Virus record (IMG/VR): IMGVR_UViG_3300035661_000012
Coordinates: 1-64,000 of that record
From: a virus
DNA length: 64,000 bases
Reading direction: 5' to 3' (one strand)
The position numbers were made by a program, and so were the translations under genes. The notes beneath the pieces are model-generated. The model was not told the DNA's origin, did no database searches, and was given only the letters and a program-made list of their open reading frames with translations. Below, piece by piece: positions 1 through 64,000 of this stretch; within the stretch, counting starts at the first letter, position 1; every line of letters starts with the position of its first letter.

Positions 1-752
1 GTACTCATCCGCCAAGGATCATATACTGCAGGTAGCGGATTTCTATTTGTTGCCCGCAGTATTTCGTATTTCAAAGGATTCATTTTCTCTTCTTCAATTG
101 TGGGTAATCCTTTCAAACCCCACAATTGAGCCAACGTTTCAACACAAATCATTACTTCGCGATCATCTACTTCGACATCGCCACCACTACCAACAGATGT
201 GGCCGATGACTTGTGTTGTTTGTTGACCAATTGAAGTTTTGCATCGGGATGTTCGTCAAGATATCTCTTGTAGCTATCCCGATAATACTTCTTTTCGCGT
301 CTTTCCTTTTTCTTCTTATTGAAAGAGTAAGACGCAACCTCTTTCATCATGGCCTTTTGAACCTTTTGATAATTCTGGGCATCTTTACGTCCAGATTTAT
401 CTTTCGGTTCTGAAGATTTACCTTCTTCCTTGCCGTTACGTTTTTCTTGATGAGCAACGCTATCTCCTCCGTGAGAGTCGTCGCTCATCTTATCAACAGC
501 GTCTCTTACTTCTGCTTCTATTTCATGGAGACGCTTTTTGTTAATCTTGAATAATTGGCCATTTCCCAATTTAAGCGCCTCATCCATTGTGATGCGCTTT
601 GGTGGCCAATTGTTTGTATCCCAAGGACTGTATTTATTGGCACCATTGATTTCGCTCAAGATGCCATCCTTTTTATCCGGCATATACTTATACAAGTATG
701 GTTTGCCAGACTTATCCCTTAGGATAAACAGAATTTCAAAATTCGTTTTCAT
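1..752 (-). CDS. Lysine-rich protein next to a MoxR-like ATPase (C-terminus outside window)
   Basis: The minus-strand frame is open from an ATG at 752 to the left edge, about 250 codons without a stop, with a purine-rich ribosome binding site (AAGGAAGGAAAG) just upstream. The protein begins MKTNFEILFILRDKSGKPYL. Residues of roughly 95-180 are very rich in Lys, Glu, Asp and Ser and look disordered, followed by a more ordered stretch containing LWGLKGLPTIEEEKM. It lies 77 nt downstream of the AAA+ ATPase gene on the same strand, with a tRNA-like element (777-822) in the gap. MoxR-type ATPases are commonly encoded beside a von Willebrand A (VWA) partner whose N-terminal half is charged and variable; that identity is an inference from position only, because the VWA part, if any, would be beyond the window. 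Confidence 0.75.
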   Translation of the reverse strand, partial: MKTNFEILFILRDKSGKPYLYKYMPDKKDGILSEINGANKYSPWDTNNWPPKRITMDEALKLGNGQLFKINKKRLHEIEAEVRDAVDKMSDDSHGGDSVAHQEKRNGKEEGKSSEPKDKSGRKDAQNYQKVQKAMMKEVASYSFNKKKKERREKKYYRDSYKRYLDEHPDAKLQLVNKQHKSSATSVGSGGDVEVDDREVMICVETLAQLWGLKGLPTIEEEKMNPLKYEILRATNRNPLPAVYDPWRMS

Positions 753-776
753 TTCTTTCCTTCCTTTTTTTTCTAG

Positions 777-822
777 TTCCCGCGCCCGACTCGAACGGGC
801 CGATGGCCTACCATGGTGGGAA
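777..822 (-). ncRNA. tRNA-like mini-element TLS1 in the 5' leader of the gene at 752
   Basis: Read on the minus strand (822 to 777) this folds as a reduced tRNA. A 7-nt acceptor-like strand TTCCCAC pairs with GCGGGAA (6 of 7 pairs, one A-C mismatch). A 4-bp arm ATGG/CCAT carries loop TAGG, and a 5-bp T-stem GCCCG/CGGGC carries the 7-nt T-loop TTCGAGT. There is no D arm, no normal anticodon loop and no encoded CCA. It sits between the ATPase stop (829) and the ribosome binding site of the next gene. An element with the same length and geometry occurs at 2101-2146. The fold is read directly; function (RNase P/Z processing site, 5'-UTR regulator or tRNA remnant) is unknown. Confidence 0.6.
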
Positions 823-828
823 AAGGCG

Positions 829-1554
829 TTAGCAATATTCTGCTTTCAACGCCTTATAGACGTTGAATCTGCAGATCATCTGCATTTTTGCCTTTAATGT
901 AGAAGGATTGCTGGTATCCTTCCACAGACTGGTCCAGAAAGCAGACTCTGGAAGCCCACTCTGGATCAGTTTTATCAACGTTGCCATCTCTATCGCAGAT
1001 GGCGCCCTAAAAGCGTCATCAGCGCGAAGCGATGACAAGATATTCTTTACTACATTCTTGTATTCTAGCCCAGCATGCTGAAATACAAGTCGATCAGTCT
1101 CTACGCTGTAGTCGACGTAGAGTCTGATTGTAAACCTTCTAAGGGTTTCCTCCCGCAACGTTCTACGGTTATTAGAGGTTGCGAGGAAGATTATATTTTC
1201 TGGGTGGTACTCGATTGTCCTACCCATGATTTCGATTTGGTTATCCTCGAGTAGAGGTAACAATAAATCCTCCACTCTGGAACGGCTTTTGTCGATCTCG
1301 TCCAAGAGGATGATTACTTTCTCTTGGCGAGATTTCTCCAATCCCTTTGTTAGGGGAGTTGGGAAAACTTGCAAATTACTTTCCATTACGGTCCACCCAA
1401 AGAATAATTCTTCGGGGGTAAGACTGTCCGTAATGGACATTTTAAATATCTGGCAATTGAACTTATCTGCCAGTCTCTTAGCAGTATAAGTCTTGCCAGA
1501 TCCGGGAGGACCCCATAAAAGGGCTTTCATCCCGAAATTGATTATATTGATCAT
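829..1554 (-). CDS. MoxR-like AAA+ ATPase
   Basis: A 241-residue AAA+ ATPase of the MoxR/AAA_5 type. Walker A GPPGSGKT is at residues 15-22, Walker B IILLDEID at about 81-88 with D85 and E86, sensor-1 asparagines at about 128-129 (TSNNR), and an arginine-finger-like RR at 139-140. The length equals little more than the core ATPase module, as usual for phage MoxR proteins. These ATPases remodel partner proteins, often with a VWA-domain partner encoded next door; the lysine-rich gene downstream is the candidate. The start ATG at 1554 follows AAGGAAT at a suitable distance. The gene is preceded by a long hairpin-rich non-coding leader, and its G+C content is clearly higher than that of the late genes (27 of 60 bases in the line at 1201). 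Confidence 0.88.
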   Translation of the reverse strand: MINIINFGMKALLWGPPGSGKTYTAKRLADKFNCQIFKMSITDSLTPEELFFGWTVMESNLQVFPTPLTKGLEKSRQEKVIILLDEIDKSRSRVEDLLLPLLEDNQIEIMGRTIEYHPENIIFLATSNNRRTLREETLRRFTIRLYVDYSVETDRLVFQHAGLEYKNVVKNILSSLRADDAFRAPSAIEMATLIKLIQSGLPESAFWTSLWKDTSNPSTLKAKMQMICRFNVYKALKAEYC

Positions 1555-1609
1555 TTTTTATTCCTTATCTTTTATCCGCCGCCGATTCTCCCGCTTGGCG
1601 CGGTTTACT

Positions 1610-1640
1610 GCATCAATAAGCACCTAAATCTTATTGATGC
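1610..1640. repeat. 11-bp inverted repeat upstream of the ATPase start
   Basis: GCATCAATAAG (1610-1620) and CTTATTGATGC (1630-1640) are perfect complements around a 9-nt loop. It lies 56 nt upstream of the ATPase ATG on the minus strand. No T-run follows on either side, so it is more likely a leader RNA hairpin or a protein-binding dyad than an intrinsic terminator. Confidence 0.6.
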
Positions 1641-1795
1641 CCTATAGCTTTAGAGCGGTTATCTACACGACTTGATGCCCGCTCTTGGGAGCACCTTTAT
1701 GGCCATCATATTCGTCAAAACCCTATATCAGCAGCCCAAGAACCTACAAAATACTACCGATATCTGGTACATGCCAGACGAATACTCATCTTCGC

Positions 1796-2043
1796 TCAGC
1801 TATGAAATCGCGAAGATGACGACCAGTCATAGTCACCATAGAGATATCCTTCAATAATATCCATAATAAAGCCATAGCTCTTCTTATGGCATTCAGAAAT
1901 GGGATATCCCCGTTGTTCACCTGCCCAGCGTAGAGGAGTTAAGTCGTGTTACCTTCCTCTATCAACTGCTATGTCAGCAAACAATACATAGTTCCGTTGT
2001 TTAAAGTGGTAAACGGCACCACTGGGTGGTTTTAAGGACTCAT
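1796..2043 (-). pseudogene. Possible interrupted small ORF downstream of tRNA-like element 2
   Basis: On the minus strand a good Shine-Dalgarno sequence (TAAGGAG) precedes ATG at 2043, but the frame stops after three codons (ATG AGT CCT TAA). Two nucleotides further into the next frame (from 2032) a protein-like frame runs 27 codons (KPPSGAVYHFKQRN...) to a TAA at 1951-1949. It then stays open for 50 more codons in the same frame (HDLTPLRWAGEQRGYPISEC...) to TGA at 1798-1796. The TPLRWAGE stretch vaguely resembles an ankyrin repeat. The in-frame TAA lies in the loop of a 7-bp hairpin (TAGAGGA/TCCTCTA). It may be a decayed gene with a frameshift and a nonsense mutation, or chance. Confidence 0.3.
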
Positions 2044-2100
2044 GATTCTTCTCCTTACTTTTTGTTGTCAATCGAACACGTACAATTACGCATTCTTGAG

Positions 2101-2146
2101 TTCCCATGCCCGACTCGAACGGGCTGCCATCCTGATGGGATGGGAA
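2101..2146 (-). ncRNA. tRNA-like mini-element TLS2
   Basis: Read on the minus strand (2146 to 2101), TTCCCAT pairs with ATGGGAA over 7 of 7 positions. A 4-bp arm CCAT/ATGG carries loop CAGG, and a T-arm GCCCG-TTCGAGT-CGGGC completes the fold. The linkers are 1 nt before and 2 nt after the middle arm, exactly as in the copy at 777-822, and the total length is again 46 nt. The middle stem and acceptor position 7 differ between the copies by compensatory changes, which supports a conserved RNA fold rather than a copied DNA stretch. It lies upstream of a Shine-Dalgarno/ATG at 2043, paralleling the first copy. A complete tRNA is not present. Confidence 0.6.
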
Positions 2147-2300
2147 TCGGCATTTTTTATTCTCTTGCCAGGAGATCGACCCCTACTAAGGACACATCGT
2201 ACGATGTACGACCTGTTGAACTCGAGGTTCAATTGGTTACCATGGTTTATTTTTAACGTGAGCCTTATACACACGGGCTTGCAGATGAATAGAAATAAAT

Positions 2301-2328
2301 GATACAATTATAAGCCAATAATTGTATC
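2301..2328. repeat. 11-bp inverted repeat
   Basis: GATACAATTAT (2301-2311) and ATAATTGTATC (2318-2328) are perfect complements separated by 6 nt. It is part of the chain of hairpins between the ATPase gene and the phased repeat array. Confidence 0.6.
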
Positions 2329-2680
2329 TGAACTTTCCCGCACATACACAACATCATGCTGATAATATGCGGGAAGAAAAAAATGGGGAAAACAGTCCAA
2401 ACCAGCTCTCTTTTATTCGGCTGAGAGCCCCACCTATCTGTATGCTGATCTAAGAGAAATATCTCTTAGTTTTATTGGCTTAAATCCATTCGTAAATAGA
2501 TATAAGCGCATACACAAATTCTGAGGAATCGTCGATGAAACAGCGGCCAACTTCTTAGTCAGATGTTGGCAAATATCGAGAGTAAATTGATCCCTCATTC
2601 ACTGAAGTTATCTCGTTGATTAAAAAGGAGGGTGGCTCGAAACAAATTCTTTCAAACCACCTAACCTTATATATCACCCA

Positions 2681-2958
2681 GTATCTCGCTCTCTGTGCTA
2701 AGGTTTTATTTTCAGTCAGTCGCTCTCTATTCTAAGGTCACGCTTCAGTCAGTCGCTCTCTATTCTAGAGCTGTATCTTAGCCTGTTGCTCTCACTTCTT
2801 CAGTCCGTCGATCTCTATTCTAAGGTCTCGCCTTAGTCTATAGATCTCTGCTCATCAGTCAGTCGATCTCTGTTCTAAGGTTTTATTTTTTAGTATCTCG
2901 CTCTCTATGCTAGAGTTGTATTTTGGTCTGTCAGTATCTCGCTCTCTATGCTAATAGC
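2681..2958. repeat. Nine-copy helically phased short repeat array (iteron-like)
   Basis: Nine related units occur on the plus strand with consensus (c)agt(c/a)(a/t)(g/c)tcg(c/a)tctctattcta(a/g)(g), starting near 2681, 2713, 2746, 2778 (degenerate), 2801, 2833 (degenerate), 2856, 2892 and 2932. The core CGMTCTCT or its equivalent begins at 2687, 2721, 2754, 2787, 2809, 2842, 2864, 2899 and 2940. The steps are therefore 34, 33, 33, 22, 33, 22, 35 and 41 nt, mostly two or three turns of DNA. Units are separated by short unrelated AT-rich stretches. The array lies at the divergent junction between minus-strand and plus-strand genes. Such arrays are typical of initiator or regulator binding sites; no CRISPR-type spacers or cas genes are present. 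Confidence 0.75.
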
Positions 2959-2972
2959 ACCCCCAGGGGGCT
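2956..2972. repeat. G+C-rich inverted repeat at the composition boundary
   Basis: AGC-A-CCCCC and GGGGG-CT form a compact inverted repeat immediately after the last unit of the phased array. Sequence to the left averages clearly higher G+C, and sequence to the right is AT-rich. No T-run follows on the plus strand, so it is not a standard terminator. Confidence 0.5.
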
Positions 2973-3174
2973 CGAGAGAAATTAAAAGGATTTGTTAAAA
3001 ATTGATGAGGGCAGAAATTATAAAATAAAAAAAACCGCCGAATATATATCTTTTATCCGCTAAATCCCTAAATATAAGTAATAAATAACCTTGATAAATC
3101 GATTTTTATCACTTCCAGCTTGATTTACTCAATCCACACTAAGATGTTACGGCAGTAAATAATTTGGCATTAGT
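2973..3174 (+). promoter_or_regulatory. AT-rich leader of the rightward late operon
   Basis: About 200 bp with no ORF. It contains the bipartite promoter-like motif (3097-3125) and a 13-nt sequence ATCTTTTATCCGC (3048-3060) that is repeated exactly at 1567-1579, next to the ATPase ribosome binding site. On the minus strand a TATAAT-like hexamer occurs near 3020, which could serve leftward transcription, but its -35 match is weak. Confidence 0.45.
3097..3125 (+). promoter_or_regulatory. Bipartite promoter-like motif, site 1
   Basis: AATCGATTTT starts at 3097 and TTGATT starts exactly 23 nt later at 3120; the first gene of the rightward operon starts at 3175. The same two blocks with identical register occur at 46718 and 52523, each in a rare intergenic gap, while the sequence between the blocks is unrelated. 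This is not a canonical sigma-70 -35/-10 pair, so a phage-modified or phage-encoded polymerase is a reasonable inference. Confidence 0.6.
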
Positions 3175-3432
3175 ATGTCATACGCTACATTTAAAAAATA
3201 TCTTAAAAACGAAGAATTTGATAAGGCTTTTATCGACTTAGCTAAAATGGTTGATAAAAGGAGTAAGAATGTTTTATTAGCAGATAGAGAATTCCATGAT
3301 GCTGTGATAAAAAAAGATATGAAAACATATCGTATGATAATGGCGCAGGTTGAAAAAAGAATTTATGAAGTTTATGGAGACAAAATAAATGACCTCTTTG
3401 AAAAATACAATGCTATCTGGAAAAAAGGCTGA
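3175..3432 (+). CDS. Hypothetical small protein, first gene of the late operon
   Basis: 85 residues, not recognised. Highly charged (Lys, Asp, Glu) and predicted to be mainly helical; no cysteines, membrane segment or signal peptide. It is the first gene downstream of the promoter-like motif at 3097, with the ATG about 50 nt after the second block. No strong Shine-Dalgarno is visible (AATTTGGCATTAGT precedes the ATG). Codon use matches the AT-rich late genes. It overlaps the next gene by 44 nt. Confidence 0.7.
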   Translation: MSYATFKKYLKNEEFDKAFIDLAKMVDKRSKNVLLADREFHDAVIKKDMKTYRMIMAQVEKRIYEVYGDKINDLFEKYNAIWKKG

Positions 3433-3664
3433 TTTTTTTGATCAGATCAGAGAGATTTATGAATTTATGAAATCTGGTTATATCCAGGCTTATTGCGAAT
3501 TATATAGACAAAGAGAAAAAGAGAATAAAGATCCATTAGATTGTGTATATGTAAAGACAGCTATGAGAAAGATTTTACAGAATGGAGAACCTGAAAAAAT
3601 TTTGCCCGCTTTGAAAAATTTAGTAGCAATAATAGAGAATAAACAATGGAACCAGGCTTTATAG
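3389..3664 (+). CDS. Hypothetical small protein
   Basis: 91 residues, not recognised; charged and helical, with a Tyr/Glu-rich middle (AYCELYRQREKENKD). The start at 3389 is favoured over the ATG at 3410 because GGAG lies 9 nt upstream, although this gives a 44-nt overlap with the previous gene in a different frame. It ends with TAG at 3664, inside the start of the next gene. The three overlapping genes 3175-4530 are probably co-translated. Confidence 0.65.
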   Translation: MTSLKNTMLSGKKADFFDQIREIYEFMKSGYIQAYCELYRQREKENKDPLDCVYVKTAMRKILQNGEPEKILPALKNLVAIIENKQWNQAL

Positions 3665-4530
3665 ATTTTGAAAAAGAAATTCAAAAAGCGATTATTAATA
3701 AACAAAAGAAAGAAGAAATGGATATAGCTATAAATAAGGCTATAGAAGAACAAGGTGTTTCAGATCCTAAGGATCTAGAATTACCAAAGCAAGATTCTAA
3801 AAAAACCGGGTTAGTAAAATCTGTAAGACTTGATGGTATTGCTCTTACTACAGATAATAAGCTTACAAGAACAGAATATTTTCAACAAATGAATCCCCGC
3901 AATTTAATTTATGGGGATATGACTTTTACAAAAGAACAAGCACAATATTTGAATGCTAATTATAAAAGGCTAGCTATTGGTGTTAACTCTGTTGTAGCTA
4001 TGCGTTGTACAGGAAGTGAATGTGGTTTTGCTAGTAGTTGTCCTTATGTGCAAATAGATAATGCACCTATTGGAAAGCCATGTTTGTTAGAATATGATTT
4101 GCTGAATTATCACACTCAAAGGTTTATGGAAGAGTTTCAAGTGGATCCTGCTCAGCATAGTGAGGTGATGTTAATTCAGGAATTAGCCGAATTGATTATT
4201 TATGAAATGAGATTATCTCGTGTACTTAGTGAACCTGGTGATGCATTATTGTTTTCCGAGGAAATTTCTTTTGATAAAACTGGAAATGAAATTAAGAATG
4301 AGAAGACACATTGGGCATGGGAATTAAAGGAAAGAATTAAAACCCGCCGCCTTAAAATTATGGAATCTTTAAATGCAACAAGAAAACAAAAAGCCGACTA
4401 CAACAAACCAGTCGAAGGAGATTCGACATACGTCGCTTTTGTTACAAACCTCAGGAAAAAAATCGACGCTATCTCCACTACAGAAGAAGCTGATTTTACG
4501 GAGGATGAAGAAAAGAATGAGAACAAATGA
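3646..4530 (+). CDS. Hypothetical protein with a four-cysteine cluster
   Basis: 294 residues, not confidently recognised. The N-terminal 60 residues are charged and helical. A central cluster C121-x4-C126-x5-C132-x13-C146 (CTGSECGFASSCPY, then GKPCLLEYDLL) could bind zinc or an iron-sulfur centre. A charged helical C-terminus ends in an acidic tail. The position, upstream of the lysis gene and the terminase large subunit and with no other obvious small terminase in the window, makes a DNA-packaging role (TerS-like) possible, but that is only an inference. It overlaps the preceding gene by 19 nt and the endolysin gene by 14 nt. Confidence 0.75.
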   Translation: MEPGFIDFEKEIQKAIINKQKKEEMDIAINKAIEEQGVSDPKDLELPKQDSKKTGLVKSVRLDGIALTTDNKLTRTEYFQQMNPRNLIYGDMTFTKEQAQYLNANYKRLAIGVNSVVAMRCTGSECGFASSCPYVQIDNAPIGKPCLLEYDLLNYHTQRFMEEFQVDPAQHSEVMLIQELAELIIYEMRLSRVLSEPGDALLFSEEISFDKTGNEIKNEKTHWAWELKERIKTRRLKIMESLNATRKQKADYNKPVEGDSTYVAFVTNLRKKIDAISTTEEADFTEDEEKNENK

Positions 4531-5104
4531 AAGTGGTATTCGTTTAATAAAAGCCTTTGAAGGGCTTAGACTTAAAGCATATAAATGTCCTGCTGGGATT
4601 TGGACAATTGGATATGGTCATACATTAAATGTGTTCCCTGGGCAAGTTATCACTGAACAGGAAGCTGACACTTTATTAAAAATGGATATACAATTATATG
4701 AGAAAATAATCACTCCATTTATTAAAGTGCAGGTTAATGATAACCAATTTAGCGCTCTTGTTTCTTTTGCTTATAATGTAGGACCGGGTAATCCAAAAGC
4801 TATATTTAAGAAAGGTGGGTTATATTGGTCAGATATTTTAAAGGAATTAAATGCAGGAAATTATGAAGCCGCCGCTGATGCTTTTTTATTATATAATAAA
4901 GCAAGAGATCCAAAAACTAAAAACATTATTGAATTAGCTGGTCTTACGAAACGTAGAAAAGCAGAACGAGAATTGTTTTTAACAAAAGATGCAACTCCTC
5001 AATATTACGAAATACCTGAAATGCCAGTGGCAGATTTAGAAATGATTCCATTTTCTGAACATAAATTAACTATAGATACATTAAAATATCATAATTTAGC
5101 ATGA
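4517..5104 (+). CDS. Endolysin, T4-type lysozyme (GH24)
   Basis: Peptidoglycan-cleaving muramidase of glycoside hydrolase family 24, 195 residues. The catalytic region begins FEGLRLKAYKCPAGIWTIGY; E15, C24 and T30 occupy the positions of T4 lysozyme E11, D20 and T26, giving the E-C-T triad found in several phage endolysins. NQFSALVSFAYNVG and the C-terminal RRKAERELF are also typical of the family. The open frame extends upstream to 4373, but the ATG at 4517 is preferred: GGAGG lies 12 nt upstream and the family usually begins about ten residues before the catalytic Glu. There is no N-terminal signal-anchor and no neighbouring holin, so release may depend on a holin elsewhere. The stop overlaps the next start (ATGA). 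Confidence 0.9.
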   Translation: MRTNESGIRLIKAFEGLRLKAYKCPAGIWTIGYGHTLNVFPGQVITEQEADTLLKMDIQLYEKIITPFIKVQVNDNQFSALVSFAYNVGPGNPKAIFKKGGLYWSDILKELNAGNYEAAADAFLLYNKARDPKTKNIIELAGLTKRRKAERELFLTKDATPQYYEIPEMPVADLEMIPFSEHKLTIDTLKYHNLA

Positions 5105-7782
5105 GCATCTCCGATATCTTAAAAGATTATAATAAATATGTATATGATATCGAAACCGTAAAGGTTGGTGATGCTGAACGTCCTTTTGCGGCCGCATTAT
5201 ATAAAATTGGAGATACAGATGCTTCTGAAGTGTTTTTATCTGTTCCTGAATTAATAAAGAAGCGGCTTAATTATCGTTCTCAGAGATATATTGCTAAATC
5301 ACAATTAGATATACAAAAAACCATCTCTCCCCTCACTGATCCGATAGGCAGAGATAAAGCCCTCATGGAGATCCTCTCCCCTGCTCTATCGGATTCTAAA
5401 GGTGTTCTTGTAGGACATAATATTAGATTCGATTTAAAGAACACACTTAATACGATTAGACCAGAGTCTAAAACTCTGTTAATGAATCGTATTGGTATCA
5501 AAGAGCAATCTCATGCTCGTAATATTATTCCATCAAGGGTTGGAGCTTTAATACAAGCTGGAGAAGGTAAGAGAGCTTATGAAACTTATAAGAGTTATTT
5601 AAAGATAAGCCAATCAAAAGGCATAGCTCCGATTCTTGATACTCATATTCTAACCCAAGCCTTGCTTGCTGGTAGTGCTGGTGCTGGTGGTCCTGAATTT
5701 AATGATTATTTCTCTGGTCTAAAATTAGGATTTATTAGCGAATACGAACCATTCCAACAATGGAAAAAAGGTTTAGGGCATACTGCTAAAGCCGATGTTC
5801 AGTTTACTGGAAAATATGCTGAATGGCTTACAGAAAAAGCTCTTCCACAAATGGAAGCTGGAAAGTTTGATAGTGAAGTTGGCGGCTTTTTAAATTATAT
5901 CAAAAGCATCCAAGATAGCGGCTGGCAAATAAATCAGGCTAAAAAAGAAATTGCAGAACATGCCCTTCAATCTGTTATTAATCAAGGTGATATTAGAACA
6001 GAGATTAAAGGTAGAAAGAGAATTTTTAAAGGTGTCACGTCCGGTGAAAAACTATATAATGCGATCGGTAAGAGATCGACTTTTAATAAATTGGGCCGCG
6101 ATGAATTTGTTGACACCTTTAATTTATTTTATAATTCTTTCTCTCCAATATCTTCTGAGACAGATAAAGCAGTTAGAGCTACAAAGATTCAAGAAGCAGA
6201 AGCTCATATTTGGAAGCAATTTTATGGAGATGAAGCAGAATATCTAAATAAATTGCGCGCCGAGGGTAAAATATTCAGGCCAACAATCTCATCTGTATCT
6301 GCCACTGTTGAAGAAGGAAAGAAATTTAAATTACCATCATGGGGTAAATATGCTGTAGGTGCAGTTAGTTTATGGGCATTATGGAATATATTAAGCAATC
6401 CATCTGGTAAAGATGATAAATATAACACCATCCAAGGGCTTCACCATGGTGGTCAAAACCAACAATTAAGACGAGAAAACACTGATTTTGGTTCTGGTTG
6501 GCAAGGAATATTTGAGAATTTTACCAAAGAATTAAAAACATATCAGCATATTGCTATTCTTGGTGCTATACCCGGATTCTTCAAAGGATATAACGAAGGA
6601 AGAGATACTGGTAAGATTAATGTTGCAGGAATGGCACGTAATATTGCTCTTGATATGGCCGACGATTTATTAATGTTGGCTGCGCCAACAATAGCTAAAG
6701 CTGTTCCACAATTTGAATCTGTACATCAATATCTAGAACATCCAATTGCAAAGCAAGCTAGTATAGGACTTTTTGGCTATACCATGGGTAAGGTTGCTGG
6801 AGAGATTTTTGCAAAAATATTTGGTAAAGATGATGCTTATAATACAATCGAAGGATTAAGACATGGTGGTATAGCTGAAAAATTACGCAAAAGAAATACA
6901 GATTTTGGTTCTGGATATCGTGGAATGCATCATACTGAATTTGATGAAAGTTATAATACCGCCGAAGATGTTTATGCTTATGAACAAATGCGTGCTTCTG
7001 CATTAGGTCTTTCATCTAAGGAAATGTATGAAAAATTAACCCAGCCAGATAAACAAATGTCTCCTTATGTATCTGCTAGTGCAACAGCAGGTACAATTCT
7101 TCACCGCATTAAACAAGCAGAAGGCTTAATGTCAGGTGAGTATGTAGATGTTGAACGCTTTACATCAGATCCAATAAATAGAATTGCTGGTCACATAGAT
7201 ATTTTAGACAGATATGGTAGAATCGGTGATATTAAAACTGTATCTAGCGGAATTTATGATACTATAGTAAAAGGTGGTGCACCAAAACCGATGCACGTAT
7301 CTCAGGTTAATTTTTATCTTGGGTCTGAAGGATTAGATCAGGGATTTATTAAATACATCAATCGTGAACGTCCATCGTCATCAAAGACTTATGCCATTGA
7401 ATTCAATCCAGCTTTATATGAAAAGGATATGCGTAAGCTTGAGCGTGTACGCAGACGTATTGAAGCAGAAATTGAATCTGGTAAATTGCTAAAGAAAAAT
7501 CTTCCAATGACAGCTTCATTAGAGACTTTGGAAAAATATAATGAAGATAAAGAATCTCCGGAAGAATTAATCCAGCAATTGCCCGTTTTGAAAAAGGCAT
7601 TTCGTGAAGAAATGGCTTATCTAAGGACAACGAAACGTGGAATGCCTTCTGGTGGCGAAGGTCTAGCTCGTATTCAAGCTGCCAACGAAAGACGTAAACA
7701 AAGAATTGAAAATGCCATGGTATCAACCCAAGGCATTATGTTACAAGCTTATAACAATAGGAACAACCATCATGTCATGTGA
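5101..7782 (+). CDS. Fusion of DEDDh exonuclease and PD-(D/E)XK nuclease, probable virion or packaging protein
   Basis: 893 residues with two nuclease signatures. At the N-terminus is a DnaQ-like 3'-5' exonuclease: D16/E18 in YDIET, D111 in GHNIRFDL, and H227/D232 in HTAKAD. At the C-terminus is a RecB/Cas4-like PD-(D/E)XK fold: D700 in GHIDIL, D710-x-K712 in GDIKT, then QVNFYL. Between them, hydrophobic/glycine-rich segments alternate with two copies of a motif of about 33 residues at about 438-470 and 577-609 (YNTIEGL-x-HGG ... NTDFGSG). The gene is coupled to the endolysin by ATGA overlap and sits upstream of the terminase. Possible roles are DNA processing during packaging or ejection, or host DNA degradation. 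The domains are clear; the role is inferred. Confidence 0.85.
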   Translation: MSISDILKDYNKYVYDIETVKVGDAERPFAAALYKIGDTDASEVFLSVPELIKKRLNYRSQRYIAKSQLDIQKTISPLTDPIGRDKALMEILSPALSDSKGVLVGHNIRFDLKNTLNTIRPESKTLLMNRIGIKEQSHARNIIPSRVGALIQAGEGKRAYETYKSYLKISQSKGIAPILDTHILTQALLAGSAGAGGPEFNDYFSGLKLGFISEYEPFQQWKKGLGHTAKADVQFTGKYAEWLTEKALPQMEAGKFDSEVGGFLNYIKSIQDSGWQINQAKKEIAEHALQSVINQGDIRTEIKGRKRIFKGVTSGEKLYNAIGKRSTFNKLGRDEFVDTFNLFYNSFSPISSETDKAVRATKIQEAEAHIWKQFYGDEAEYLNKLRAEGKIFRPTISSVSATVEEGKKFKLPSWGKYAVGAVSLWALWNILSNPSGKDDKYNTIQGLHHGGQNQQLRRENTDFGSGWQGIFENFTKELKTYQHIAILGAIPGFFKGYNEGRDTGKINVAGMARNIALDMADDLLMLAAPTIAKAVPQFESVHQYLEHPIAKQASIGLFGYTMGKVAGEIFAKIFGKDDAYNTIEGLRHGGIAEKLRKRNTDFGSGYRGMHHTEFDESYNTAEDVYAYEQMRASALGLSSKEMYEKLTQPDKQMSPYVSASATAGTILHRIKQAEGLMSGEYVDVERFTSDPINRIAGHIDILDRYGRIGDIKTVSSGIYDTIVKGGAPKPMHVSQVNFYLGSEGLDQGFIKYINRERPSSSKTYAIEFNPALYEKDMRKLERVRRRIEAEIESGKLLKKNLPMTASLETLEKYNEDKESPEELIQQLPVLKKAFREEMAYLRTTKRGMPSGGEGLARIQAANERRKQRIENAMVSTQGIMLQAYNNRNNHHVM

Positions 7783-8029
7783 TCTTAATGATGCATCTCA
7801 AATATTATTGATTGCCAATGAATTTTTTCCCATTGAGCCATCAAAACTTTTTTCTCATAACTTAACTTTAGATGAATCTAACAAACTAATATTAAATATA
7901 TGGGTTGATGGTTCTGGATGGATGACAATCGATACAGCAGAGATTAATGGATCTATTAGAGAATATTTTGAAAATACCAAACAAGAATTATCAACCAAGT
8001 TAAAGGAGGTATCCGATGGGCTTAGGTAG
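7772..8029 (+). CDS. Hypothetical small protein
   Basis: 85 residues, not recognised; begins MSCDLNDASQILLIANEFF and ends in a charged helix. The frame is open upstream to 7706, but the ATG at 7772 is chosen because AGGAA precedes it at a normal distance and it limits overlap with the nuclease gene to 11 nt. It terminates at TAG (8029), 14 nt into the next gene, indicating translational coupling. Confidence 0.65.
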   Translation: MSCDLNDASQILLIANEFFPIEPSKLFSHNLTLDESNKLILNIWVDGSGWMTIDTAEINGSIREYFENTKQELSTKLKEVSDGLR

Positions 8030-8927
8030 TATATTAGCCGAAGCCGGAACAAAGGCAGGTGGACAACTAGCACAGCATAGTGATCTTTTATATTCTGCTG
8101 GTAGAATGATCGGTTCTGGATTAATTGGTGGAACAGCAATGGCTGCTGGTGCTGGTTTAATAAATGCTGCTGGCGGAGATGTAAATGCTGGTAGTGCTTT
8201 TAAATTAGGATTTGCCGCATTTGCTGGTATGAAAGGTTTAAAATTATATAGCAGTGGAAATCTTGGTAGTTTTGCAGGACTTGGAAGCAGAGCTTTTTCG
8301 GGATTGGCTGGCCTTGAGAAAAAGGCTGGACTTGCTTTTGCAGGTAGATATATGAATGAAAATTGGATGAAACAACTTGCAAAGGTTGGTCGAAGTTCAA
8401 AAGAAGGTATGGCTATGCTTGGAAGAGCTGCTTTATATACACGTTTAGCAAGTGGTGCTGTTAGTGGAGCTGCCCTAGGAGCTGCTGTTGGAGCTGGCTA
8501 TGGGCTTTTTTCTGATAAGCAGACAATGTTTGGTGGGGCTTTTAAAGGAGCCATTTTAGGTGCTGCCGCTGGAGCTGCATTTCGTCAATTTGGTGGTGGT
8601 TTTAGTAAATTAAATAGAAAATATGCAATGCGTGCTATTAGTGCTAACAAACCTATTGGTGGAGCTATTAGCCATCCAGCAGCTGCAGCTGTCAAAGCTG
8701 CTACTGTAGCCGCTGCTGCTAAACCTATAAAAACATTTGTTGATGACAGTTTTGTCCAAGCATCAAAAGCTGAAGCTGTTAAGAATCGTATTCGCAATAT
8801 TTTTAACACTAGACCAGCAAGAAATGTAAAAACAAATGCATCAATAGCAAATGGAAGAATGTCATTGCAAGATAGTGCTGACTTAAAAGCACACTTAATA
8901 GCTAAATATGGAAATGCATTCTCTTAA
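8016..8927 (+). CDS. Glycine/alanine-rich glycine-zipper protein, probable virion component
   Basis: 303 residues, rich in Gly and Ala. Several hydrophobic segments with GxxxG or small-xxx-small spacing are present (about residues 30-75, 135-190 and 225-240), for example GAALGAAVGAGYGLF. No catalytic motif is visible. A strong AAAGGAGG ribosome binding site precedes the ATG. With the next gene it forms a pair of glycine-zipper proteins just upstream of the packaging genes. Such proteins are often internal virion or membrane-interacting ejection proteins, but the role here is an inference. Confidence 0.7.
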   Translation: MGLGSILAEAGTKAGGQLAQHSDLLYSAGRMIGSGLIGGTAMAAGAGLINAAGGDVNAGSAFKLGFAAFAGMKGLKLYSSGNLGSFAGLGSRAFSGLAGLEKKAGLAFAGRYMNENWMKQLAKVGRSSKEGMAMLGRAALYTRLASGAVSGAALGAAVGAGYGLFSDKQTMFGGAFKGAILGAAAGAAFRQFGGGFSKLNRKYAMRAISANKPIGGAISHPAAAAVKAATVAAAAKPIKTFVDDSFVQASKAEAVKNRIRNIFNTRPARNVKTNASIANGRMSLQDSADLKAHLIAKYGNAFS

Positions 8928-8944
8928 TAAAAAAAGGATTATAA

Positions 8945-9802
8945 ATGTACTCTCCATATACATATCCCGGTGAAGAATTAACCAGAAGTTGGAGCGGTGA
9001 TAATTATGTAATGCCTGGAAGGATTACTGCCGGCGCATTAGCAGGTGTTGGTATGCTGGGTCTTGGTGTGGTCGGTGGTATTTCGACTAGAGCTATTCAT
9101 AATCGTTTAATGAATAAGCAGGGACGATACTATGATCTAAATCTAAAGCTTAGCAATCCAAAAGAATATGAAAGATTATGGCGATTAAAAAATCCAGGCA
9201 AAGAATTTAGTAAAAATTATGCGCATGATTTTTATAAAATGGCCACAAATCCATTGTATTCTTTTGGTAAACAGATGAAACTCTGGGAAACAAGAGAAGC
9301 ATTTTCTTTAGAGCAAAAGATATACAATAAAATTGGAATTCAAGCTGGTAGATTTAATGGCAAATTTGTTTCAATGCCGATTTTAACCACTGGCATTTTT
9401 GCCATGATGAACATCAACGAACAATTTGAAAAAGTTGGTGATAGCAGAGCTATTGGTCGTGGCGTTATGCAAACTGGCGCTGAATTAGCTGGCGGATTTA
9501 TTGGACAAGGTGTTGGTGCATTAATAGGTTTGGCTGTTGGAGGTCCACTTGGCGCAATGGCTTTTGGACTTGCTGGTAGTGCTGTCGGTGCACTTGCTGG
9601 AAGTCAAAGCATGAATGTTTATGATGCTTTAAAGATTGCGGGTAGAAAATGGACAAATCCAGAACTTGGCGGAGGAATTATAGATAATGCCGCAACACAA
9701 ACAATGAGAGCCAGATCCTTAAATGCTATCCGCACATCACAATTTAATATTCGTTCTGCAATAGGTAACGAAGCATTTTATATGAATACTGGATTAATGT
9801 AA
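8945..9802 (+). CDS. Second glycine-zipper protein, probable virion component
   Basis: 285 residues. Hydrophobic glycine-rich segments are at about residues 30-50 (GALAGVGMLGLGVVGG), 145-155 and 180-215 (GVGALIGLAVGGPLGAMAFG), separated by charged helical stretches. It is similar in style to the gene before it but not an obvious duplicate. The stop overlaps the next start as TAATG. A membrane-active or internal virion protein is plausible; there is no firm family assignment. Confidence 0.7.
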   Translation: MYSPYTYPGEELTRSWSGDNYVMPGRITAGALAGVGMLGLGVVGGISTRAIHNRLMNKQGRYYDLNLKLSNPKEYERLWRLKNPGKEFSKNYAHDFYKMATNPLYSFGKQMKLWETREAFSLEQKIYNKIGIQAGRFNGKFVSMPILTTGIFAMMNINEQFEKVGDSRAIGRGVMQTGAELAGGFIGQGVGALIGLAVGGPLGAMAFGLAGSAVGALAGSQSMNVYDALKIAGRKWTNPELGGGIIDNAATQTMRARSLNAIRTSQFNIRSAIGNEAFYMNTGLM

Positions 9803-10278
9803 TGGGTTTTAAATACAATGATAAAAGATATCAGATATGGCGTAATAAAGTTTTTAGAAGAGACAATTTCCAATGTCAATTATGTGGAACTAAAGGTGGG
9901 GCATTAAATGCTCATCATATTAAAAAGAAATCAGAGTATCCGCATCTTGCATATATAACTACAAATGGAATAACTTTATGTACCAAATGCCATGCTGTCG
10001 TCACAAAGAATGAACAGATTTTTGAAAGATTTTTTGAGGCCATAATCAAAAAAATACTTAGTTACGATTTGGTCTATCAATTTTTTTTCTGGCTAACAAC
10101 AGTTAGACCTGATATAGTTAATGCTTTTAAGCAATATAATAAATGGGAAAAAATTCCCGCACATTTGGTAACGGAGATTACTAAGAATGCCAGAATCTCA
10201 AAATATAATAAAAGACGTATCGGATCCGCTCCTCGAACTGGAACAATACGAAAGCGACCAAAAAAAAGAGACGCTTAA
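9802..10278 (+). CDS. HNH endonuclease
   Basis: 158 residues with a complete HNH signature: zinc-ribbon cysteines C25/C28 (CQLC), H38-H39 (NAHHI), N55, and C60/C63-H64 (ITLCTKCH). HNH nucleases encoded directly beside the large terminase are required for genome packaging in several HK97-like phages, and the 92-nt overlap with TerL suggests such a partnership here rather than a selfish homing gene. The C-terminal 80 residues are basic and may bind DNA (KRRIGSAPRTGTIRKRPKKR). Confidence 0.88.
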   Translation: MGFKYNDKRYQIWRNKVFRRDNFQCQLCGTKGGALNAHHIKKKSEYPHLAYITTNGITLCTKCHAVVTKNEQIFERFFEAIIKKILSYDLVYQFFFWLTTVRPDIVNAFKQYNKWEKIPAHLVTEITKNARISKYNKRRIGSAPRTGTIRKRPKKRDA

Positions 10279-12286
10279 TAATAAGCTAAAATATGTTCCT
10301 AATATTTTAGACGATCCATACGACTATTTCTATCAGGACGAAGAAGAGCCAGAAATCGATCCTTCCTCTGATATTGTATTAAATAAAGAAAACTTTAGCA
10401 AGTTTTTACAAACTCAGTTTAAAGAGATAGACGAGACTAAAAAGCCTTATATAGCTAAAGCTGCTAGATTTGATCCTGCTTTTATGGTAGATCCAGTTAA
10501 TGAATATTATATTAATCGTCTGCCAAAGAAATTAATTAAAAGCTTATCAGAAGATGAGCTAGCCGAAGTTTTGAGCCTAGAAGATCCAATCACCTGGGCT
10601 GAACGTTATTTATTACAAAAGCATGGCGGATGGAAACCTCGTCATTCTAAAGACGGGATTCCTTATCAATCACAGATAGTTAGGTGCAGAAGTAAACGTC
10701 TTGTTGTACGTGCAGGACGAAGAGTTGGTAAAAGTGCTGGCATTATTGTACGAATCTTGCATAGAGCTTTCACTTGGAAAAGCGATGGTATAAAACCAAA
10801 TTATAATATTGTAATTTTTACACCAAACCAGTCTCAAATCAAGTTGCTATTTAAGATGATGGAATTGTTTGTTGATAGCCATCCGATGTTAATATCTATG
10901 GTTAAAAATGGTAAATTTCCATCTATACAACAGCCAAACTATATAACTGAGTTATCTAATGGCGTTACAATACAAGGCTTTGTTTCTGGATCGTCCGCCA
11001 TTCGTGGTCAAGCTGCAGATATGTTGATATTAGATGAAGCTTCATATTTAACAGCAGACGATACAGATAGCGTTGTTTCTCTTATCAACGAACATCCGAA
11101 TGTTGAATTGTTGATTACATCAACTCCACAAGGATTAAAAGATTGGTTTTTTGATCGCGTTCACGATCCTGATTATATAAGCTTATATTTTCCTTCAGAT
11201 CGTTTTCATCCATTTTGGTCTAAAAAAATGGAAGATGAGTTTCGTAGCACTCTTACAAGCGCAGGCTACATGCACGAAGTTCTTGCGGAATTTTCTCCTT
11301 CTGGTACTGGTGTTTTTCAGTATCCATTTGTCGAAGCTGCAAAAATTGATTCTTATGCTTATGCCGACTGCAAATATGATGCATCATGTATATATGGAGT
11401 TGGCGTAGATTGGAATGATCCTGATAATGGTACTCAAATACGTGTTGTTGAATTTAATCCAGCAATATCTAAATATCGTTGTGTTGCAAGCATTGGCGTT
11501 CATATAAAAGGATGGACACAAACCCAAGCAATGGATTATATTAAAAAAATAAATAGAGAATGGCGGCCTGCTTTTATATATGTAGACCAAGGACATGGTG
11601 GAACGCAAATTGAGATGCTGCATCAACATGGAATGAAAGCTCCAGTAGGGTCAATAGATAGGCGACTTATAAAAGTAAAAGGTATCAATTTCAAAAGTGC
11701 TATCGAAGTTTATGATCCTTGGCAGAAGAAAAAAGTTCGCAAAGATACAAAATCATTTATGGTTAATAATGCCGTTAGATTATTTGAGAATGGATTAATT
11801 GAATTCCCTGAAGAAGATGAAGTTCTTGAAAAACAACTACTTGGATATAAAATAGATCATTTCACTCCAAGTGGTTCTCCTGTTTATAAGGCAGATTCCA
11901 AATATGGAGATCATACACTTGATGCATTTATGATATGTATGCTTGGATTTACCTTAGAAACAACAACTCTCGGCAAACCATTGGTAGCAACAAATGTTGT
12001 TCCAGCTAATATTAGTTATCCAAATCCTAAGCAAATAGAAGCACAGAGTAAAGAACAGTTTTTAAATAATTTAGATCCCTATCGTAATTATAGGGATGCT
12101 GCTTTAGCAAGAGATAAGGCCAAAGAAAAAGAAGAATATTTGGCGGCAAATAAACCTTCCAAACTCATGGGTTTTGGCTTATTAAATATGAATAAAGTTG
12201 AACGAAGACAAACATCTAACTATGGCAACAAGAATCATCCGTTTGCCAAACCAAACGATGGTCGAACATCAAGAGTAAAGTTCTAA
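10187..12286 (+). CDS. terL: Terminase large subunit (packaging ATPase-nuclease)
   Basis: 699 residues. The ATPase domain carries Walker A AGRRVGKS (about 176-183), Walker B MLILDEAS (about 279-286) and coupling motif LITSTPQG (about 309-316). The RNase H-like nuclease domain has acidic residues D408 (GVDWND), D467 (IYVDQG) and D575 or D579 (GDHTLD). An acidic N-terminal extension of about 120 residues precedes the core. The motor pumps DNA through the portal and cuts it. The start at 10187 lies inside the HNH gene; GGAG about 10 nt upstream supports it and the frame is continuous. The next gene follows after 9 nt. Confidence 0.96.
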   Translation: MPESQNIIKDVSDPLLELEQYESDQKKETLNNKLKYVPNILDDPYDYFYQDEEEPEIDPSSDIVLNKENFSKFLQTQFKEIDETKKPYIAKAARFDPAFMVDPVNEYYINRLPKKLIKSLSEDELAEVLSLEDPITWAERYLLQKHGGWKPRHSKDGIPYQSQIVRCRSKRLVVRAGRRVGKSAGIIVRILHRAFTWKSDGIKPNYNIVIFTPNQSQIKLLFKMMELFVDSHPMLISMVKNGKFPSIQQPNYITELSNGVTIQGFVSGSSAIRGQAADMLILDEASYLTADDTDSVVSLINEHPNVELLITSTPQGLKDWFFDRVHDPDYISLYFPSDRFHPFWSKKMEDEFRSTLTSAGYMHEVLAEFSPSGTGVFQYPFVEAAKIDSYAYADCKYDASCIYGVGVDWNDPDNGTQIRVVEFNPAISKYRCVASIGVHIKGWTQTQAMDYIKKINREWRPAFIYVDQGHGGTQIEMLHQHGMKAPVGSIDRRLIKVKGINFKSAIEVYDPWQKKKVRKDTKSFMVNNAVRLFENGLIEFPEEDEVLEKQLLGYKIDHFTPSGSPVYKADSKYGDHTLDAFMICMLGFTLETTTLGKPLVATNVVPANISYPNPKQIEAQSKEQFLNNLDPYRNYRDAALARDKAKEKEEYLAANKPSKLMGFGLLNMNKVERRQTSNYGNKNHPFAKPNDGRTSRVKF

Positions 12287-12295
12287 GGAGTTATA

Positions 12296-13567
12296 ATGGA
12301 TAATCCTACTTATGCTAATTTGCTTGATATATATTACTATGATAAAAAGTTTGACAAATATGTTATACTTGGCAAGGATAGACCTCTCCCTTTATCCGCA
12401 ATCTTAAATAGCGGTAATGGACATTTTCTTATTAAAAACAATACTAAATTTTACATTACAAATATTGAAATAAAATATGAAGAACCGTCTAATTATAATA
12501 TAGCGATGAATATAGCATCGCAAGGGCAAATACCAAATACTAATACGCGTGTTATAAATCGCTCTATATCTAAAGCAGACTTTCCTGAGCTACATCTACT
12601 TCCGCCTAGCGGAGTTATAAAAATATTTTTGGAAGTTTATCCAAAGCCAGGATATAAAATCGATTTTTACAATTTGCCACTTGATATCTCTTTCCGCCGT
12701 TCGGTTATTAGCACTGAAAATATGTTAATACATTTTGAATTTTCAGAAGACGGACATGATGCTAGAATTTATGATAGCTTTAATGATATTGTAGGTATTG
12801 TGCATGATGCCGATCCTTCTACAAACAAAATAATTAATAATTTTGGTCTTGCTGCCTTTAGAAATAAGGGAGATAAGATAGATTTTTCACTTAGTTCTTT
12901 TGACATTGTTGTTAGTCCAATTTCCAAAGAGGTAACTGGAAAGATAAATGCTGGATGCAGCATTAGCACTTTTGTTGTTGTCGATATGCGTGCATTGTTA
13001 CCATCTCCTCTTCGCATTGGACCGAAAATTGCTAATACATTTAATAGTGCTGTGGTTCTTAAAGCTAAAGTTACTACCGGGGTTAACATTAATCCTAATT
13101 TTTATATTCTTGGACAAAATGTTTCAAATATAAAAACCCACGTAGACTTTATGCGAAATTTACAATATACTGGAACAACAAAAACATCAGTATATGTTAC
13201 TAATACGCACGATATGCTGATGAATATTGCTAAAGTAAAAACCAGTCTTTTTGTAGCTGCTGTTGGACAAACAGATACTAGTACAATTACAGTAAAAACA
13301 GCGGTAAAAGTTGGGTCAATAGAGCCGAATGTATTAAGTTTACGTAATAATGTTATCTATGCAGTTCATGTTGCATATATTCCAATATATACTGTTCTTG
13401 CTGCAGCCGCTATTAGAACTGGAGTATCATTAAATTCTATTATATCATATAGCCTTATAGGAAAGGCCGTCAAAGTTGGTGTGGCAACGGCACCTATTAT
13501 ATCATATAATGCTACAAACAGCAATCTTAGTACAATAAGAGCCGGTGTTAATATCCAAACAATTTAA
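12296..13567 (+). CDS. Structural protein with short beta-type repeats, function unknown
   Basis: 423 residues, not recognised. The N-terminal half is mixed with LPPSGVIKIFLEVYP near residue 105. The C-terminal half (about 225-423) consists of roughly nine degenerate units of about 18-22 residues with an alternating [I/V]KT-x-V-x-V pattern (TVKTAVKVGS, AIRTGVSLNS, KAVKVGVATA), suggesting a beta-repeat or solenoid. It lies between the terminase and further structural genes. AAGGAG precedes the ATG. The gene contains an internal copy of the promoter-like motif (12658-12686). Confidence 0.7.
   Translation: MDNPTYANLLDIYYYDKKFDKYVILGKDRPLPLSAILNSGNGHFLIKNNTKFYITNIEIKYEEPSNYNIAMNIASQGQIPNTNTRVINRSISKADFPELHLLPPSGVIKIFLEVYPKPGYKIDFYNLPLDISFRRSVISTENMLIHFEFSEDGHDARIYDSFNDIVGIVHDADPSTNKIINNFGLAAFRNKGDKIDFSLSSFDIVVSPISKEVTGKINAGCSISTFVVVDMRALLPSPLRIGPKIANTFNSAVVLKAKVTTGVNINPNFYILGQNVSNIKTHVDFMRNLQYTGTTKTSVYVTNTHDMLMNIAKVKTSLFVAAVGQTDTSTITVKTAVKVGSIEPNVLSLRNNVIYAVHVAYIPIYTVLAAAAIRTGVSLNSIISYSLIGKAVKVGVATAPIISYNATNSNLSTIRAGVNIQTI
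12658..12686 (+). promoter_or_regulatory. Bipartite promoter-like motif inside a gene, site 2
   Basis: AATCGATTTT at 12658 with TTGATA starting exactly 23 nt later at 12681, the same register as sites 3097, 46718 and 52523. It lies within the coding sequence 12296-13567, about 0.9 kb upstream of the gene at 13589, for which it could be an internal promoter. A chance coding match cannot be excluded. Confidence 0.4.
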
Positions 13568-13588
13568 AACAAATTAGGAGCTTAAAAA

Positions 13589-14779
13589 ATGCAATCTCAC
13601 AAACCCGAATTACATTTAGAATATTCGCTTTATGATGCTTTCGGAAACAAGCTTTTTACAAAACAGCATAATCATAAAGAAATTGCGCCCGCCGAAATAT
13701 CTATTGTCGTAAAAGACAATAAAGGTCGCATAGTAAAAGAACATAAACAACCAATGCGAAGTTTGCTTGGGAATTATATAAAATCTTTGTTTATAGAAAC
13801 TTTTTATTTAACTCAAACTCCAGCATTGCAAATGGAAAACATTGCCGATATATTTTGTGGAAGAAGTTCTTCTGGCAACTGTTTGATTTCAAATGGTGGC
13901 GCTGGAAATAATTATGGTATTGTTATTGGAGCAGATCCAACTGCAGTTACTGCGACTCAAAATAAATTATTTGGCGTTATTAGTCATGGTTCTGGAACTG
14001 GTCAGTTAAATTATTCTGCGATGACCTTCTATACATCTACAGCGATAACTGGTGGTTATCAATTTGAAATTAAACGTCAATTCACAAATTCAACTACTAA
14101 TACAATTTACGTTAAAGAAGTAGGCCTTTATGGATCTTGGGATACTACAAATAGAATTTGTTATGCACGTGATGTTTTAGATAGTAGTGGTGCTGCAATC
14201 AATATTGGTGTCACAGCTGGTCAAACCATTGAAGTTCGTTATACATTTCAAATAGATCAGGCTGGTTTATTTAATAAAGTATTTTTTGATATGCTTTATG
14301 GTAAAATGTCCGGAACATCTGTTACTATGAAATCTACAGATGGTATGGATAGGACTATGGCTCATACTACATATTATCCATTAGCTGCTTCTGCTAATGA
14401 TAGCACATATGGATTAACATTAGGAACATTTTCTTCACCACAATCAGTTGATAGCTATCAGCTTGGAAATAGAATTATACAAGGAACGAGTTCTGGACAA
14501 TTAGAGTATCTTATTACAGAAGTGGTCCCTTATTCTGAAGATCCAACTTTTGCTGAATTTGGTGTAAAAAGAAAATTTACAAATCGTTCTGGAGCTCCTA
14601 TTGTGGTTAATGAAGTAGGTTTAAGTGCCAAGGGTTCTGTAGGTTCATATGAATTTTTATTTTCAAGAGCAGCTGTATCGCCAATTACTATTGGAGATCA
14701 ACAAACAATAGAAGTGAAATTTGTTGTACGTGCCACTACTATGGATATCGTAAGCGTTCCTGTAAATGCCGCTCAATAA
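13589..14779 (+). CDS. Structural protein with duplicated domain
   Basis: 396 residues, not recognised. After an N-terminal segment of about 80 residues, two related halves follow: FGVISHGSGTGQLNY ... YVKEVGLYG and IIQGTSSGQLEY ... VVNEVGLSA, each ending in a stretch with GQTIEVRYTFQ or DQQTIEVKFVV. This indicates an internal duplication of a beta-rich domain of about 140 residues. Decoration, adhesin or fibre functions are possible. AGGAG lies upstream of the ATG. Confidence 0.7.
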   Translation: MQSHKPELHLEYSLYDAFGNKLFTKQHNHKEIAPAEISIVVKDNKGRIVKEHKQPMRSLLGNYIKSLFIETFYLTQTPALQMENIADIFCGRSSSGNCLISNGGAGNNYGIVIGADPTAVTATQNKLFGVISHGSGTGQLNYSAMTFYTSTAITGGYQFEIKRQFTNSTTNTIYVKEVGLYGSWDTTNRICYARDVLDSSGAAINIGVTAGQTIEVRYTFQIDQAGLFNKVFFDMLYGKMSGTSVTMKSTDGMDRTMAHTTYYPLAASANDSTYGLTLGTFSSPQSVDSYQLGNRIIQGTSSGQLEYLITEVVPYSEDPTFAEFGVKRKFTNRSGAPIVVNEVGLSAKGSVGSYEFLFSRAAVSPITIGDQQTIEVKFVVRATTMDIVSVPVNAAQ

Positions 14780-14792
14780 TCAAGGAGGATTA

Positions 14793-15263
14793 ATGCTTTA
14801 CCCTGGTTTATCATTATTTGCTAAACTAAAAATAAAATTACCAAATTATAAACTTGTTTTACTTTATGGCTTTGATGACGAAGGACGTGAATTGTCGATG
14901 GGTATTACAGAGCAAAGCAAACTTTTTATTCATATAGATACAGGATATAATTTCGGCGATGTTATTAGTGAAGATGTCATTGGTGATATTGGCGAAGAAA
15001 TAATTGTTGGTTTTTCTGTAGATAAAATGGGCAATGCAATATTTTCTGTAGATGGCAAAGTCATGTTTGGAGATAATAATACAGATCATTATCCCGAGGG
15101 ATATAATTATTTCGATGATTCAGAACAGATCATTCCTGGTCTTGATTCATTTACAATTGGCTACGATGGTATTCAGTCTATCATTGCAGATGTTTATGAT
15201 TTTGTCTTATATAGTAGAAGTAAACCGGTTCAATTTCATAAAGAGGTTGGTTATTTGTTATGA
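14793..15263 (+). CDS. Hypothetical structural protein
   Basis: 156 residues, not firmly recognised. The pattern of beta strands with SVDKMGNAIFSVDGKVMFG and a late ADVYDFVLYSR resembles a laminin-G/concanavalin-like sandwich, but weakly. The start at 14793 is chosen over an upstream in-frame ATG (14766) because AGGAGG lies 5 nt before it. The stop overlaps the next ATG (ATGA). Confidence 0.65.
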   Translation: MLYPGLSLFAKLKIKLPNYKLVLLYGFDDEGRELSMGITEQSKLFIHIDTGYNFGDVISEDVIGDIGEEIIVGFSVDKMGNAIFSVDGKVMFGDNNTDHYPEGYNYFDDSEQIIPGLDSFTIGYDGIQSIIADVYDFVLYSRSKPVQFHKEVGYLL

Positions 15264-15829
15264 CACCAAATCCTGACTCGAGTATACCAGGTGGATGGAA
15301 CGGTAATATTTCCATTAACCCAAGAAAAAACGAATCTTTTCACAGATCGTCTATGGATGTAACCGAAGATCAAATGAAAGAAGTTTATCGTTTATTGTAT
15401 CCTTTTATTGCTTCAGAGTTTGTTCATAGATCTGATTTAGCCGCATATACTATGCAAATAAAGAAAGAGTTTGATTTAGAATTAAAGCGTGTTAATGCGA
15501 TTATAGATCAATTATTACAAATAATTCAAAATCATACACATATTAGTGCACCTCCTGGCTCTCCTACATCGCCTATATTTGTACTTTTACCATCATTAGA
15601 AATTTCTTCATGGTCCTCATTATCTGAGGACCCTGAGTTTAAACATGGAGAAAATCATATTTTACCAAAAGATAAATATTTACCCGCTTTAAGACGTAGA
15701 GATGATAAAACTCCTGATAATGTTACAAATGCTGATCCAGCAAATAATATTATTTCTCAATTATCTGGAACAATATTGACTCCATTTGATGCTGGAAAAG
15801 ATGTTGAGAGGTTTGTTGATGGCAAATAA
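15260..15829 (+). CDS. Hypothetical structural protein
   Basis: 189 residues, not recognised. It has a helical middle (about 35-95, with heptad-like LKRVNAIIDQLLQIIQNHTH) and a proline-rich stretch APPGSPTSP. The motif NHTH followed by Pro/Gly is common in phage baseplate or spike proteins, but that is only a resemblance. It overlaps the gene before by 4 nt and the gene after by 11 nt. Confidence 0.65.
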   Translation: MTPNPDSSIPGGWNGNISINPRKNESFHRSSMDVTEDQMKEVYRLLYPFIASEFVHRSDLAAYTMQIKKEFDLELKRVNAIIDQLLQIIQNHTHISAPPGSPTSPIFVLLPSLEISSWSSLSEDPEFKHGENHILPKDKYLPALRRRDDKTPDNVTNADPANNIISQLSGTILTPFDAGKDVERFVDGK

Positions 15830-17669
15830 AATTGATAAATTATTTTATAAGCCAGAGCCAATAAGGGACGAGCCTAAAGTTGAGGTTGCATATCCTGATG
15901 TGGCTTCACAAATTTCCTCGCTTGACATAGAAGATAAAGCCAAATTTGTCAATGAATTAAAATTATTGGCTTCTGGTTGGGATTTAGTTGCCTACGAATA
16001 TGGAATGTTCGTTGATGTAATTAAAAAACGAGCAAAAGCTATTGATTATTTATATACACCCGAACCTACAATAGAATTAGCTAACGCTATTAAAACTCTC
16101 TACAATAAAGATATTAAAGAGTTTACTTACGATGATTATATTGATTTAGTAACATACGAGCATGAAATCTATTCTGTTTTTGGACAAAAAGCATATAATG
16201 GCGAACAGGTTACAGCACCTACCAAAGAGATTGGAGCTATTAGTGTACTAAAAACAGGATTTCATAATGATTTTAATAATAAAGAACTTGAATGGTTAAG
16301 TCTTCCAGATACATATATAGATAACCAATACACTGCGGGATCAGGTAAGGCGGCTATCCATGAATTATTAACATCTCAAGATGGACAAAAATTCGAAGAG
16401 GGATTTCAAGATTCTAAGCTTTATCAAAAGCTAAAGCCTTTTTTAGATGAATGTATTCCATGTGCGGAAAGAACATTATATTCTCTTGAAGATTTTAAGC
16501 GTAATATGAGTCTTAATCGATTCTTGACATTTATGTATCAATCGATGTTAGCAAATCTTCAACAATTAGCAAAGCAAAAACTGTTTTTATATGATAATAT
16601 ACTTGGCTCTTATATGTGCCAAATTATTAATGTATTTAAGAATAGAGTTTGTCTTCCCGACTTGGGTGCTTTAACTGCTGTTATTACATATATGATAATG
16701 CAAATAAAAAACGCAATATCTAAACTTGGTTTAACTACTGGTGGTTTATTGGTAGGTATCGCTACAGCAATAGTGCATCCAATAATAGATGCTATTGAGA
16801 CAGTTTTATTAAAGATTTTATCTGCTGCATTTTCCCCAGTAGATTGTATTCTTACATCATTAAATGTCGAACTACAAAAGATATATCCAGCTATTGATTT
16901 TGCGGCTGGTAAAAAAGAATATTGGAGATTAAATACTGAAGGTGCCAGTGCTATTTTTAGTGATTTATTTACTAAAATACGTCAAGCCCGTGCAGCATTA
17001 GAGAATGAAATTTATTCATATATTGATGAATTAGAGCAATCTTGGGAGAAAAAACTTTCATCAGAAAATGAGACTTTAGATTTATATTCAGAGCTGGATA
17101 GATATAGAGTAATTCTTAGCATCATAAAAAATATAATTGATATAGCTAAAATGAAAGCTTTGAAGAATCGTTTTGATTCTAATGCTTTTTACAAAGAAAT
17201 ATGCTCTAATGCCGTTCAGAAAGTTAAGCCATGGATTCAATCGACTCCAATAGTTAATGGTCTTCCGAATGTTTATGTGCGTAATCAAAATCCAGGCGAC
17301 ACTATTGGCGATATTACTGACGGACTTATTTTTACCGATCCAACTCTTCCAACGAATTTTTTTGATGGTCCTGACATTATAGATTATTTAGACAATCCAT
17401 TAGTACAGGATGCTATAGATAAAAATCCTTACGATGACGATATTGAAGAAGGTCCACATCCATTTGCTCTGGATCCCACTTTTTTAGACGCATATAAAAA
17501 TAAACGTGATTCCGCTAAGATACAAATGGAAAAAGCTATACAATCTCAAAAGTTTTCTAAAACACAATTTGCTTCTTACCCTGTAGGATCCATTGATTTT
17601 TCTGCATGTTTATCTGAAGATATTTCGGACGAAAAATTACACGAATGGATCAATAAAATTAAAGGTTAA
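15819..17669 (+). CDS. Large structural protein upstream of portal, function unknown
   Basis: 616 residues from the ATG at 15819, which has GAGAGG just upstream; the frame is open to 15786 but that start lacks a ribosome binding site. Mostly helical, with one hydrophobic stretch near residues 305-345 (LTTGGLLVGIATAIVHPIID) and several cysteines. Located immediately before the portal gene (2 nt gap), it may be a head or portal-associated protein. No family is recognised. Confidence 0.75.
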   Translation: MANKIDKLFYKPEPIRDEPKVEVAYPDVASQISSLDIEDKAKFVNELKLLASGWDLVAYEYGMFVDVIKKRAKAIDYLYTPEPTIELANAIKTLYNKDIKEFTYDDYIDLVTYEHEIYSVFGQKAYNGEQVTAPTKEIGAISVLKTGFHNDFNNKELEWLSLPDTYIDNQYTAGSGKAAIHELLTSQDGQKFEEGFQDSKLYQKLKPFLDECIPCAERTLYSLEDFKRNMSLNRFLTFMYQSMLANLQQLAKQKLFLYDNILGSYMCQIINVFKNRVCLPDLGALTAVITYMIMQIKNAISKLGLTTGGLLVGIATAIVHPIIDAIETVLLKILSAAFSPVDCILTSLNVELQKIYPAIDFAAGKKEYWRLNTEGASAIFSDLFTKIRQARAALENEIYSYIDELEQSWEKKLSSENETLDLYSELDRYRVILSIIKNIIDIAKMKALKNRFDSNAFYKEICSNAVQKVKPWIQSTPIVNGLPNVYVRNQNPGDTIGDITDGLIFTDPTLPTNFFDGPDIIDYLDNPLVQDAIDKNPYDDDIEEGPHPFALDPTFLDAYKNKRDSAKIQMEKAIQSQKFSKTQFASYPVGSIDFSACLSEDISDEKLHEWINKIKG

Positions 17670-17671
17670 GT

Positions 17672-19378
17672 ATGAATACAGAAATCACAGTAGAAACTCT
17701 AGCTATTAAAGACGCATATGTATATAAAGGCAAAAAAAGTGCTAAGGGGATCAATCTTCCCCAAGTTCTTACATATATGCGTACAGAAAAGCAAAGTTTT
17801 CGCATAAACTTTTATACATGGAATGGCTATCAGCTTCCTGAGTATAATTTATATGAAATCAGTGCCGCTGAAGATGGCGATGGTATTATCAAGCAGGCAA
17901 TTAAGAAAAAATCTGCGCTAATGTTTAAAGAAGGCTGGGATTTGTCTGGAAAAAATCCACGTACTGTTGATTATTTACAAAAACGATTTCGTATGATAGA
18001 AGTTGTTCAGCGTAAAACGATGGATCAATTCTTTGGAGAAATTGGTGATGATCTAGTTAGATTTAATAATGCTTTTATTTTAAAAGTGCGTGGTTCTTTT
18101 GATAGACAAAAAGGCGTTCGTCCAATAATTGGTTATATACGCTTAGCTCCAGAAACTATCCGAATAAAAACCGACCAATATGGTAATGTTTCTGATTATT
18201 TACAAGAAATGCCCGACGGTCGTATACAAGAATTCCAAGCCAAGGATGTTATTCACTTCTATCATCATAGAAGAGCTGGTTTTAATTTTGCCAGTCCGAC
18301 ACTTCTACCTGCAATAGACGATGTTAGATCATTGCGTCAATTAGAAGAATATGTAGAGCTTTTAACCGAGCAATATCTATTCCCTATTTTTACTCTTTCC
18401 ATTGGTACTGATACATGGCCTGCCGATGTATACGAAGATGGTACAACAGAAGTTGATGTATGGGCAAATAAAATTAATCAAATGCAGATTAATAGTGGTC
18501 TTGTATTAAGCCATAGACATAAATTGGAAATACATGGATTTGAGAAAATCCTGCCCATAGAAGAATATCTTAACTATTTTAAAAATAGAGTATATGTCTC
18601 GGCTGGTGTCTCTTCTGTAGATTTAGGAGAAACGGGTACAGCTAATCGTTCAACAGCAGATTCCGTTACAAAACAGCTGATTGATGATGTCAAGGATTAT
18701 CAGAGAAGTCTTAAGAATCAAATTGAGATTGAGATCATCAATGAACTTCTATTAGAAGAATTTGATTTGCGTGTTCTAGAACCTGATAATATGGTTTATT
18801 TTGAATTTGATGAAATAGATTCTGATGCGATGATTAAAAAAGAGAACCACAATGCGCTTATGTATTCTATGTATGCTATTACAGAAGACGAAATGCGTAA
18901 ACGTAATCGTATGAGTGCTATATTAGATAGCGATCGTAGTAAAATGTATAATGAACGAGTTTTATATCCGCGACTTGAAAAAGAAGCTGAAATTGCTTCG
19001 ACAAAAGCTTCTTCAAAACAAAACAATACATCCCAAAATATAGCAAAATCAAAACAGCAACCCAGCAATCAGCATGGGCAAGCACTCGGTCCTACAAAGC
19101 GCAAATCCTCATTAAAAGATGCAGAATTAAAGCGTTTAGAAGTTATTTTAAGCGATTTTAACTTCTATGATCCTGATTTTGAGAAGTCAAGACTAACTTT
19201 ATGGCTTTTTAATCTTGATTTCTTCACTACACAGCACGTAATTAACACCGCAAAATTAAATGACTTAGAAGAATTTGTAGTATCTGCGTGCGACACGGTT
19301 AGTAAAGCTCCAGAAGCTGCTGACCAAATGAAAAAAGCCTTGATGGAAAATATATTAAAAATGTTCGAGGAGAATTAA
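17672..19378 (+). CDS. Portal protein
   Basis: 568 residues. Portal-family features include FNNAFILKVRG, the PxxIGYIRLAPETI strand region, HFYHHRRAGFNFASPTLLPA, the helical stem RSLRQLEEYVELLTE, and the late VSSVDLGETGTANRSTADS typical of phage portals. The C-terminal 150 residues are a charged helical extension. The dodecameric portal forms the vertex through which terminase loads DNA. Genomic order (TerL, portal, protease, MCP) fits. The next gene begins 1 nt after the stop. Confidence 0.92.
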   Translation: MNTEITVETLAIKDAYVYKGKKSAKGINLPQVLTYMRTEKQSFRINFYTWNGYQLPEYNLYEISAAEDGDGIIKQAIKKKSALMFKEGWDLSGKNPRTVDYLQKRFRMIEVVQRKTMDQFFGEIGDDLVRFNNAFILKVRGSFDRQKGVRPIIGYIRLAPETIRIKTDQYGNVSDYLQEMPDGRIQEFQAKDVIHFYHHRRAGFNFASPTLLPAIDDVRSLRQLEEYVELLTEQYLFPIFTLSIGTDTWPADVYEDGTTEVDVWANKINQMQINSGLVLSHRHKLEIHGFEKILPIEEYLNYFKNRVYVSAGVSSVDLGETGTANRSTADSVTKQLIDDVKDYQRSLKNQIEIEIINELLLEEFDLRVLEPDNMVYFEFDEIDSDAMIKKENHNALMYSMYAITEDEMRKRNRMSAILDSDRSKMYNERVLYPRLEKEAEIASTKASSKQNNTSQNIAKSKQQPSNQHGQALGPTKRKSSLKDAELKRLEVILSDFNFYDPDFEKSRLTLWLFNLDFFTTQHVINTAKLNDLEEFVVSACDTVSKAPEAADQMKKALMENILKMFEEN

Positions 19379-19379
19379 C

Positions 19380-21317
19380 GTGTCTGATTTAATTAAATTC
19401 AAAGACCATGTCTCAATACGTCCCCTATATGCTCCGGCCGATAAAAAAACTCAATATATTGATTCGGTCTTAAAAAGTATTGATGAACAAAAGGCAAATA
19501 ATGTTGCGCCAGAAGATATTAATGGTCTTCAAGTGAGAATAACAGCATCGCACGCTGGAAGACTAACTGGACATTATCATCTTTATCTTCCTGGAAAAGT
19601 TAAAGCTGGTACAGATACATTTGTTAAGCCTTATAAAAAACCAATTTTAACCCATCACGACACAATGGCAGATCCAATTGGTCGTGTACAATCAAGCGTA
19701 TATCAATCAACACCCAATCCATTCATTCCTGCTTCAGTTGCGAATGAGCTAGAAAATCCTAACGCCGTTTTAAATAAAGCCTATTTTAAAAATATCGATA
19801 AAATTAAGTCGTTTTTATATGACAAGCTTTTTCCTGGTCTAGGATATATTTCTTTAGTTGGCAATGTGACTGATGAAAATGCTATTCCAAAAGTATTAGA
19901 TGGCAGATATAATACTGTATCTGTTGGCTACAGTACTGACCAGTTATTTTGTTCGATATGTCACCAAGATTGGCTTGCTGATGGTCCATGTGACCACACC
20001 CCAGGTAAGGTCTATAAAAAGGATCGGATGTTCTGGATTTTTGGTAATATGAACTACGATGAAGTTTCATATGTCAATGAACCAGCCGATGAATTAGCCG
20101 CAAATCAAGAAATAAGACGAATTGTAATTCCCGTCCAAAAAGATTTCATGAGATCAAAAGGAGAGGATCGCAAAAATAAACTTGCCAATTTTATTGCTCA
20201 TTCAAATCAATTAATTGACGACGTCCTTTTAGTACCCAATACCAATTCAGACTTCTATTATTTTGATTCAAAATCTCATGATTTAATAAAAATATCTGAA
20301 ACTAATGAAGGTGATACAATGACAATCAAAGACTTAAGAGATTTGTCACCAGTGGATCTTCATGCTAAGCTTAAAGAGTTAATTGACGAAAAAGATAGAA
20401 TATCAGACGAAGATTACGAAAAACTTAGCGATGAAGCATTTGTAGGCGATAGATTTCTGCCAGCCCATAATAAGGCTTATATTGATGCTTCTAAAAAGCT
20501 TTTAGAAGGCGTCGAAGATAGCGAAGACAAGACAGAATTAATTACATATCTTGATACTCGCCTTGAAATTTTTAAAGATAAACCATCTGACGATACCAAT
20601 CAGCAATCTACGGATGGCGATAATTCAAAAACATCAGTTGTTTTTGAATACAAAGATAATAAAGTTATTGGTCCAGTAGCTGATGCTATTGACGAAACAA
20701 CCAAAAATGCTTTTATTGATTATCTTGGTATTTCAATTCCAACGCTTGAGAAAATGATTGATGAAATAATTGAAAAAAATGATACAGCTCAAGCTGATGC
20801 TATTTTTGAAAAACTTAAAGCCAAATTTACTTTTGATGACGTTGCTAAAAAAGAGCTGGACCAAATACAGCTTCGTTTTGACACATTAAGCAAAGAATAT
20901 AAATTGGCTGTTGACACATTAAAAAATCAAGAAAATATCATTGAATCATTAAATAATGAATTAAAAGATAATTATATTGATATGATTTTGGCTCTTAAAA
21001 AACGTCAAAATCCAGAAACAACACTAGATCAAGAACGTGATTTTTTAAAAAACAAATCAGTTAAAGAACTTAAAGCTTCTTTAGAAATTTTACATACATT
21101 TTTCACCACAGATACAAATTCTGACGTGCCTGAAATAGAAGATCCTTCCTATAAGCACGATGCGGCAAGCCCAGATATTGATATTAAAAAATTGGAACGT
21201 GAAATCCAATCTACATATCAAGCTTTGCGTTCGTCTCATGGTGATGCTATTGCACAAAACTACCTCGATGCGCAAACTAAAAAACTCAAGAAGTTAAAAA
21301 AAACAACTAAACAATAA
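19380..21317 (+). CDS. Prohead protease fused to scaffold-like domain
   Basis: 645 residues starting with GTG, preceded by GAGGAG. The N-terminal 230 residues look like a serine prohead protease: H92/H93 in LTHHDTMADP and a candidate nucleophile S181 in TVSVGYS, followed by a zinc-ribbon-like C191-x2-C194-x9-C204-x-H206 (CSIC ... CDH). From about 290 to the end the protein is highly charged with coiled-coil-like helices (about 470-560) and a Lys-rich C-terminus, as expected for an internal scaffold. The fusion means the scaffold is delivered with, and probably cleaved by, its own protease during capsid maturation. It sits between portal and capsid genes. Confidence 0.88.
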   Translation: MSDLIKFKDHVSIRPLYAPADKKTQYIDSVLKSIDEQKANNVAPEDINGLQVRITASHAGRLTGHYHLYLPGKVKAGTDTFVKPYKKPILTHHDTMADPIGRVQSSVYQSTPNPFIPASVANELENPNAVLNKAYFKNIDKIKSFLYDKLFPGLGYISLVGNVTDENAIPKVLDGRYNTVSVGYSTDQLFCSICHQDWLADGPCDHTPGKVYKKDRMFWIFGNMNYDEVSYVNEPADELAANQEIRRIVIPVQKDFMRSKGEDRKNKLANFIAHSNQLIDDVLLVPNTNSDFYYFDSKSHDLIKISETNEGDTMTIKDLRDLSPVDLHAKLKELIDEKDRISDEDYEKLSDEAFVGDRFLPAHNKAYIDASKKLLEGVEDSEDKTELITYLDTRLEIFKDKPSDDTNQQSTDGDNSKTSVVFEYKDNKVIGPVADAIDETTKNAFIDYLGISIPTLEKMIDEIIEKNDTAQADAIFEKLKAKFTFDDVAKKELDQIQLRFDTLSKEYKLAVDTLKNQENIIESLNNELKDNYIDMILALKKRQNPETTLDQERDFLKNKSVKELKASLEILHTFFTTDTNSDVPEIEDPSYKHDAASPDIDIKKLEREIQSTYQALRSSHGDAIAQNYLDAQTKKLKKLKKTTKQ

Positions 21318-21341
21318 TAAAAAACGTAAGGAGTCCGAACA

Positions 21342-22319
21342 ATGAACAACTTTCTCGGATTTGATAGAGACTTTACTCCATCTACCCCGAATTTTGAAGT
21401 TTCGGAAGGTGTACGTCCTGCGCAACATTATGCTGTTGCAGACTACTTACCTTTAAAAAGATTTGACAAAAGAAATCTTGAATATAAGGTAATTAGTAAA
21501 GGAAAAGTACTTTCCGTTGATAGTAATAACTTCATCGTTCCGGCAGGATTGGCAATTGATATCGAAACAGCTATTGGCCTTGGCAATGATGCTTGGAAAG
21601 CAGCTAATTTAGCAGCTTACAAAAATGTTTATTCAAGCGTTGATGTAGCTGAAGGTGTCAAAAATTTTGCCGGTCAGCCAGTTACTGCTGGTGAACCAGT
21701 AATTAAATCATTTTTCTCAGGTGCCACTGATTCAGCATTAGGTACACAAATCAATTTTGTATTATCTCCTGTTGGCTTAGCTCAATATGATGCATTTCGT
21801 CAAAATGGAGCTGGTTATGGCCCAGGTTATAGTGCAGGCAGTTTATCTGATACTCGTTATCAGAACTTTTCTCTTCAACAAGGTATCGCTATTCTTACTC
21901 GTTATTTCATTGAATTACCAGTTGTAAACGATTCTTCTTCTGTATTATTCCCAGGATTAGCAGTTTATGTTGGTACACCAAAAGTTGGTAATTTGGTAAC
22001 TTTTGATGCCGATTCTAACTTTATAACTGTTCCAACTTTGTCTCCTGTTAATACTGCTACTGCTGAAGATATTAACAATGTTATTAATTATTTCAGCAAA
22101 TTACATGGTCGTGTTCTTGGCAAAATTCTTTTTGTTGACGATAAATGGCCAAAAGATTATTTGGAATATGTTAAGACATGGAATCCAAAGACAACTACTA
22201 GTTCAGGCATCAATGTACCTCCTGGAAATGCCACTCAAGGGCTACCAGATATGTTAACATTTGCCGGTGTAACTAACCCTGCTAATGCAAAATTAGTAAG
22301 AATCAACGTAATCATCTAA
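21342..22319 (+). CDS. Head protein upstream of the major capsid gene (probable decoration or accessory)
   Basis: 325 residues, beta-rich, no recognised motif. AAGGAG precedes the ATG. Its position between the protease/scaffold and the major capsid protein, with similar strong ribosome binding and codon use, suggests an abundant head protein such as a decoration or vertex component. This is inferred from synteny only. Confidence 0.75.
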   Translation: MNNFLGFDRDFTPSTPNFEVSEGVRPAQHYAVADYLPLKRFDKRNLEYKVISKGKVLSVDSNNFIVPAGLAIDIETAIGLGNDAWKAANLAAYKNVYSSVDVAEGVKNFAGQPVTAGEPVIKSFFSGATDSALGTQINFVLSPVGLAQYDAFRQNGAGYGPGYSAGSLSDTRYQNFSLQQGIAILTRYFIELPVVNDSSSVLFPGLAVYVGTPKVGNLVTFDADSNFITVPTLSPVNTATAEDINNVINYFSKLHGRVLGKILFVDDKWPKDYLEYVKTWNPKTTTSSGINVPPGNATQGLPDMLTFAGVTNPANAKLVRINVII

Positions 22320-22356
22320 TTCACATGAAAATGAATATTTCAAGGAGTAAATAATA

Positions 22357-23631
22357 ATGCCTCAAGTTAAATTCAACGATGCGAGCGAATTCGAGTTTCT
22401 ATTTAGAAACAACGGACTCTTAGCAGTTGCTGGCGAGGACGGTGCTGATGACAAACATTCTGTTGAGCATGTACCGATGTATGATGCGTTAGCTTATCCT
22501 GATGCGCCATATTTTATGCAAATAACTATAGAGAATATCGTTCGCGAAGCTGTCGAACCAATCCTTGTTGGATCGAAGCTCTTAACAACTATTAATTATA
22601 AAAACGGTCAAATAATTAGTCTTCCATCTATGGGAGCTATGTATGCCGCAGACATCGATGAAGGTTCAGAATATCCAGAAAAAGGGCTCAATTTTGGAGC
22701 TGGTGCTAGAATCGCTACAATTGGTAAAAGCGGTCTCGCATTCAAATTCACAGAAGAAATGAAAAGATATAGCCAATATGATGTTGTTGCTATGTACCTT
22801 CGTGAAGCTGGTCGTGCTTTAGCTCGTCACAAAGAGCAAAAAATCTTCTCAATGATGTCAAGAGTCGGCGTTACAACACATGACAACGTAAACCCATCTA
22901 ATTCTATTTTCGGTGTAACAACCGGTCGTAACATGAGTGGTGCCCCAAATGGTGGTATCGTTGCTGAAAACATTTTTGAAGCTTACGGTCAAGTATTAAT
23001 GAATGGTTTCACTCCAGATTTAGTTGTTTGCCACCCATTATCATTCGTATTATTCGCTATGGATCCTGTTATGAGAGCTATGGCTTTACATACAGGTCAG
23101 GTAAATAATTGGCTTGCTGGTAGTCAACCAGGTTTATTAAATAAAGATCCATTTGCAAAAGGCGCATTAGGCGGACTTGGACCAAATGGTATCCCTGCTG
23201 GTACACATCCACTTTCTATATTAAATAACCCAACTCCTGTTAATCAATATGCTAATTTAACGGGCGGTTTACAATTGCCAAGTTATTTAGGATTGCCATT
23301 AACAGTGTTGGTTAGCCCATTTGTTCCTTTTGATCCCGTCACAAAACTCACAGATATTTTTGTTGTTGATAGCAAAAATATTGGTGCTATTATTGTTGAC
23401 GAACTTCCAACTTGGGAATCTGTTCCAGATAAACTTCGTGATATTGAAAAAATCAAAATTCGCGAACGTTATTCAATTGCCCCAATGAACGAAGGTCGTG
23501 CTGTTGGCGTGATTAAAAATGTTAAAGTTGCTCCAAATGAATTGGTTACTCCTGCTATGGCATTCTCACCTACTGTAAATGCTATTAGTAGAGGATCACA
23601 GTTGTTAAATTCTAATGGAACATTGCACTAA
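22357..23631 (+). CDS. Major capsid protein, HK97 fold
   Basis: 424 residues. The segment ADIDEGSEYPEKG, then IATIGKSGLAFKFTEEM and the long helix DVVAMYLREAGRALARHKEQ match the E-loop/P-domain spine-helix pattern of HK97-type capsid proteins, with a late VDELPTWESVPDKLRDIEKI. AAGGAG precedes the ATG, and an intrinsic terminator follows directly, consistent with high expression. The N-terminal 60 residues could include a short delta domain or cleaved peptide. Confidence 0.93.
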   Translation: MPQVKFNDASEFEFLFRNNGLLAVAGEDGADDKHSVEHVPMYDALAYPDAPYFMQITIENIVREAVEPILVGSKLLTTINYKNGQIISLPSMGAMYAADIDEGSEYPEKGLNFGAGARIATIGKSGLAFKFTEEMKRYSQYDVVAMYLREAGRALARHKEQKIFSMMSRVGVTTHDNVNPSNSIFGVTTGRNMSGAPNGGIVAENIFEAYGQVLMNGFTPDLVVCHPLSFVLFAMDPVMRAMALHTGQVNNWLAGSQPGLLNKDPFAKGALGGLGPNGIPAGTHPLSILNNPTPVNQYANLTGGLQLPSYLGLPLTVLVSPFVPFDPVTKLTDIFVVDSKNIGAIIVDELPTWESVPDKLRDIEKIKIRERYSIAPMNEGRAVGVIKNVKVAPNELVTPAMAFSPTVNAISRGSQLLNSNGTLH

Positions 23632-23640
23632 TTAATATGT

Positions 23641-23669
23641 GCCCCGTTTGAAATATAACGGGGCCTTTT
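23641..23669 (+). terminator. Intrinsic terminator after the major capsid gene
   Basis: GCCCCGTT (23641-23648) pairs with AACGGGGC (23657-23664) over 8 bp around an 8-nt loop, followed by CTTTT. It lies 9 nt after the MCP stop and 20 nt before the next gene, so it probably attenuates rather than blocks read-through. Confidence 0.85.
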
Positions 23670-23688
23670 ATAACGATGGAGAAATTAA

Positions 23689-24342
23689 ATGGCAGAAATT
23701 ACAATAAGTTTAGCTAGTATTAAATATCCAGGAATAGATGAACCTATAATGAACCCCTTCTGGTTTTCATCGGAGGACAATATACATCTATCCAGAGATA
23801 CAAAACAATCGTTGGTTGTTGACACAGATAAATTAAAAGATCGAACTCTTTTTGAGATTAGAAACGCAATGCGTTTAAGCTTGATTGATGTTGATAAAGC
23901 TGAAGAATTTGAAAAGCTTTTCATAACAGATACTGTTGACCAACAAGCTACACAAGAAAAACAAGAAACCCCACCATCTAATAATGTAGAAGTTAAAAAA
24001 CCTAAATCTGCAATTTTAACTGATTCAGAAAAAGCAAAGAAATTGCTTTCTTTATCTGTTGCAAAAATAATTGAAAATATAGGTTCAGCAGAAATTATAG
24101 ATGGTCATTTGCAATCTGGAATATCAGATTTCCAATATCTTAAAACACTCTTAACTGCAGAAACAAATGGCAAGAACCGCAAAAACATTGTCAATACTAT
24201 TAAAGCACGTATGGATAGTGTAGCTCAAGTTAATGTTTTACAGAATAGTAATTCTCTCGAAGATTTTGAAGATGTTGATGAAGAAAAATTTGAAATTACA
24301 GAAGATGGTAAAATAAACCATTTGGCAGAGGAAAATAAATAA
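23689..24342 (+). CDS. Hypothetical neck-region protein
   Basis: 217 residues, not recognised. It has a globular N-terminal half with IDEPIMNPFWFSSED, a Gln/Pro-rich linker (about 83-100), a helical C-terminal part and a very acidic tail (DFEDVDEEKFEITEDG). It is the first gene after the capsid terminator. Its TAA stop shares a base with the next ATG (TAATG). Confidence 0.7.
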   Translation: MAEITISLASIKYPGIDEPIMNPFWFSSEDNIHLSRDTKQSLVVDTDKLKDRTLFEIRNAMRLSLIDVDKAEEFEKLFITDTVDQQATQEKQETPPSNNVEVKKPKSAILTDSEKAKKLLSLSVAKIIENIGSAEIIDGHLQSGISDFQYLKTLLTAETNGKNRKNIVNTIKARMDSVAQVNVLQNSNSLEDFEDVDEEKFEITEDGKINHLAEENK

Positions 24343-25721
24343 TGCGCATAGTATCAACAGATCCCGCTCAAAATGCAACAAATGTTAGTCAGTTAACATC
24401 GATAACTGTTGTATTTGATCTCGATATCAAACCGGACTCAGTTGATAAATCAAGCTTAGTTGTTTCTTTCGCTGATACAAAAATTCTTGTACCAAATCAA
24501 ATTCAACCAAGTTCAGATACATATAAAACTGACGCTATATTTAAACAATCCGGAATGAACTCTTTTGTTGACGGAGATGTTTATATAGACAATGCTGATC
24601 ATAAAAAATTAATATTTAAGCCAAAATTTAAACTTGACCCGAATACTAATTATACAGTCTACATTTCTCAAGGTATTGCTGGAACAGACTCCTCTATTCT
24701 CGGCGGAATTAAAAAATTTACCTTCAAAACTACAGAAGAAGATATAGCTGAGCCAATTCCAGATGTTCCGCAATCAAATATAATCATTGGCAATAATGTT
24801 ATAATCAATTCAAATCAAATTTCTACAATGCGTATTGCCAATACATTACCAAGAGAAAATTCAGTGATGGTTGGTAATCAAACGCTGATATTTACTTTTA
24901 CAGAAAATATTAATGCCAGCAAATTTGATAAAAATAATAATATTTCTATTTATGTAGAAGAGATTCTAAGCGATTATCCTGCTTATAAAGCAGATGTCGC
25001 AATATACACTGCGACTGTATCGGACAAAACTTTAACAATTACATTTAATTCTTCGTTGGCAGAAGAATGTCAATATACTGTGGTTTTAGCAGATATTGAA
25101 AGTGAGAGTGGTGCAAAATTAGACTCTTATGAGTTTAATTTCTTAACACAAATGATCCCATATTATACTTCGATAGCCTCTATCCGCTTATTAGCAGGTT
25201 CGATTTTAGGTAAGATTTCTGATTTTGAAATAGCAAAGTTAATTTATTGGATAAGTCAAGAAGCCGATATTAAATTAAAAAAGCTAAAAATTATACCAGA
25301 GCCCGATTTTTCTCATATCCGTGCTAAATGGGTAATGTATTCTGTGCTTGAAAGAATTTTATCACGCGATTTTGATGATCCTGCATTTGCAAATATTAAA
25401 AAACAACTCGGTGATTTTGTAATTCAAGTTGATTCATCGAATACAGTAAAATTGTTCAACAATTTAATGCAAGAAGTTAGAGACTTCAAACGTGCATTTG
25501 CTGATATGCTTAATTTCAGACTATCTACTGGAATAGCTGAATTAAGAGGTGCTAATCCATCTGACGAATCTATTCGTTTGTGGAAACGCGGAATACAACC
25601 CGGTCTAAATACTGTCGATACTAGAGCCCGTAAATTGATATGGGACGAAATTGCCACTCCTCTAGCCTTTATTACTAGAAGCAGATATGAACTAATGGAA
25701 TATGAAATAAATCAAAGTTAA
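24342..25721 (+). CDS. Head-tail connector candidate with two N-terminal Ig-like (Big_5) domains
   Basis: 459 residues. The first 130 residues match the SbsA/Big_5 Ig-like pattern: VSTDPAQNATNVSQLTSITV ... LIFKPKFKLDPNTNYTVYIS ... KKFTFKT. A second copy (about 160-270) begins MRIANTLPRENSVMVGNQTL and ends YEFNFLTQ. The C-terminal 180 residues are helical and end in RARKLIWDEIATPLAFITRSR, resembling a head-tail connector or neck body. Ig-like domains on phage surfaces often bind carbohydrate weakly. The order head, this gene, neck, sheath supports a connector exposed at the neck. Confidence 0.75.
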   Translation: MRIVSTDPAQNATNVSQLTSITVVFDLDIKPDSVDKSSLVVSFADTKILVPNQIQPSSDTYKTDAIFKQSGMNSFVDGDVYIDNADHKKLIFKPKFKLDPNTNYTVYISQGIAGTDSSILGGIKKFTFKTTEEDIAEPIPDVPQSNIIIGNNVIINSNQISTMRIANTLPRENSVMVGNQTLIFTFTENINASKFDKNNNISIYVEEILSDYPAYKADVAIYTATVSDKTLTITFNSSLAEECQYTVVLADIESESGAKLDSYEFNFLTQMIPYYTSIASIRLLAGSILGKISDFEIAKLIYWISQEADIKLKKLKIIPEPDFSHIRAKWVMYSVLERILSRDFDDPAFANIKKQLGDFVIQVDSSNTVKLFNNLMQEVRDFKRAFADMLNFRLSTGIAELRGANPSDESIRLWKRGIQPGLNTVDTRARKLIWDEIATPLAFITRSRYELMEYEINQS

Positions 25722-25726
25722 CATAA

Positions 25727-26266
25727 ATGAATTATGGTTTTGAAGATATTGTAGATGGCATGCCTTTGGCTGCTGATATAAGTATTAGAGACCTTGTCCA
25801 CAATACTTTATATGGTACAGAAAAAGAAATGCCCCGTGGAAGATGGCTTGTTTGGCAAAAACTTAAAAGAGACTCAGAAGGACAAGCAATTAAAAGCCCA
25901 TTTGTTTATAAAATAACCGAAGAAGGCAAATATAGAGACCGCGGATATGCTACAACAAGAACTGGTTATTTATGTGATGAATATTTAATCCGTGGATTTA
26001 TAACTCCTCCCTCAACACGTTTAGCATTAGATGAAACACAGGCTCCAGTGGGCGTTATGCCAAACAACAGAGTAATAATATGGACGTCTTATAAAGATGC
26101 TATTCATGCAAATGATATCATTATACTTCCTAAAATTGATACCGATGGAAATTTAATTAATCCAGTAGCCATAGATATGGAATATATGATAACCATGGTT
26201 TATAATAAAACATTAGATAATGGTCGTCTTGAGTTTTTTCAAGCCGTCGGAGAAATACAAAAATAA
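25727..26266 (+). CDS. Probable neck / head-completion protein
   Basis: 179 residues, not assigned to a family. The fold appears beta-rich, with LIRGFITPPSTRL and NNRVIIWTSYKDAIHANDII in the middle. It lies between the connector candidate and another neck protein directly upstream of the tail sheath, the usual place for head-closure and tail-terminator genes of contractile phages. TAATG overlap couples it to the next gene. Confidence 0.7.
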   Translation: MNYGFEDIVDGMPLAADISIRDLVHNTLYGTEKEMPRGRWLVWQKLKRDSEGQAIKSPFVYKITEEGKYRDRGYATTRTGYLCDEYLIRGFITPPSTRLALDETQAPVGVMPNNRVIIWTSYKDAIHANDIIILPKIDTDGNLINPVAIDMEYMITMVYNKTLDNGRLEFFQAVGEIQK

Positions 26267-26958
26267 TGGCACGTTTTATTCCATACAACCCAGATCAACG
26301 TATTGGCGAAATAATAGTTCGCATTTTAGATAATATCGGTGGTATCGAAACTACCAAAGAGGAATATCAGGGTGTTGTTGGCTACGACCTTGATACATTG
26401 CTAGATGATGTAAAAGACTTATTAACCAACTATAAAAAAGTAAAACCAGATGATTTAAAGGACTTTTCTTTTATGCCAAATTATGCATATGGTATAGTGC
26501 CTGAAGACGAAGGTAATTCGATTCGATATTCAGTCGTCAGACGTACAAATGGCGTTATTTCAAGAACTAGCGAACCACATGAAGGTGTGCAAGTTCAAAA
26601 ATATATGCTTAGAGATATAATGGCAGATAAAGAAAATCCAGGATATAAAGTTCTTATCTATGAAAAACCGATGGATAATACCATTGACTTCGTAAGCTGG
26701 TCAAAAAACTACCGAGATGCGCATCGAGGTGCTGAGCTTTTCGAAGAATTAATGGAAACCTATGCTTCGGTTCTAAAAGGTAAGGGATTGATACAAATGC
26801 GTTATTTAGGACGAATGAATGATTTATACAGAGAGTATGCAAACTATTCATTATATGGTGCACCTCTTCGTTTCTTTTTTCGTACAAATAAGCTAAAGAT
26901 CGTTTATGAAAAAGTATTAGAAACGTTAATTATCGAAACAATAATCAATAAAACATAA
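26266..26958 (+). CDS. Probable tail-completion / terminator protein
   Basis: 230 residues; begins MARFIPYNPDQRIGEIIVRI. No diagnostic motif. The position immediately upstream of the tail sheath, the size, and the mixed alpha/beta pattern (GYKVLIYEKPMDNTIDFVSW, then a helix GAELFEELMETYASVLKGKG) fit tail-terminator proteins of contractile phages. The assignment is by synteny. Confidence 0.68.
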   Translation: MARFIPYNPDQRIGEIIVRILDNIGGIETTKEEYQGVVGYDLDTLLDDVKDLLTNYKKVKPDDLKDFSFMPNYAYGIVPEDEGNSIRYSVVRRTNGVISRTSEPHEGVQVQKYMLRDIMADKENPGYKVLIYEKPMDNTIDFVSWSKNYRDAHRGAELFEELMETYASVLKGKGLIQMRYLGRMNDLYREYANYSLYGAPLRFFFRTNKLKIVYEKVLETLIIETIINKT

Positions 26959-26974
26959 TTGGAGGATTCAGCTA

Positions 26975-29056
26975 ATGCCTGTATATCGTAATTTACCTGG
27001 TATCAGAGTATTTAAAGAAGACCAAAATCTTTTGGTTGCCGAAATGATACCTGGCGAGCTAACAGTCGTAATTGGCACTTCCCCAGCAGGACCGCGAGAA
27101 CAGCTATATCTTGTTAGAGATCCACAAACAGCGATGTTTACTTTTGATCCAGAGGGATCTCAAGAAGGAACTTTAATTCAGGGAATGCTTGAAGCTGGCG
27201 AATCCGGTTCGAGATATCTTGCCTTATTTAGAATCGGTTCTACCCCTGCAATCTTAGATTTTGTAAATGGATATAAAATACAAGTCGAAGATGGAAGCTC
27301 AGTCAAAATATTTTACGATTTTTCTTCTGGTGCGCATGATCTTAAATTAACACATGCAGTAACTGGAGAAGTCGTATATGATAATATCAACGGTATTGAT
27401 ACCGGATTTGCTATTGTAGATTTTAATAAAGAAATAACAAACTCTGCCGTCTCCATCGGCACAGAGAGTAGCCCCGTTGTCTTAAGTTCTGTCAACACTG
27501 CAATTGGTGCCGCAAACAGCATCACATATGCAGCAGGTGCAAAAACAATCAGCTATCCATCTGCTGTTTTACCATTAGCTGCTGGTATGATAATAACAAT
27601 TACCGGCGGAGATACTGCAGATGATGGAGATTATGAAGTCCTATATGTTAAAGACGAAAAAGCTACATTGGTTAGTAAAAAAGTTGGTGACAAATGGGTT
27701 CCATTTGATGGATTTACTGCCAAAAATGCTGACGATACAAAAGGACAGATTAAAACTCGTTATTTTGCTCAAAATGATGGTACAAAATTAACTCAAATGG
27801 AAATGTTTGAAGCTCTTGCTAAGGCATATTTTGAGTTAGAAAATATCCAATGTGATATGGTAATACCAGCTAGTGTTTATGTAGACGCGCCTAATTTAGT
27901 AAATAATATTGGACAAATAGCCGTACCTGCTGAAGAAGATTTTTTAGGCATGGTTTATCAATTTGAACATGAAGGTGAGTTATTCCACATATGGAAGACC
28001 GGGGCTAATGTCTCTGATAGAATTGTACCAAAACCATATGCTTTAGGTATAGATGGAGTTCATGCAGAAAAGTTAGTAGATGGTAACTATCCTTATGAAG
28101 TTATCATGAATGATACTCCGCTTTCAGGTTTAACCGAAAGCGATAAAATAGTTAAGTTTAATGAAGCAAATTTTGCTCATCAATTAGGCGAATATCTTTA
28201 TGGTTTGTCGCTTAATCAAACTGAAGCTCTTGGTTCAATTGCTATGAGACCACCAACATCATTGGTTAAAAGAGAAGTTGTTAAATGGGTTGGAAAAGCT
28301 CCAATAACTGATGCTAATGGAAACATAACGGTCTCTGGAACTGGATTACTTGGTTATAAATATATGGCTGGTTCTACTGGTGTTAAAGCTGGTTTTTACC
28401 ATACAGCTACTGGATTTGTTGATGGTGATGCAGTTTTGGATCATACTGGCAAACCTGTAGATTTAGGTAAATATTTAGTGATTACTGCTCTTCCATTGAT
28501 TCATACTGGAGCTGCAGCTAATACTGCTGCTGGATATTTAGGTGGAGCTGCTGCTGATTACGCTGGATTTATCATGAGTCTTGATGAAAAAGATGCCCCA
28601 ACAAATAAAAAAATGAAATCTACTCTATCCTTGCCAATTGCATTGCAATTAAAGAATAGCTTGATTGATCAACTTGTTGGAACTCGCTACACAGTATTCG
28701 CATCATCTTTTGATAATTCTGTAAAAGTTGTAGATGCACCTACAGCTGCTAGACCAAATAGTGATTATACTAGAGTACTTACCGTTAGAATAGTTGCACT
28801 TGCTATTGATATGGCAAGAAAGATTGCCGAACCTTTTATCGGCGGCTTAAATAATGGTGAGATTCGTAACGCTCTTGAAGAACAAGAAAATTCGATGCTT
28901 CATAATTTGAAACAATTTGGGTATTTGAATGCTGGTTTAGCTCAAGTGCGTGCTACACGTGATCAAGAAATCAAAGGTGAAGGTATAATGAGATTAATCT
29001 TAAATGTACCTGGTGAATTGAGACAATTATATATTTATGTAAATTTAACTAAATAA
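26975..29056 (+). CDS. Tail sheath protein
   Basis: 693 residues. The N-terminus PGIRVFKEDQ ... ELTVVIGTSPAGPREQ is the standard sheath opening (VGT-x-P-x-GP), and the C-terminal part contains YTRVLTVRIVALAIDMARKI and EGIMRLILNVPGELRQLYIY, typical of the sheath domain that contacts the tube. The middle (about 120-280 and 440-530) holds insert domains probably displayed on the outside. This is the contractile sleeve that drives the tube into the host. A GGAGG site precedes the ATG, and the tube gene follows after 11 nt. Confidence 0.93.
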   Translation: MPVYRNLPGIRVFKEDQNLLVAEMIPGELTVVIGTSPAGPREQLYLVRDPQTAMFTFDPEGSQEGTLIQGMLEAGESGSRYLALFRIGSTPAILDFVNGYKIQVEDGSSVKIFYDFSSGAHDLKLTHAVTGEVVYDNINGIDTGFAIVDFNKEITNSAVSIGTESSPVVLSSVNTAIGAANSITYAAGAKTISYPSAVLPLAAGMIITITGGDTADDGDYEVLYVKDEKATLVSKKVGDKWVPFDGFTAKNADDTKGQIKTRYFAQNDGTKLTQMEMFEALAKAYFELENIQCDMVIPASVYVDAPNLVNNIGQIAVPAEEDFLGMVYQFEHEGELFHIWKTGANVSDRIVPKPYALGIDGVHAEKLVDGNYPYEVIMNDTPLSGLTESDKIVKFNEANFAHQLGEYLYGLSLNQTEALGSIAMRPPTSLVKREVVKWVGKAPITDANGNITVSGTGLLGYKYMAGSTGVKAGFYHTATGFVDGDAVLDHTGKPVDLGKYLVITALPLIHTGAAANTAAGYLGGAAADYAGFIMSLDEKDAPTNKKMKSTLSLPIALQLKNSLIDQLVGTRYTVFASSFDNSVKVVDAPTAARPNSDYTRVLTVRIVALAIDMARKIAEPFIGGLNNGEIRNALEEQENSMLHNLKQFGYLNAGLAQVRATRDQEIKGEGIMRLILNVPGELRQLYIYVNLTK

Positions 29057-29067
29057 GGAGATTGTAA

Positions 29068-29676
29068 ATGGCAGATTTAAAAACATATAGTTCATTCTCT
29101 GGTGCAGATATTACTGCTGTTATGGCCGGAAAACTATTTGCTACTTTGCAAGCGATCTCCTATTCTGTTACACGCGAAAAAGGCCCAGTTTACACAATGG
29201 GCTCTCCTGATCCGCGTGCTTTTGCTCGTGGAAAAAGAGCTATCGCTGGTACACTAGTATTTGTGACTATAGATAAATCATCGTTAATTGGAGGATTCCT
29301 TGAAGCTGATATGCCAGCAGACAACAAAAAGTTCTATGGCAAAAAAGTAGATTCTCGCGCATCTTATACAAATGTCGACACACAATTTGATAACACTACT
29401 TCTTTTGAAACTATATCTGGTAGTGATATTGAAGCAAATGTTGGAGCTGCTGCCGAATATATTGATATCTACTATGCTGATCAAATACTTCCTTTTAATG
29501 TAAATTTATCTGCTGTGAATGAAGCTGGAGAAATTGCAAAGAAATCTATCATCGGCGTTGAATTAATGAACGAAGGTGGTGGAGTAAGTGTTGATGATTT
29601 AGTACTTGAAGAACAATATACCTACATATGTCGCTATATTACTCCATGGATGAAGGTCACTAGATCTAAATCTTAA
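29068..29676 (+). CDS. Tail tube protein (paralogue 1)
   Basis: 202 residues. It follows the sheath, as tube genes do. Recognisable blocks are SYSVTREKGPVYTMGSPDPR, ARGKRAIAGTLVFVTIDKS, LPFNVNLSAVNEAG and IIGVELMNEGGGVSVDDLV. The same block order recurs in the genes at 30158 and, more weakly, 30931. A strong intrinsic terminator follows, as expected for an abundant virion protein. Confidence 0.88.
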   Translation: MADLKTYSSFSGADITAVMAGKLFATLQAISYSVTREKGPVYTMGSPDPRAFARGKRAIAGTLVFVTIDKSSLIGGFLEADMPADNKKFYGKKVDSRASYTNVDTQFDNTTSFETISGSDIEANVGAAAEYIDIYYADQILPFNVNLSAVNEAGEIAKKSIIGVELMNEGGGVSVDDLVLEEQYTYICRYITPWMKVTRSKS

Positions 29677-29691
29677 TAATTCGAGTATTAA

Positions 29692-29701
29692 AATCGATTT
29701 T
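29692..29701 (+). promoter_or_regulatory. Half copy of the bipartite motif before the tube terminator
   Basis: AATCGATTTT occurs between the tube stop and the terminator, as the palindrome AAAATCGATTTT, but no TTGATT follows at +23. It may be a decayed site or a different operator-like element. Confidence 0.3.
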
Positions 29702-29704
29702 ATG

Positions 29705-29743
29705 AGCCCCGCAGGTGTTTTAGAAGCTGGCGGGGCTTTTTTT
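29705..29743 (+). terminator. Intrinsic terminator after the tail tube gene
   Basis: AGCCCCGC (29705-29712) pairs with GCGGGGCT (29730-29737) over 8 bp around a 17-nt loop and runs into a tract of seven T. It lies 28 nt after the tube stop. Partial termination here would keep sheath and tube expression high relative to downstream tail genes. Confidence 0.9.
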
Positions 29744-29802
29744 ATTTGATTTTTCTTTTGCACATCAAGTAATTAGGTTATCATTTTTTAAGGAATTATA
29801 TT

Positions 29803-30141
29803 ATGGTAGTAGCACGTATTGGTGAAACAATTTTTGCAGATATTCAAAACTTAGAATTAGAGCATTCGCTCAAAGGCAAAAGATATTTTACTAAGTTTTT
29901 AAATAAACGCAACTTACGTGGTGGTACTTTATCTGTTAAACGTAATTTAGCTCCATCAAATGCCGACATTGGTCCTTGCGAATTAGATATTATTGATGAA
30001 AAAGAATTTGAAATTAGAAGCTTTGTTGACATTAAATTTTTTGATATTGAAAAAGAAAAACAAGGCATACTGCTTGAGGTTCCACATACTGCATTGAGAA
30101 CCGATACGGAATACCTATTTGCTGGAAAAGAAATTATATAA
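29803..30141 (+). CDS. Hypothetical tail protein
   Basis: 112 residues, not recognised; beta-rich, with KRYFTKFLNKRNLRGGTLSV in the middle. AAGGAAT precedes the ATG. It lies between two tube paralogues, so a role in the tail shaft or tube assembly is likely but unproven. The 126-nt gap upstream holds the terminator and no full bipartite promoter motif. Confidence 0.7.
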   Translation: MVVARIGETIFADIQNLELEHSLKGKRYFTKFLNKRNLRGGTLSVKRNLAPSNADIGPCELDIIDEKEFEIRSFVDIKFFDIEKEKQGILLEVPHTALRTDTEYLFAGKEII

Positions 30142-30157
30142 TTTTAATGGGAGATAA

Positions 30158-30934
30158 ATGTACGCAGATGAACCTATAGAAAAAGGAATTATTAAAACTA
30201 CATACTCTGGTGCGGATATTATTGTCTATGCTGTTGTATCTCCAAATGAGCTTTTAAAAGCTATTTCTCAATGGAATAACTTTCATGAAGAAATAGACCC
30301 GCAACTTGATGTTTTACGAACACCAGGAGATGAAGAAACAGCCGCAAAAGCCAAAGAAATTGAGAACAGTCTTATCAAAAAAGATATTGAGATGAAAAAT
30401 GAGATTGGCAAACATTATAAACGTCTTGCCGAACTACAAACATGTTCTTATTCAATATACAGAGGTAAAGAGCAGGTAAAGGCTTTAGGTCAATCTCAGC
30501 CAAGAGGTTATACCAGAGGCTATGTTACAATAGCTGGAACAATGATATTTACTGTATTTGATAGAGCTGTATTGGCAGAGCTAATAAAAATGGATTATAA
30601 TGAATCTGATTATCGAGAGATAAGAATAGATCAACTACCTCCATTAGATATTTTTATTATCTTTACCAATGAATTTGGTCAGACTTCAAAACTTGCTTTA
30701 TTTGGTGTTGAATTTATGAATGAGGGGCAAGTTATGTCTGTCTCAGATTTAATCACTGAAAACTCTGTTAACTATGTTGCTAGACATTTTCAGCGGATGG
30801 AGAATATTAGTTCTATATATCCAGATTACAAAGATATCGCTTTTATCAATAGCTTCAATTTTAGACAGTTACCTGTCGATGCATATAACCAGGCATATAA
30901 CGAAATTAAATCACTAAAGAAGTATTTCCTATGA
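30158..30934 (+). CDS. Tail tube-like protein (paralogue 2)
   Basis: 258 residues with the same block order as the tube gene at 29068: TCSYSIYRGKEQVKALGQSQ, ARGY-type TRGYVTIAGTMIFTVFDR, PPLDIFIIFTNEFGQ and LFGVEFMNEGQVMSVSDLI. It has an additional charged helical insert of about 60 residues (about 40-90). It probably forms a minor tube segment, a tail-tip ring or a tube-baseplate adaptor. It overlaps the next gene by 4 nt (ATGA). Confidence 0.8.
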   Translation: MYADEPIEKGIIKTTYSGADIIVYAVVSPNELLKAISQWNNFHEEIDPQLDVLRTPGDEETAAKAKEIENSLIKKDIEMKNEIGKHYKRLAELQTCSYSIYRGKEQVKALGQSQPRGYTRGYVTIAGTMIFTVFDRAVLAELIKMDYNESDYREIRIDQLPPLDIFIIFTNEFGQTSKLALFGVEFMNEGQVMSVSDLITENSVNYVARHFQRMENISSIYPDYKDIAFINSFNFRQLPVDAYNQAYNEIKSLKKYFL

Positions 30935-31713
30935 GCACACTATATAATTTAGACGGAAAACCCAAGCCAACAAATAATCTAATGGGCAATTCTATTGTTT
31001 ATGAAACTCAAGATGTTGTCGCTACTCAACCGAAACCAGAGACACAGGTTGACAAAGGTAACCAGTTTCAAACTATATATTTTACTGGTGCACAAACACG
31101 TATACAAATTGGCGAATACTATCTTGACGATATTGCCGAAGTTGAAGGTTTATATCAATATGGTCGCACGCCAATTTATTCATATGCTTCAAAGCATTTT
31201 AATACTGCTGCACAAGGAAGAGTTTTTGTTACTGGAAGTTTAATTATAAATTTTAGGTTTGATGGCTATTTATATGCATTTATTAAAGCTGCATCATCCG
31301 ATGGCAAAAATGGACGTAAAGTTATAGACGACTTATTAAAATCAGCCGCTCCACCCTCTCAAGTTATAAAGCAAATAGAAAGAAGAGAGGGTAATTCAAA
31401 AGATTATATCAATGCTACAGTTAATAAATACACCTCAATTCAAGAAGGAATTAACGATAATGATATCAAAGCTTTTCAAGAAACTTATTGGAACTCAGAA
31501 AAGCCACAAAATTTTCTTAGTGCTGATGCTCGTCCAGAATTTAGAGTACCATTTGATATCATTGTAAAAGATTTTAGAGTTGGATATGATAATGAGAATT
31601 ATCAAGAAAGAACAATTAAAAATTGCTTTTTAACTTCCAATGGATCAGTACGTAGAGTAGATGATTCTCCAGTTGTCGAAGTATATCAATTTATAGCGCA
31701 ATCAATTATTTAA
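30931..31713 (+). CDS. Tail tube-like protein (paralogue 3, divergent)
   Basis: 260 residues. It is weaker but still alignable to the two preceding tube-like proteins: TPIYSYASKHFNTAAQGRVF, VTGSLIINFRFDGYLYAFI, FRVPFDIIVKDFRVG and IKNCFLTSNGSVRRVDD. It has an N-terminal linker and an insertion of about 90 residues in the middle. The relationship is inferred from block order, not from an alignment score. Tail-shaft adaptor or tube-initiator roles are possible. Confidence 0.65.
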   Translation: MSTLYNLDGKPKPTNNLMGNSIVYETQDVVATQPKPETQVDKGNQFQTIYFTGAQTRIQIGEYYLDDIAEVEGLYQYGRTPIYSYASKHFNTAAQGRVFVTGSLIINFRFDGYLYAFIKAASSDGKNGRKVIDDLLKSAAPPSQVIKQIERREGNSKDYINATVNKYTSIQEGINDNDIKAFQETYWNSEKPQNFLSADARPEFRVPFDIIVKDFRVGYDNENYQERTIKNCFLTSNGSVRRVDDSPVVEVYQFIAQSII

Positions 31714-31736
31714 TAACAAAATAGGCAATAACATCA

Positions 31737-32237
31737 ATGGAAAAAAAAGAAACGACATTTGCTGATGAAATGCTCAACTTAGAAAATAAACTTAATGCTA
31801 AAGAAGAAGCTTTAGAACAAGTTGAAGCAGAAGCAAAGGAAGAGTCCAAAAAGGCTGAGAAATCAGAAAGCGAATATTTATTAGAACTGATTTCTAAAGA
31901 AGGCGGACCAACAATGGATCAGATAGAGCAGTGGAAAGAAAAATTCCGTGACAAAGTCTATGCAGTTTATTTTGATAAAAAAGACTTTTATATTTTCCGC
32001 TATCTTACAAGAGTTGAATGGAAAGAAATTTCAGCACAAATTAGCCAAATGAAAACTCCGAATGAAACTATTATTGATGAGCTTATTGTGCAAAAAGCTC
32101 TCTTATATCCCACTTATGATACAGAATTACGCGCTTTAGCTGGCGCTGGTACATTTGAAACATTATCTAAACAAATACGCTATGCCAGCAATTTTGTTCC
32201 AGATGAACTTGCTCTTAGAATGATTGTAAAGATATAA
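31737..32237 (+). CDS. Probable tail assembly chaperone 1
   Basis: 166 residues. A charged, Glu/Lys-rich helical N-terminus (about 1-45) is followed by a compact domain with KVYAVYFDKKDFYIFRYLTR and a helical C-terminus. The pair of genes between tube and tape measure is the standard place for the tail chaperones of contractile and long-tailed phages. In many phages the second is made by frameshifting; here it is a separate gene that starts 1 nt after this stop. Confidence 0.6.
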   Translation: MEKKETTFADEMLNLENKLNAKEEALEQVEAEAKEESKKAEKSESEYLLELISKEGGPTMDQIEQWKEKFRDKVYAVYFDKKDFYIFRYLTRVEWKEISAQISQMKTPNETIIDELIVQKALLYPTYDTELRALAGAGTFETLSKQIRYASNFVPDELALRMIVKI

Positions 32238-32238
32238 T

Positions 32239-32811
32239 ATGAATGTTTTCGAGGCAAAAAGACGCTTCGGTACAATTTATATGATTGAGTTTGATGATGA
32301 GGCACGTGTTGTTTTTAGGCCGCTCTTGCATAAGGAATACAAATCTTATAGAGCGGTCCTAACCGCCATGCCGAACTATGAAGATTCAGCAATGGAGGAT
32401 ATATTTCTTAAATGCCTCATAGATATGACATATCCATATACTTTAGATGACGAAGATAATCCTGTTGTTGATTTTGAATTATTGCCAGCTGGCGTAACTG
32501 ATACCGTTGCTCGTTTTATATTTAATGTATCTGGTGCTGATTCACAAGATAAGTTTTTTAACGATCTTGCTGAAAGCAGAGTCTTTGCAAATTATGATCT
32601 TGAATATCGAGTATTTTCTATTATAGCCAATGCATTACGAGTTGATATTAGCAGTTTTGATGATTTAACATGGGAAGAAATACTTCGTCGTATTGCCCAA
32701 GCAGAATTAATATTATCGGGCAATATTCCTAAAATACCATTTTTACCTGCCGAACCAGAAGTAAAGAAATTAGATTTCGACGCAGATAACAAGGAAGAAG
32801 CTAAAAATTGA
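32239..32811 (+). CDS. Probable tail assembly chaperone 2
   Basis: 190 residues; begins MNVFEAKRRFGTIYMIEFDD. No family motif is certain. It directly follows the first chaperone candidate and precedes the large tape-measure candidate, with its TGA stop overlapping the TTG start of that gene (TTGA). The C-terminus is acidic (DFDADNKEEAKN). The role is inferred from gene order. Confidence 0.6.
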   Translation: MNVFEAKRRFGTIYMIEFDDEARVVFRPLLHKEYKSYRAVLTAMPNYEDSAMEDIFLKCLIDMTYPYTLDDEDNPVVDFELLPAGVTDTVARFIFNVSGADSQDKFFNDLAESRVFANYDLEYRVFSIIANALRVDISSFDDLTWEEILRRIAQAELILSGNIPKIPFLPAEPEVKKLDFDADNKEEAKN

Positions 32812-35800
32812 GTCTTAGAGAAGACATAGAAAAACAAGAACATCAGAATTTTTCCAAAAGCCTTTCTGATTTAATGCTTACTGGTGCCGTTAATTTAGGT
32901 GCTTGGTATGCTTTTAATAAATATGCTGGTAGGGTTGAGGTTCCGAATGTTACTACTGGTAGTTTAAGGTTTATTGGGCTTCAATCTATAGGAGGACGTC
33001 CATGGTTTGAGGCCATGGGAAAAACAGCTGATAGCACTGCTAATTTACATGAAATTATATTAAATGCTATTAAAGCTACAGAGGAAATGTTAAAAGTTCC
33101 TCGGGCTTTTTCTGCATATAATATAATGTCTGAGGGATATCTAAGAAATAACTTAGCAGAGTTAGAGCTTACGCAGCAAATGCTTCGCGGCCAAAGTCAA
33201 TTCTTACGATCAATTTCTAATGGTAAGATTGACTATCGCATGCTTGAACAGGGGCTTAAGTGGAAAAATGGCAAGCTGTTTAATACTGCCGGCGAAGAGG
33301 TTCTGTCGAATGCCCGCCTTATGTTCAATTACTGGGGCATGACAGAAGATGCGTTGCGTGATAAAAAAATTGGTTACATATCAAGATATGCTCAAGCACT
33401 TTATCGTAATCGCGGATTAAAACCAGGCCCAACAGAACTTTTAGTTTATGGCGGACAGAAATGGTATCAGCCCTATATGCAAAAGGCAAATGCCATTGTC
33501 CGTGTTGGTGTTGAAAATTATCTTAAATTATTAGATGATCCATTTGAAGTTCTGCTACGCCCGATAGAAAATGTCTTTGGTACAAGTAGTGCTATTCCAA
33601 AGTTTTTACGTAAAGGCTCCGAGTTTTATAATCGTATTGGTTTACGCAATATGTTTGGAGCTGGAGGCTGGCGTGTATTAGCTGAAGCTGATTCAACTTC
33701 TGCTTTATTGCGTAGGCATTTATTTAGAAACATGCTGCCTTCGGCATTTTTGTTCTTGGGTGCTATTCCGCTGGCAGATGAAATCCTTCGCAATACACCA
33801 ATAATTAAAGATACACGTCTTGGTGGTGGTATTGGTGGTTTCTTTGCTAGTTTATATCAAGATGTACGTAAAACTTATGCGAATATAAGTGATGCTCTTG
33901 GGCTGACATCGTATGCCAAAAAACAAAAAGAACAAGCTCCTGGTTCTACATCTGCATTAGGATTACTTGCCTTCCCTGCTTCTTTAAGTATTGCTGCAAC
34001 ATCCGCTGCTGGCATACAGAATTTGATAGAAAAAGTGCCAGTTGGTACTAGTGGTGTTGCCCCGAAATATTTCAAAAATATCATTTCATCAATAGAAGCC
34101 AGTGATAATCTATTAAGCAAGGCATCTAAGGCTCTTAAATTAAATCAAGCTAGCAGAACTGGTGCATATGGAATAACAGCTTTTGCTGCTGGTGCGTTAT
34201 TAACACTTCCATTTTGGCCTGGAGTTTTTGGAAGTGAAAAAAGCTCAGAAGAATTAGAGCAAATATATTCTGGCGAACAATTAGTTCCTATCCGCCGAGG
34301 AAGATTCTGGGAATTTGGCATCACCCCTTATGAAGGCGATGAGATAAAGCATTATGCTCCGCATTGGACTGTAAGACTAATTACCGATGCTGCACGAAAG
34401 ACTAAATTTGGACGCTTTTATGGCGATCCAATTGGTCGTATGTTACATAGGATCGTTGACCCTTACTTCCTTGAAAGGGAAATGGATCAAGAGAGACCTT
34501 ATGTAGTTTGGGGACCTTCAGAACAAGGACTTGGATTTTTAGAAAAAGTTTTACAACCAGTAAAAGAGATATTTAAGCCAACAATCGTTGCCCATCCAGA
34601 GGCTTTGGGTCAAGAGCCTCCAGGTTTATTAAAACGTGTTGGTCCAGAAGTTCCAGAATCTTTGCAGGGCACTATCTATGAAACTAATACTCGTAATTGG
34701 GTTTCTACTCCACAATTACCTGATAACCTAAATTTATATGCATCGTCTACAGCTAAATCTTTTACAGATACTTTAGGATTAGTAGGCTTTGCTTATAGTT
34801 CATTAGCGAATAATGTTATTAATGCTGGACAAGGATTAGGTGCGGAAGCTGTTTATGAAAGCTCTGGACGAATGTTTTCGCGTCAGAAAGCTTTCTGGGA
34901 CCAAGAATTAGGTGGTATGTTTGGACTTAATGAATTTTATCGTAGATTAAATCCAGATAGAGAATATGGCCCGGAATATATCTCGTCAGCAATAAGAAAT
35001 ACGCAGCCTTCTTGGATGCCTGAAGAGTTTCAATATGGCGATCCCTATGCTATGCCTCTGGGCGAAATGCGTGTGCCCGGCAGAGGCTATGAAGCATTAC
35101 ATCCAGAATTAGAAGGGATACCATATGAAGAGTATCCTTTAGTTCATAGATTAAATATTTTACAAGATGTAGCACGCTTATCTCCTGCTTATTATAAAAC
35201 TCTTAGTCAAGTCAAAAAAATAGCCGAAGCTGGCGATTTATCTTCTGACGAAGAGCAGATGTATAGAAATATATTAGCACGAGACGAAGAATATCGTAAT
35301 GACGAATTAAATAGATTTGATCAAGCCGATGACAGCTTTTTCGGGCGATACTGGTTAGGCTTAAAAAAAATAGGCCGTTCATTACCAACTGAGCATCTTT
35401 ATCCAATATCTCCTGCCCATAAATTTATGGGGCCTGGCACACCAGAAATGGATTATAAATCCTATGTGCTATTAGATTCTCCTTTTAAAAGTTGGTCTTC
35501 GCCAATTAGTGATTATATAGTACCTACATTTAATAGATTAATGGACGATATCACACTCGGCAACTATACTCCGCCTCGTACTACCCAACGAAGAGACATA
35601 GAAACTTATTTTCAACAGTTACAATTTGGTAAAAACCAACTCTTAAAAGAAAAAGCAGATGCTTTATATAATCAAGGAGATATTGAAGGAGCTAATTTCC
35701 TCCGTAGTGGTATTCGCAAAAGTATTTATGATCTTTCTCCATACGATGATATCGAAGATTATAGAAATGTTTTATTACCATCAACAATGAAATATATATC

Positions 35801-36374
35801 TCCTATGGTTGATATTACTGATCAAGGGAGACGATCAAATATATTGCGAATGGTCGATCCGACATCTCGTAGGATACTAAAATCTCAATGGCAAGTAACA
35901 GATTTACAAAGAGCTGGCAAATTAGAAGAAGCAGATGCTATAATGGGAAGTTTAAAGCCAAATACTGATGTGAGTTCGGATATTGTATTAAATACATTTG
36001 ATCTTCCAGATAGAGATTTTACGGGATATGCCCCTGGTGTTGATTTAAATGCATTCAAGGTAAAAGTTGCTAATTCGCTTGGCCATAATATTAGAGATTT
36101 TAATTTATGGAAAGAAGATGAACGTCAAGCTCGTATTTTGGACATGATTAATAATGGCAGCCTTGCTGGTAATGATAAATATGAATATAAACCTCATAAT
36201 AGAGAATTAGCGAAGAATCAGCTGCAAGAATATTTTAGAAAAATTGGTGCCACAGATATGCAAATTACCGCTCTTCCAACCAAAGGATACTCTACTGTTG
36301 AATTTCATGGTCGCGAAAATAATAACGACCGTATAAAAGAAGCAATGAGACAAGAAGGAATGATAGTTTATTAA
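32808..36374 (+). CDS. Large virion protein, tape-measure candidate
   Basis: 1188 residues with a TTG start. AAGGAAG lies 8 nt upstream, the stop of the previous gene overlaps it as TTGA, and no ATG alternative fits better. Helical hydrophobic segments are at about 305-325 (MLPSAFLFLGAIPLADEIL), 385-405 and 445-470 (AFAAGALLTLPFWPGVFG). The C-terminal half is rich in Pro, Tyr and Gly (PYEEYPLVHRLNILQDVARL) and unlike a simple coiled coil, so it is not a classic tape measure. Position after the chaperones makes it, or the next gene, the length-determining or ejected protein. No enzyme motif was recognised. Confidence 0.7.
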   Translation: MSLREDIEKQEHQNFSKSLSDLMLTGAVNLGAWYAFNKYAGRVEVPNVTTGSLRFIGLQSIGGRPWFEAMGKTADSTANLHEIILNAIKATEEMLKVPRAFSAYNIMSEGYLRNNLAELELTQQMLRGQSQFLRSISNGKIDYRMLEQGLKWKNGKLFNTAGEEVLSNARLMFNYWGMTEDALRDKKIGYISRYAQALYRNRGLKPGPTELLVYGGQKWYQPYMQKANAIVRVGVENYLKLLDDPFEVLLRPIENVFGTSSAIPKFLRKGSEFYNRIGLRNMFGAGGWRVLAEADSTSALLRRHLFRNMLPSAFLFLGAIPLADEILRNTPIIKDTRLGGGIGGFFASLYQDVRKTYANISDALGLTSYAKKQKEQAPGSTSALGLLAFPASLSIAATSAAGIQNLIEKVPVGTSGVAPKYFKNIISSIEASDNLLSKASKALKLNQASRTGAYGITAFAAGALLTLPFWPGVFGSEKSSEELEQIYSGEQLVPIRRGRFWEFGITPYEGDEIKHYAPHWTVRLITDAARKTKFGRFYGDPIGRMLHRIVDPYFLEREMDQERPYVVWGPSEQGLGFLEKVLQPVKEIFKPTIVAHPEALGQEPPGLLKRVGPEVPESLQGTIYETNTRNWVSTPQLPDNLNLYASSTAKSFTDTLGLVGFAYSSLANNVINAGQGLGAEAVYESSGRMFSRQKAFWDQELGGMFGLNEFYRRLNPDREYGPEYISSAIRNTQPSWMPEEFQYGDPYAMPLGEMRVPGRGYEALHPELEGIPYEEYPLVHRLNILQDVARLSPAYYKTLSQVKKIAEAGDLSSDEEQMYRNILARDEEYRNDELNRFDQADDSFFGRYWLGLKKIGRSLPTEHLYPISPAHKFMGPGTPEMDYKSYVLLDSPFKSWSSPISDYIVPTFNRLMDDITLGNYTPPRTTQRRDIETYFQQLQFGKNQLLKEKADALYNQGDIEGANFLRSGIRKSIYDLSPYDDIEDYRNVLLPSTMKYISPMVDITDQGRRSNILRMVDPTSRRILKSQWQVTDLQRAGKLEEADAIMGSLKPNTDVSSDIVLNTFDLPDRDFTGYAPGVDLNAFKVKVANSLGHNIRDFNLWKEDERQARILDMINNGSLAGNDKYEYKPHNRELAKNQLQEYFRKIGATDMQITALPTKGYSTVEFHGRENNNDRIKEAMRQEGMIVY

Positions 36375-36386
36375 AATGGGTAAACA

Positions 36387-39300
36387 ATGAGTGATAAACA
36401 ACCTGGCGTTTTAGAATCATTAGGCATGGTTTCTGGCCTTGCTGCTGCTGGCTATTTGGTAAAAGAAATGGCTGGTGCTCGGACAAATATAAAAGAAGGC
36501 ACAGAATTATTTAAGCAAGCAAGAGAGACATCAAAAATTAAAGCCGCTCAAAAAATAGCCCAAAAGAATATGACTAAATCCATACTTCCATGGTCTGAAT
36601 TGGGTTTGGACAAATTGCCTAATATGCTTAAAGGAGCGCCAGTTGCAACAACCGTTTCTAATGCAAAAGATGTAGGAAGAGAGCTTGCCCGTGTTTTTGG
36701 TAATGGCGGACTATCTGAACATATGCAATTTTTAAATGAGCTTATAGAAATATCTAAAACTTTAACATCTCATAATCGCCAGCATACATTTAAGGTGTTG
36801 CAGCATATTGGAAATAATGCTTCTGTTCAGCTTATAATGAACCATGCTGGAGGCGATCTAAGTATTAATTTTGGCATGATATCTAAGGGCGGCCGTTATG
36901 CGAGAACAAATTATGGATTAACATATGGGGTTGCTCCCAAATTTCTTGATCCAATGACATACCAAAAATTAATGGCTAATCAAATTAAAACAGCCGACGA
37001 ATTATATTCTGGTATTCTTGATATTAATACATTTATAGCCCGAGGTGTTCACGAAGAATTAAAACAAAATGGCGTAGGCAATAGTTTACGGCGTGCTGTG
37101 GATATGGCAGCTTTAGCAGAACAAAACGTTGTTACAGTAAGAGTGCCAAATGTCTCTAACCCAGCTTTTCAAAGGGAAGCCGCCAGAGTTATTCCTTATC
37201 AGCCTACCGAAGAGGGATTAAAATTACTCACTCCCGCACTTGATTATACAACAGTTCAGCAAATGTGGCAAAATATTGAAAACTTAGAAGGTATTGATTT
37301 AGGCAAATTATTATTTGCTCGTTCAGAAAACGAAAAAGCATTTGGTGTATTTAATGATCCGCATTCTTCATTTATCCATTCTATGAGCAATACTTCTTTA
37401 GAATCAAATAAAGCCATGCGTCAAGCTATTGGTAAAGAAACAATGATAGGTGGTGATTTAGCAGCGGCTGGCAGATATGGTCAATTGGAAATAGCCGGTG
37501 GAATGGGTAATATAGCATCAATTCTTACATACACAGATACTGGTGATTATTGGAGAAGCTTAGGAATGGATGAGACATTAATTGATCAGGTTCTAGAATC
37601 AGGCTTTGGTTTAGAAAAAGGCGTTGGATTTGGATTAAAAGGCCGTGAAGGTGCTATCATTACTGAAGGATTGGCCAAAAGCGATATGATAGATATCGTA
37701 ACCCATAATGTTGATTTAACTGAAGCTCTTGATAGAGATCGAGTTGCTAAGTTTGTTGAAGATATCACTGCTCAATATATTGATAAAATCGCCATACAAA
37801 ATACTGACAATCAAAATGTTATTGAATATACAAAGTCATTAATGTCTAAAAAACATTCTACGGTTATTAATGCAAATAAAGTTGCCAGACAACAAAAGAA
37901 ATATAGTGCTATCAAAGATGTATTAACTGATACAGAAGTTAATCAACTCGCAGAGTTATTTGGTGTTAAAGGCGATAGACGCTCTGTTCTATCTGCTATG
38001 AAATTTAAAAATATCCGTAGAGCCCTTAATACTTGGAAGAGAACAAAAGACGTCGAGAGTATCAATAAATTTAATTCCATTGCGAGCAATATATTTTCTA
38101 AAATTACCAAATTTGATACTGGTCATAAAACAATAATTAGCTCTGTTTTAGGCTCTATTGGTGGTTTACATCGCAAGGGCGTTCTTACAAATACAGAAAC
38201 TGGTTCTATTCGTTTTGGCGAATATGGCCAAGAAACAATTAGTGACATTATTTCTGGTGGTGATGTTCCTGGATTTAGAATTGTTGGTAGAGCAAAAAAT
38301 AAGCTTGGCGATTATTTTAAAACATGGTTTGCTAAAAAACAAACTGCGGCACAAATTATTTCTAATAGCGATGCTGAAAGGTTAATGAGAAATACATTTG
38401 GACTGCAAAGATTTATTCAAACTTCTAGTAATCCAGCTAGAGCTGCAAGATTGGTTAGTGAAAGATTGAAACGCGGACATTTTAGTAAACTTCAGAAAAT
38501 AGTTGATTCATTTGGCGACGAATATAATTCTTTAAATTTAGATACCAGCAAAATGATTTTTGCATCAGAAGGATATCGCTCTAATTCTCTTGGTGTTGTA
38601 TCCTCTGTTTTAGAAGAAACTCTTATTAAAGATTTCGGTCAATCTCCAGAAGAATTAGCTAAATTGTCTCCCACTGAAATACTTGATTTTGCTAAGCAGC
38701 TCTATGAAAAAAATCGCGGCAATGCAAAATATGATGTAATGCTTGGCTCTATTATAGACGAAAACAATCCTGTATATATGCCGGGTATAGGACATAACCC
38801 ATATAGCATTGGAGAAGCTGGTTCTTTAGCTGGTCTAAAAATGAACAAAAATGTGAACTTTTCACCAGAAATGGCCGAAAAATATGCTCAGCTAGGTATG
38901 CCTTCAATTTCTGATGCCATTATTAAGAATATTAATATGGAGGAATATCAACAAATATATGATGCTTATGCGCCATTATCTAATCCTAGCTTAATTAAAG
39001 ATGCCTTAGTTATCAATCAGGATGATATTTTAGCAGATAGAGAGCTATTTAATGTAATGTTTAATAGTGACGATCCGAGAAAAGTGAGAAATGCTTTTGT
39101 TCAAGCAGCAAAGCAATTAGGTATAAAAGCCGCAGATAACGTTTCTGATAAAACAAGATTGCTGATTAAGCTTAGCAATGATGCTACAATACCTATCTTA
39201 GATTTTACATCTAATTCATATGTTGGTATTGTTAATCCAATTTCTGGAGAGGAAACTGGGACTCAGTTGATCAGAAAACAATTATCTACATTAACAAAAA

Positions 39301-41081
39301 GGGTTATTACAGCTAACCCTGGAGATGAATTCAATGCTGCTTATGATGAATTGGTTACCGGCGTAGGAAAGATATTATTCGATAAAAACATATTTACTAA
39401 GCAACCAATGAAGGGTGCCATATTAGAAGCTCGTCCTGGTCTTATTTTTAATACATCATCCTTAGAAGCAATAGAAACCAATGCTAAACGCATGAATAAA
39501 ATGGGTGCATTAGCAAATGTTATGAATAAATATGGTATTACCGCGACAGAACAAGGCATAGATTTCGAAGCCTTTAGAGGTCGCTCTCTTGGAATTATGT
39601 CAGATGCCGATTTTTTTGATTTTATTGGTGGATCTGATTTTTATCAAAATAAGTTACGTGCAGCTGGCTTGAATCCCAAAACCTCTGGGAATAAATTAAA
39701 AAGCTTTCAAAGAAGCCTTCTTTCTGAGCTGCATAATGCAAATAAGCAATATGCTTTTGGGGGACGCCATCCAGTTGGATATGGAGCTTGGCAAATTATA
39801 GCTGGCGAATCATTACTTAGGGATGTTTATACAGATGTCTATGGGCTTGGTTTAAAGGAAGCTGAGAATTTATCACAAAATATTATTCGTAAGGGTGGTC
39901 TTTATTTATCAGAATATTTGGAAACCTTATTAACAGCCGACTATGATCGAGATCAAATTGTAATGGCTTTGGCTAATCAGCAGATGGGTAAGGAGATAGA
40001 ATCTGCCCTAACAAATGAAGAATTTATTAAAAATGTTAGTGGCAAAGGTATTAAGGTTAAAAAAGCAAGCCATGGATCTATTGCTGAATTAATGGAAAAG
40101 CTAAGTCCATCTGAAGTCGCTAGAGCACACATTGATACATTAAATGAATCTATTGCATTCTCTGCTGGCGTTGGTCCAATATCAAATAAATTGCGCAACC
40201 TAAGGCGATCTTATGGAGACGATATAGACAGAAAAATATCATATATGATTGATGTATTACGTGAAAGCTCTATTGGTTCTAAGGGTTTCGTTGGTAAATC
40301 TGTAGAAAATTTAGAAACATTTAAATCAATATTCGATAGAGGCATGGACGTAGACACGAGAGCGTCAACGTTAAAAAGTATTGTTTTGCATGGAGATGAA
40401 ACTAACAATGCATTATATAACATTTTCAAAGATGTGAATGATGATTTCTATAAAGATATTATTAAGAATTATGATGAATTTATGGGTTCTCCAGAGGGTA
40501 AAATTGCCTCGCTTCAAAATACTATCCGCTATACAGACAAGTTTACTGATAAAGAGCTTAAATATTGGACAGAATTTGCTCAAAGTATGAGCGTTAAAAG
40601 AAATATTGATGCAGAAATTGGTTCGCTTGTTGATGTTGCTAATCAATCTGCGTCTAAACTTAGCAAAGCAAGAAATATAGCCGCAGAGGTTGGTGAAACT
40701 GGATTTACCAAGGCTATTAAATCAAAGCCATTTTTGTTGCTTGCAGGAGGAGCTATCACTTTAGCAATGTTAAAACCTGCGGATAATTCAATTAAACATC
40801 AAGATATACGCTCTGAATCTAAAATAAAAAAAGCACCAACTGCTGCCGAACCAATTGATCCTCAAACTGGTATGGTCTATAAGCCTCAGCCACAAGCATA
40901 TAATTTTCAAGTGAGAGGCAAAACTCCTCGTAATACAAGTATAGAGCAAATACGTAACGATATTAATGGTTTTGGTATTCCTTTTGGTGGCACAGTGGTT
41001 AATAGAAGTCCTGGCGCTGACGCCTCTTATGTGCGTCAATTGCAAGAAACAAACGATTCTTTAATGTGGAATAATGTATAA
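36387..41081 (+). CDS. Very large virion protein, function unknown (possible divergent DxDxD polymerase-like motif)
   Basis: 1564 residues between the tape-measure candidate and the baseplate hub. There is a hydrophobic segment at the N-terminus (about 10-30, ESLGMVSGLAAAGYLV) and one near the C-terminus (about 1450-1470, LLLAGGAITLAML). Residues 1127-1129 (GRHPVGYGAWQII) and 1185-1189 (LLTADYDRDQIVMAL) recall, in order, the R-x-P region and the catalytic NADFDGDQ of multisubunit-type RNA polymerases. The spacing is larger (58 residues) and the glycine is replaced, so this is only a hint. Alternatively it is an internal or ejected tail protein. No other enzymatic motif is apparent. Confidence 0.7.
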   Translation: MSDKQPGVLESLGMVSGLAAAGYLVKEMAGARTNIKEGTELFKQARETSKIKAAQKIAQKNMTKSILPWSELGLDKLPNMLKGAPVATTVSNAKDVGRELARVFGNGGLSEHMQFLNELIEISKTLTSHNRQHTFKVLQHIGNNASVQLIMNHAGGDLSINFGMISKGGRYARTNYGLTYGVAPKFLDPMTYQKLMANQIKTADELYSGILDINTFIARGVHEELKQNGVGNSLRRAVDMAALAEQNVVTVRVPNVSNPAFQREAARVIPYQPTEEGLKLLTPALDYTTVQQMWQNIENLEGIDLGKLLFARSENEKAFGVFNDPHSSFIHSMSNTSLESNKAMRQAIGKETMIGGDLAAAGRYGQLEIAGGMGNIASILTYTDTGDYWRSLGMDETLIDQVLESGFGLEKGVGFGLKGREGAIITEGLAKSDMIDIVTHNVDLTEALDRDRVAKFVEDITAQYIDKIAIQNTDNQNVIEYTKSLMSKKHSTVINANKVARQQKKYSAIKDVLTDTEVNQLAELFGVKGDRRSVLSAMKFKNIRRALNTWKRTKDVESINKFNSIASNIFSKITKFDTGHKTIISSVLGSIGGLHRKGVLTNTETGSIRFGEYGQETISDIISGGDVPGFRIVGRAKNKLGDYFKTWFAKKQTAAQIISNSDAERLMRNTFGLQRFIQTSSNPARAARLVSERLKRGHFSKLQKIVDSFGDEYNSLNLDTSKMIFASEGYRSNSLGVVSSVLEETLIKDFGQSPEELAKLSPTEILDFAKQLYEKNRGNAKYDVMLGSIIDENNPVYMPGIGHNPYSIGEAGSLAGLKMNKNVNFSPEMAEKYAQLGMPSISDAIIKNINMEEYQQIYDAYAPLSNPSLIKDALVINQDDILADRELFNVMFNSDDPRKVRNAFVQAAKQLGIKAADNVSDKTRLLIKLSNDATIPILDFTSNSYVGIVNPISGEETGTQLIRKQLSTLTKRVITANPGDEFNAAYDELVTGVGKILFDKNIFTKQPMKGAILEARPGLIFNTSSLEAIETNAKRMNKMGALANVMNKYGITATEQGIDFEAFRGRSLGIMSDADFFDFIGGSDFYQNKLRAAGLNPKTSGNKLKSFQRSLLSELHNANKQYAFGGRHPVGYGAWQIIAGESLLRDVYTDVYGLGLKEAENLSQNIIRKGGLYLSEYLETLLTADYDRDQIVMALANQQMGKEIESALTNEEFIKNVSGKGIKVKKASHGSIAELMEKLSPSEVARAHIDTLNESIAFSAGVGPISNKLRNLRRSYGDDIDRKISYMIDVLRESSIGSKGFVGKSVENLETFKSIFDRGMDVDTRASTLKSIVLHGDETNNALYNIFKDVNDDFYKDIIKNYDEFMGSPEGKIASLQNTIRYTDKFTDKELKYWTEFAQSMSVKRNIDAEIGSLVDVANQSASKLSKARNIAAEVGETGFTKAIKSKPFLLLAGGAITLAMLKPADNSIKHQDIRSESKIKKAPTAAEPIDPQTGMVYKPQPQAYNFQVRGKTPRNTSIEQIRNDINGFGIPFGGTVVNRSPGADASYVRQLQETNDSLMWNNV

Positions 41082-41090
41082 AGGTATAAA

Positions 41091-44000
41091 ATGGCAGATA
41101 ATCAAGAACATATCTATAAAACATTAGAACAACAGGAAAAAGATTATTTTAACGAAATCCACGCATATCTCTTTGGGATTAATCGTTCTGTTGATTTAAA
41201 TAAATGGCCTAATTTTCTAAATACAGAAAGCTATATATATAAATATCGTGATTATAATCAGCGTCTAATGCAAAAAATTAAAGATCAGCCTGGCGAGTTT
41301 ATGATTAATGATATTTATCTTACAATTCCACCAGAAGCTATTAGTGTCGAGATTAGAAATAATACCATTGATATACCAATTTTACGTACATCGTCAAGCG
41401 TTAAATTAAATACAGGACATGGTGCTATTCAAGTTAGTATTTCTGCTGTTTTTACAGATAATGAATTGCTTGGGGTTACGCTAGAAGAAGAATTAAAATA
41501 TAAGCTTGTTCCACTTCTTACGCAAATGAATGTGATACCATTCGTGCATGTGAGAAATAAATTTCTCAGAGAAAAAATCATTACCAATTATGCATCTATA
41601 ATTAATAATGGTACTAAAGAAGTTATCAAAGAAGATAATACTTCTGGAGAAATATTATTAACTTATGTCAGTCATTCAATAGCCACAGATCCAGAATTGC
41701 CACGTACTATAAGAGTGGAATTTAGCTTTCTTGTATTTAATTATCGTCCTTATATATTGGATGTTGCTTATCCATATTATTATCAATTCACCGACAAAAA
41801 ATCACTTGATACATTATATAGATTAAATGATAAACTATTAACTTTAGCAACTGTAAAAACTCCAGATTTATCTCTCCCCTTTTATGAATTTTATGCTCGA
41901 GAGTTTAAAAAACTTCAAGAAAATGGCGTGCTATTTTATGAGCATGATGAATTTTTAACTACTAAAGCCGAATTGGGCGGCTATGATGATGATATAATGC
42001 AGATAGGTTTTTATCAGTATATCGAAGTTCCAAACCATTTATTAGACCCATCAATGCTCGATAAAGTTAAATCAATGGAAAAAAGCACTACATATGCTAC
42101 TGTAGAAGATGAATATGGAGCGTTTATATCACGAGCTGGATTAAAACCATGGCAACGAGTTATGGCTGCCGATTCTGAGATTACTAGCCATTTTAAGGCT
42201 GCACATAATCGTACTTCTCCGCATAAAGGTGTTGATTTAAAACCGAAAGGTTCCACTTCTTCTACACCAAAGATATTGGCTGCTCATGGTGGAAAAGTTA
42301 CAATGGGCTATCAACCACCAATTAATGACAAAAATGGGCCGCAACATGGTGGTGGTCACTATATTTTTATTACAGATTCTGGGGCGGGTATCACAACTAA
42401 GTATCTGCATTTATCTCAGCAATTAGTGAAAAATGGTGATATTGTTAAGCCAGGACAAGTTATTGGTATAATGGGAAATTCTGGTTCTAATCCTGCACGC
42501 GGTACAATGGGAGCACATCTTGATTTTAGAATTATTGTTCCTGAAGGCGTTGCTAAGAACTTTGGGGATTATATTAAAAGCGGTAACGATTATTATGTAA
42601 ATCCAGAAACATTTGATATTGAAAGGTATATTAATAATCATGATAATAAAGCGACGCCAGTTAATATTCCTAATAGACAAGAACTTAAAGACGTCGCTAA
42701 TCAAAAGAAAGTTAATATTATTAAAGATCCTAATAAAGTATTATCGAACAAAGTAGCGCCACAAAGCAAAACAGAACTAAAGGCATATGAACAAGCAATT
42801 CTTGATTATATAAATACTCTGATTAAAAAAAATATCCATATCGAATATGTGCCAAGAGTTGGAGTCGATAATATTTCATATATACGTATACCAAGAATGG
42901 TCAGTATTAGACGCACCACGGGATTCACATTAACAGATATACAATATCTTGGCTATCATCAACCAGCTATCGTTCCAATTGCAGGACATCGTCTTGCTAC
43001 CCATCAATATATGGGCGGGCGTGTAAAACGTATGGCTTTAACGTTTATTGTTAGCGAAAATTATGGAGATTTTGAGTTACAAAAGCTACTTTCTGTTATT
43101 AATATATCAAATTATAATGCTATTCGCTTTAAGGAAATTGCTGCTTATGATGGGATTGAAATAAATCAGCCATTTATTAATACGATTTGTGGTGGTAAAA
43201 ATTTTGTCATCGACAATATTAATATCACAACACATCCCGACATACCAGAAGGATCTATTGTCACTATATCATTAACGGATTTTACTGGTGCTAAAGAAGT
43301 TGCACAGCGTGTGTTCGATATGGAACAATTGGCTCCGAACATGGATGTTACCGATTATTATAAAACGCTTGCCAAAGAAATATTTTCTAAGGTTAAGCCA
43401 ACCATAGAAGTGAATCCTAAAAAAGCAAAAAGTGAGTTTGTTGAAGGAGTGCTAGCTGGAATTGTGTATTCGCAAACAAATGATGTAGGTGCGATATCAA
43501 ATTTATCTAAGCCATATAATAATTTCGAAAGTATTTATCTAGTTCCACAGAATCTACAGCAATTTAACGATAATCCACAGCTAAAACAGCAAATTACAGA
43601 GCTGTTCGAGACCATTAATGAAGATTTGTCTAAATCGTGGCTTCAAAAGGTATTTAATCTTTTTGCAAATAATGATGCAGAAAATCGTAATCCATTATCT
43701 GATGATTATGAAATATTTGAATATTTGACTATTGGTAAAAGTGTTAAAAATGCCGCTGATAGAACTTTAATCAAAAGCTTATTTTTTCCTAATAATAAAA
43801 CTGGCGACAATAGTTTAACAAATAGTATAAACAAATGGCTCGACAAGCATTCTCATTATGCATCTAATTCTAAAGATAGAAAACGCCAAAATTACTTTCC
43901 GAAAACAGCCGAAAAATATTCAGATGATGTTAAAAATTATTCTGCAAAAATATTATGGCCAGCATATATAGATTTTAATCTTCCGCCGACAATTAATCCA

Positions 44001-46712
44001 GATTATTATTTTTATCAGCCAACTAAGAATGCTCTTATTGACCCTAAAGAAAAGCGTATTACAGAAAATGCTTTAGCCGCAACGATGAAAAAACATGATG
44101 CTTATATTAATTATTTTCGATCGCCATCTGAAAATGAAGCTATCCCTGTTGTTAAAGATATGGAAACTTTATTATCAACGACAGATGATATATCTTTGGC
44201 CATTAATAAAAAGTCTCCTGTTACTTTTCAAGATATAGGCCTATCTGGTATGGGCTTACAAGCTAGTAACTTACATTCTAGTAAGATCATTCTTGATTAC
44301 AATGTCAATGAAACAGATAAAGACAACCCAATTAAACTTGAAGTTAATGTTAGCGAACGCAACGAAGATAAAAGAGACCCTGATTATGAAAGGGTTGGAG
44401 AATTATATTTCTTCGATCATATAGAGTATACCAAGCATTTTTTATTCGATATAGATAATACAGTTATTTCCGAAACGTCAGATTTTATATATGCTTTCCC
44501 CGTCTATAAAATATATTTTATTGAGGAGGACGATCAGGAATTTATGTATCCTTTTAGAATGCAAGATTTTAATGACCTTTTTGGTATAAATGCAGTACAA
44601 GAAATAAGATATGCTGAGATTAAAGATCAGCCAGCAGATTTACTTACTGTACGTTTCGTAGATATGACTGGTAAATTTACCTCTATTCGCTATAAACACT
44701 ATGGGCATATAGAGGGTTCTAAGAAAAGCAGTACCATTGATTTTAATGTAGAAAATAATATCAAAGGTCTCGTACTTAAAGAAGGAACTCGTGTGCAGTT
44801 TAGAGTTGGATATTCTAATAATATTAATAAATTGCCAATTCGTTTTAATGGATATATAGTTTCTATTGGTGGCGAAGAAAATGAATTTGAAATGATGTGC
44901 CAGTCCTATGGTGCAGAATTAGTTCATGCTATTAAAGCTCCAAGCGAAGTAACACAAATAGCTACATTTAATGCGGATACACATGATATTCTGCAATGGT
45001 GTATATCTCAGCCTGAGGTTAAGCATTTTGGTAGATGGAAAATGAATAATACGAGTAATTTGACATTTTCGGATTCCACAAAAGGTACCAATTGGTTTAG
45101 ATATAAAAGAATGGATCCAATGGGTCATGAATCAACATCATGGACATGGACAAAAGATGAAGGAGAATTAAATTTTCTCTGTCCAGTCGAGAGTGATTTG
45201 CAAGGATTTAAAAACCTGCTTATTAATTTAAAGGCTGGCGGCCCACTTGCTGTATGGAAGGCTGTTTTTACATCTGTAAGTATGATTCCTGGAGCTGGTT
45301 CCTTGGCGAAAAAGTTTCTTGATTTCATAGGCGTTGGATACAGCTTTGGAAGTTTAACAGATCTCTTATGGAGTAGATATTGGATAAAAAATACAACCGT
45401 ATGGCAAATAGTTGATGAATTAACTTATCGTTATCCTGAATATATAGCCAAAGTTTTTCCTTATGATGACCGTGTAACATTATATTATGGCCCACGCCAT
45501 GGTCTTTATTTTGCTACTCAATGGAATATTGGACAACTTGAAGATATTCAAGAAGCAAAGAATAAGCTAAATCAACTGCAAAATGATATCGACTGGAATA
45601 AAAAACAACTTGAGTCATACAAAGATACAGATATACAAAAAGCTTATACGTATGAAAATTGGCTGGAAAAAGAATATCAGACAACTTACAAAACAAATGC
45701 CGTTATAGATGATTTAAGAAATAAGCTTAAAAAACCCACAACACACTATCATTTATTTGATTCTAATTCTAATTTGATTAGTAACCAAATAAAAGCAGAT
45801 ATTAAAGATGTATATACTGAAATTATGCTTGGTTATGGCACTGCAGATAATGATAATGCTAAAAAAATGGCCAATGGCGAGATAGTAGAACCCTCCACAA
45901 TAAATATGAGATTAAATAGCTATCTGCAACTAGAAGATATTAAAACAAAATATGTACAATTTCCGAATGCTTCAAATATAGAAAATGCTTATATATATGG
46001 AACTAAAGTTCTTTTTCAGGAAGCCGAGAAACTCTATAAGGGTACAATTTCTGTTCTTGGCAATCCAGATGTTACTACTTTTGATAATGCATATGTAATT
46101 GATGATGCAACACAAACATATGGTCCTATTCGCGTAAGATCTCATGTCCTAAGCATTGCACCTGGTGAGGGTATGATATCAACCATTGAACCGGATATGC
46201 GTGTAAATTATAATCAGCTTAGTTTAATGTCAGTTCAAGATTATTCAGATTATGTTTGTAGCGCTAAAAGTGGCTTGCAAAGAATGAAATCTGGAGATTT
46301 TAATTGGATGAACTTGGGAATGGACGAATATGATCATGTAGCTATGAATGACTTTTTAAATGGCCGAACGTTACTTCCATCAGTTGGAGCTATTACTACA
46401 GGGATTGGTGCTGCCGTAGCTCTTGCAACTGGGGCGATTAGTGCAACCACTGGTTTTGTTGTACTTCCTGCTTTCTATTTGTTACTCGCCCAGATTTCTT
46501 ATAAAGCTGTTTTAGCCGATAGCCACAGAGACCCGATTTATGTATCTCCATTAGTTCGCAGGGGAGCGCCATATTTATATGGACTTTCTACTTATAAAGT
46601 TGGCGGTTATGTGCAATGGACAAAAGATACGTGGGCTCAGGATATGAAGGATATTGGTGCGGCTGTCGAAATTCTAAGGGATTCAATTAGTACATTATTT
46701 GGCGAAAATTAA
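41091..46712 (+). CDS. Baseplate hub protein with embedded M23 peptidase domain
   Basis: 1873 residues, multidomain. An N-terminal LysM- or hub-like beta domain (about 60-230) with FMINDIYLTIPPEAISVEI is partly repeated after the peptidase (about 590-750, RIPRMVSIRRTTGFTLTD). The M23 (LytM-type) metallopeptidase at about 360-500 has H378-x3-D382 (HKGVD), H440 (KYLHLS) and H476-L-D478 (AHLDFR); the usual second His of HxH is Asp. A C-terminal gpD/gp27-like hub domain (about 1180-1400) contains VRFVDMTGKFTSIR and FNGYIVSIGG. It presumably forms the tail tip and cuts peptidoglycan during entry. An 80-nt gap with a promoter motif follows. Confidence 0.85.
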   Translation: MADNQEHIYKTLEQQEKDYFNEIHAYLFGINRSVDLNKWPNFLNTESYIYKYRDYNQRLMQKIKDQPGEFMINDIYLTIPPEAISVEIRNNTIDIPILRTSSSVKLNTGHGAIQVSISAVFTDNELLGVTLEEELKYKLVPLLTQMNVIPFVHVRNKFLREKIITNYASIINNGTKEVIKEDNTSGEILLTYVSHSIATDPELPRTIRVEFSFLVFNYRPYILDVAYPYYYQFTDKKSLDTLYRLNDKLLTLATVKTPDLSLPFYEFYAREFKKLQENGVLFYEHDEFLTTKAELGGYDDDIMQIGFYQYIEVPNHLLDPSMLDKVKSMEKSTTYATVEDEYGAFISRAGLKPWQRVMAADSEITSHFKAAHNRTSPHKGVDLKPKGSTSSTPKILAAHGGKVTMGYQPPINDKNGPQHGGGHYIFITDSGAGITTKYLHLSQQLVKNGDIVKPGQVIGIMGNSGSNPARGTMGAHLDFRIIVPEGVAKNFGDYIKSGNDYYVNPETFDIERYINNHDNKATPVNIPNRQELKDVANQKKVNIIKDPNKVLSNKVAPQSKTELKAYEQAILDYINTLIKKNIHIEYVPRVGVDNISYIRIPRMVSIRRTTGFTLTDIQYLGYHQPAIVPIAGHRLATHQYMGGRVKRMALTFIVSENYGDFELQKLLSVINISNYNAIRFKEIAAYDGIEINQPFINTICGGKNFVIDNINITTHPDIPEGSIVTISLTDFTGAKEVAQRVFDMEQLAPNMDVTDYYKTLAKEIFSKVKPTIEVNPKKAKSEFVEGVLAGIVYSQTNDVGAISNLSKPYNNFESIYLVPQNLQQFNDNPQLKQQITELFETINEDLSKSWLQKVFNLFANNDAENRNPLSDDYEIFEYLTIGKSVKNAADRTLIKSLFFPNNKTGDNSLTNSINKWLDKHSHYASNSKDRKRQNYFPKTAEKYSDDVKNYSAKILWPAYIDFNLPPTINPDYYFYQPTKNALIDPKEKRITENALAATMKKHDAYINYFRSPSENEAIPVVKDMETLLSTTDDISLAINKKSPVTFQDIGLSGMGLQASNLHSSKIILDYNVNETDKDNPIKLEVNVSERNEDKRDPDYERVGELYFFDHIEYTKHFLFDIDNTVISETSDFIYAFPVYKIYFIEEDDQEFMYPFRMQDFNDLFGINAVQEIRYAEIKDQPADLLTVRFVDMTGKFTSIRYKHYGHIEGSKKSSTIDFNVENNIKGLVLKEGTRVQFRVGYSNNINKLPIRFNGYIVSIGGEENEFEMMCQSYGAELVHAIKAPSEVTQIATFNADTHDILQWCISQPEVKHFGRWKMNNTSNLTFSDSTKGTNWFRYKRMDPMGHESTSWTWTKDEGELNFLCPVESDLQGFKNLLINLKAGGPLAVWKAVFTSVSMIPGAGSLAKKFLDFIGVGYSFGSLTDLLWSRYWIKNTTVWQIVDELTYRYPEYIAKVFPYDDRVTLYYGPRHGLYFATQWNIGQLEDIQEAKNKLNQLQNDIDWNKKQLESYKDTDIQKAYTYENWLEKEYQTTYKTNAVIDDLRNKLKKPTTHYHLFDSNSNLISNQIKADIKDVYTEIMLGYGTADNDNAKKMANGEIVEPSTINMRLNSYLQLEDIKTKYVQFPNASNIENAYIYGTKVLFQEAEKLYKGTISVLGNPDVTTFDNAYVIDDATQTYGPIRVRSHVLSIAPGEGMISTIEPDMRVNYNQLSLMSVQDYSDYVCSAKSGLQRMKSGDFNWMNLGMDEYDHVAMNDFLNGRTLLPSVGAITTGIGAAVALATGAISATTGFVVLPAFYLLLAQISYKAVLADSHRDPIYVSPLVRRGAPYLYGLSTYKVGGYVQWTKDTWAQDMKDIGAAVEILRDSISTLFGEN

Positions 46713-46717
46713 TATCT

Positions 46718-46746
46718 AATCGATTTTATTAATTATGACCTTGATT
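46718..46746 (+). promoter_or_regulatory. Bipartite promoter-like motif, site 3
   Basis: AATCGATTTT starts at 46718 and TTGATT starts at 46741, exactly 23 nt apart, in the 80-nt gap after the hub gene and upstream of the baseplate wedge operon (first ATG 46793). The intervening bases differ from sites 3097 and 52523. Confidence 0.65.
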
Positions 46747-46792
46747 TGCAAAACATGTTTCTTTTAATTGATATGAGAAAAATTGGATAATT

Positions 46793-47011
46793 ATGATCAA
46801 AGAAAAAGGTATATGGATTCCTGTGGCAATAGAAGCCGAAAGAATGGCTGCCGATGGCATACCAAAAATTGACCAAATATTTAAGGTTTCATATTCTGTT
46901 AATCCATTACAAGACCCTGTTGCAGTTCCTGTCGATACTGCGATTGGAGGAAAAAAGGTATTTAAAGCCGAAAAACGTCATGGAATTCGTAATTTTATGA
47001 GCGCTGTATGA
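46793..47011 (+). CDS. Hypothetical small baseplate-region protein
   Basis: 72 residues, not recognised; begins MIKEKGIWIPVAIEAERMAA, Lys/Ala-rich. It is the first gene after the promoter-like motif at 46718 and is coupled by ATGA overlap to the next gene. A minor baseplate component or assembly factor is possible. Confidence 0.65.
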   Translation: MIKEKGIWIPVAIEAERMAADGIPKIDQIFKVSYSVNPLQDPVAVPVDTAIGGKKVFKAEKRHGIRNFMSAV

Positions 47012-47511
47012 AGAAAAGTTTGCCATTAGAAAATAAAGAAATCTATATACGCATTACAGATGTAAAGGTCGATGGCACAGATGGACGTGTTTATGTAAAA
47101 GGAAAATTACCAAATGACGCTTATTATGGAGGCGTCTTTGATAATATTGAGGATAAGAAACAAAATACAATTCCACCGCAAAAACTAGCATATAAAGTTA
47201 TTAAATATTCTGCTGAGTCAGAAGCTGGTGTGCAAGTAAAATTTAACGAAGTTATTATGATGGGAGGGCCAGAATATGCTTTTGTCACTAATAAAAACTT
47301 TGGAAATTTTGTTGTTGGTCCTGTAACATTTTCTGCGCTTCCAAATAAAATAAGAATCGGCGGAATATTTACTCTTAATCCTCTTTTAATGTCTATGGTG
47401 CCTTCTACCATTGTAACACCAATGCCAACATTACTTCTAGATATACCAGGTGTTGGTTATCTAAAAGGGCTTAAAAACATACTTACAGATTTAAGTGGAG
47501 CTTTAATATAA
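47008..47511 (+). CDS. Hypothetical baseplate protein
   Basis: 167 residues, beta-rich, no firm family. The C-terminal region has a hydrophobic stretch (NPLLMSMVPSTIVTPMPTLL). The gene is coupled to both neighbours by ATGA and TAATG overlaps and lies immediately before the gp25-like wedge gene, so a baseplate hub/wedge adaptor is the best guess. Confidence 0.65.
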   Translation: MKKSLPLENKEIYIRITDVKVDGTDGRVYVKGKLPNDAYYGGVFDNIEDKKQNTIPPQKLAYKVIKYSAESEAGVQVKFNEVIMMGGPEYAFVTNKNFGNFVVGPVTFSALPNKIRIGGIFTLNPLLMSMVPSTIVTPMPTLLLDIPGVGYLKGLKNILTDLSGALI

Positions 47512-47987
47512 TGCGTAAACAAATTGATCTCGCAGAATCATATGAAGGAGATTTAATTATAGAAGCTGGCGATTTAAAAGATACTTCTGCTGATCCAGCA
47601 AGAACATATTATCAGATAATTCGCACGCTACTTATGAGTCTCCCTGGAGAAAATAAGATATATCCAAGCCTTGGTATTGATTTAAGCCCATATGTTGGTT
47701 CTGCAAATAATCGACATGTTGGAATGGATATAGCAAAGGTTATAAAAGATAAAATATCAGAAGTAACAAATTTATTTTCTGGCGAAATAGATATTACCCC
47801 TTATCCAATAGGAATAAATTCAATAGCTTTTCGTATTCGCTTACTTACTGTTGATTCCAACGAAAAAGGTATTACTGTTGTTTATGACAGCAAAGATAAT
47901 TTAGTTAATTCATTATATTGGGCAAGCAGGGACGTTAAACCAACGACTATTATAACAACTGCCTCCCCAGTTACAATAGGAGCTTAA
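47511..47987 (+). CDS. Baseplate wedge protein, gp25/GPW-like
   Basis: 158 residues. It has the gp25-type pattern of an N-terminal GDLK segment, then TYYQIIRTLLMSLPGENKIY followed by PSLGIDLSPYVG, and an alpha/beta core. gp25-like proteins start the sheath-like ring at the baseplate wedge. Position directly before the baseplate J gene is the conserved order in contractile tails. Confidence 0.8.
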   Translation: MRKQIDLAESYEGDLIIEAGDLKDTSADPARTYYQIIRTLLMSLPGENKIYPSLGIDLSPYVGSANNRHVGMDIAKVIKDKISEVTNLFSGEIDITPYPIGINSIAFRIRLLTVDSNEKGITVVYDSKDNLVNSLYWASRDVKPTTIITTASPVTIGA

Positions 47988-47988
47988 A

Positions 47989-49203
47989 ATGGCATTTTTT
48001 TCTAAAGATCCAAATACAATATTGCAGCAGTCTCTCGATTTTATGCGCGCAAATACTGCTCTTACATCAGTTGGCCCTGGTTCTAAATATCGTGCTTTAT
48101 TAGAGATTATGAAGCAAGAGCTTGGTGAAGCTTATAGTACATTCGATATCAATCAGGCAATTGGATTTATTTATGGAGCTTCCGATAAATATCTTGATTA
48201 TATTGGTGATATGTTTGGTATGCAAAGGTTTTCGGCTACAAGAGTTGAAATATCTGCTGCTTCTAAAATAATCAAATTTTATGTTCCGAGCGGTTATACA
48301 TTTGGTGGAATAAATTCCGGAAATGATATCACCATACCCGCTGGAACCACAATATATGGCTATAAAAATGATACGACAATTGAATATTATGTATCTGAAG
48401 ATACAGTTCTACCAAAAGATAAAAATGAAATATACGTTGCTGCTAAAAGTGCTGGTAGTGGTGCTTCTTTTAATATTCCTTCTGGGATATTAATATATCA
48501 TAAATTCACCGATTATACAGAAACAGCAAAAGGGTTGCTTCTTGTTACAAACATATCATCAATAGAAAGCGGTCTCGATGCTGAATCTGATGATAATTTT
48601 AGATATAGAATTATTAATCATTATTTATCATCTCAAAATGCAAATGAAGTTGCCTTACGTATGGCGGCTTTAGAAGTTCCTGGCGTTGCTGATGTTCGTT
48701 ATTTTAATAATAGCCAAGGCTTGGGTACCGCAACTATCGTTATTAAATCAATAGTTTTACCAATGCCTAGTGATTTGCCAGATAAAGTATTAGCTAATGT
48801 CGAAAAAAAAGCATCTGCAGGTATAAAGGTAATAATTGAAAAACCTGTGGAAATATATTTTTCCTTTGATATTAAAATTACATATACACGACCACTTTCT
48901 ATTGACGAAAGAGTTTCTTTACAATCTGGATTAAATGCTTATATTGGAGATTATATTAACAATTTAGACGTTGGTGAATCTTTTAGCATTAATACATTGG
49001 CAAACGATATTATTTCATATTCTCCGTTAATAAAAACAATTGGTTCACCGGGAAGATTTTTTGATCGCATTTATTTATACAAAGAATTACTACCGGATAA
49101 ACCAAAAATAAAACGCGATATTACAAATGGATATGTAACTGGGTTAAATGAAAAGCCTGTTTTAGCAAATGTCGGCGATATAATAGCCGTTAATTATTTA
49201 TAA
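47989..49203 (+). CDS. Baseplate J-like protein (gp6/gp47 type)
   Basis: 404 residues. It shows the typical order for Baseplate_J: an N-terminal helical part with GASDKYLDYIGDMFGMQR, TIPAGTTIYG, AKSAGSGASFNIPSG, then GLDAESDDNFRYRIINHYLS and ALEVPGVADVRYF. It forms the wedge backbone that joins the hub to the fibres. AAGGAT-type spacing to the next gene is 11 nt. Assignment is confident by pattern and by the gp25-J order. Confidence 0.9.
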   Translation: MAFFSKDPNTILQQSLDFMRANTALTSVGPGSKYRALLEIMKQELGEAYSTFDINQAIGFIYGASDKYLDYIGDMFGMQRFSATRVEISAASKIIKFYVPSGYTFGGINSGNDITIPAGTTIYGYKNDTTIEYYVSEDTVLPKDKNEIYVAAKSAGSGASFNIPSGILIYHKFTDYTETAKGLLLVTNISSIESGLDAESDDNFRYRIINHYLSSQNANEVALRMAALEVPGVADVRYFNNSQGLGTATIVIKSIVLPMPSDLPDKVLANVEKKASAGIKVIIEKPVEIYFSFDIKITYTRPLSIDERVSLQSGLNAYIGDYINNLDVGESFSINTLANDIISYSPLIKTIGSPGRFFDRIYLYKELLPDKPKIKRDITNGYVTGLNEKPVLANVGDIIAVNYL

Positions 49204-49214
49204 GGATTACAATT

Positions 49215-51668
49215 ATGCCTATTGGACATGCTCCATATGGAACTTTCCCGCTTGGTGGTGCCGTTCCTGTTGAAACAAGGAATCTTATTTTAATAAATCC
49301 AGCCGCTCAATATTTACATTATTATACACCATTAACACAAAAAGCGGCAAATTATCTCCCCCAATATCAATACGGACGTCAATACAAATATTCTGTATAT
49401 CAGCAGATCTTAAATGCGATTATGATACATTTTGACCAATTAAGATTAGCTCTTAATCGTCAAGAATATAATAGATTTCCACAGACATTTTTACGCGATA
49501 CCATCGATGTAATATATACTCAACCAAAATTAGCTGAATCCACTTTTGTTACTGGTTTAAAAAATGATAACTGGAGTGTATTAAAAAAAATCGATTTAGA
49601 CAATCCAGAACAGTGGTGGTATGAAGATGTGCCAACAGAATTATTAGAATATGAACGTAAATTTGATTCCGTTGCTTTATTAAATAATGTTCCTTTATCT
49701 ACAGAGATATTAATTAATCAGCGATTAATTAATCCAAGTGGCTTATATATTATATTAAGATCTGAGAATGGCAATTTTATTAATAATATCAAAGGCGAAG
49801 ATATATTAGGAACCGATATCATTATTTATGGCGAAGATGAGTATGGCATAAATCGCAATGAAAAATTTACCTTTTACTATCCATCTTATCAGCGTAGTAA
49901 AACAAATTGGAAGAAAATATTTAGAGTTGAATGCAGCTATTTTGATTCGTCGAATGCTTTTAGTTTATTTATTGGCAATTATATTCCGTCAGATTATACA
50001 ATAAGAGAAGACTTTTTATATACACTACATACACCAGATAGAGAGATTAAGAGTGTTTTTTGGGATATCAGTGAAGACAGAAAAAAGCTTCAGCTTAAAA
50101 CTCTTGTTGCCGACAATATTTTAACCTATCATGCAGGAATCAAAGATTTTAATATAGTCAAGGAATTTGTCATTGTAGATATTGATGGTGCTCCAGTAGA
50201 AGATCTGCAGTCAATTTTGCCAAGCGATTTTGATGATAAATTATATGTTATCAATAAAGACAAAATATTTATTTTGTCTAAGCTCGATGAATATCCTAAT
50301 GTTGTTGCTAAAGCAACTGAAATAAGAACGCCGGATCCAGCATTAAATTTAGATGTACGTGTTGAAACTGGTTATGTTATTATTCGCGGAATAAAAAGCG
50401 TTGCGAATACTGGAAAAGATATTACTGGTGCTATTTTATATGTTGAAAATTCCCAAGGTCGATTTTATTATGATAATGGCTCATGGTCAACAAATAACCC
50501 TGGGTTTACAGACATACCTCTTGAACAAGAGATTTCATTTGGTAATGGCACTCCATTTGGCGAACACTTTTATATAGCGCTACTTACAAATACAAATGCT
50601 GGTATTGATACTGATACTTTTATTGTTGAAGGCCAAGTTAAAAAACCTTTATTCATTACAAACACTTCGTCTTTTATTCCTGGCTCTCATATGATATATA
50701 AATATGATGACAGTTTTGCTTTTGCTAATGACGAAGGGCATGTTGATTTATCGTTTGTTTTTGATAGTTATATTGTGGATAGCAAACGCAATTTAATGAT
50801 ATTTAGAGAAAAATATTTTCATATACAATATATTAACACTGATGGAACTGTTGCTGCTTCTGGTGGAGAGCCAGTTCCGCAAAATGTTTTTAATGAGCTT
50901 GACCAATATGGTGCTTTGCTTGGATTAGAAAGACGTCCAGGTGAAAAAAGTTATCAATTTCTCAAACGCATTAAAGATGTATTTTATTATCCGTCCTCTT
51001 CGACATACAAAGGGCTGGTATATTCTTTGTCAAGAGATTTGATATTACCTGTATCTGAAGTTATTGATTTAACTTTATCTGACGATATAATTATTAATAT
51101 AAAATATCCATATATTACAGTTAAATCTGGAGCATTACAATCTCAGTTTAATTTATTTAATAATTCGGGAAATAATGGAACCATATCTGATGTTATTGAA
51201 TGGTTAAATACAATAACTGGCGTACATGCAGAGTCGGTTAATGATACATATGTTAATTCCCTACCTGCCAGAGCTCTAATTGAATCGACTAATTTTGAGA
51301 GAATTTATAATTATATAGCTGGACAATCGACATCCATTTCTCCCAATATTGGAGATGCTAAGATTGTTGAATCATCGATATCTATTGATGGTTTCGAGAA
51401 AGTACAATATGCTGATTTAGCATCATTAAAAACTCCTGCGTATAGTTTTATACCACCAAATAATATTTTATTAAATAGACCATTAATTAATGATGGTATT
51501 CATTTTGACATTATCAAAAATAAGTTTTCTTTATATGCTTCTCCGGTAATAATATATATGCCGCATAATCTTGATAATGATTTTATTGACAATAATAAAT
51601 TATCGGCATTAGCTAAAGATTTACTTACAGAAACTGAAAATATTTATCCTTATAGATGGAGATATTGA
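49215..51668 (+). CDS. Large baseplate/tail protein
   Basis: 817 residues, not assigned to a family. An N-terminal region rich in Pro, Gly and Tyr (MPIGHAPYGTFPLGGAVPVE) precedes long beta-rich parts, and a helical stretch LLGLERRPGEKSYQFLKRIK lies near residue 573. Its place after baseplate J suggests the wedge periphery or a fibre-attachment protein. The TGA stop overlaps the next ATG by one base. Confidence 0.72.
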   Translation: MPIGHAPYGTFPLGGAVPVETRNLILINPAAQYLHYYTPLTQKAANYLPQYQYGRQYKYSVYQQILNAIMIHFDQLRLALNRQEYNRFPQTFLRDTIDVIYTQPKLAESTFVTGLKNDNWSVLKKIDLDNPEQWWYEDVPTELLEYERKFDSVALLNNVPLSTEILINQRLINPSGLYIILRSENGNFINNIKGEDILGTDIIIYGEDEYGINRNEKFTFYYPSYQRSKTNWKKIFRVECSYFDSSNAFSLFIGNYIPSDYTIREDFLYTLHTPDREIKSVFWDISEDRKKLQLKTLVADNILTYHAGIKDFNIVKEFVIVDIDGAPVEDLQSILPSDFDDKLYVINKDKIFILSKLDEYPNVVAKATEIRTPDPALNLDVRVETGYVIIRGIKSVANTGKDITGAILYVENSQGRFYYDNGSWSTNNPGFTDIPLEQEISFGNGTPFGEHFYIALLTNTNAGIDTDTFIVEGQVKKPLFITNTSSFIPGSHMIYKYDDSFAFANDEGHVDLSFVFDSYIVDSKRNLMIFREKYFHIQYINTDGTVAASGGEPVPQNVFNELDQYGALLGLERRPGEKSYQFLKRIKDVFYYPSSSTYKGLVYSLSRDLILPVSEVIDLTLSDDIIINIKYPYITVKSGALQSQFNLFNNSGNNGTISDVIEWLNTITGVHAESVNDTYVNSLPARALIESTNFERIYNYIAGQSTSISPNIGDAKIVESSISIDGFEKVQYADLASLKTPAYSFIPPNNILLNRPLINDGIHFDIIKNKFSLYASPVIIYMPHNLDNDFIDNNKLSALAKDLLTETENIYPYRWRY

Positions 51669-52522
51669 TGAATGCTTATCAAGATGAACGTTCTTCTGCA
51701 TTAAATACAATACCTTTAAATGCTCATTTTACATTTGGGCAACAATATTTTATTGAGCCATCTGATTATAGCAAGGTAGTATTGCCATCTGTATATTCAG
51801 AAGAAGATACACCAACTATATTTATTAGAAATGGCATTGTTGATTATGAAGCCCTAAAAATTCATAAAACTGGCATTATTGTCAATAATGATACTTTCGT
51901 TCCATCAATTATAATGTCTGGTGGTAGATATATTGTTCAGGGCGATACTCATTTATTGTTGCCGGATGAAGGTATAAGCTTAATAGTATCTTCAGATTCT
52001 TTCGAACTGCCATATAAGCCATCATTCAAGATTAAACCAATATTAACAGCATATAAAAGGACCAATATAAATAAAATTGTTAAGCATTGGGATTATCGTC
52101 CGCAATCTGATTTGTCAGATCCGACAAAAAACGAATGGAAATTTAATATTTCAAATGGAATATATATCGTTAATATTTCTAATAACCCTGTTGATTTAGA
52201 AACATATTATTCTGTTTTGCCTACAAGAACAGCGACAATTAATAACATTTCATATAAAATGTATTTTCTGCCCAATTTTCCATGTATTGATATTAAATTA
52301 GATCAAAATTACGATGAAATAATCGATGAATTAAGGGGTATTATATATATTCCAGAATCCCATAATACCAATGATTTGTTCATTGTTGGGCGTCCGACAG
52401 CTATGTTTGGCTATATTCCGTATTATGCTAAAGATCCTTATGTTACAATTCCATACAGAAATGATAAATATAGCGATAATTATTTTGTTGTTTTGACAGA
52501 AAACGCTAATAATCTTGATTAA
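51668..52522 (+). CDS. Hypothetical baseplate or fibre-network protein
   Basis: 284 residues from ATG 51668, chosen because GGAG lies about 6 nt upstream and the stop of the previous gene is TGATG at this point; the frame also opens at 51656. Beta-rich, with FGQQYFIEPSDYSKVVLP near the N-terminus. No recognised domain. It is the last gene of the baseplate group; a promoter-like motif follows immediately. Confidence 0.65.
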   Translation: MNAYQDERSSALNTIPLNAHFTFGQQYFIEPSDYSKVVLPSVYSEEDTPTIFIRNGIVDYEALKIHKTGIIVNNDTFVPSIIMSGGRYIVQGDTHLLLPDEGISLIVSSDSFELPYKPSFKIKPILTAYKRTNINKIVKHWDYRPQSDLSDPTKNEWKFNISNGIYIVNISNNPVDLETYYSVLPTRTATINNISYKMYFLPNFPCIDIKLDQNYDEIIDELRGIIYIPESHNTNDLFIVGRPTAMFGYIPYYAKDPYVTIPYRNDKYSDNYFVVLTENANNLD

Positions 52523-52551
52523 AATCGATTTTCATCTTTTTAGCATTGATT
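52523..52551 (+). promoter_or_regulatory. Bipartite promoter-like motif, site 4
   Basis: AATCGATTTT starts at 52523 (within AAAATCGATTTT) and TTGATT starts at 52546, again exactly 23 nt apart, in the 58-nt gap between the baseplate and receptor-binding operons; the next ATG is 52581. Confidence 0.65.
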
Positions 52552-52580
52552 AAACACATCCATTATACGTAATTAACGAC

Positions 52581-53162
52581 ATGTATTCAGAGAATTTTAT
52601 ATCGACAACATTAAAAGAATTTGCAGATAATTCTAGCATTATTCGTGATGCTATACCTGCATCTTATGATCCGTTTTTGCAAACAGAAAAAATGCAAAAA
52701 GCTAAAACGCATTGCTCTAATGTTCTAAACATGTTATTTTCTTTGCCTTCTGGTGTTTTGCCAAAAAGTAAACCTAGAAATAATGTAGAGCTCATTTCTC
52801 AGTCCAATGTTAATATATTTGACAATATGCGTACAGCTGCAATAGCCTGTCGAAAAAAAGTGGAAGCCGAAGATGTTGTTCTCGGCATTGTCTTAAATGA
52901 AAAATTTATAGATTTGCGACAAAATGCAGGCGTGTTTCAGTCGTATATTGAATCTAGACGCATAGCAAATCCAGAACAAGCGACATATGCGCCAATTTCT
53001 TATTGGCGTGGTACTCCTACCGCCTTGGGAACAACAATCGTAATCGAATTGCCAGAACGTGTTTTAAGCATGTTAGAAAAAGTGGACATACAAAATATGA
53101 TATCTAAATATGTTGCCGCTGGTATATATCCTGCACTAAGAATTTATAAAGAAAAAAATTAG
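52581..53162 (+). CDS. Hypothetical tail protein
   Basis: 193 residues, not recognised; begins MYSENFISTTLKEFADNSSI. Helical throughout, with a mid-section of mixed polarity and a C-terminal basic helix. It is the first gene of the fibre operon, ends in TAG and is followed by the first fibre gene after 7 nt. Fibre assembly or attachment is possible. Confidence 0.65.
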   Translation: MYSENFISTTLKEFADNSSIIRDAIPASYDPFLQTEKMQKAKTHCSNVLNMLFSLPSGVLPKSKPRNNVELISQSNVNIFDNMRTAAIACRKKVEAEDVVLGIVLNEKFIDLRQNAGVFQSYIESRRIANPEQATYAPISYWRGTPTALGTTIVIELPERVLSMLEKVDIQNMISKYVAAGIYPALRIYKEKN

Positions 53163-53169
53163 GTAATTA

Positions 53170-55167
53170 ATGGACCAATTAAAGAATTTTGTTAAAGTAG
53201 CTGTTTCTGGATTCTACGGTGCATCCGATACTATTATTGATCTTAAAACTGGCGAAGGTGCTAAACTTCCAGATCCAGCAAATGGCGGATACAATCTTGT
53301 ATGGTATAATGCTTCTGACTTTGGAGATCCTTCAGATGATCCATTTGTAGAAGTTGTTCGCATTGTTAGTAAAACTAATGATCGAATTACAATTATTCGC
53401 AGTCAAGAAGGTACTACTGCAAGTCCTAAAAATAAAGTTGGCAAACAATTTAAGATGATTCTTGCTGCTACCGTTAAAGTATTGCACGATATACAAAACG
53501 ATACTAATGCTACACTTGCCGCAATGGAAGAAAATCTTAATAATACACTTTCTACAATGGAGAAAAATATTAATGATCGCCTTGATAGTATGAATGGGAA
53601 AACATTAATATTATCTACTCCAACCGATAATACTTTCCAAGATGGATTATTACCATTTACCAGCAATACTAATATTACCGATGCCGTTGATGAAGTTAAT
53701 GAAATTCTTTCGGAATTAGCTCCATCAAGACCAGATATTATCGGCGAATTAAATACTGGTAATCTTTCCTCTGTAGAAGGAAGATTATCTGGCAACCTTA
53801 CCTCCGATTGGTATCAAAATAATAAAAATGCCGGAGACATCGTTCCATTAATAACCGGATTTCCATTTTTTATCTATGCAAGTCAACCTGATCGTGGTTT
53901 TGGCCCTGGTGATCAAGGCGTTGTCTCTGTTTTAATCAAGAATGGCAATAACGATTTTACATCTGTTGCATCTATAGATTTGGGTGCTAATTTTGATGAA
54001 TCATTAAGAAATTCTCAGCAGAATATTTCTGCATGGCCTAATTCTGGCGTATACACTTTTACTGAAGGTTCTTTGCAAATAGTTTCTGTCAGCAAATATA
54101 ATAATTTTAAAAAATGGCAACAATGCATTACAAAAACAACGATTACTAGCCTTCTGGATGGCTATAATGCTATCAAACTTAATCATAACGGCCAAGACTC
54201 TAATGTTTTTTCTATTTGGCAAGAAAATGCTAGCAATAGCCTTTCTATTAGCCAGTTGACCATTAAAGAAGTAACTGTTGGCACGCATAAATATACATCC
54301 GGTATACCACATTATACATCTAATGATATTTTTTCTATTGGCACTAGCATCTCTGGTTTGTATACTAATGTATTTGCCAAGGATAATATCGCTTCTTTAT
54401 CATTAAGTGGATGCTCTCCCGTTAATATTCCTGCTACTGTACAAAATAAAGATACTGTTGTGAATATATTGCAAAATATGACCATTAATCAATCTAATGC
54501 TTTTTATTCTCAATTATCTGCAACCGTAACTGCTAAACATCCATTAAGAGCCACTTCAAATTCTGCTAATTTTAATAGTGCAGGAGCCTTCGTTTCAACA
54601 TATGGCAATATGTCAACTGATAAAGCAGAGTATTTTTACGATGAAAATAGAAGACTTCCGATCGGAAATTATTTATCTGCACCTGCTAACATTATTGGTC
54701 AATGGAATTCTACCAATTTATTAACAAGCGGTAATGCTTTGGTTTTGGGTGGAAGCTTAAAATTTGCAAAAGATAATTATTCGTCATATAAGCCAGATGG
54801 ATGTCCAAATTATACTTCTCTTGCCACAGATGCTCAACAACTATATTTGCGCGCCTTTAAAGATACAGTTCCGCATTCTAATGTTTCTTTAACCGTTGGT
54901 AATTTGGCATTTTCTAGCATGCCATCAAAAATTAAAATAGAAGTTAAACTTCCTGGGGTTACTGGATGGTTGGATGCATCTAAGCCATTTTCTGCATATT
55001 CATTTTCTGGCATTGATGGTGATGGCTGTTTGGTTACCAACTCTGGAAATATATTAAATTTAACATTTGGAACGTTTTCTACATATTCTTCTGGTAGTAT
55101 GATTATTGTGCGGGTAACGTTGATTGATAAAAATATTTCTATTAATTCTCTATTAGTTAATTGGTGA
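53170..55167 (+). CDS. Tail fibre protein 1
   Basis: 665 residues. The N-terminal 110 residues have the pattern VSGFYGASDTIIDLKTGEGA ... TIIRSQEGTTASP seen at the base of phage tail fibres. A short coiled coil (LAAMEENLNNTLSTMEKNIN, about 120-140) comes next, then a long beta-rich region with many Asn, Ser and Thr. This is consistent with a trimeric fibre whose distal part binds a surface receptor. The next gene follows after 4 nt. Confidence 0.82.
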   Translation: MDQLKNFVKVAVSGFYGASDTIIDLKTGEGAKLPDPANGGYNLVWYNASDFGDPSDDPFVEVVRIVSKTNDRITIIRSQEGTTASPKNKVGKQFKMILAATVKVLHDIQNDTNATLAAMEENLNNTLSTMEKNINDRLDSMNGKTLILSTPTDNTFQDGLLPFTSNTNITDAVDEVNEILSELAPSRPDIIGELNTGNLSSVEGRLSGNLTSDWYQNNKNAGDIVPLITGFPFFIYASQPDRGFGPGDQGVVSVLIKNGNNDFTSVASIDLGANFDESLRNSQQNISAWPNSGVYTFTEGSLQIVSVSKYNNFKKWQQCITKTTITSLLDGYNAIKLNHNGQDSNVFSIWQENASNSLSISQLTIKEVTVGTHKYTSGIPHYTSNDIFSIGTSISGLYTNVFAKDNIASLSLSGCSPVNIPATVQNKDTVVNILQNMTINQSNAFYSQLSATVTAKHPLRATSNSANFNSAGAFVSTYGNMSTDKAEYFYDENRRLPIGNYLSAPANIIGQWNSTNLLTSGNALVLGGSLKFAKDNYSSYKPDGCPNYTSLATDAQQLYLRAFKDTVPHSNVSLTVGNLAFSSMPSKIKIEVKLPGVTGWLDASKPFSAYSFSGIDGDGCLVTNSGNILNLTFGTFSTYSSGSMIIVRVTLIDKNISINSLLVNW

Positions 55168-55171
55168 TTAA

Positions 55172-56623
55172 ATGGCAGATAAATTAGATTTTGTCTTTAA
55201 AAAAACGCTCAATCGTACATATTCTTCTAATGCTAAGAACTGGTTTGAAGAATTACCTGCCGGTACATTACGTTTACGTGCAGATGCTATTTATACAGAA
55301 GAAATACCATCAACTCCTCCTGCAGATACAACTGCGATTATACAAAAGTTTAGCAAACAAGCTTTAATTAAAGATAATACAGTTGCATATAACCGAGGGT
55401 GGTATTTTGATTATCCTGCTGGATATAGAATCACAGATCTTATAACACCAAATTATGGAACTGGATACACTGTTCGTGTTTATGATGGAGATTATAAGGA
55501 AATACCCACGACAGATCCATCTGGTTGGATTTTTGATTATGAAAATGCATATTTAGCCTTTGATAACAACCCTGCTTCTTATGGTTGGAATGCCAATGCC
55601 TTCTATGTTGATGTTTATAGATATATTGGTAAGACGCTTTATGATTTCTTGCTTTCATATACTTCTGATTTAGCTACTAAAATCGATAATAGCAAAGTAG
55701 GAATTGCTGGTGGTGTGGCACCTTTGAATGCTGATGGAATCATTCCTCCACAATATATGCCACCATTAGCTATTACAGATGTTTTTGTTGTTAATAATTT
55801 AGCTGAGATGTTAGATATTCCTGCGCAAAAAGGTGATATAGCGATTCGAACAGATATACGTACAAATTTTATTCTTAAACAAGAACCAGCTTCTGTAGAA
55901 GCTAACTGGCAACAGTTATTGATTCCCGATTTCTCCGATTCCAATAATATTCATTATACCACTCCAGAAAATACCGCTCTACACACTGTTCGCGATGCTC
56001 TTGATTCTTTAGTTTATAAATCTCCAGTCGTTACATCATTTACAGCTAATCCATCTGTTATACAAACGGGTTTTGCTGCGACAAATGTTCAATTTTCGTG
56101 GACATTAAACAAAACAAATATTACAAATCAAATATTAACATATACAAATCCATCTTCTGGCAGTGCAATCTCTGTATCGTTAACATCAAATGCAAGATCA
56201 TACAATTGGACGGAAAAAGCCGTAGATAATGATGCTATATTTTCATTAACAATACAAGATGGATCGAATTCTGTCGTTAAAACATTAACCATCCCTAAAT
56301 TATCAAAAATATATGCTGGAACAAGCTCTTCTCTTGTCATAGATGGATCAGTTGTACCAAATTTTGCAAATAAATCATATTTATCAACCTTGGTTGATTA
56401 TGAGGCAATTTTTGATTGTTCTGGCGGCCAATATATTTATATATGTTTTCCTATAACAGCCGGACAGCCAGCAAAAGTCTTTGTTAATGGTCATTTAAAT
56501 TCTGCGTGGAATTATTTGCAATTAAATGTTACTAACGAAGTTGGTTATTCTGAAGATTATTATGTAATGCGTTCGCAATATAAACAATATGGAAATAATA
56601 TTAAAGTAAGGTTTGAAGCATGA
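55172..56623 (+). CDS. Tail fibre protein 2
   Basis: 483 residues. The mid-region GIAGGVAPLNADGIIPPQYM is a recurrent linker in tail fibres. The C-terminal 190 residues (from about TSFTANPSV) are related to the C-terminus of the next gene: both contain an FDC(S/T)GGQY(I/F)YI block and end in a (K)VRFEA- or QVEVS-type strand. The shared end points to a common receptor-binding or trimerisation head. It overlaps the next gene by 4 nt (ATGA). Confidence 0.82.
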   Translation: MADKLDFVFKKTLNRTYSSNAKNWFEELPAGTLRLRADAIYTEEIPSTPPADTTAIIQKFSKQALIKDNTVAYNRGWYFDYPAGYRITDLITPNYGTGYTVRVYDGDYKEIPTTDPSGWIFDYENAYLAFDNNPASYGWNANAFYVDVYRYIGKTLYDFLLSYTSDLATKIDNSKVGIAGGVAPLNADGIIPPQYMPPLAITDVFVVNNLAEMLDIPAQKGDIAIRTDIRTNFILKQEPASVEANWQQLLIPDFSDSNNIHYTTPENTALHTVRDALDSLVYKSPVVTSFTANPSVIQTGFAATNVQFSWTLNKTNITNQILTYTNPSSGSAISVSLTSNARSYNWTEKAVDNDAIFSLTIQDGSNSVVKTLTIPKLSKIYAGTSSSLVIDGSVVPNFANKSYLSTLVDYEAIFDCSGGQYIYICFPITAGQPAKVFVNGHLNSAWNYLQLNVTNEVGYSEDYYVMRSQYKQYGNNIKVRFEA

Positions 56624-59600
56624 AAAACTACGGAACATTAATCAACGCCCCTATTCGCCCTAATGATAATGCAGATTCTTATCCTGTTGCATTGTCTAAT
56701 GAAATCCAAGGCGGAGTTCATCTTGTAAATACCGTTACTGATCGAGATAATATTCCGTCGGAACGTCGTCAAGAAGGAATGCTTGTTTTTGTTTCCACTG
56801 ATCAAAAAACATTTCAGCTATTTGGCGGGGTTACGAACGATCATTGGATTGAAGTTGATTTTGGAAATAGTGCAAAATTAGCGTTTCAATTAAATTCTGT
56901 TCCATATCCAGAAACAACAACATTAAATATACAAGGAGCTGGTGCTAGTGCCTTATATGATGTTGGTACTAAAAAATTTACATTACTTATTCCTGGGATG
57001 AATACTTGGAGAGGCGCCTGGGCTGAAAATACACCTTATGCGCTAAATGATTTAGTTCATTATAATGGTAATGTTTATATTGCAACACAAGCACATACAT
57101 CAACTTCAACAACTCCAGATCAAGATATAAACAAATGGGATACATTTGCTTCTCGTGGAAGCGTTGGCATAACATGGAAAGGAACTTGGGACGGCGGCAC
57201 TTATAAATTATATGATGCAGTAACTTATAATGGCAGCACATATATTTGTATATTAGAGCACACAAATATTGTTCCTACAAACGAAGCATATTGGAATTTA
57301 TTAGTAAGCAAAGGAGACACCGGACCACAAGGACCAGTTGGGCCACAAGGACCTCCAGGAATTTATACACTTACATATGCAGGTCATTGGAGCGCGGCAG
57401 TAACTTATAGTGTAAATAACTTTGTTTCTTATGATGGCGCTCTATGGTTTTGTAATACTAACAATCAGGGTAATAATGTCCCTGGTGTTTCCCCATTTTG
57501 GGATTTGATGGTCGGTAAAGGTGATCCGCCTGCACACGAATGGAATCCGCCTAGTATTCGTTTTCAAAATCCAGATGGCACTTGGGGTCCATATGTGAAC
57601 ATTCAGGGTACAAAAGGGATGGTATGGAGAGGCGACTGGAGTGATAGTACGGATTATCCAGTTGATAGCGTTGTTTATTATAATGGGTCATCTTATATTT
57701 TAACAGATACAATTATAGCTGGCGAGTATCCTAAAGAGCCAAGTAAAAATAGTAAATGGCAACAAGTTGTCGAAAAAGGTGATGTAGGAATCACTTATCG
57801 CGGAGTTTGGAATTCGCAAACTACTTATTATCGTGGAGATATGGTTTTTTATGAAGGCAGTGTATATATGTATATATATGCAACGCCTGGCATAACTTCA
57901 GAGCCTACAGATATTAGTCAAACACCTCAATGGCAATTGGTTATTAATGGAATACAATATAGAGGTACTTTTGATTCAAATAATACTTATTATCCGTATC
58001 AAATGGTATCTTATGATGGACGTACATATATACTAAATCAAACAACTCCTTTTTATCCAACTTCAAACCAGTATGCTTATCCAGGATATTATGCAAACTG
58101 GGTTAGAGTCACTCCAGATTCATTTGTATATAGAGGAAATTGGGTCAGTGGTCAAAAATATTATTACTTTGATATTGTTAAATTTAAAAATTGTTATTAT
58201 TTATATCAAAATTTAAATCCTAAATATTCTTCGATTGATCCTCCAAAAGATTCTGATTGGGCTCTTTGGCAAATAACATTATCTTTTAAGGGAGATTGGT
58301 CGGCAGTTACTACGTATTATTTAGGTGATGTTGTAAAATATGAAGGCGCTGCTTATATATGTAATGTCGGCCAAGGAATAGTTCCTCCAACAGATCCTGC
58401 AAAAAATCCTGTAATACCTGGTACAGATGATTCTTATACTAAAATTGTCGACAAAGGTGATACTGGTCCTCAAGGACCTCCAGGAGTGGGTTTAACCGCT
58501 TCTTATGATTCTTACGATCCACGGATAACCTATCCGCCTCTTACATTAGTACGCCACAATGGTAAGCAATGGTATACTAAAATAGAAACCACAGGTATTG
58601 AACCTGCCGAAGGTCCTAATTGGGGATTATTTACAGATAGCGGTCCTCAGGGTATTCAGGGACCTCCTGGACCAAAAGGTATGACATGGAAGGGCGCTTG
58701 GAATGCAGCGATACAATATAGCATTGCTGATGCTGTTGGTTATGAAGGTAATATATATTATGCGTTAACAACAAATACTAATAAAATTCCGACCACATCA
58801 CCTAATGATTGGGATTTATTTGTTCAGCGTGGAGAAAAAGGTCTTCCACTTGTTTACCGTGGTCAATGGTCTAAGACTACTTTATATTTAAAAGATGATA
58901 CTGTTCATTATAATGGCAATATTTATATTGCTTTAAGAGATAATACAAATGTAACTCCTGGTAGTTCTGCTGCCGATTGGGAAGTATTTGTTTCAAAAGG
59001 CGATCAAGGTCCGATAGGACCTCCAGGACCTCAAGGTTCTCAGGGTGAACAGGGACCTCCAGGAATTAATCTATTTCCATTTGGCCAATGGGACATAAAT
59101 ACAACGTATGAACCTGGGGCGCTTGTTTCTTGGGATGGTTCTACTTGGGAATGTATAGCAACAAATATGGGTATCACTCCTGGATTACAACCGCAATATT
59201 GGAGATTATTTGTATCAAAAGGCGACCCTGGCTTACAATGGAAAGGAACTTATTCAGGAAGTACCCAATATTATAAAAGAGATGTTGTCTATAGAAGTGG
59301 GGCCTCATATATATGCTTAATGGATGGTGTTATTAGCAAAGATCCATCGTATCCTCCTTATCAGGGTCTCTATTGGGATATTTTTACAGTGGCTGTTAAG
59401 GGTGACAAAGGAGATCAAGGAGAGCGGGGACCTGCAGGGGTTGGTTTGACATATTTGGGCGACTATGATCCAACAGAATCTTATCCAACAAATGTATTAG
59501 TATCTTATCAGGGAAATACATATTATTCTATATTGGCAAGTTATGGCAAAACACCATCCACCAATCCGACATATTGGAAGTTATTTGTTATTAAAGGTGA

Positions 59601-61689
59601 AGTTGGTCCAGCTGGACCTCCAGGACCCGCTGGTCCACAAGGCCCTCAAGGCTTGCCTGGAAGCGGCTTAATATATGCTGGTCAATATAGTAGTTCGGAA
59701 CTTTATGCATTAAATACCTTGGTTGGTTATAATAATAAAGTTTGGCGATCAAAAACTTCGACTCAAGGTAATGCGCCAACAGAAGGTTCTCCTTTTTGGG
59801 AATTATTCTTAACCGGAGAACCGGGTCCGCAAGGAAATCCAGGACCACAAGGTGCACCTGGAACTGGTGTAACGTTTTTTGGCAATTGGGCAGATTCAAC
59901 AAATTATCCGCAATATGCTATTGTTGTTAAAAATGATATAGTTTATATTGCCACCCAATCGCATACATCTTCTAGCACAAATGCACCTGATGTAAATGTT
60001 GATTATTGGGCTATTATATCTAAACCAGGCCCGCAAGGGCTTAAAGGCGATACTGGAGAAGCTGGTCCTATGGGACCACAAGGACCAAGAGGTTTTTCTG
60101 GTGCTTCACTAAATTTTGCTGGGACATGGTCTGCCGAAGAAGCTTATTCAGTGAATGACTTAGTTGCCTATGAAGGTTCAACATGGGTTTGTTTACAACC
60201 TAATTCTAATATTATACCAAGAGAAGGCACATATTGGACTGTATTTGTTAAACGTGGTCCAATGGGACCGCAAGGATATACTGGACCTCAAGGGCCAAAA
60301 GGCGATCCTGGTGGCTCATTTTTGTTTGCGGGTACATGGGACGGCACTATAAGTTATCCTAAAGATACACTTGTTACTTATAATGGAAGTGCTTATGTGT
60401 CTTTGCAGGCTTCTGCAAATAAAAGCCCAGAATCTAATCCAACATATTGGATAAAAATAGTTGCCAAAGGTGATAAAGGCGACAAAGGAGATCGAGGTGA
60501 AACTGGTCCGCAAGGTCCCCAAGGATTCACTGGTCCGCAAGGACCTAAGGGAGATAGGGGTCTTCCGGGTGCAGGATTAATTCCACTTGGAACGTGGGAT
60601 TCTTTAACAACTTATGGCAAATGGTCTTTAGTCACTTATAATGGCAGTTCTTATTATGCTAATGTAGATAATCAAAATGTTATCCCTTCATCTAATTCTT
60701 TTGTATGGACCTTATTTGCTTCAAAAGGTGATCAAGGAGTACAAGGCATTCAAGGTCCACAAGGGCCTGTCGGGCCTGAAGGGCCTGTTGGTCCACAAGG
60801 ACTTCAGGGTGTACCTGGTATGGTATATAAAGGCACTTGGTCTAGTACGACCCCATATGCAAATGGTGATGTTGTTTTTTATAATGGCAATTCTTTTATA
60901 TGCGTGCAAGCTAATAATAATCAAATTCCTCAAGAAGGATCAACTTATTGGTCGTTTTTATCAAAACGCAGTGTATATAATTTCCATGCTGGTGCTGGAA
61001 TTACTATTCAGCAGAACGATCCCGATGTAACAATAACCAATACTATTGATTCGGCACAAGAAATAGTTTATCAAAATACAGATTATCCCACGTTTGGTAG
61101 TGTAAAAGATGCATTGGATAAATTATTATATGCACCCGTTAAAATCACATCTTTTACTGGCGGAGCTACCTATGAAAAAGGCATAACTGTCGTATCAATC
61201 GTGCTCGATTGGACAATAAATAGACCAATAACAAGTCAAAACATCAATGGTACATCTTATGCTGTTGATGTTAGACATGCTCCTATAAGTGGATTATCTT
61301 TAACAACAGATACAACATTTACATTGACCGCAACAGATAATGTAAGTACAGACACCGCTCAGATACAAATACTCCTTAGAAATAAAAGATATTGGGGCGT
61401 TTCTTCTTCAGCCTCATTAACCGATGCTCAGATTATAGCTTTAAATTCAGAATTTGCAACAGATAGAATACAGACAAGAGTTTTTGATTGTACGGGCGGG
61501 CAATATTTTTATATTATTTATCCTTCTGCATGGGGTGCGGCAACTTTTAAGGTCGGCGGAATGATTCAAACTGATTTCTTACTTACTACCCGCTCTTTTA
61601 CCAATGCTAGTGGCTGGACAGAAAGTTATAATATATACCGTATTTATAATTTGCAACACGGTAGTAAAATTCAAGTGGAGGTTTCATAA
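56620..61689 (+). CDS. Giant modular tail fibre: about 20 carbohydrate-binding-like repeats with collagen-like linkers
   Basis: 1689 residues. After an N-terminal cap shared with the gene at 61689 (TDRDNIPSERRQEGMLVFVS), about 20 modules of roughly 50-65 residues follow. Each begins W/Y-x-G-x-W-x-x-x-T-x-Y and contains D-x-V-x-Y-x-G-x-x-Y, the layout of CBM5/12-type chitin-binding-like modules. They run from about residue 127 to 1450. Many are joined by collagen-like GPQGPxG runs, for example GDTGPQGPVGPQGPPG. The C-terminal 190 residues are shared with the previous gene. The protein should form a long stiff fibre with many sugar-binding sites. Count is by eye. Confidence 0.88.
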   Translation: MKNYGTLINAPIRPNDNADSYPVALSNEIQGGVHLVNTVTDRDNIPSERRQEGMLVFVSTDQKTFQLFGGVTNDHWIEVDFGNSAKLAFQLNSVPYPETTTLNIQGAGASALYDVGTKKFTLLIPGMNTWRGAWAENTPYALNDLVHYNGNVYIATQAHTSTSTTPDQDINKWDTFASRGSVGITWKGTWDGGTYKLYDAVTYNGSTYICILEHTNIVPTNEAYWNLLVSKGDTGPQGPVGPQGPPGIYTLTYAGHWSAAVTYSVNNFVSYDGALWFCNTNNQGNNVPGVSPFWDLMVGKGDPPAHEWNPPSIRFQNPDGTWGPYVNIQGTKGMVWRGDWSDSTDYPVDSVVYYNGSSYILTDTIIAGEYPKEPSKNSKWQQVVEKGDVGITYRGVWNSQTTYYRGDMVFYEGSVYMYIYATPGITSEPTDISQTPQWQLVINGIQYRGTFDSNNTYYPYQMVSYDGRTYILNQTTPFYPTSNQYAYPGYYANWVRVTPDSFVYRGNWVSGQKYYYFDIVKFKNCYYLYQNLNPKYSSIDPPKDSDWALWQITLSFKGDWSAVTTYYLGDVVKYEGAAYICNVGQGIVPPTDPAKNPVIPGTDDSYTKIVDKGDTGPQGPPGVGLTASYDSYDPRITYPPLTLVRHNGKQWYTKIETTGIEPAEGPNWGLFTDSGPQGIQGPPGPKGMTWKGAWNAAIQYSIADAVGYEGNIYYALTTNTNKIPTTSPNDWDLFVQRGEKGLPLVYRGQWSKTTLYLKDDTVHYNGNIYIALRDNTNVTPGSSAADWEVFVSKGDQGPIGPPGPQGSQGEQGPPGINLFPFGQWDINTTYEPGALVSWDGSTWECIATNMGITPGLQPQYWRLFVSKGDPGLQWKGTYSGSTQYYKRDVVYRSGASYICLMDGVISKDPSYPPYQGLYWDIFTVAVKGDKGDQGERGPAGVGLTYLGDYDPTESYPTNVLVSYQGNTYYSILASYGKTPSTNPTYWKLFVIKGEVGPAGPPGPAGPQGPQGLPGSGLIYAGQYSSSELYALNTLVGYNNKVWRSKTSTQGNAPTEGSPFWELFLTGEPGPQGNPGPQGAPGTGVTFFGNWADSTNYPQYAIVVKNDIVYIATQSHTSSSTNAPDVNVDYWAIISKPGPQGLKGDTGEAGPMGPQGPRGFSGASLNFAGTWSAEEAYSVNDLVAYEGSTWVCLQPNSNIIPREGTYWTVFVKRGPMGPQGYTGPQGPKGDPGGSFLFAGTWDGTISYPKDTLVTYNGSAYVSLQASANKSPESNPTYWIKIVAKGDKGDKGDRGETGPQGPQGFTGPQGPKGDRGLPGAGLIPLGTWDSLTTYGKWSLVTYNGSSYYANVDNQNVIPSSNSFVWTLFASKGDQGVQGIQGPQGPVGPEGPVGPQGLQGVPGMVYKGTWSSTTPYANGDVVFYNGNSFICVQANNNQIPQEGSTYWSFLSKRSVYNFHAGAGITIQQNDPDVTITNTIDSAQEIVYQNTDYPTFGSVKDALDKLLYAPVKITSFTGGATYEKGITVVSIVLDWTINRPITSQNINGTSYAVDVRHAPISGLSLTTDTTFTLTATDNVSTDTAQIQILLRNKRYWGVSSSASLTDAQIIALNSEFATDRIQTRVFDCTGGQYFYIIYPSAWGAATFKVGGMIQTDFLLTTRSFTNASGWTESYNIYRIYNLQHGSKIQVEVS

Positions 61690-63533
61690 TGGATTATGCA
61701 GGTACAAATATACCATCTTCTATTCTTCCCTATTCATCAGATGATACTTATCCAACACATATAGATACATTTGGCAAAGGTGGATATCGCACTGTTGCTA
61801 CTTCTACAGATAGAGATGCTATACCCGCTGATCGTAGATCAGAGGGTATGTTAGTTTATGTAATTGGTGACGGTTTAGTTTATCAACTTAAAGGCGGTAC
61901 CACAAATGACAAATGGCAAATATTAACTCTTAACAGCGGCAACAATAATATTAAATTTATTAATTTAACTGATGTACCAGCCGCTTATACTAATGCAGCT
62001 AGTAATTTTGTAAAAGTAAAAGCCGATGCTACGGGATTAGAATTTGTTGATGGATTAAAAACTGCTGAAATGATTGCTAATGCGAATCATCCAGATTATA
62101 AGAGTGATCGTGGTATATTATATTATAAAGCTCAATTATCACCAACAAATACTTATACAGAGGGAATTGATAATCAAGTATTGTTATGGATGAATGCCGA
62201 AGAATTAGGAAGTTCAGGCCCTATAGATAGGACATCTGTTATTTATGGGACGGCCAGACATACCATAACTCCAGGTTCGTCACTTCAATCTGCTACGGAT
62301 AACTTTGGTGGAAAGGCTTATAATACTACTACTGGGGCTTATCAATTAGTTGTAAATGGAAATATTGATGATTGGAATTACGCAAATAAAGCAGAATGGA
62401 CTATAGATTTTTGGGGTAATAGTGGTTCTGATGGTGTGACTTTTTTAAATGTCGATAGTTTGTTTTATATAGGTACAGGTTACCAAAATAATAAATTATC
62501 CTTTTACGAAACGGTTTCTTCTAATTTGACTCTTCGTGATTCTTGTTCTTTTTCATCTAGTACATGGATTCATGTTGCTATTGAAAAATATAATGGTTCA
62601 ATTAGGCTTTATATTAATGGTGTTGCAAGAAATTCAGTTACTTCTTTGTTGCCAGCCAATGCTACAAGCGGTCCATTATCAATGCTTGCTGGTCATGGAT
62701 CTATAGATGATCTTCGTATATCAAATGTTGCACGTTACAAAGGTTCAAATTTTACTCCTAGAACTGCTCCTTATGCTTATAGAGCGGTTTCTTCTGATAT
62801 TGATACTAGTTTGTATTTCAAAACCAAAGATAATGTAAGATATAATTTACTTGATAAATTATATGCCAATAAAACTATAAATTTTTTACCAACTGATGGA
62901 ATTAATACTATCAATACATTATTAGGTAGTGTCCCCAGAGATCTTAATGCCTATACATTAACCTTACAATTTGGAGATGGTAATTATAATTTTTATGCAG
63001 GTTCATTACAGATAGGCGGGTTTAAAAATGGTACAATTTTAATACTGGGCGATACTTCGGAAACTACCGACCTACATACAAACCAAGGAGTAGTCTTTAA
63101 CTGGAGTAATCTTGTAGCTAATCAAGGTGGATTATATATTTGTCAAAATTTTGGATGTATAATATCGGTTAATAGAATCAAATTTCAATCAACCACACCA
63201 GCGAGTGAGGCTAGGGTGTTATTTCTAGATAGAAATCCTGGATCTCAATTTGATATATATGCAAATTATTTTGTCGACAGTACTGCAAATAGTAGACTCC
63301 TTGCTTGTTCGCATGTTGACCATGTAAACGCATTTAATAATTATTTTACCGCTGGGGTTGCTGCTATCACATCTTATAATATGTCGACGGTTTTTTCAAC
63401 TTCAAATTATACGACTGGAACTAGTCCATCTATTGGGCTGAATGCTTTATCTGGTGGGACGATTATTAAAAATGGAGCCCAGCCAAGTGGTTCTACAGCA
63501 GAGTCAACGGTTTCTGGTGGAGTAATTAGATAA
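61689..63533 (+). CDS. Tail fibre protein with LamG/ConA-like domain
   Basis: 614 residues. The N-terminal module (about 30-75, TDRDAIPADRRSEGMLVYVI then GGTTNDKWQIL) is homologous to the cap of the preceding giant fibre, so both probably dock onto the same baseplate site. Residues of about 155-360 form a concanavalin/LamG-type lectin domain (WTIDFWGNSGS ... STWIHVAIEKYNGSIRLYIN ... GSIDDLRISNVARYKG). The C-terminal part is beta-helix-like, rich in Asn and Gly. The stop of the previous gene overlaps its start (TAATG). Confidence 0.85.
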   Translation: MDYAGTNIPSSILPYSSDDTYPTHIDTFGKGGYRTVATSTDRDAIPADRRSEGMLVYVIGDGLVYQLKGGTTNDKWQILTLNSGNNNIKFINLTDVPAAYTNAASNFVKVKADATGLEFVDGLKTAEMIANANHPDYKSDRGILYYKAQLSPTNTYTEGIDNQVLLWMNAEELGSSGPIDRTSVIYGTARHTITPGSSLQSATDNFGGKAYNTTTGAYQLVVNGNIDDWNYANKAEWTIDFWGNSGSDGVTFLNVDSLFYIGTGYQNNKLSFYETVSSNLTLRDSCSFSSSTWIHVAIEKYNGSIRLYINGVARNSVTSLLPANATSGPLSMLAGHGSIDDLRISNVARYKGSNFTPRTAPYAYRAVSSDIDTSLYFKTKDNVRYNLLDKLYANKTINFLPTDGINTINTLLGSVPRDLNAYTLTLQFGDGNYNFYAGSLQIGGFKNGTILILGDTSETTDLHTNQGVVFNWSNLVANQGGLYICQNFGCIISVNRIKFQSTTPASEARVLFLDRNPGSQFDIYANYFVDSTANSRLLACSHVDHVNAFNNYFTAGVAAITSYNMSTVFSTSNYTTGTSPSIGLNALSGGTIIKNGAQPSGSTAESTVSGGVIR

Positions 63534-63549
63534 AATTAGGAGTGGATTT

Positions 63550-63987
63550 ATGTTAGTGTATTTTTATTTAAATAATGATGGCCAAATTCAAAAAATATCA
63601 GATACAAAAGATACTTTTATTGATGCATTTGAAATAGCGATGGATTTATCTGGCAAACTAGATATTTTTAGCGAGCCAATTGACCCTGATGCTGGTATCG
63701 CTAAAGAACCAGATGCACAAAATAATCTAATTAATGTTCAAACTGTTATTGCTTCGCAAGAATTTCTTTTGAAGTTTTTACGTGCTAAACGTGATAAACT
63801 ATTGAAAGATACCATTTGGATTGCTGAGCGTCATAATTCTCAACCAGATTCTGCAAAAACATTAACTGCAGAACAATATGCTACTTGGCAAATATATTGG
63901 CAGGCATTAAGAGATCTTCCTAATACAGCCAATTTAGAAGGCGTCGATAGAACAACTATCGATAATTTATTTCCAAAACAACCATAA
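63550..63987 (+). CDS. Tail fibre assembly / chaperone protein
   Basis: 145 residues. The C-terminal half matches the phage tail assembly chaperone type often encoded after fibre genes: FLRAKRDKLLKDTIWIAERH, then LTAEQYATWQIYWQALRDLP. These proteins assist folding or attachment of the fibre encoded just upstream. AGGAG precedes the ATG. The sequence after its stop (AATAAAGAGGTAT) looks like the ribosome binding site of a further gene outside the window. Confidence 0.85.
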   Translation: MLVYFYLNNDGQIQKISDTKDTFIDAFEIAMDLSGKLDIFSEPIDPDAGIAKEPDAQNNLINVQTVIASQEFLLKFLRAKRDKLLKDTIWIAERHNSQPDSAKTLTAEQYATWQIYWQALRDLPNTANLEGVDRTTIDNLFPKQP

Positions 63988-64000
63988 AATAAAGAGGTAT

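What the first reader, a model, noticed from the sequence alone, without database searches (positions are those of the whole stretch)
777..2146. Two 46-nt tRNA-like mini-elements with identical geometry and compensatory changes
The minus-strand sequences 822-777 and 2146-2101 share 7-nt acceptor strands, a 1-nt linker, a 4-bp arm with a YAGG loop, a 2-nt linker, and a 5-bp T-arm with a TTCGAGT loop. The middle arm is ATGG/CCAT in one and CCAT/ATGG in the other, and acceptor pair 7 is C-G versus T-A; only one mismatch (A-C, in the first copy) occurs. Both lie upstream of a Shine-Dalgarno sequence and ATG. An acceptor/T-arm minihelix is the minimal known substrate of RNase P, so these could be processing or regulatory signals of mRNA leaders. 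I know of no described element with this form, but I cannot search.
Basis: partly seen in the sequence, partly recalled or inferred. Interest (0 to 1): 0.75.

Follow-up and report, generated by a model that had tools for sequence, protein, structure and literature searches.

The report
Anticodon-less mini-tRNA elements between phage genes
This phage carries, between its genes, short RNA elements that look like a tRNA with the anticodon arm removed, and the same element recurs in unrelated actinobacterial phages and integrated mobile elements, probably as a place where the host's tRNA-processing enzymes cut the messenger RNA.

Summary
Both 46-nt elements exist as described. The same 154-kb phage record holds two more 47-nt copies, plus one tRNA-derived relative with an encoded CCA, all on one strand and intergenic. 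A structural scan and a covariance model then found the same geometry in unrelated viral contigs and in about 6% of sampled genomes of one actinobacterial order (0 of 301 in another phylum). Form: 6-bp acceptor, single C, 4-bp arm with a loop ending GG, 2 nt, 5-bp T-arm with loop TTCGAGT, acceptor, then purine-C. Over 52 distinct copies 99.1% of pair cells pair, with 162 double-change cells against 38.5±5.3 in shuffles. No Rfam family reaches its gathering score. Copies carry the tRNA-elbow residues and often sit just after a stop codon. In chromosomes 22 of 32 are followed by an rRNA-leader (boxA/nut-like) motif. Best reading: a cis-acting tRNA mimic cut by host RNase P, possibly also RNase Z, to process polycistronic mRNA. 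Structure, family and context are shown here; cleavage is inferred. Caveats: most copies have 11 stacked base pairs, one short of tRNA; one window copy has a better competing fold; there are no transcript data.

The parts
777..822 (-). Mini-tRNA-like element 1 (46 nt). Acceptor 822-816 with 783-777 (one A-C mismatch); linker C 815; middle arm 814-811 with 806-803, loop TAGG 810-807; linker 802-801; T-arm 800-796 with 788-784, loop TTCGAGT 795-789; then A-C reading of the family end at 777-776.
   Evidence: sequence; covariation; R2 55.8 bits
2101..2146 (-). Mini-tRNA-like element 2 (46 nt). Acceptor 2146-2140 with 2107-2101; linker C 2139; middle arm 2138-2135 with 2130-2127, loop CAGG; linker 2126-2125; T-arm 2124-2120 with 2112-2108, loop TTCGAGT 2119-2113.
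   Evidence: R2 57.4 bits; competing fold
829..1554 (-). AAA+ ATPase gene (241 aa, AAA_5/MoxR-like) whose stop codon lies 6 nt before element 1
   Evidence: Pfam AAA_5 E 1.4e-21
1..751 (-). Gene downstream of element 1, preceded by AAGGAAGG; 395 aa, runs across the record's overlapping ends to genome 153,684; DESGS motif suggests a VWA domain (my reading, no Pfam hit)
2165..2280 (-). Divergent copy of a second structured element (companions A, B, C lie outside the window next to the other mini-elements), just upstream of element 2

Best explanation
The elements are a family of anticodon-arm-less tRNA mimics made as part of polycistronic transcripts. An acceptor stem stacked on a T-arm, plus a D-like arm whose GG docks into the T-loop, presents a tRNA elbow and acceptor end. 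Host RNase P would cut at the 5' side of the acceptor, and RNase Z may cut after the purine at position 73. This would separate the upstream message from the downstream one and give the downstream gene its own 5' end. Shown here: the structure (covariation), the elbow and acceptor residues, the recurrence in phages and actinobacterial integrated elements, and the sense-strand intergenic position. Inferred: the tertiary elbow contact, that the elements are cut, by which enzyme, and what the cut does for expression.
For: Covariation in acceptor and middle arm across 52 distinct copies and in a test not selected for pairing: 23 of 25 T-arm sites have an acceptor partner against 6.4 expected, 14 the full geometry against 0.125. 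tRNA hallmarks beyond pairing: loop ending GG 29/30, T-loop TTCRAG, G1-C72 20/30, purine-C after the acceptor 28/30 (GG, T-arm and A/AC were partly imposed by the search patterns, G1-C72 was not). Intercistronic, sense-strand position. Fifth element in the same cluster is a tRNA without anticodon arm and with encoded CCA, weakly matching Rfam tRNA and mascRNA. A twister-like ribozyme match in the same cluster fits a transcript cut at several places. Bacterial RNase P cuts acceptor/T-stem/T-loop model substrates (PMC11143913) and measures from the tRNA elbow, pairing with the 3' end (PMC4919913); MALAT1 and MENbeta transcripts are processed this way in eukaryotes (PMC4919922).
Against: No transcript or cleavage data. 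Most copies have an 11-bp acceptor/T stack, one short of tRNA. CCA is encoded in only one compact copy (L101) and in the fifth element. The 2146 copy has a better competing fold. The element is absent from the closest fragments and named relatives tested.
Confidence: 0.55

Rival explanations
1. A tRNA mimic that is not cut but binds a partner that recognises the tRNA elbow or acceptor end (EF-Tu, a tRNA-modifying enzyme, the ribosome's L1 stalk, a phage protein) and so controls translation or stability of the neighbouring message.
For: Elbow residues are conserved; the elbow is read by several unrelated partners (PMC4919913); phage copies often stand 18-57 nt before a start codon.
Against: Most copies lack CCA; copies also sit directly behind stop codons with no nearby start in chromosomes; no common downstream gene.
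Confidence: 0.15
2. Part of an antitermination signal: the element takes the place of the hairpin upstream of boxA in an rRNA-type nut site and helps the transcript through Rho-dependent terminators.
For: 22 of 32 chromosomal copies are followed by TTTGAGAAYTnnAnAGTG, mostly 10 nt downstream; in two carrier genomes the motif otherwise occurs before 16S rRNA and in the 16S-23S spacer.
Against: 0 of 20 viral copies have the motif, yet they keep the same structure; a tRNA elbow is not needed for known nut hairpins (own knowledge).
Confidence: 0.12
3. A passive RNA structure that protects the 3' end of the upstream message or the 5' end of the downstream one from exonucleases.
For: Compact, GC-rich, placed at gene ends.
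Against: A plain hairpin would do; conservation of T-loop, GG and the single C linker is unexplained.
Confidence: 0.12
4. A DNA-level site, such as an integrase attachment site derived from a tRNA gene end.
For: Found in integrated elements of actinobacteria, which often use tRNA genes as attachment sites (own knowledge).
Against: Up to four divergent copies per genome; acceptor and middle arm share no sequence between copies; pairing kept through G-U pairs; lies between protein genes.
Confidence: 0.03

Closest known systems
mascRNA / menRNA (Rfam RF01684)
   Same: tRNA-like structure with a reduced anticodon arm inside a longer transcript; 5' cut by RNase P and 3' cut by RNase Z (PMC4919922)
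   Different: Eukaryotic nuclear RNAs; the mini-elements do not match the model (only the fifth, tRNA-derived element does, at 19.3 bits against 42.5), have no anticodon-like arm at all and lie between phage or mobile-element genes
Synthetic minimal RNase P substrates (acceptor stem, T-stem, T-loop; McClain et al. 1987, cited in PMC11143913)
   Same: Same acceptor/T-arm stack
   Different: Artificial; these are natural, add a D-like arm with GG, and have a 6-bp acceptor in most copies
Canonical tRNA (Rfam RF00005)
   Same: Acceptor, D-like arm with GG, T-arm and T-loop, purine at 73, C at 74
   Different: No anticodon arm, single C instead of U8-A9, 6-bp acceptor, below tRNA detection
tRNA in the 16S-23S spacer of rRNA operons, followed by boxA
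   Same: Chromosomal copies stand just before the motif found at the carriers' own rRNA genes
   Different: Placed between protein genes of integrated elements, no anticodon arm; viral copies lack the motif
Phage RNAs known to be cut by RNase P (C4 antisense RNA of P1/P7, M3 RNA)
   Same: Phage RNAs processed by host RNase P (PMC11143913)
   Different: Not reported with this acceptor/D/T-arm form, as far as I know; no sequence or structure comparison was run

Membership tests
tRNA (RF00005) | anticodon arm with anticodon | tested here: not met
   2 nt between middle arm and T-arm in the compact copies
tRNA (RF00005) | match to the tRNA covariance model or ARAGORN | tested here: not met
   only the fifth element scores 26.1 bits, below gathering 29
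tRNA (RF00005) | T-arm with TTCRANY loop and D-loop GG | tested here: met
tRNA (RF00005) | 7-bp acceptor stem | tested here: inconclusive
   7 bp in this phage's copies (one with a mismatch), 6 bp in most others
mascRNA-menRNA (RF01684) | match to the covariance model | tested here: not met
   no match for the mini-elements even at E up to 10; fifth element 19.3 bits against gathering 42.5
RNase P substrate (works like) | acceptor stem stacked on T-arm with T-loop | tested here: met
   (secondary structure; coaxial stacking itself is inferred)
RNase P substrate (works like) | purine-C at 73-74 that can pair with RNase P RNA | tested here: met
   28 of 30 copies; C75 and A76 mostly absent, and A/AC was partly imposed by search patterns
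RNase P substrate (works like) | cleavage at the 5' side of the acceptor | not testable with these tools
   needs biochemistry or end mapping
RNase Z substrate (works like) | cleavage 3' of the discriminator base | not testable with these tools
   needs biochemistry or end mapping
rRNA-type nut/boxA module | boxA-like motif next to the element | tested here: inconclusive
   22 of 32 chromosomal copies, 0 of 20 viral copies; motif verified beside rRNA genes

The most novel reading that the evidence does not exclude
A previously undescribed, widespread RNA family of phages and actinobacterial integrated elements: an anticodon-arm-less mini-tRNA used as processing punctuation between protein genes, and in the integrated elements combined with an rRNA-type antitermination site so that the module imitates an rRNA-operon spacer.
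Probability: 0.45. Interest if true: 0.82.

Novelty: new variant of a known kind. Interest (0 to 1): 0.72.

Why it matters
tRNA-like elements inside messages are known mainly from eukaryotic long RNAs, organelles and plant RNA viruses. A recurrent, strongly covarying family in phages and mobile elements gives a compact natural substrate with which to test what RNase P and RNase Z need, suggests that mobile elements borrow the host's tRNA-processing machinery to separate genes of one transcript, and supplies a covariance model with which unannotated transcripts can be searched. The pairing with an rRNA-type motif in integrated elements points to mimicry of rRNA-operon control.

Tried and rejected
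1) Folding energy as evidence: uninformative. 2) Relatives by the AAA protein or by TerL alone: none. A TerL alignment gave 80 loci, but 35 of their records searched with R1 and 35 loci searched with R2 have no element; the closest are fragments of 14-81 kb. 3) BLAST of the element against named phages: only T-arm-length matches of no significance. 4) Named Propionibacterium phages related to carrier L112, and Rhodococcus phage REQ3: no element. 5) L241 passed the structural scan but is an ordinary tRNA and was discarded. 6) The first alignment A1 put the gap in the acceptor; it was replaced by A2 with an N in the loop of the 46-nt copies. 7) Viral relatives of the companion A/B/C element: 0. 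8) An actinobacterial carrier locus against plasmids: no match. 9) Nine literature searches found no description of the element; only open-licence papers are held, so a prior description elsewhere is not excluded. 10) Attachment-site idea: rejected because copies differ in acceptor and middle arm. 11) The genome sample overlaps that and is not counted as independent.

Full report
OBSERVATION. The minus-strand sequences 822-777 and 2146-2101 are as described. The window is the first 64,000 bases of a 154,304-bp virus record whose ends overlap by about 185 bp, so the genome is probably circular or circularly permuted. Matches to terminase large subunit, portal and tail sheath make it a myovirus-like phage far from named phages; the best named TerL match is Moorella phage MTATph1 at 33% identity.

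MORE COPIES HERE. Searching the record with the region gave two further hits, and a structural scan of the whole record confirmed four elements of this type. The new ones are minus 153220-153174 and 152674-152628, 47 nt, with 5-nt loops AAAGG and TAAGG. The middle arms are ATGG/CCAT, CCAT/ATGG, CTGG/CCAG and CCAG/CTGG. All four middle-arm pairs change on both sides while 98.4% of cells pair; none of 500 shuffles reaches the covariation score, and slid structures drop to 33-52% paired. A model of these four (R1) finds only them in 39 records, which include 35 records of TerL relatives.

A FIFTH, tRNA-DERIVED RELATIVE. In the same minus-strand cluster, genome 147738-147686 reads GGTTCTG T GGTT AATGGT AGCC TGAAAGA GTGGG TTCGATT CCCAC CTGAATC ACCA: acceptor with one mismatch, D-arm with GG, T-arm and encoded CCA, with 7 nt where the anticodon arm should be. 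Rfam scores it 26.1 bits as tRNA (gathering 29) and 19.3 as mascRNA-menRNA. ARAGORN finds no tRNA in the record. Its tRNA-like fold is not the lowest-energy one.

THE FAMILY. A scan by geometry over all loci then held gave the same form in viral contigs fetched only because they contain CCCGTTCGAGTCGGG. On 3.66 Mb the stricter scan gave 27 hits, 0 in reversed sequence and 0 for five scrambled T-loop motifs; 14 of the 27 have a 1-nt linker, a 4-6-nt loop and a 2-nt linker. One hit (L241) is an ordinary tRNA and was removed. A second model (R2, 14 sequences) puts the tRNA genes tested at 32 bits or less and the compact elements mostly at 47 or more. Together 53 copies, 52 distinct, reach E 1e-5: 99.1% of cells paired, 12 of 15 pairs with changes on both sides, 162 double-change cells against 38.5±5.3 in shuffles. 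That alignment is fitted to the structure, so a less circular test matters: among 25 distinct sites chosen only by T-arm sequence plus AC, 23 have a 6-bp acceptor partner upstream against 6.4 expected, and 14 the full geometry against 0.125. Several of these have much larger middle arms (L108, L034, L228, L222, L036, L217), so the compact form may be one end of a range.

ANATOMY. In 30 hand-checked compact copies the linker is C in 30, the loop ends GG in 29, the T-loop is TTCRAG, the first acceptor pair is G-C in 20, and the two bases after the acceptor are purine-C in 28. Outside this phage the base before the acceptor rarely pairs with the base after it, so the family's acceptor is 6 bp; the outer pair (7 bp) belongs to this phage. 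Part of the conservation of T-arm, GG and A/AC was imposed by search patterns; the acceptor and middle-arm pairing, the single C and G1-C72 were not imposed by the patterns, although the compact copies were picked by pairing.

DISTRIBUTION. In 84,980 prokaryote genomes a strict pattern gave 12 hits; seven fold properly and three more are the second of two tandem copies in Lentzea; all ten are actinobacterial. With R2, 23 of 399 genomes of the Amycolatopsis order have a match (the query genome among them), 3 of 347 across the phylum (again including it), and 0 of 301 in the phylum of a Dehalococcoidia genome. These large scans score only a few candidates per genome, so the counts are lower bounds.

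CONTEXT. Where an upstream ORF was identified, the element usually begins within 30 nt after its stop, and phage copies are mostly followed by a Shine-Dalgarno and start codon (simple ORF calling, noisy at high GC). In this phage the order on the minus strand is: AAA ATPase, element, 395-aa protein, companion element A, 103-aa gene, element and companion B, 123-aa gene, element and companion C, 264-aa gene. Chromosomal copies that were examined follow a gene resembling the SCO3933 regulatory family (E 1e-5 to 2e-11, below the curated cut-off), once with a GntR-type regulator upstream. This suggests actinomycete integrative elements; that label is inference. Of 32 chromosomal copies 22 are followed by TTTGAGAAYTnnAnAGTG or a one-base variant, usually 10 nt downstream; 0 of 20 viral copies are. 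In two carrier genomes this motif otherwise occurs just before 16S rRNA and in the 16S-23S spacer. I recognise it as the actinobacterial boxA/nut region (own knowledge).

MECHANISM. Bacterial RNase P binds the acceptor/T-arm stack and measures from the tRNA elbow (PMC4919913), and it cuts models made of acceptor stem, T-stem and T-loop (PMC11143913). MALAT1 and MENbeta show a tRNA-like structure used to process a long transcript with RNase P and RNase Z (PMC4919922). The placement between genes, the purine-C end, the tRNA-derived fifth element with CCA, and a twister-like ribozyme match in the same cluster fit a transcript that is cut at several places. I put this at 0.55. The weak points are the 11-bp stack in most copies, the missing CCA, a better competing fold for the 2146 copy, and the absence of any transcript data.

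NOVELTY. No Rfam family matches the mini-elements at gathering score, and none relevant appeared at relaxed thresholds. The open literature held here does not describe them. It is a new RNA family that works like known tRNA-like processing signals, so I rate it a new variant of a known kind; it is not filed as a tRNA or as mascRNA, because defining features of both were tested and not met.

Noticed in passing
genome minus 153,668-153,550; 153,175-153,060; 152,628-152,515 (L126); divergent copy in window 2280-2165: A second repeated structured RNA (A, B, C, W) before Shine-Dalgarno sites, next to three of the mini-elements' intergenic regions: a short stem with AGGC in the loop, a TAAAAATAG linker, then CCGAGTTTAACA, a hairpin and GTAGG. 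It resembles the start of a pistol ribozyme, but the likely pseudoknot partner lies 3' of the hairpin. No Rfam match and no viral-contig match to its core.
   Followed up: partly
L126:1322-1271 (genome minus 144,822-144,771): Match to the type-P1 twister ribozyme, 39.9 bits, E 5e-6 but below the gathering score of 67.2; probably a divergent twister.
   Followed up: no
L126:4238-4186 (genome minus 147,738-147,686): tRNA without anticodon arm but with encoded CCA, in an intergenic region of the same cluster.
   Followed up: partly
L402, L353, L354 (L353 and L354 are Lentzea): Two mini-elements in tandem, about 11 nt apart, the second with a weaker acceptor, followed by the rRNA-leader-like motif.
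   Followed up: partly
L346, L343, L347, L400, L401, L407, L409, L412 and others, just downstream of the element: rRNA-leader (boxA/nut-like) motif TTTGAGAAYTnnAnAGTG in integrated elements, a possible antitermination site for their own operon.
   Followed up: partly
L108, L217, L034, L228, L222, L036, L356, L357: Same acceptor and T-arm ends but a much larger middle arm, often with GGAAGG in it.
   Followed up: no
L112, L026, L089, just upstream of the element: A shared hairpin with loop TAGGTC (or TATGTC) inside an outer stem precedes the mini-element in three different contigs (seen by eye).
   Followed up: no
L126:5158-7782 (genome minus 151,282-148,658): 874-aa protein with the motif NVDGDGDGVFG, reminiscent of the metal-binding DxDGD motif of two-barrel RNA polymerases; no Pfam, PHROG, NCBIfam or PDB sequence match.
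   Followed up: partly
window 1560-3170: About 1.6 kb with no long ORF on the minus strand, holding an imperfect 55-bp repeat array at 2743-2881 and four copies of GAGCGACTGACTGA-like sequence.
   Followed up: no
record ends: window 1-185 and genome 154,120-154,304: The ends overlap by about 185 bp with few differences, so the 395-aa gene downstream of element 1 is continuous across them.
   Followed up: yes
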